This document shows positions 1 to 23,560 of a stretch of 23,560 bases of DNA, piece after piece. This stretch comes from Chrysochromulina tobinii (taxonomy: Eukaryota; Haptophyta; Prymnesiales; Chrysochromulinaceae), in assembly GCA_001275005.1 (NCBI GenBank), contig JWZX01001356.1:1-23560 (forward strand), in the 5' to 3' direction. The notes beneath the pieces are model-generated. The model was not told the DNA's origin. It saw only the letters and a list, made by a program, of their open reading frames with translations, and did no database searches. Both the position numbers and the translations under genes were made by a program. How positions within the stretch are numbered: position 1 is the first letter of the stretch; every line of letters starts with the position of its first letter.

Positions 1-2
1 GC

Positions 3-371
3 CTCGCCATCGAGCTCGCGCATGGAGTGGGGGTCTCGTGGGACGGCCGTGTCCATCGCCATTGCACGGCGGTCCCGCGGCACGTGGCGCCGAGGGATCA
101 CCTGTACGCCCTATTCCTGGGCCAGTACACGCGTGTGATGAATGCGTCAGAGCGGGTGGCGGAGCTGCGGATGGCGCTGCGCGCCCAGGTCGAGGCGCGC
201 CGCCGGCAGCGTGGGCCTGAGCTGGGCGTTGGCAGCGTGGTGTGGGCCAAGCTGTATGCCCGTGGCAGCGGGTACCTGAGGGCTCAGGGCGTGGTGGCCA
301 AGATTGACGCTGAGGGGGTCGTGTGGGTGATGTGGACTGGGGAGCGAGGGCCGGCGCGCGGGTGGTGGTAG
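3..371 (+). CDS. 3' end of an unrecognised coding region, cut by the window edge
   Basis: The frame is open from the window edge to a TAG at 369-371, giving about 122 residues; the true start lies outside. I do not firmly recognise it. The first third holds a compact stretch with VSWDGRVHRHCT followed by an arginine, then LYALFLGQY. A His followed some residues later by an Arg, at the end of a domain, is what the C-terminal half of a 2-oxoglutarate/Fe(II) dioxygenase core looks like; algal transposon-borne TET/JBP-like proteins are one possibility. This is a weak guess. The middle is basic (EARRRQRG). The tail (VVWAKLYARGSGYLRAQGVV, then VVWVMWTGE) has the rhythm of a small beta-barrel, such as the end of a retroelement integrase or a Tudor-like fold. 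It could be the end of a mobile-element ORF or of an ordinary gene. Confidence 0.4.
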   Translation, partial: LAIELAHGVGVSWDGRVHRHCTAVPRHVAPRDHLYALFLGQYTRVMNASERVAELRMALRAQVEARRRQRGPELGVGSVVWAKLYARGSGYLRAQGVVAKIDAEGVVWVMWTGERGPARGWW

Positions 372-764
372 CCGTTATGTAAGCGACCCGCATGTTCCGC
401 CCTTTCCATGACTTGTGAAGTGGGAACGGGAGCCCTTGGCTCCAGGGACCCTTGCATGCCGCTCAGGAGGTCCGGCGAGTAGACCTGACCTCTCGAGAGC
501 GGGTTGAAGTCTGTCAGAGGTTCTTAGATGTCACACCGGACAAACACTCTTCGACTCGCGCGCGGAGAACCCGCGCGCCCTTTCACCGGGACGGCGCTTG
601 ACGTAACTCTACGTGCATGCGACCGGAACGTCCCGGACCCGGTTTACCGACTCGCATGAAGAGTCACTGTGAGCGAGTGCTAGGAGGTTTTTTCACACGA
701 GAACACAAGCGCCACTGATCGTCATCGTCCGTAGATCGTCATAGCACGTCTAACAGAACAAGGT
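372..764. other. Intergenic region, 3' flank of two convergent coding regions
   Basis: No convincing ORF, tRNA or rRNA is seen. It lies between the left-edge ORF (+) and the 3' end of the Tudor-like gene (-), so it should hold both 3' UTRs. Small local structure is visible: a GC-rich inverted repeat around 558-580 (CGCGCGCGG / CCGCGCGC), a 10-bp near-palindrome around 604-614, and a direct repeat GATCGTCAT at 717-725 and 734-742. None identifies a known element. Confidence 0.5.
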
Positions 765-2210
765 TCATGTGTCTGCTGGCGATTGCGCTTTCTGCAACCG
801 AAGCCGCGAACCCTTGGCGCGATTCGAGAGCTGATACACGCCCGACACGCTTGGCGAGGGCGTGCCTGCGGCCGCGCCTGCAGCCTCTCCGATGGCGCGC
901 GATGACGAGCTCGGCGCCTCGTCAGCCTCTCGATGGACGATGCTGCGGTAGCCAACGCCAGACTCGATGGCCGCCTTGGCGACGGCGCGCGGCTCGCGCC
1001 GCTCCCTGGCCGCCGCCGCCGACACAGCTGCGCGCACCTTCCGCTCGGGAGGTGGCGCGAGATGAGGGCACCGCTCGTAAATGGACAGCGGCTCGGCGGC
1101 GGTGGCGGCGGCTGTAGCGAGCAACTTGACGAACTGAGGCGCGACTTGCTCTTCGTAGTCGCCATCGTTGTTGTGCAGATCGCACGTGCCGTCCTCGTGC
1201 ACCGCTCTCACCACGCCGTCGAACCAGTTCAGTCCCGACGCTGCCGACACCATCGCCGCCACGGGCGACGCCAACATCACCGCCGCCACGGGTGACGCCA
1301 ACATCGCCGCGGGCGACGCCCGTGAGGTTGCCGCTGGTGCTGGCGCTGTCCCTGGAGCTGTCCTCTCCGCGGCTGGCGGTGCCGCTGGGGCTGGCGGTGC
1401 CGGCTGCGAGGCCGTCTCTGAGGGCATCGTGAGGTTGAGTCCTACAGCCTCATCCGCGTCCGCCGCGCCGATGGCGGTCTCCGCAACGACCGCACCGGCG
1501 GCTGGCGACGCCGCCTCCGTGCGAGCACGCTTCCTCGGGGGCGATACCTCTGCGGCCTTCGCCGCCTCGGCTGCCTCCACCTTCGCCGCCTCGGCTGCCT
1601 CCGCCTTCGTCGCCTCGGCTGCCTCCGCCTTCGTCGCCTCGGCTTGATCGCGTGCTCGCGCCTCGGCCTGCACGATCGCAAAAAGCAGGTCGACCTGCTG
1701 CCAGACCGAACGCTCATCAACGCTCTCCCGCTCACTGCGCTTGCGCGCGCGCGCCTCCTTGCGGACAGCCTTGTCGGCAGCGCGCTCCTCATCGTTGCGG
1801 CGCTCTCGTGCCTCTTCGGGGTCGGCTTGAGCCGCCGCCTCGTGCTTCTCCCGCTGCTTGCGCTCAAAGATAGCCGCGTCGTTGCTGATGAGCGGGCCTC
1901 CGGGCACGTCATCAGGGTGCCCGAGCATCAGCAGGGGCCACGTGCTCCGGCCATGGAGAGGCGCAAATTCGTGGCAGAAGGGCTTGCACAGGCCCTTGGG
2001 GTCCTGCACGACCAGGAGCGGGTGCTTGGATCGCTCCAAGAAGCGGCGCGCTAGCCGACCGGCCTCACCATGTGCAAAGGTGAAGTCGGGCAGGTGCGCG
2101 GACGAGGTGGCCGCAGAGCTGGAAGGCACGGCCGACGGCCGATGGATGGCAGGTGGCGCCTTGCCGGCCGCTTTCGCCTGCAGCGCCAGCTTGTGACCGC
2201 GAGAGGCCAT
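765..2210 (-). CDS. Nuclear-type protein with a Dbf4-motif-M-like segment and a Tudor-like domain
   Basis: A single 481-residue frame starts at ATG 2210-2208 and ends with TGA at 767-765. Residues ~62-100 (LLVVQDPKGLCKPFCHEF, then a WPLL element) resemble the central motif-M region of Dbf4/Dfp1 regulators of Cdc7 kinase, but the C-terminal Dbf4 zinc finger is absent, so the match is tentative. Residues ~113-220 are charged Ala/Glu/Lys/Arg helix, probably coiled coil, including an 8-residue repeat at ~192-217. A classic nuclear localisation signal, PPRKRART, sits at 224-231. A Pro/Ala/Ser linker follows. Residues ~327-365 (NWFDGVVRAVHEDGTCD, an NDGD element, then EEQV) match a Tudor/Agenet-like barrel, which usually reads methylated histones or proteins. 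It faces the membrane-protein gene across a 134-bp divergent spacer. A nuclear chromatin or replication role is inference; the coding call is stronger. Confidence 0.7.
   Translation of the reverse strand: MASRGHKLALQAKAAGKAPPAIHRPSAVPSSSAATSSAHLPDFTFAHGEAGRLARRFLERSKHPLLVVQDPKGLCKPFCHEFAPLHGRSTWPLLMLGHPDDVPGGPLISNDAAIFERKQREKHEAAAQADPEEARERRNDEERAADKAVRKEARARKRSERESVDERSVWQQVDLLFAIVQAEARARDQAEATKAEAAEATKAEAAEAAKVEAAEAAKAAEVSPPRKRARTEAASPAAGAVVAETAIGAADADEAVGLNLTMPSETASQPAPPAPAAPPAAERTAPGTAPAPAATSRASPAAMLASPVAAVMLASPVAAMVSAASGLNWFDGVVRAVHEDGTCDLHNNDGDYEEQVAPQFVKLLATAAATAAEPLSIYERCPHLAPPPERKVRAAVSAAAARERREPRAVAKAAIESGVGYRSIVHREADEAPSSSSRAIGEAAGAAAGTPSPSVSGVYQLSNRAKGSRLRLQKAQSPADT
1251..1320. 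repeat. 24/27-bp in-gene tandem repeat
   Basis: Two and a half units of a GCGACGCCAACATC-containing repeat (1251-1274, 1275-1301, 1302-1320). On the minus strand it codes the MLASPVAA repeats in the linker before the Tudor-like domain. Units are multiples of three, so copy changes keep the frame. Confidence 0.7.
1558..1645. repeat. 24-bp in-gene tandem repeat coding an Ala/Glu/Lys helix
   Basis: Units at 1558-1581, 1582-1605 and 1606-1629 plus a partial unit at 1630-1645 differ at one or two bases each. On the minus strand they code the repeated octapeptide EATKAEAA / EAAKVEAA within the predicted helix of the Tudor-like protein. Confidence 0.8.
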
Positions 2211-2344
2211 ACTTGTTTCTGTTCACTATGAATACAGAATGACGCCACGTTGAGCGAGGCGTGGTCCAAGATCGGGCTCCGTCTGGGCCGCCGTGGAATG
2301 AAGACCACCCAATCACACTCCCTTAGTGGAGACGCACGCCGCCC
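2211..2344. promoter_or_regulatory. Short divergent (bidirectional) promoter region
   Basis: Only 134 bp separate the ATG of the minus-strand Tudor-like gene from the ATG of the plus-strand membrane-protein gene, so this spacer must hold both 5' UTRs and at least the core promoters. A CCAAT pentamer lies at 2309-2313, about 30 bp before the plus-strand ATG. No TATA box is obvious. The regulatory role follows from position alone. Confidence 0.5.
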
Positions 2345-3217
2345 ATGGCCGAATACGACGATCGCCTGCAGCGTCGGGCGGCCGGCGGTGAAATCTTGGT
2401 CGCTCGGCTGCTGCCAAAGCCAGGCCCCAAGCTATACACTGGCATGCTTTGGTGGGTCTTTGGGCTTTATGTCCTGTTTTATGCCCGCGCGCCGTACATG
2501 CCGAGTGCAGCCGAGGAGCAGACTTACGGTGAGCTGATGCAGCAGGCCATCTTCTCCGAGGAAGCGAAGGAAGCCCAGAACGAATTGCTCGCGGCCGAGC
2601 GGCGCCTCGCGGAGGTGCACGTCTTCGGCTGGCGCTGGAGATCGCCGTACTCGCAGCAGGTACCACCACGCATGCGGAGCGTCGATGAGGCCCGTGGCCG
2701 ACTCGAGTTTCATTTGCAACAGCGCAACGCGTTGATCAGCGAGGCCAAGGCGCAGGTGGGCATCTGGTCGGAGTATGGCGTCGAGGAGGTCCGCGACCGG
2801 TTCTGGAAGGCCTACCAGTCGGGCAAGGACTTTGCGAAGCGGATGACATGGTGGGACCTCATCCTCGGAGCGGGCGGTCGGCGCGATGAGGAGGCGTGGG
2901 TCACGATGTTCCGCTATCTCGCGCAGATCATGATGAACTTCACGATCGGCCTCATCTCAGCCCTCTTCTCCTTTTGCTTCTCGCTCGTGTCCATGCTGTG
3001 GGAGTACAAGACGAGCTACTTGTCCGGCCTGCTCTTTTTTCTCGTCGCCATGTCAGGCGCCTCCGCGATGGTCGCCACGTTCATAGGCGGCATGTACACT
3101 GTCGCCATCGGCGGCGTGTACGTCGTGCTGAAGTCGAATGCCAACAATCCGCGCCTCCAGGGACGTCGGCAGTACCAGCCGCAGAATCTGCGTGCGAGGT
3201 ATGAGCACTACGACTGA
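2345..3217 (+). CDS. Conserved-looking protist membrane protein, about four membrane segments, function unknown
   Basis: A 290-residue frame starts at ATG 2345 (context CGCCCATGG) and ends with TGA at 3215-3217. One hydrophobic segment lies at ~31-50. Residues ~55-165 form a hydrophilic, mostly helical region with WRWRSPYSQQVPPR and IWSEYGVEEVRDRFWKAY, rich in Trp and Tyr and looking well conserved rather than random. Three further hydrophobic segments lie at about 193-218, 225-242 and 243-263. A short basic tail follows. I have the impression that this layout occurs in uncharacterised proteins of algae and oomycetes, but I cannot name a family or function. It has no N-terminal signal peptide, so the first helix would act as a signal anchor. 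It is transcribed away from the Tudor-like gene. Confidence 0.8.
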   Translation: MAEYDDRLQRRAAGGEILVARLLPKPGPKLYTGMLWWVFGLYVLFYARAPYMPSAAEEQTYGELMQQAIFSEEAKEAQNELLAAERRLAEVHVFGWRWRSPYSQQVPPRMRSVDEARGRLEFHLQQRNALISEAKAQVGIWSEYGVEEVRDRFWKAYQSGKDFAKRMTWWDLILGAGGRRDEEAWVTMFRYLAQIMMNFTIGLISALFSFCFSLVSMLWEYKTSYLSGLLFFLVAMSGASAMVATFIGGMYTVAIGGVYVVLKSNANNPRLQGRRQYQPQNLRARYEHYD

Positions 3218-3439
3218 ACTCTGAAGGGACTTTTCGAGCGCCGCGCGGTCGGTCCGAGCGGAAGAGCCTGTGCGCTGCGAGGAGGGTGTCGCGGCGCATG
3301 TGTCCCACATATTCCTGTACGTGATTTGATCAATACCGCCAGGTCCAGAAACTCTGACGAAGCACAGCGAAGCAACTTGCAGAAGCAACTGACGAAGCCC
3401 GCGCACATTGATGCGGGGCTCGCTGCTTCGGTTGTCGGG

Positions 3440-4585
3440 ATGGAGACAACACGCTCGTTTCCAGGCTCATCAGCCCTTGACCGAGCGGCGCACGCCTCGC
3501 CCGATGGCCGGACAGTGACGTTGGTCTTTGGCACGATCGATTTTTTGGAGTTGCTGCTCAACTGGAGCTGCCACGCTCTCGCACTTGGAGTACACTGGTT
3601 TGTGCTAGTCGCCATGGACGCGCAATGCCACCAGGCGCTCCTACAGAATCCGATGGCACGTGCTCACGCGTTACTGCTCCCGCAGTCACGCAACGTCTCC
3701 AAGATGACTGTCATTGGAGATCGCCAGCGTTTTGGACTGAGCGTCTTGGAACGCGGGTTTAACATTGTGCACTCTGATGCAGACGCCTAGTAGTAGGTGC
3801 TAAGTCATGGTCTGGATCAAAAAACCTACTACTTTGATCCAGGACTTACACGCCTACAAGATCCGTGGCCGGTGCTAAGTCATGGTGACGACATCGTAGC
3901 AGAACGTATCTGGGGTAAGCCACTCTCCGTCGTGCGCGCCTGGGGTGCGGCCATCTGCACCGGTTGGTACTTTGTGCGCTCGACGCCCGCAGCTATCGCG
4001 GTGGCTCGGGCGACTCGCGACGAGATCGCCAAGAAGCGTGCTCGGCAACCCAATTGGCAAGCGTCGGATCAATACTGCTTGAATGTGGCCCTCCACAAAA
4101 GGTTTGCATTGCGCTGGGACGGCAACCAGACCATGCCGCCGGCGTCCTCGATGGCGACCAAGTATGTCGATCAGCAACCAAGCCGCGGCACGGCGACCAC
4201 TGAGAAGGGGACAGTCCGCGTGGCGATGCTCGCACATGCGATCATTCCACGTGCGTGCCCGGTGCTCTCCGCGACGGAGCTCACCAGCGTTGAGCGCGCA
4301 AGACCGGGCGAGCGCCTGCACGGCAAAGCTCACTGGTGGCGAGTGCTGCTACAGAACGCAGTGGTGCTCCACTGTTTCCCGCCGGGCGACACGCCGCAGC
4401 CCACGGAAAAGCGCTTCATCTTTATGGGGCACCCAAAGCACACGCAGGCCGAGGTGGCGTTTGCCAAACGGCAGAACTTGTGGAGGCTGCGTGAAAACTG
4501 GTTTCAGTTGATTACGAATAGGAGTAGAGACACGACACCTGGCATTTTGGGCTCGGGCTTCCTCGCCATGTGTAGGTCGTCGTGA
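3440..4585 (+). pseudogene. Nucleotide-diphospho-sugar transferase-like gene (PF03407 type), interrupted by three TAG codons
   Basis: Two open stretches lie in the same frame. The first (ATG 3440 to 3787) carries the family's opening, LLNWSCHALALGVHWFVLVA, and ends on GFNIVHSDADA, the DxD metal- and sugar-nucleotide-binding region. The second resumes with TRLQDPWPVL, a Gly/Trp/Phe-rich core (CTGWYFVRST), a SDQYCLN element and a terminal HCFPPG / MGHPKH region. Both halves are well preserved over ~380 codons, so the break looks recent. TAG TAG TAG at 3788-3796 separates them, within an apparent 60-bp insert (3788-3847). Removing 60 bp gives DADATRLQDP, the spacing expected of the family, but no GT-AG or GC-AG intron I tried between 3743 and 3860 removes a multiple of three. 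It is a young pseudogene, a gene with a noncanonical intron, or an assembly artefact. No signal anchor is seen, so a 5' exon may be missing; the frame is open upstream to 3326 without an ATG. Confidence 0.65.
3788..3847. repeat. 60-bp insert made of local direct and inverted copies, with three stop codons
   Basis: Arm A, AGTAGTAGGT (3789-3798), is the exact reverse complement of 3824-3833. Arm B, CTGGATCAAA (3812-3821), is the exact reverse complement of 3833-3842 and could form a 10-bp hairpin with an 11-nt loop. The 16-mer at 3796-3811 is repeated exactly at 3871-3886, just outside the insert. The arms interleave as A-B-A'-B', so the two pairings together would be pseudoknot-like. Nearly every base from 3789 to 3842 belongs to a repeat. 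Confidence 0.8.
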
Positions 4586-4701
4586 AAATGACTTGGAGAC
4601 GCGATGAGATTTTTCATCTCAGTTCCGCAAACTCCGCACCGGACAAAAATCAGGCGGCTGAAAATGAACTATTAGTCAAGTGCTCGCCTTTTGCCGACAC
4701 C

Positions 4702-5618
4702 ATGGCTTCCGCGTCACTGTGGGCTCAGCTTGAACAGGACGCGTTCGAAACTGGTTTCAGCAGCTTCATGAACGGTCTCCCTGACTTTGCAGGTAGCTTC
4801 ACGGCCGAATCGTCCTTCTCACCGAGGGCCTCACCGCCACCCCCTTCGGTGCCAGAAACGGCACTCACATCCACGCGTGACACACCGCACGGGGCGGATC
4901 CAATACCGACCCTTGCTATGGCTTGGCCAATGGCCACTATTGCGGACGATATTCCATGGGCCTCCGTCGTCGTTGCGCCCGAGATCCTGCAGCACATGCT
5001 CCAGCCCAGACCCCCACTGCTCCAAGCTGCAGTGCAGACGGCCAACTCGGACGGTCAGACCCAGGGAGCAGAGGAACCGTGGCTGCGCTATCAGTGCCGC
5101 TATCCGGGCTGCAACCACCATTATGCCAGCACGGACGGCGTGCGCAAGCACTGTCGCAAGAAGGTGCGCATGCATTCTCGACCAACCGCCCCGCATGCAT
5201 GACCGCCTTGCTGACACCCGGCCTCCGCGCGCGTGCGCAGCACTCGGAATGGTTGCGCGGCCTTGGGCCAGGCGTCGCGCTCTTCTCGCAGGTCGCGCTC
5301 CCATTCAACCACGCGCTCACGCCCGTTATGGAGAGGAAGGCTGAAGGAGAGCGCGGCGTTGACGAAACCGGCGAACCTGACGACGAGTCGGACGACACCC
5401 GACATGAAGTGCAACATGAGGGGCTGGGGCCGCCGGTACCGGACACGAGGCCGGACGCGAAGCGCAGCAGGGCTGTGATGACGGCGTCGCGCGTGCGGTC
5501 CGGCAGCAGCAGCAGCAGCAGCGCGTCGACGATGCAGAGGGACTCCTCCGCGGGAACTGGCAAGCGTAAGGGCAGCACGCGAGCTCACGGGACGGGGAGC
5601 TCACGGGAGGACAACTGA
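4702..5618 (+). CDS. Single C2H2 zinc-finger protein, spliced (exons 4702-5163 and 5241-5618)
   Basis: Exon 1 gives 154 residues and exon 2 adds 125, for a 279-residue protein ending at TGA 5616-5618. I chose ATG 4702 for its strong context (ACACCATGG); an in-frame ATG at 4588 would add 38 residues. The zinc finger is C132-x4-C137-x12-H150-x4-H155, with YASTDGVRKHCRKK before the splice and HSEWLRGL after it; the last zinc ligand is the first codon of exon 2. Read without splicing, the protein would lose normal spacing and stop at 5202. Residues before the finger are Pro/Ala-rich and hydrophobic, as in activation regions. The tail is acidic, then basic and Ser-rich (a poly-Ser run coded by AGC repeats and KRKGSTR), suggesting nuclear localisation. 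A transcription-factor role is inferred from the finger; the target is unknown. It begins only 116 bp after the broken sugar-transferase gene. Confidence 0.75.
5164..5240 (+). other. 77-nt GT-AG spliceosomal intron in the zinc-finger gene
   Basis: The donor is AAG|GTGCGC and the acceptor is GTGCGCAG|CAC. A consensus branch site CTGAC lies at 5211-5215, about 26 nt before the acceptor. Splicing joins two frames and restores a perfect C2H2 finger. The first seven intron bases (GTGCGCA) recur at its very 3' end, and CGCATGCAT occurs twice inside (5167-5175, 5192-5200). Confidence 0.8.
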
Positions 5619-6317
5619 GGACAGCACGGCCACCCTCCTGTGCTACGTGGGAGGGGGCATCCGGAACGCTGACGTATATTCCGCGTGTCAGGCCGCAGGA
5701 TCGTGTGGTGCAAGGCCCCCTCCCGCCCCCCTCATGGTCTGACTGCAGACTTCAATTTATGCTTGCCCAAGTCTGGTACACCTAAAGCTCAAGCAGAGAT
5801 GATAGAGCATCTCTCAGATCGGCTGTTGCAGTACTTACGCATTTTTGCCGTGGAAAACTTTAGTCGAATTCCTTTACATGCGATAATTTGACCCAAATAA
5901 CGGGGGAGCCGGGGGAGGTATTCTATTTTTCTTCCGATTGTCCGCGTCTCAGACAGACCACACTCGCCACCCGCAGGACGCTCCGCGTTCCCGCCGCCGA
6001 CCCGCCCTGCTCGGCTCGGCCCTGATTTCCTGTTTCGGGAACTCAGTGATTAACAGAAACTCGTAAGATGCCACACTCATATTGTTGTATTCGGCTACGC
6101 AACGGTGCTTCACCCATCAGTCTCCCCGAACCGCACTATTTCGGGCCGGGCCCTGACTTGGGCAGACGCCGAGTTGGCGTGTCTGTGGACCTCTCTCTCT
6201 CTCTCTAGACTCTACTCGGAGGTTAGGCTAGCCCATGCTAATTCATGCGATCGCGGACATCGAGTTAGCTGGTGCGACTCGTCGCGCCAGTGATCCTTGT
6301 TGTATCGCCACCTTCCA
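5619..6317. other. Intergenic region between convergent genes, with a small AT-richer block
   Basis: This ~700-bp spacer should hold the 3' UTRs of the zinc-finger gene (+) and the giant gene (-). A (CT)n microsatellite lies at about 6191-6206. At about 5745-5890 the composition is less GC-rich, and an open frame ending at 5891 codes a plausible helical peptide (HLSDRLLQYLRIFAVENF). It lacks an ATG at its 5' end and a recognisable family, so it may be a fragment of an old gene or chance. Nothing else is identified. Confidence 0.45.
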
Positions 6318-9300
6318 TCACGTCTTCTGGCTCTTCCTCAAATCCTTCTCCTGCTCCGAAGGGGCGCTCATCACGACCTGCGGCACAACCTCAATGATCT
6401 TGACGGTGACCTTCTGCATGTTCGGCCCATAGACAGTCTCCTCCTTTTCGGAGCGCGGCTCGAGATACGTGCACGGCGGGTAGACGCATTCGAACTCATC
6501 TGGGTATACTGAGAAGGGTTGCACGACGGCCCCCATGTGAGCAGCGGAGTCGACGCGCACCTTGAGCAGCAGTGGCATCAAGGGGGCCTCCGGATTGAGC
6601 TTCATCCGCGCCGCCACGTCAGCAAGTACGCCCTTCTCTGAGATGGCGCGGTTCATCGACATGGACATCGGGCTCAGCTCAGTGCCACCGCGCTGCTTGA
6701 ACTCGGAGGCAACATCCAGGTTGCACATGCCACGCCAAAGTACCCTCTGGGGAGTGCTCTTAGCGCCGGCGGTCGTCTCATCGTCGGGTGCGCCAGCGAC
6801 TGCCGCGGCCGCCGCGGCTGCGGCCGCCGCCGCCTCGGCTGGCCGCGCATTAGCCTTGGCCATCTCGGCCGCGCGGAGCTTTTTGATGGCCTCGGTGAGC
6901 AGTGCGACGAGGGCGGGGTACGGGTGCGGCCGCTCCGGCGAGCAGCCATCGTGCAGCGGCCGGTTGATCGACCGAAAGACGGAAGATGAGTACAAGCGAA
7001 GTGCGAGCACGTGCGCGCGCTTGAGCCCGGCCGAGGCCGCGGCAGGCAACGCCACGAAGTCGTCGAGGCTGAGGCCCCTGTTCCCCTGGTCGATGTGCGA
7101 CGCGGGCTTGAGCTTCCCAGAGTCCTCAGGCAGCGATGGCAGGCGCGAGAAGTCACCGGAGCGGTGGGAGCGCACGTAGGTGAGCCAGTCCCTCTGCGTC
7201 CAGCCGTACTCGTCCGTATCGGGCTCCGCGGCGCTCGCACACGCCGTCTCGATCTCGTCGATGATGGCGCCTTCGCCGCCCAACATCTTGGCCCTGAGTT
7301 CGTCTTCCGTCTGCAGCCCGAGGAGCTTGTGCAGCGCGGACAAGCCCTCAATCGGGCGGCCAAAGCGAATCTTCTCAGCGAGGTACTTGTTTTCAACACT
7401 CGTATGGTCGTTGATGGACGAGGCGTCGAACATCAGCTCGTTGAGCGACTTAGGTGCCGCCGCCACGGTGGCCTCGCGGTCGACCTGCATGAGGACCATT
7501 TGCTCCTGGCAGAGCGGGCATACCATCGGACGCCCTTGCAGCTCTGTACACGCCCAGCGCGTCGGGAGCCCCTTGTGCTCCGTGTGCTTGGCGCAGCCGG
7601 GGCAGCCGAGCTCGGCCACAGCCGTAAGGCCGGGAAAGTCGTGGATAATGGCGTCCGCGATCGCCTTGATCTGCAGTAGGATGGCCCATAGCTCATGACG
7701 GTTGGACTTCTTCCCGCGCATCTCCATGCACAGCTCATACTCGCCTTTCTTGAGAGCCTTTTCGTGTGTCGAAGTCTTCTCGCCCGACACGGCGCCCGTG
7801 CGCAGCTCGAGGAGCAGCAGCGCGGAATCTTTGGTGCGCGTCTCGATGAGCGCGCCGCTCTTCCAGAATCGATGATACTTGCCGAAGCCGTAGCACGAGG
7901 CCGTGAGCCGCTCCGGAATCCCAGGGGGGGCGATGCTCCCGATGCGATAGGACATGGCGAGCGTCTCGCGCGCGTCGCCGTCGGCGTGGCCCATCGCCTC
8001 ATTCCACTTCCACATAGCATCGGTCGGTTGGTTGGGCGGCAGGCGCATCGGCATCACCCAGCGGCGCCCCTGCTGCGTGTGCTCTGCAAGGAAGAGGACG
8101 CCACTCACGCTCATCATCAGCAACACCTCGGCGTAATCGTCGCGCTCCAGCCCGAGAGAATCCCACATGAGGGGGAGCAACTCCTCACGAAGCTCGCCGC
8201 TCTTGACCAGGCAATCTATGGCCGGCAGCAGCGTCGCCGCGCGCTGCTGGTCGTCGCCGATCAAGAGCGCGCCTGTGTGGCCCTTCGTGAAGAATTGGCG
8301 GTTGAGCCGGTGGTCGACGAGCGGCTTGAGCAACCGCACGACGTAATTGGGCTGCAGGTAGATGATGCCGCAGCTCGCGAAGATCTCGCCCTGGTTGACG
8401 AGCAGCTGCAGCGCGTCATCTAGCACTGCGGCGTCGCCGGCCAGCCCCATCTTGGCCGCCACCTCGTTGACCCACAACTGCTTCGCAGAGCGCACCGTCA
8501 TGTACGCGCGGGATCCAATCTCGCGGTTCTCGGCGTCCCACTCGCCGCCGCCGCCGCCGCCGCCACCGCCGCCGCCGCCGACGCCGCCGCTGCCGCCGCC
8601 GACGCCGCCGTGGGCGCTCTCGCCCGCTGCCGGCGTCGCCTCCGTGCTGTCCTTTTTCGCTTGGCGCTGATCGATTCCAACGACCTTGGCCGCTTCGATG
8701 GGATCGCGCCCGTCGCGCAACGCGCGCAGGTACGTCATGGCGAGCACCCACGTGCGAGGGATAGTCTGGCCGACCGAGGGGAGCAATGGGGGCTTGGCGA
8801 GCAGGAGGGACTCGATTTGGAGGCGCAGAGAGCTCAGCGACTGGTCGCCACCCGCGATGGATGAGACGCACATGACCTTATCCTGCACACGCAGCGAGCG
8901 TTTCTTGACATCAAGGGCGCTCTGGTGGCGCTCGACTCCCTTTTTGATCCAGTCGATCTGCTTGAGCGCCGCGTGTGCAAAGGCCTCGTGCGAACGATCC
9001 TTGGCGTCGTCCGGCACGAGCTGGTCGCAGTGTGTGAGCACGAACTGCACGACCGCGTCGGGTGCGCCGGTCGTCAGGTAGTCCATCCAACGGCCGAGCA
9101 CATTTGAGTACTCCGAATCGAGCCATTCCACGGGATTCGCGGGCACGGTCATCAAGTAGAGCGACCCCGGTACAATGTACGGCTGCAAGCCCGCCGCGTA
9201 CTGCGGCTGCCCCGCGAGGTCCCACATCGAGACGAGCACATGCCCGTTCTCCTTGGTCGAGTCTCCCACGGCCATCGAATAAATGTCGAGCTGGATGGTT

Positions 9301-12300
9301 CGCTCGTCTTTCCCTGCCGGGCGGGGCGCACCCGCACGCAGCCCGCGCTGCAGCGACGTCTTGCCGCTCTCGCCGTGACCGAGCAGGACGAGGCGCGCCG
9401 TGTTGGCCGTGGTCTCGCCGCTCTTGACGAGCTCTTGGAAATAGCGCCGGATGGCGGCGATGCCCTGCTTTGCAAGCGAGAGCGGCGGCCGCTGTAGCGG
9501 ATTGTCCCTCACATCGATGCGCTCGAGGTTCTTGAGGTTGCACACGGAGAGCACGAGGGCGCCTAGCCGGTTCTCGGCGACGTCGAGGTGCTTGAGCGAG
9601 TTGAGCTGCCCGATGGAGACGGGCAGGTAGGTGAGCAGATTGGAGCGCAGGTCGAGGGTCTCGAGGTTCACCAGCAGCCCGAGAGACGCGTGGAGCTCGT
9701 AGATGCGGTTGTTGTGCACCGAGAGCTTCTTGAGAAAGCGTAATTGGCACAGGTCTTCGGGAAGGGTGGCGAGCTTATTGCCCGAGATCGAGAGCGTCTT
9801 GAGTGAGAGCATCTTGCCGACCGAGTTGATCTCCTCGATCTGGTTCTTGTCCATCGAGAGCTTCTCGAGGCCGGCTAGCGCGCCCATGGACTCGCACAAG
9901 AGGTTGAGCTGCTCCTTTTGCTGCGCCAGGTACCGCTTGAGCGAGTCCATGCTCATCGTCTTGAGCTCCTTGTCGCCGAGGACGCGCACGTTGCTCGATA
10001 TGTCCAGGGTCTTGATCGGCGTCGTCTTCAGCTGGTCGACGATCGCCGTCAGACCTTCCGGCCCCATGTCGTTCGTGTTCACGTTGAGATCGGAGAGGGA
10101 TGTGTTGTTTGTGACGAGTGCACCGACGATGACGGAAGAGACAAAGGTGAGGCTCTGTTTCGAAAGGTCAATCGAGCGGCCGGTCTTCGCATTGAGCCCC
10201 TTGAGAAGGTGCACAGGCAGCAGCCCGCCCTCGAGCACGATCATCTGCAGCGATGGGTTCAAGCGCACCGCTTCCGCGAGCGCAAAGACGCCCTTGTAGT
10301 TCTGCTTGACGGAGAGATCCGCGTTCGGGTCGATGGTGCACAGGGGGTTGTTGGACAGGTCGACGGTCGTGATGGTAGTGTTTTTGAGGAAGGCGGTGGC
10401 CAGCGCAGTCGCGGCCAATGTCTCGAGGCCCGTGTTGGACAGATCGACGGCCGTGATCGAGTTGTTGAACTTGAGCACGCCGGCGAGCATGCGGTACGCT
10501 CCCGGCGCGAGCTGCTGACCGCGCAGCTTCAGCTCCGTCGCGTCCGATTCGATCTCGAAGGCGTAGCATTTGAGGGACGAGAGCTGGCATTGGCAGTCGT
10601 CGCTCAGCAGCAGACCACCCATCATCCACAACCCGTCGTCCTCGATCGGGTTGTCGCGCACGTCGAGCGCCGTGAGCGAGTGGTTGAGCTTGATGGCGCG
10701 TGCAATCACGTTGGCCGAGATGGCGTTGTTCGAGATGTCGAGCGACGTGATCGCACACTGCTCAGTGCGCAGCACCTCGACAAAGAGGATCCCGATCGCC
10801 GAGTCAGTCAACTTATTGGACGAGAGCTTCAGCTCCTTGAGGAACAGGCACATGCCCTGCTGCAGCGACTCGAAGAAACGAGTGCCGCCGCGGTCGCCCA
10901 GGCTAATCTTGGACAGGTTGAGCGTGCTGAGCGTCGACGCCTTCGCGCGCTGCAGCTGCTCGAGCACGCCCCCGCCCTCCGACGAGGATCCGGGGTTGAG
11001 CCGAAGCGACTTGACCGTCTGGTTGACGGCGAGCAGCGCGCCCACGACGGCGCATGCCCACCGGTGCAACGCTGCCGGCACTCGGTTGTCCTTCTTGTCG
11101 GTCTCCTCGACGGTGAACCCCACATCCCACAGGTCGATCTGCTCGACGCTCCGATTGCCGTTGAGCTCCTGAACGGGCAGGACGGCCAACGCGACCTCAG
11201 AGCCACGCCCTGGGTGCTCGAGGTGGAGCGACTGGAGCGTCGAGTTGGTTTGGAGCGCTTCGGCGAGCGCCTCCACGTGCTCGGCCACCACGGAGCGGAG
11301 CGTGAGCTTCGTGAGGGACGAGTTTGAGCGGAGAAGTCCGCAGAGCAGTACAAAGGAGCGGAGCGACCGGACGTGCTCGCGATCTCGCAAGTCGTACACG
11401 TGGCTGGTCATGCCCGGGTGAAGCTCATAGATGTCACAGTAGCCCACCTTGCCCTCCTTGTTCGCGAGGAGAGCGCGGCCGAGCTCCTCGCGCTCGGCCT
11501 CGCCGAGGTCGCCGCCGGGCGCCATGGTGATCTCGGTCAGGGTCTTGTTGGCCTTGAGCACGCCGGCGAGCATGACCGCGTCGCACGCCTGCGCGGACTT
11601 CCACGCGAGCGTGCTCGTCTTCTCATAGAGGGCAAAGATGTCGCACTGCAGGAAACAGAGCTGATTGCCGCTCTCGAGCAGCGCGCGCCCTATCATCTCC
11701 TTGGCTCGAGAGTCCAGATGAAACGTGCGCTCCATACGCGACATGGGCTCCGCCTCGACGATGCCAATCGATTCCAAGCGGAGCCCTTTGACGCGTAGGA
11801 GCTCGGAGAGCGCCGGCTCGCGCCCCGGATTGTTGTACGACACGTCGATGCGTCGCATCGCATCACACGTACGGAGCGCCTGGCAGATGATTCGAATCCC
11901 ATCGGGGCCAAGCCCATTGTTGGATACATCCAGCGTCGTGAGCGTCTTGTTCATAGCCAGGCCGCGCCCGAGCGTGCGCAGCAAGTGCTTGAGCCCGCCG
12001 AGCACATTAGATCCCAAATCGAGCGAGGTGAGATTGGGTGCCGTCATCAGCATGCGCGCGATGCCCGCCGCGTCCGTCTCGCGCTTGCCCACGCCGTTGC
12101 CGGCCAGGTTGAGCGTGACGAGCTTCTCATTCTTCTCCATGATGAGCCAGAGCGCCTGCAGCCCCGTCTCTCTCAGCAGCGCATCTTGCTTCGAAAAGTC
12201 CCATGAGGGTCTCCGCTTGGCGAGCAGACTGCCCAGGAAGCCGCCGGCGATGCGGCACGTGTTGTTCATGAACGGGTTGTTCAGGAACTTGGCGGCGGTC

Positions 12301-14045
12301 GCGTCGGTCGCCCAGCCTTCCCAACCATCTTGGGCCTGAATCAGCAGGTGCTGCGCGAAAAGGCCCTCCTGGAAGGAGAGGTGCTTGAACTGGTACTGCG
12401 CGGCGGCCACCTCGGTCTGCACCTCGAGCGTCTTGGTGAGCGGCATCCCGTTGTCCTCCTTGTTCAGGTGGAGCCAGAGGGTGAGACCCTCTGGGTTGGG
12501 TAGGTCAAGCAGCAGCGCCTGCGCCACGTGTGCCGACGAGAACTCGCGCCGCCCATTGATCTGGTTCATCACGGCCACGTTGCGCAGCATTGAGAGGCCG
12601 AACGACTGAGCGCGCTCACCAAGGAGCATCTTGAGGTTCGCATTGACGAGCATCATCACGGTGTCGACGAGCTTCTTGGGCATGAGCAGCTCGATGCGGT
12701 TGAGCTCGGTGCGCTGCACCTCGGGCTTGACCGCCTCGCGCAGATAGTGCGAGCCATGCTTGAAGACCTCGTACACCTCATTGGCCGTCAGCTTGAAGAC
12801 CTGCTTCTCCTTCGACTCGCCTTTCGCTACGCTATTGTTCTCCTCCTTTTTGACCTTCGCGTCCATCCCATCATTGAAGCGCAGCTCCTCAAACTTCGTC
12901 TGTGCCTTGCGCGACGGCTTCTTTTCGCGCTCCTTGACTGGAGCGCTCGTCTCAACACCAACCTTGGTGTCCTTCGCGTCCTTGCCCTTGGCGTCCCCAG
13001 TATCCTTTGCCGCCATCGCGGCGCCACGGTCAAGGTTGAAGAGGCGCATCCACTCGTGCACGAGGTGATCGGTCGAGGTGAGGTCTCCGGACACCTGGCT
13101 GCGCAGCAGCCGCTTTGAGATGGCACTCTCGATGCCGAGCTCGTAGAGCTCGATGCGGTTCGAGGGCAGCTTCGTCAGGTCCTCGCCGCCCGAGGTGAAG
13201 ATGAGCACGAGCAGCGAGAGCAGCACGGGGATGCCGGTCGCGTCCACGAGGAAGACGAGCTTCTCCTCGAGCAGCTTATCGAGCTCAGCCTCGGGATAAT
13301 GGCCGGCGAGCCGCTGCCGGAAGAAGTGGTAGTGGCCGTACGCCTCGTTCTTCGGATCGAGTGCGATCTTCATCACGTCCTCGTAGTGCAACTCGGCCTC
13401 GCCGTACATGAAGAAGTCGCGGAATGAGATTTTGAGCACCGCCACCGCGAGCCGAAAGTGCGTCGGGTCCAGATCCTCGAACTTGTTGCGCAGTTGCACC
13501 ATCGTGATTTCGACGCACTCGCCCTCAACCTCTTCACCCTCTTTGTTCACGTAGAACTTCTTCTTCGCAGGCTTTGCGATAATGTTGCCGTCCGCGTCGA
13601 GCTTCGGAGGACCGCCGTCAAGCAGCCCGTGCTTGATGATCTCTGGCCATTTGGCGCTGTCGTTGTCGTCCACCGGTAGTGGGGCCGAGGTCTGCAAGAG
13701 CTGAACCAGCTGGATGATCTGCGTGCCCGTCTTGCACGGTATGCGCGCACGCACCACGTCTGTCACGCATGCCTCGACAAGCCCGCCGCCCTCCGAAACG
13801 CGTCCACCAAGAGGCTCGTCCATTGCCTTCTCGTGGCAACGCACCGGCTCCTTGAGCTCGCCAAATATGGTATCGTTCACGAGCGCACTCGCTTCTGCTG
13901 GGTCTCGCGCCACCTCCTTGAGCAGGAACTTGAGCACGAAGGCAAAGACGGGCAAGAACTCCTCAGCTAACATGTACAACTCGTCGGTCCGCGCGACGAT
14001 GCGCTGCCAGCATGCGGCCGCTGAGATCCCCTGCTTCGCCTTCTG

Positions 14046-14104
<59 letters not shown>

Positions 14105-17100
14105 TTGCCTCGTCCGAGGTCTTGTCTTGAGCCTTCCAGTGCAGCAAACCGAGGGGACTCGCTTGCACATCCGCCGTGCCCAGCTTTCGGATCAGCCTGG
14201 CCAGGTTGAGCGCCACGCGGTGGCGCAGCTCCATGCCATCGGAGCCGCACATATCCTCCAGGATCTTCGCCTCGAGTTCACTGGCAGGCGCCGAGGCGGG
14301 CGAAATAGAGAGCACTCGGTCGACTCGATCGAGCAGCGAGATGCCGCAGCGCTGCGGTGTGTGGCTCTTCATCTGCCTGTCAAGCTTCTCGAGGTACTTG
14401 GACGTTGGCGTCTCCCCTGTGCCGAGCTCACGCAGCACCGTGCTGTGCGTCGATGGCGAGCGCAGCTGAGCAGCTGGGTCAAAGTAGGTCACAATGTCCT
14501 TGGGGCGTGCGCCCTCCAAAGTAGGGTCGGCCGCGGACGCGCCTTGGCTAGCCCCAGGCTCGGTTGGTGCGGACGCCGGCTTCGACTGCACCGCGCCTGC
14601 CTTACTGTCGAGTATCTCCTTGTCCCGGAGCTCCATCGTACCTTTTCGTTCCCTGGCGGGCTCCCTGGCGCCACTCTCGCCCTTGCGCGGCGAGCGCCGC
14701 GTTGCCTCGGCCGAAGCGGCGATCGCCGCGTCCTTGTTCTCGTCGGCATCCTCGCCAACAGAGTCGACCTTGTGCAGGCTGTCGACGCAGAGTAGGCCCT
14801 CGAGCTCCGTGCGAACAGACTCCTTGATCTTATTGTACGCTTCGTCGAGCCACTTGCGCACCTCCCCGAGCGAGAGCAGGTGGTCGAAGAACTCGGAGCC
14901 TTGCATCTGGATGTTGATCACGCGTCGCTGCTGCTCGTTAGTGAGCTCGTTCAGGTTCATGATGACGAAGCGCGACCGGTACAAGCTGAGTGTGACGCCC
15001 TCGGGACGGCTCGTTACCAACACGCGGTTGCCGCTCGGTACGAGCTCCGAGTGCACGAACTTTTCGACCTGGTCGCGCAAGCCGGCGGCCTCGTCGACGC
15101 CGTCGAGGAGCACCACGAGCGCGCGCATCTGGTACGCCTGCATGAGCATCGCGCACCATGACTCCATCTTCTTGCCGCTGTACACGGACTCGATGTACCG
15201 AGGCAGCAGTTGGAAATCCCCTTCCTTGTCGCGCTGGCCCTCGCGCACTAGGTACACGATGCGCTGCACGAAGACTACGACCGGTACGAGCCGGATGCCA
15301 TCCTTGTGCCCAGTGCCACCGCCAGATCGAAGCCGGTCGGCGAGAGTGTACACCGCCTGCTTCGCCATCCACGTCTTGCCAGTGCCCGGCCCGGCGCGCA
15401 CGAGCACCGGCTGCGCTGAATGCGAACCCATTGATCGGTTTGGCGAGGGGATGAGCAGCAGCGTCACCAAGTCGCGCACGTCGTTGACGCGCCAATTTTC
15501 GGGCACCGCGCCGGCCGCATTGTCCTGCACGTCGGTCGCGGTGGACACGTGCAGCGTCTGGTCCTTGATGCGCAACAGATTACCCGTGATCGCGTCCTCC
15601 ACCATCGCCTCGCGCTCGACAATATCCTCAAGGTAGTTGAGGCGCGCCATCTCGAACGCAGACACGTCTTTGAAGCGCTGCACCGAGTGGTTGAACTCAT
15701 TAAGGGCCGTCGTGATGAGCACCGCCTCTCCCGCTAGAGACGAGACCATCGAACGCACTGTGCCGTCCTCCATCAGCCGATTCTCGAGCACGTTGACTAC
15801 TGTCCGGTTGGAGAGAGTACCCACTTTGTCCGTCGTCTGCGAGAAGCCCGAGCGCACTATGAGCGGCTTTTGTGAGCTCACCACGAGCTGCGTGTTCGCC
15901 GGCATGTTCACCGCGAGGTCACCACGAACCGCCGACGATGAGCCGTCGGAACTGGCTAGCTTGAAGTACTCCAAGACTTTCCCTGGATTGGCCTCGTCCG
16001 GCTTGCACACCGTCACCCAGCCCGTCGTCGTCGAGCCCTGCACCAGCAGCCGGTGGCGCGAACCCTCCTTGATGTCTGTGGGATTCTGCATCCCCTCAAA
16101 CTCCTTTCCCTGGCCGAGGGCCCACTCCTTCACCTCAGCGTCGCAAGCGGCTCCCTCATGCTGATAGAGAAGCCGCGTGCCCGGCGGGTGTCGCGGGTTG
16201 GTCGTGCGCACGACCGTCTGTGGCGTCGGGTCGATGATCGACTCGGAATTGATCCCATCGACCTTGACGACGACAGAGTCGTCCCTCAGCACTCGCTGCA
16301 CCGTCGCGCATCGACCTTCGGTGCCCGCCCGGCTTGCGCATCGACAACCGCGCGCCTTCCGCGCACCCGTACGCGAGCCAGGGGTTCACCTTGAGCAACG
16401 CCAGATGCAACTCGAGCGCGCCCGTTTGCGGATTCTCCACCCTCCAGTCGACGCGCAGCTCGAGCTCGCCGTCGCCCTGCAGCCCGTCGTGCTCGAGCCC
16501 GTGCTCAGCGCCCACCCGCCACTCATTGGCAAACTCGATCCGGTCGAGGAACTCGATGCCCTTCGAGGGTGCGATCTTCAGGCGGCCGATGACCGCAAGC
16601 GATTTGGTCGATCGCAGGTCGAACGCCTCGGCGTCGGGTAGCGTCGAGATGTCGCCCTGGTACAGCTCGTACCCCGAGCGGTAGCAGTTGAACATGAGGA
16701 TCATCGCCGCAGGCTCTGTGACGCATTCGTGCCGGCTCGGCTGACCTTCGGGTCGACCAGCTGGTCGTTTCGTCTCGTCGCGTGCTAGCCTGTTGAGAGA
16801 GCCCTGCCCACCCGCCTGCGCACGCATCCGCTTCATGAGCTCCTCGGCCCTCTTCTTGTCCTCATCAGACTCTTCGGCTGCGCCGGCCGCCTCCTTCTTC
16901 TTCTCCTTCTCCGCCGCCGCCGCCGCCGCCTTCTCCGCATCCTCCCGCTGACGCTTCTCAAACTCGCGGCGCGCCTTGGCCTCAGCGGCCAGCTTGCGCT
17001 CCTTCTCCTCCTCGAGCTTGGCCGCGGCCGCCTTTTCGGCCGCCGCGCGCTGCTCGTACTCCTTCTTGGCCTTCATCTTGGCCTCCGCCTCCTTTCGCTC

Positions 17101-18777
17101 AAGCTCAATTCGCTTGACCTCGAGCTCCATCTTCGCCTTCTTCTGCGCCTCCTCTCGCGCCTTCTTCTCGTCGAGCTCCTTCTTCGCCTTCTCGTCGGCG
17201 AGCTTCCGAGCCTTCTCTTCAAAGGCGCGCTTCTGCTCCATCGCGCGCTCCATCGCCGCCTTCTCCTCCGCCTGCTGCTTGGCCAAGAGCGCCACTGGGT
17301 CCGAGACGCCAGTCCTACTCATCTCGGGCGAGGCGCCGCGGGCGGTCGCACCGCCGCGGGCGGTCGCACCGCCGCGGGCGGTCGCACCACGCGGGCTCAA
17401 CGACATCGCCTGCATCGGCGAGGTGGCGCGCGCGGTCGAAGCGCGATGCGACGGCATCGGGAAACTCTTCGAACGATTCATCTCCGCTGGCGCCGACGCG
17501 CTCGACGGGATCTCTCGCTGTCGAAGGTTTTCGATCATGTCCTTGGTGAGGACGGTGACCCAGCCGACGGCAGGACCCTGCCAGTTTCCCTCGAGCGCAT
17601 ACGCCGCGCGCCACGACCCGTCGGCCGTTCGGCGCACCTCGAGTAGATGGATCGAAGCGCCAGGGGCTAACTCGCGAGCTCGAGCTGAGCTCAAGTCGAA
17701 CTCTGTTCGTGCCTGCAGCGCCTTCTTCGCACTCACCTCCATCGTCGGTCGGCCCGTCGTTTTGAGGTTGATCGCGCCCGTCGCCGTGATCGACGTGATC
17801 CAGCCATACGGGGCCAGCTGATTGTCGAGGGCGACGCACACGCGGCGCGAACCGTCCGAGTTCTCGCGCTCCTCGACGACGGCACAAGTCGCGTTCGGCC
17901 CGAGCTCACCCGCCTTGTCGCTTGTGAGCTCGAAGGCTTTGCGCACGAGAGCAGGCTTCGTCGCGACGATCAGACCGAGGGGGCGCGAGGCGAGTATCAG
18001 GCGCGCGGCCGCCGGTGGCACGTCGTTGTAGTTCATGGTCGACGGCCCTCCGGTGGTCGACTGCGCCGAGGCCGACGCACCCGCACCGTTGCTGCTGCCG
18101 GCCCGACGCCCCACCAGAAGGGCCAGGTTCTCCGTGCCATCCTTGGTGACGGCTGTGACCCATGCCTTGATGGTGCTGGCGCCCTCAGGCGCGTACCCGA
18201 TGCGCCAAGCGCCGTCGGCCGTCGCGCGCGCCTCGAAAGCATGGATGAACGCATTGACCGCCAGCTCGCCTGCCTTGCCAGACGTGAGATCGAAAGCGTC
18301 GCGCGCGGCCAGTGGCTTGGCGGCGATGACCTGGAGGACAGGGTGGCCGAGCTCATGAAGTTGCTTCTTGCCGTCCTTGGTCACGCCGGTGAGCCATCCG
18401 AGGATGATCGCGGAGCCTTCGGGCGTGACAGCCATTCGCACCGCGCCGTCAGCCGTCTGCCGCGACTCGATTGCGTGCACCGCCTTGCCGCTGGGCAGCT
18501 CGCCCGCCTTGGCTGAATTGAGATCAAAATCGACACGCAGCTGCAGCGGCTTCGAGCCGGACACCTCAAAGAGAGGGCTGATTGCACACTGAATAATCGG
18601 GTAAATCGGCCTGCTTTCTGGGACCGAGCTCAGCCGATCGTTGCTGGACTTCCCACCTTCGTCCTTTGGAGAAGGGCGTTTACTGGCCCTGCGCGAGCTC
18701 GATTTGGCTCTCGCTGAGTCGGAAGACTGGGTATCCGCAGCAGCCATCTTGGTCTTGCTGAGCTTTAAAGGTTTCAT
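6318..18777 (-). CDS. Giant NACHT-LRR-ROCO protein with C-terminal ADP-ribosyltransferase (exons 18777-16390 and 16295-6318)
   Basis: Exon 1 gives 796 residues from ATG 18777 (AAAAAATGAA; ATG 18747 in AAGATGG context is an alternative). Exon 2 adds 3,325 to the stop at 6318, giving about 4,121 residues. Approximate order: SH3-like repeats 60-420; minisatellite linker ~463-481; charged coiled coil 493-654; fifth SH3-like repeat 930-990; NACHT 1075-1275 and 1805-1865; LRRs 2185-3065; Roc 3090-3270; COR 3300-3630; Cys-rich patch 3690-3735; ADP-ribosyltransferase 3860-4115. The key P-loops, Walker B, DxxG and the R-S-E residues are all present, so no module looks dead. NACHT/LRR proteins usually oligomerise on ligand sensing, Roc-COR acts as a GTP-dependent dimer switch, and ADP-ribosyltransferases modify proteins with NAD+. 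A cytosolic sensor with its own modifying effector is my inference. There is no signal peptide or membrane segment. If the intron were wrong, this would be two adjacent ORFs (18849-16156 and 16301-6318). Confidence 0.8.
6340..7080 (-). other. Arginine-type ADP-ribosyltransferase domain at the C-terminus of the giant protein
   Basis: The N-terminal half carries ALRLYSSSVFRSINRPL, the usual helix before the ART core. The catalytic R-S-E set is present: R in VLWRGM, S in GGTELSPMSMSMN, and E-F-E at 6497-6489 inside YPDEFECVYPPCTYL. The E-x-E spacing is that of arginine-specific mono-ADP-ribosyltransferases. The S-T-S element is altered to S-M-S. It sits where LRRK-type ROCO proteins have a kinase. 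Confidence 0.8.
6793..6838. repeat. GCC/GCG-rich tract coding poly-Ala in the ART domain
   Basis: Mixed alanine codons on the minus strand form a run of about a dozen alanines between the N-terminal ART helix and the catalytic core. Codons are mixed, so it is older or more stable than the pure CCG tract. Confidence 0.8.
7480..7610 (-). other. Cys-rich, possibly zinc-binding patch after COR
   Basis: About 40 residues contain CPGC, then His residues, then WAC and CPLC. Paired CxxC knuckles at this spacing suggest a zinc ribbon or treble-clef element. It links COR to the ADP-ribosyltransferase part. Confidence 0.5.
7790..8865 (-). other. COR domain of the giant protein, with a Gly-rich insertion
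   Basis: It opens with IPRTWVLAMTYLRALRDG, typical of COR after Roc. The signature GEIFASCGIIYLQPNYVVRL lies further on, and the domain ends through RRWVMPMRLPP and YHRFWKSGAL. Between the first and second parts sits a Gly/Ser-rich loop coded by the CCG tract at 8543-8610, which probably loops out of the fold. Confidence 0.85.
8543..8610. repeat. Imperfect (CCG)n tract coding poly-Gly within COR
   Basis: Runs of CCG are broken by CCA, CGA and CTG variants; on the minus strand they code glycine with a few Val and Ser. The tract is in frame inside the COR domain. Confidence 0.9.
8870..9400 (-). other. Roc (Ras-of-complex) GTPase domain of the giant protein
   Basis: It starts directly after the last LRR with LVLLGHGESGKTSL (G1 P-loop), followed by WDLAGQPQY (G3, DxxG) and THCDQL (G4-like TxxD, the variant common in Roc domains). 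All nucleotide-binding motifs are intact. Roc normally works with the following COR as a GTP-controlled dimer switch. Confidence 0.9.
9480..12125 (-). other. Leucine-rich repeat region, two classes, in the giant protein
   Basis: From 12125 down to about 9990 the repeats are of ribonuclease-inhibitor type, as in NLRs (LVTLNLAGNGVG, LTSLDLGSNVLGG, LTTLDVSNNGLGPDGIR, ITAVDLSNTGLE), many with irregular spacers between units. From about 9880 to 9480 they become the typical 23-residue class (LKTLSISGNKLATLPEDL, LETLDLRSNLLTYLPVSIG, LERIDVRDNPLQRPP), the form that normally precedes Roc in ROCO proteins. A helical linker of ~20 residues (RYLAQQKEQLNLL) marks the change. Confidence 0.85.
14047..14103. 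repeat. (CCG)19 tract coding poly-Gly in the giant protein
   Basis: An uninterrupted run of 19 CCG triplets on the plus strand codes poly-glycine on the minus strand, inside the long insertion in the NACHT module. Perfect triplets make it a likely length-variable, slippage-prone site. Confidence 0.95.
14865..15425 (-). other. NACHT NTPase core of the giant protein
   Basis: The Walker A motif is GPGTGKT (15371-15391, minus strand). The Walker B is VVLLDGVDEA, with the small residue and second acidic pair typical of NACHT rather than NB-ARC. A sensor-1-like VTSRPEG follows, then NELTNEQQRRVI. The helical part continues only after a long insertion, at about 13100-13275 (GIPVLLSLLVLIF, then LYELGIES), which matches the region after the NACHT core in other family members. 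Confidence 0.8.
16296..16389 (-). other. 94-nt GT-AG intron joining the two frames of the giant gene
   Basis: On the minus strand the donor is CTCAAG|GTGAAC and the acceptor is GGTGCAG|CGAGTG. The length, 94, is one more than a multiple of three, exactly what is needed to pass from the upstream frame to the downstream one. The downstream frame has no ATG at its start (only GTG) and is closed by a stop at 16388-16386, so it needs an upstream exon. The upstream frame runs on to 16156 only as Arg/Gly/Asp-rich, domain-free sequence. No strong branch site is visible, so a single-base sequencing error is the competing explanation. Confidence 0.6.
16816..17298 (-). other. Long charged coiled coil of the giant protein
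   Basis: About 160 residues are almost wholly Ala, Glu, Lys, Arg, Met and Leu, with recurring EEKAAMERAMEQKRAFEEKA-like heptads and no Pro or Gly until the end. This is a single long alpha-helix or coiled coil, likely a spacer or an oligomerisation element in front of the NACHT. Confidence 0.75.
17335..17388. repeat. 18-bp minisatellite, three perfect copies, coding GGATAR repeats
   Basis: The unit GCCGCGGGCGGTCGCACC occurs at 17335-17352, 17353-17370 and 17371-17388. On the minus strand it codes repeated G-G-A-T-A-R in the linker between the SH3-like repeats and the coiled coil. Identical copies imply recent expansion, and the unit length keeps the frame. Confidence 0.9.
17515..18590 (-). 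other. Four tandem SH3-like repeats at the N-terminus of the giant protein
   Basis: Each ~80-90-residue unit follows one pattern: a short strand, KPL.xR..FDL.S.KAGEL, a strand ending in E.R, ADG..R, a strand, then GWVT..TKDG..NL. Examples are AFDLTSGKAGEL and TEFDLSSARARELAP. Alternating short strands, conserved Gly/Trp and the terminal GWVT resemble bacterial-SH3-type small barrels. I infer ligand- or protein-binding. A fifth, more diverged copy lies in exon 2 at about 15715-15900 (KPLIVRSGFSQTTDKVGTL). Confidence 0.7.
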
Positions 18778-19453
18778 TTTTTCCAAAGCCGTCCACGCCT
18801 GAATCAAGTTTTTTCCAAACAAAGACGTCAGGTTCAGTTCGTTACACACAAGTGTATGTATGTGTGTGAATGTGAATGTGTGTCTGTGTGACTTCTAACA
18901 CAAGTCAGGTACATGCCGGGCATGGTGCGCGCGATGCGGAGGGAATAACGTGCGGACCCAGGTACTGTGGTGTCGTGTCGTGAAATCTTGTGTACTTGAA
19001 TATTTCGCAACGACGCCGCCCGGGGCGACTTACGGGGCGACCGCCGTATCGACACTGTGAAGGTCTGTCTTCTGTCGGTATCCATGAAAGGACCGAGGTA
19101 GGACCGATGCCAGAGGCCAGTAACCTATGAGGCTGACAGAGGTGAGAGACCGGAAAACCGGAATCGGGGGTCGTGGAGAATCTGGCCCGATGGCTTCACA
19201 TGTCCGGGCGCGATTTGCTTATAATTTGTGGCATCCTAAATTGCGAATTGCATATAGTTTGAGATAGGGTCAGTTGAATCATAAAGCTTCGTACGATTCC
19301 GTAGCAATTTACCGGTAGGTTGCAACGGGCCGTAACTCCCCATGCTCATAGCTTGCGACCTGGTGCCTCTGCCGCTCTGCAAAAAGTGAGGCGGCTGCGC
19401 GGCCTAACTGTTCGCGTTGTCTGAACAACTACAAACGCAAGCCCGGGTACGCG
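18778..19453. promoter_or_regulatory. Divergent intergenic region with TG-rich and AT-rich blocks
   Basis: It separates the ATGs of the giant gene (-) and the FkbM-type gene (+), so it should hold both promoters and 5' UTRs. A TG-rich microsatellite-like stretch lies at 18849-18891. An AT-rich island at about 19208-19310 (with TTATAATTTG and CATATAGTTTG) stands out against the GC-rich surroundings, 140-250 bp before the FkbM ATG, and is the best promoter candidate. No gene is seen. Confidence 0.5.
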
Positions 19454-20695
19454 ATGGTCATGGTCTGCGTTAGATCCCAGCGCGGCTCTCACCTGCCACC
19501 TTCCTTTGGCATATCCGCGCTGACGCTCCTAATTGCGTTTTGTCCACTCATTTTCGCTGGTTTGTCGCCGTGTGCGCCGAGTGTCGAGTGCCGTGCGAAC
19601 ATCCTCGATTGGTCGGTGCGGCATGGGCCTGGCTTCATCTCGCGCAATCTCGGGTTGAAGCGGCTGACGGTCGAGCTCGACGCCATCCTGCCCTGCACCC
19701 AGCCTGCAAACGGAGATGCGGTCCCTGTTGTCCTTGTAGACGTGGGAGCTGGAATCCACGGGCTGCAACCGCAATTCATCAACTCTGCGAAAAGGCTGCA
19801 CGAGGACGATAGCGATTCGTTGTGGCTCCTCGGAAGCTTTGGTAGCCGCGGGCATGTGCACGCCTTCGAGGCCAACGCGATTAAGGCGAATGAGCTCCGA
19901 TTAGCAGCCGCGACGCGCAGCCGCACCGCGAACTTCACTGCGCATTATACGGTGCATACCGTCGGCGTGGGGAGAACTAACGGTCAGACCCATGTCAATG
20001 AGTGTGGCCCTTGGAATATATGGTCCATCGAGGCGAACCGAAGGAGTTCGGTACGTGGGTGCAAACAGGGCGCTGCCATCGCACTGACTACCATGGATGC
20101 GTTTCTTGCGTCGCTTCCCCTCCGCACGGTGCCTCTCTACATCAAGGTGGACGTCGAAGGAGGCGAGTGGGACGTGCTTGCGGGGATGCATTCCACTCTG
20201 CTGAGCAAGCGAGTCGCGCTTATGTCGTTTGAGTACGCCGTATTCTGGCACAAGTCGTTTCATTCCAATAGGGAATTGTCCGCCGCGCAGAGGCAGAATG
20301 CGAGCAACGTGAGCCTGTATCGCTTCCAGAAGACGTTGACTGGATATGGCTATGACACATACCTCATCAATGCCGGAGACGCCACGAGCGGTGTCGTGCT
20401 TGTGCCGGTGCACGGCGACTTCTGGCACAATGACCTTGAGATCTGCTTTAACCGTTCGCACTTCTACCAAAGAAGCCACTGCTGGAATGACGTGCTCGCT
20501 GTGCGGCAAGGCGACACGTGTGTGCGAGAGGCGCTGTTTGGCAACGCACTGCGCCGGACGCACGAGTCGCTAGGGAGGGAAGTGGACGCTATGCGTTTGG
20601 GTGGCGCGACTGGCCACTCAGTGGTAGCATGGATGCCGCCGTTCGCGGCACATTGCAACTGTTTGTGGGGACCCACAGAGCACACGTCCGTGTAG
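19454..20695 (+). CDS. FkbM-type SAM-dependent methyltransferase, predicted type II membrane protein
   Basis: A 413-residue frame starts at ATG 19454 (a second ATG at 19460 would change little) and ends with TAG at 20693-20695. Residues ~17-37 are a hydrophobic signal anchor, which points to the ER/Golgi. Motif I is VVLVDVGAGIHG (~92-103), the acidic residue that would bind SAM ribose is in HAFEAN (~137-141), and the hallmark IKVDVEGGEWDVLAGM lies at ~230-245. These match the FkbM family, which methylates sugars and other small groups. Four N-glycosylation sequons (NFT 160, NAS 282, NVS 285, NRS 333) and many cysteines fit a lumenal enzyme. A role in glycan O-methylation is inferred; the substrate is unknown. 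The protein is longer than a minimal FkbM domain because of its N- and C-terminal extensions. Confidence 0.85.
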   Translation: MVMVCVRSQRGSHLPPSFGISALTLLIAFCPLIFAGLSPCAPSVECRANILDWSVRHGPGFISRNLGLKRLTVELDAILPCTQPANGDAVPVVLVDVGAGIHGLQPQFINSAKRLHEDDSDSLWLLGSFGSRGHVHAFEANAIKANELRLAAATRSRTANFTAHYTVHTVGVGRTNGQTHVNECGPWNIWSIEANRRSSVRGCKQGAAIALTTMDAFLASLPLRTVPLYIKVDVEGGEWDVLAGMHSTLLSKRVALMSFEYAVFWHKSFHSNRELSAAQRQNASNVSLYRFQKTLTGYGYDTYLINAGDATSGVVLVPVHGDFWHNDLEICFNRSHFYQRSHCWNDVLAVRQGDTCVREALFGNALRRTHESLGREVDAMRLGGATGHSVVAWMPPFAAHCNCLWGPTEHTSV

Positions 20696-21219
20696 GTCGG
20701 TGAGGGAGGAAACACAAGCGCGATGACGCGCGATGGTGGCGTGTTTGTTAAGTGTTTGTTGGGGTGAACCGACCTAACTCGTTAACTCCTAAGTGAATGC
20801 GGCGATCAACACACGATCGGTCGGTGCCCGCGAGCGCGGACCGGACGTTACGAAAAACTTGGAGGCACGCGGGCGCTGGGGGGTGGGGGAGGCGGATCGA
20901 CTCTGATCCGGCCTGATCCGCTACGGTTGGTATCGACAATTCGGCCGTCAATTCGACGTCGGGCAGTGAAAGGCTGAAAGCACTCGGCTGTAGAAGAATC
21001 CTGAGTCCCTGTTCGCACGGGTATAGGGTGGGTTATAGGGTGGGTGTCTGCAGGCACCGGGTGTCCGATAGGTGTCCGGAAAAACCTCAATCAAAACCAC
21101 ACACCGCCCGTCACTGCTGGGCACGTCAGTTCCCAATTACGGGCCATCTTTCAGGCGATCCGAGAAACGCCACGCCGCGGCGCGTTGGCCCTGCCAGTGC
21201 CAAATAAGGGACAGCGCCC
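20696..21219. other. Intergenic region upstream of the antiporter gene
   Basis: It holds the FkbM 3' UTR and the antiporter promoter. A G-rich run is at 20871-20893, a direct repeat TGATCCG occurs twice near 20904-20920, and a tandem 12-mer with quadruplex potential is at 21022-21045. No ORF with coding character is present. Confidence 0.5.
21019..21045 (+). promoter_or_regulatory. Tandem 12-mer forming a G-quadruplex motif
   Basis: TATAGGGTGGGT is repeated exactly at 21022-21033 and 21034-21045, preceded by GGG at 21019-21021. That gives five GGG tracts with loops of 1-5 nt, a textbook intramolecular quadruplex motif about 175 bp before the antiporter ATG. A regulatory function is inference. 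Confidence 0.5.
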
Positions 21220-22593
21220 ATGAGCGATTCCCCGGAGATGGAGTCCCGTGCCGAGAAGATGACCAAAGAGCTGGATCCGCCGGGGGCGGGTTCTTTATGT
21301 TCCCCAGCATCCACAGCGGCCAGGCTCGCGCTCAAGATTTGGGTCCTTGACCAGCCGATCTTGGCATGCCTGCACATCTTTCTGCCGTTTGCAATCGTCT
21401 GCAAAACCACGATGCAAGAGGAGGATGCTAAGAGTGAGGCGATCACGTTCTTGACCTGCCTGCTGGCGGTCGTGCCGCTCGCAGAGCGCCTCGGGTACGC
21501 GACCGAGCAGGTGGGTGCTTACACGGGAGACGTTGCGTCGGGTCTGCTAAATGCCTCGTTTGGAAACGTGCCAGAGCTTGTCGTGACCATCATTGCGATC
21601 AAGCAGGGCCTGGAGCTTGTCGCCATCCAGATGCTCATCGGCGGCGTACTTTCATGTCTGCTGCTCGTGACCGGCCTCTCCGCTTCCATCGGCGGCCTCA
21701 AGCACAAGGTGCAGCACTACAACACCGCCAACTCATCCACGCTGATCAGCATGGTTCTGATCATCGCCACCTTCGCGGGCCTGATCACGATGGCGGAGAG
21801 GTACGGTGCGGGGTTCGACACGCCTCAGCAGCACGGGATGCCAGGCGCGCTCGCCGCATCGCGCGCGCTCGCAGTCGTGGGCATGATCGTCTACATCATG
21901 TACCTCGTGTATTCGCTGGGGACGCACAAGGAAATGTTTGACGAAAAGGACGGCGAGCACGATGGCGGCGATGAGGAGCCCGAGCTATCGGCGTTGGCGG
22001 CGATTTGCATGATGGGTGCGCTCGTCGCTCTCATCTCATACTTGTCTGACGGCCTTGTCGACGCAATTGACGGCGCGGCTGAGCACAGTGGCATCCCGTC
22101 GCTGATCCTATGCGCATTGATCATTCCGAACGTAAGTAACGCGCTCGAGCACGCCGTCTCCATCCAGATGGCGTGGAAGGGCCGGCTGGATGCGTCGATC
22201 GCGACCTCCGTTGGCTCTGCCGCGCAGCTCGCCATCTTCTTCATCCCGTTTGCCATCCTCGCCGACTGGGTCGCGGGCGGCTACATCGGCTTTGGCATGG
22301 AGCCAATCCTGGTCGGCGCGCTCGCGATCAGCGCCCTGTTCGCGGAGATCGTGCTCTCGTCGGGGCGCTGCACGTGGATGCACGGCGTGCTGCTCCTCAC
22401 GACGTACGGCGCTATCATGGGCGCCTTCTGGCTTTCAGCGAGCATCGCGCCCAGACAGGTGTTCGACGGCGACGATGTCACAATCGTGCGTGCTGCATGG
22501 GTCAAGAGTGCGACTGTCACAACCCATAATGCTGGCGATGTCCCTAAGGCAACCCTCGCCCAGCAGCAGCCTTTTGCCCTGATACCAACGTAG
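21220..22593 (+). CDS. Ca2+/H+ antiporter, CAX/VCX1 type
   Basis: A 457-residue frame starts at ATG 21220 and ends with TAG at 22591-22593. About eleven hydrophobic segments run from ~44 to ~408. The first alpha-repeat is GLLNASFGNVPELVVTIIAI (108-127) with the G-N-x-x-E core; the second is IPNVSNALEHAVSI (302-315), then TSVGSAAQLAIFF, giving N-x-x-E-H. These are the cation-binding repeats of the CAX family, which exports Ca2+ from the cytosol into vacuoles or other acidic stores in exchange for protons. An acidic loop (EKDGEHDGGDEEPE, ~242-255) sits between the two halves, as usual in CAX. The Gly usually found before Asn in the second repeat is Ser306, and the first repeat has VPE where ATE is usual. 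The length fits plant and algal CAX proteins. In a calcifying or Ca2+-signalling alga it would serve Ca2+ homeostasis; that link is inference. Confidence 0.92.
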   Translation: MSDSPEMESRAEKMTKELDPPGAGSLCSPASTAARLALKIWVLDQPILACLHIFLPFAIVCKTTMQEEDAKSEAITFLTCLLAVVPLAERLGYATEQVGAYTGDVASGLLNASFGNVPELVVTIIAIKQGLELVAIQMLIGGVLSCLLLVTGLSASIGGLKHKVQHYNTANSSTLISMVLIIATFAGLITMAERYGAGFDTPQQHGMPGALAASRALAVVGMIVYIMYLVYSLGTHKEMFDEKDGEHDGGDEEPELSALAAICMMGALVALISYLSDGLVDAIDGAAEHSGIPSLILCALIIPNVSNALEHAVSIQMAWKGRLDASIATSVGSAAQLAIFFIPFAILADWVAGGYIGFGMEPILVGALAISALFAEIVLSSGRCTWMHGVLLLTTYGAIMGAFWLSASIAPRQVFDGDDVTIVRAAWVKSATVTTHNAGDVPKATLAQQQPFALIPT

Positions 22594-23560
22594 CGATTCT
22601 TGAACTCAACGACTGATGCGAATGCCTGAAGTCACTCGGTCTCGCGCTCTCGCCTCTCGCCGTCTCGCGTTGTCTGCATACGGTCATTGTCCAACGCATA
22701 GTCCGATTAAGGCCGCTGTAACCGTACGTGATAACGTTCATCTAACGTTCATCTCTTTAACAACACAAGACTTTCATCATTAAACAACGTTAACGTCGTG
22801 GTACGTGGAACTCAAAGTGCCACCCTCGACCGTCCGCATCAGCCAGATCACATGTACACATCGCAGATCGCACCGCGAGGCCATACGGCGCCATGCGGCC
22901 ATGGCATAACATAACGTTGTAGAGCGGCCCACGTGACGCGCCATACCAACGCGTGTAGGCCCATCGCATAGGCATAGACTTCCGCACACCGTCACCGACA
23001 TCGTAGTGGATATTGGCTTAGCGTCCACATGCGCCTCGAACATGCGCCCCTCTCTAGGGCCCTCTCTCTCTCTCGTGTTTGCTATTGCTTTTTCGCTTGT
23101 CTTAGAGAGGAGACTCGACTATTGTCGTGCGCGCGTGCGCGTCCGCGCGGTGGCCCACTGGAGGGACGGGCGGACGGCCGATGAGCACGACGGTGCGTGT
23201 CGTGTGGTCCGGCGTCGGGTGTTGCCCAGCGGGGCGGGGCTACAACCCAGGGCTACAACCTACATCCCGTAGCGCGTTGCGCGTAAGCGGAAAGTGGTGC
23301 GCTTCTATTATTGTCTGAATGACTATACGACGCGGTCCGGGGCGGACACGCGGGACGCCAGGGCGTGGGTCGACCACAGGCCTACTGCCGGTCGCGCATG
23401 TCGGCCGCAATGGGTCGGCACCACTAGTCGCGGACCGACGGGGGGGCGCGTCCCCTCGTGGGGCAACTTTTACAACTTGATTACGAACTAGGCAGCAGCA
23501 AGGCAGTCAAATAATGCACATAATGCAAGGGTACCAATCGACAGATCTCGGCACGTAGGC
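22594..23560. other. Intergenic region to the window end, no gene recognised
   Basis: It begins with the antiporter 3' UTR. An exact tandem 11-mer (TAACGTTCATC) lies at 22732-22753, and several further AACGTT/GTTAAC words follow to about 22796. A (CT)n microsatellite is at about 23062-23074, and a GGCTACAACC word is repeated near 23237-23260. Short open frames here lack family resemblance or coding character. Confidence 0.5.

What the first reader, a model, noticed from the sequence alone, without database searches (positions are those of the whole stretch)
6318..18777. One gene fuses an NLR-type receptor, a ROCO switch and an ADP-ribosyltransferase
Seen: NACHT motifs, two LRR arrays, Roc G1/G3/G4 motifs, a COR signature and an ART R-S-E set in one continuous coding chain of ~4,120 residues, behind tandem SH3-like repeats and a coiled coil. 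Known: NACHT-LRR proteins are oligomerising sensors, Roc-COR is a GTP-driven dimer switch, and ARTs modify targets with NAD+. I know of no described protein combining all of these. Inference: a self-contained sensor-switch-effector, possibly an algal immune or stress receptor.
Basis: partly seen in the sequence, partly recalled or inferred. Interest (0 to 1): 0.93.

Follow-up and report, generated by a model that had tools for sequence, protein, structure and literature searches.

The report
Giant algal receptor with ADP-ribosylating tail
A single-celled alga (most likely the haptophyte Chrysochromulina tobinii) carries a family of giant genes that join an animal-type immune-receptor core (NACHT plus leucine-rich repeats), a GTP switch of the LRRK2 type (Roc-COR) and an enzyme domain that attaches ADP-ribose to targets, a combination I could not find described.

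The parts
6318..18777 (-). whole gene as read here: ATG at 18777, stop at 6318, in two frames
   Evidence: ORFs; continuous homologue P0004
17539..18597 (-). four tandem SH3_3-like repeats (P0002 residues 100-452)
   Evidence: the repeat profile matches P0026 932-995 (E 1.1e-5 in a search of 59 proteins), where P0026 passes Pfam SH3_3 (31.4 bits, cut-off 27)
16810..17307 (-). K/E/A-rich stretch, probable coiled coil
   Evidence: read directly from the translation; no coiled-coil program run
16405..16797 (-). conserved N-terminal module of unknown fold, preceding NACHT in paralogues
   Evidence: 22 matches in the genome, the window included; in one ORF with NACHT in C684, C1859, C1912 and C1000 by ORF length and frame
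16327..16379 (-). stretch in which the reading frame changes between the two ORFs (near 16,340); no room for an intron
   Evidence: alignments of P0004, P0007, P0009, P0011
15741..15887 (-). fifth, divergent SH3_3-like repeat (P0001 167-215)
   Evidence: E 8.7e-8 in a search of 59 proteins
14886..15713 (-). NACHT nucleotide-binding domain (P0001 225-500): GPGTGKTW, LLDGVDEA, TSRPEG
   Evidence: under Pfam cut-off in this copy
13239..14021 (-). inserted domain resembling RelA/SpoT (alarmone synthetases) in a weak model (P0001 789-1049)
   Evidence: not confirmed by sequence
12207..13238 (-). helical and winged-helix part of the NACHT module: GIPVLLSLLVLIF and FKHLSFQE signatures
   Evidence: conserved columns, motif table; assignment to GxP and WHD is recalled knowledge
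9966..12128 (-). LRR array A (ribonuclease-inhibitor-like, LRR_6)
   Evidence: limits approximate
9456..9923 (-). LRR array B (LRR_4/LRR_8), directly before Roc
9024..9395 (-). Roc GTPase domain: GHGESGKT, WDLAGQ, THCD
   Evidence: (over cut-off)
7686..8708 (-). COR region (P0001 about 2560-2900)
   Evidence: profile-profile against COR of 6 bacterial Roco proteins: probability 86.5%, E 4.6e-6, 268 columns; COR-B 26.5 bits (cut-off 27) in C1000
7506..7613 (-). C-x2-C pairs after COR, possible zinc site
   Evidence: the first pair kept in 6 of 6 rows
6360..7208 (-). ART domain (P0001 3060-3342); R3218, S3241, E3297-x-E3299

Best explanation
One gene of a haptophyte multigene family encodes an intracellular receptor of about 4,150 residues. 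Shown: N-terminal SH3_3-like repeats and coiled coil, NACHT core, LRRs, Roc, COR and a C-terminal ART are encoded in this order, and NACHT, Roc-COR and ART co-occur in single predicted proteins. Inferred: the SH3 repeats and LRRs bind a ligand or guarded partner; ADP-to-ATP exchange in the NACHT core opens and oligomerises the receptor, as in other NLRs; the Roc-COR pair acts as a GTP-dependent dimer switch that frees or aligns the ART; the ART then mono-ADP-ribosylates a protein, by its E-x-E motif probably on arginine, to change or shut down the cell. My probabilities: one gene with this architecture 0.93; NLR-type sensor with the ART as enzymatic output 0.6; defence against viruses or bacteria as the purpose 0.4.
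Against: The window copy has a frame break, and NACHT and ART miss Pfam's cut-offs in it. 4 of 15 aligned ARTs have lost R, S or the second E (P0004, P0005, P0013, P0017), and the C689 copy also lacks the arginine. The NACHT model was poor (mean pLDDT 47), and no NLR structure was recovered by fold. The 47 homologues are predicted proteins, not all independent: P0005's ART is letter-identical to C1000's, P0019 and P0029 are named C. tobinii, P0030, P0031 and P0033 are near-copies of P0029. No expression, ligand, activity or cell-death evidence exists. 28 of 47 homologues lack Roc-COR, so the tail is not needed for whatever the core does.
Confidence: 0.6

Rival explanations
1. An LRRK2-like housekeeping or stress switch, not an immune receptor: Roc-COR controls membrane, cilium or cytoskeleton, NACHT serves as an assembly scaffold, and the ART regulates the protein itself or a trafficking GTPase.
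For: The Roco review describes LRRK2 acting on Rab proteins at membranes (PMC6337361, passages); many brown-algal ROCO genes respond to stress conditions other than infection (PMC11378527, abstract passage).
Against: Many copies, decayed ART copies and swapped C-termini (EF-hand, second NTPase, WD) look like a receptor repertoire under changing selection; selection itself was not tested.
Confidence: 0.25
2. A decaying or pseudogene copy of a real family: the frame break in this copy is genuine.
For: Two frames meet near 16,340; other copies also carry breaks (a TAG inside a C1859 match; the C2149 NACHT split over two frames).
Against: Both ORFs are long (3,355 and 912 aa), motifs are intact, and the published C. 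tobinii assembly used 454 reads, a method known for small indels (recalled).
Confidence: 0.12
3. Two or more neighbouring genes read as one.
For: The two ORFs are in different frames.
Against: P0004 and the single ORFs of C684, C2149, C1859, C1000 and C1830 together cross every junction.
Confidence: 0.03

Closest known systems
NLR receptors of animals (NACHT-LRR, NLRC3-like) and bacterial Avs/bNACHT
   Same: NACHT core with Walker A and B, sensor, GxP, winged-helix FxHxSFQE and C-terminal LRRs (motif meaning recalled)
   Different: Here a conserved domain is inserted in the NACHT module, and Roc-COR and an ART follow the LRRs; effectors of known NLRs are usually N-terminal (recalled)
ROCO proteins (LRRK1/2, CtRoco; LRR-ROCO of brown algae, PMC11378527)
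   Same: LRR-Roc-COR order; PDB matches over LRR-Roc to LRRK1, LRRK2 and a 'Rab family protein' (6hlu, 8r4b) that I recall as CtRoco
   Different: No kinase found; NACHT-LRR in front and ART behind. Passages of PMC11378527 report LRR-ROCO, ANK-ROCO and TPR-ROCO-TIR; 'nacht' and 'adp-ribosyl' occur 0 times in its main text
R-S-E ADP-ribosyltransferases (ART2.2, HopU1, Vis, XopAI)
   Same: fold and R, S, E-x-E residues; profile hit to XopAI E 0.0024
   Different: Fused behind Roc-COR in a giant receptor; secretion was not examined
Aplysia TLRs and MyD88 with Roc-COR (PMC9334734)
   Same: an immune-type receptor joined to Roc-COR (passages)
   Different: TIR rather than NACHT; no ART in the same protein in the passages seen
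RelA/SpoT small alarmone synthetases and CapRel
   Different: No sequence-level similarity found

Membership tests
NLR / NACHT STAND ATPases | Pfam NACHT over cut-off in this protein | tested here: not met
   16.2 bits, 22.7 as isolated domain, cut-off 26.7; paralogue C684 26.9 with neighbours
NLR / NACHT STAND ATPases | Walker A, Walker B (DGxDE), TSRP, GxP and winged-helix His motifs | tested here: met
   which motifs define the family is recalled
NLR / NACHT STAND ATPases | LRR array after the NACHT module | tested here: met
NLR / NACHT STAND ATPases | NACHT fold by structure comparison | tested here: inconclusive
   model of low confidence, list filled by the insert
NLR / NACHT STAND ATPases | ligand-driven oligomerisation | not testable with these tools
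   needs protein
ROCO | Roc domain with G motifs | tested here: met
   37.6 bits, cut-off 27; motifs
ROCO | COR directly after Roc, by profile-profile comparison with bacterial Roco COR | tested here: met
   probability 86.5%, E 4.6e-6, 18 family members against 6 bacterial proteins
ROCO | Pfam COR-A or COR-B over cut-off in this protein | tested here: not met
   nothing in the window copy; COR-B 26.5 of 27 in C1000; the only COR-A match in the genome is another gene, C1624
ART, R-S-E clade | ART fold | tested here: met
ART, R-S-E clade | catalytic R, S and E | tested here: met
   present in this copy; 11 of 15 aligned proteins keep R, the first S and the second E
ART, R-S-E clade | Pfam ART over cut-off in this protein | tested here: not met
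   13.5 and 21.0 against 22.3; over cut-off in C1830
ART, R-S-E clade | NAD+-dependent transferase activity | not testable with these tools
   needs protein
RelA/SpoT synthetase | fold | tested here: inconclusive
RelA/SpoT synthetase | Pfam RelA_SpoT or profile similarity to RelA/SpoT | tested here: not met
   0 of 13 rows match PF04607 at E<=5; hhalign probability 1.1%
SH3_3 repeats | Pfam SH3_3 match in this protein | tested here: not met
   none directly; linked only through P0026

The most novel reading that the evidence does not exclude
The receptor carries a second enzyme, a RelA/SpoT-type nucleotidyltransferase built into its NACHT engine, so that ligand-driven opening could start two outputs at once: a nucleotide signal or tRNA-targeting shut-off (as in CapRel) and ADP-ribosylation by the tail. 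That would be a class of eukaryotic immune receptor in which stringent-response and NLR logic are one molecule.
Probability: 0.22. Interest if true: 0.9.

Novelty: new variant of a known kind. Interest (0 to 1): 0.72.

Why it matters
From recalled knowledge, immune receptors of unicellular algae are almost unknown, although haptophytes are important hosts of giant viruses. A family that joins two great regulatory scaffolds of signalling (STAND and ROCO) to an NAD+-using effector would show that NLR-type receptors with built-in enzymes exist in another branch of eukaryotes. It also offers a natural system for asking how Roc-COR drives an output other than a kinase. The RelA/SpoT-like insert, if confirmed, would be a new place for a stringent-response fold.

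Tried and rejected
Rejected: separate genes (junctions crossed by single ORFs and P0004); known prokaryotic defence protein (PADLOC: 0 families for either ORF); a catalogued RNA gene in the window (Rfam: 0 over gathering score); a spliced junction near 16.34 kb (alignments in the two frames overlap or nearly abut).

Led nowhere: NACHT by fold (model of mean pLDDT 47; its list was filled by the insert). Profiles against PDB: Roc-COR found small GTPases and LRRK1/2 over Roc only, NACHT found AAA+ proteins in the rows shown, COR found one unrelated chain at E 0.21. RelA/SpoT by sequence: Pfam, PDB profile, tblastn on plasmids and hhalign were all negative. The search for stand-alone relatives of the insert gave 10 proteins, 9 with no Pfam domain listed and 1 with PF02668. 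In one search two of nine hhalign comparisons (both with the ART profile) printed a stale earlier result and are not used, and one of 7 bacterial Roco proteins (Spirosoma) was dropped because my P-loop pattern missed it. One search failed and was redone; the repeat search used a wrong file and was redone. The NACHT tree (37 of 49 proteins, three near-copies left out on purpose, nine without a long NACHT match) clusters the Roc-ART proteins (3 changes, shuffled mean 9.6) but does not show a single origin, and several branches are long. The protein searches scored only the 2,458 and 2,079 candidates sharing most words and genome searches score only the best candidates, so counts are lower bounds.

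Literature: ten searches of the open PMC library. Those bearing on absence in print are 21, 24, 25, 70, 71, 115, 120 and 127; no title or abstract start shown there names a NACHT-ROCO-ART protein, and (NACHT with alarmone synthetase) found 0 papers. I saw passages of nine papers, none whole: PMC7159879, PMC11378527, PMC8195603, PMC3482391, PMC6337361, PMC4580454, PMC12480563, PMC11249213, PMC9334734. The main text of the C. tobinii genome paper has 0 occurrences of 'nacht', 'leucine rich' or 'immun'. Most subscription papers and all bioRxiv preprints are outside the library.

Full report
What is there. The window is contig C523 of a 53.15-Mb genome in 2,253 contigs. The genome has 58 light-harvesting matches. 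Two homologues with NCBI names from Chrysochromulina tobinii (P0019, P0029) sit on contigs of 30,731 and 19,974 bases, the lengths of C2149 and C823 here. I therefore infer that the host is C. tobinii; the published assembly is 59 Mb in 3,472 contigs, 63.4% GC, from 454 and Illumina reads (passages of PMC4580454), so the copy held here is smaller.

Minus-strand ORFs 6318-16385 (3,355 aa, P0001) and 16156-18894 (912 aa, P0002) overlap in different frames. Homologues P0004, P0007, P0009 and P0011 align along P0002 and then along P0001. In the first frame the alignments run to 16,327 (P0004), 16,270 (P0009) and 16,228 (P0007, P0011); in the second they start at 16,349, or 16,379 for P0004. They overlap or nearly abut, which puts the change near 16,340 and leaves no room for an intron. 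P0004 (3,594 aa) reads through, 61.5% identical from there on.

Domains. Pfam on P0001 puts LRR and Roc over cut-off, NACHT (16.2 of 26.7) and ART (13.5 of 22.3) under, COR absent. The weak calls were tested in other ways.

NACHT: 14 of 15 aligned members match NACHT at E<=0.1. GPGTGKTW, LLDGVDEA and TSRPEG, and downstream GIPVLLSLLVLIF and FKHLSFQE, are conserved. From recalled knowledge these are Walker A and B, sensor 1, GxP and winged-helix signatures of NLRs. No NLR was recovered by fold, because the model of this part was poor.

COR: profile-profile comparison of 18 family members with COR of six bacterial Roco proteins gives probability 86.5% and E 4.6e-6 over 268 columns; the LRR part of the same bacterial proteins gives 0.0% and RelA/SpoT 0.1%. 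Pfam is weaker: nothing in the window copy, COR-B 26.5 of 27 bits in C1000, and the only COR-A match in the genome is another gene.

N-terminus: four repeats, 40.7% mean identity against 22.4% in shuffles; a profile of them matches P0026 at 932-995, where P0026 passes Pfam SH3_3. Pfam finds no SH3 in the window repeats themselves.

A family. The Roc-COR-ART query matches 18 contigs, with 44 of 99 candidates scored, and the NACHT query matches 9 of those same contigs, upstream on the same strand: C523, C1859, C1912, C684, C1000, C2221, C2149, C1830, C1720. Of these nine, 6 have an ART whose alignment reaches the catalytic glutamate region (C523, C1859, C1912, C1000, C2221, C1830), 2 have partial ART matches (C684, C1720) and 1 (C2149) stops at a contig end. 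The N-terminal module precedes NACHT in all nine. Some copies are broken too (C1859, C2149). Of 47 homologues, 12 hold NACHT, HD/WHD, Roc-COR and ART (NACHT partial in P0012), 3 NACHT and Roc-COR without ART, 4 Roc-COR without NACHT, and 28 lack Roc-COR. They are predicted proteins and not all independent: P0005's ART is identical to that of C1000, and P0030, P0031 and P0033 nearly repeat P0029. Among the 28 are proteins with EF-hands, a second NTPase, ankyrin or, in Prymnesium parvum, WD repeats. The NACHT tree clusters the Roc-ART proteins but does not prove one origin.

How it most likely works. By analogy with NLRs (NACHT opening and oligomerisation), Roco proteins (GTP-linked monomer-dimer cycle, PMC6337361 passages) and R-S-E ARTs, I propose a sensor (SH3 repeats, LRRs), an ATP-driven assembly engine (NACHT), a GTP switch (Roc-COR) and an effector (ART). 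Only the parts list and order are shown; every functional step is inferred. ARTs and TIRs as suicide effectors, and COR proteins with rapidly evolving LRRs, are discussed for conflict systems in PMC8195603 (passages), which fits but does not prove a defence role.

What is known. In passages seen, brown-algal ROCOs are LRR-ROCO, a red alga has TPR-ROCO-TIR, and the words NACHT and ADP-ribosyl do not occur (PMC11378527); Aplysia has TLRs with Roc-COR (PMC9334734). I found no report of the present combination in the searches listed. I file it as a new variant of a known kind: each module is known, while the assembly and the insert were not found described.

Noticed in passing
window 13239-14021 (minus): Conserved domain inside the NACHT module with a RelA/SpoT-like fold in a weak model but no sequence-level support.
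   Followed up: partly
proteins P0020, P0021, P0025, P0027, P0032, P0035, P0036 and others: Related NACHT-LRR proteins that lack Roc-COR carry a second NACHT-like NTPase near the C-terminus.
   Followed up: no
protein P0022: A Roc-COR-ART relative with EF-hands between the NACHT and HD/WHD parts, which suggests calcium control.
   Followed up: no
own genome, C2239:74801-75517: The genome has 38 ART-domain matches, one in a 6,180-aa open frame.
   Followed up: no
window 19352-20692 (plus): FkbM-type methyltransferase ORF (35.1 bits, cut-off 22.7).
   Followed up: no
window 21208-22590 (plus): Sodium/calcium exchanger-type cation antiporter ORF (103.9 bits, cut-off 24.9).
   Followed up: no
window 3797-4582 (plus): ORF with a sub-threshold match to a nucleotide-diphospho-sugar transferase (17.2 bits, cut-off 22).
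   Followed up: no
window 1-370 (plus): Open frame at the contig end that looked to me by eye like a retroelement integrase tail; not tested.
   Followed up: no
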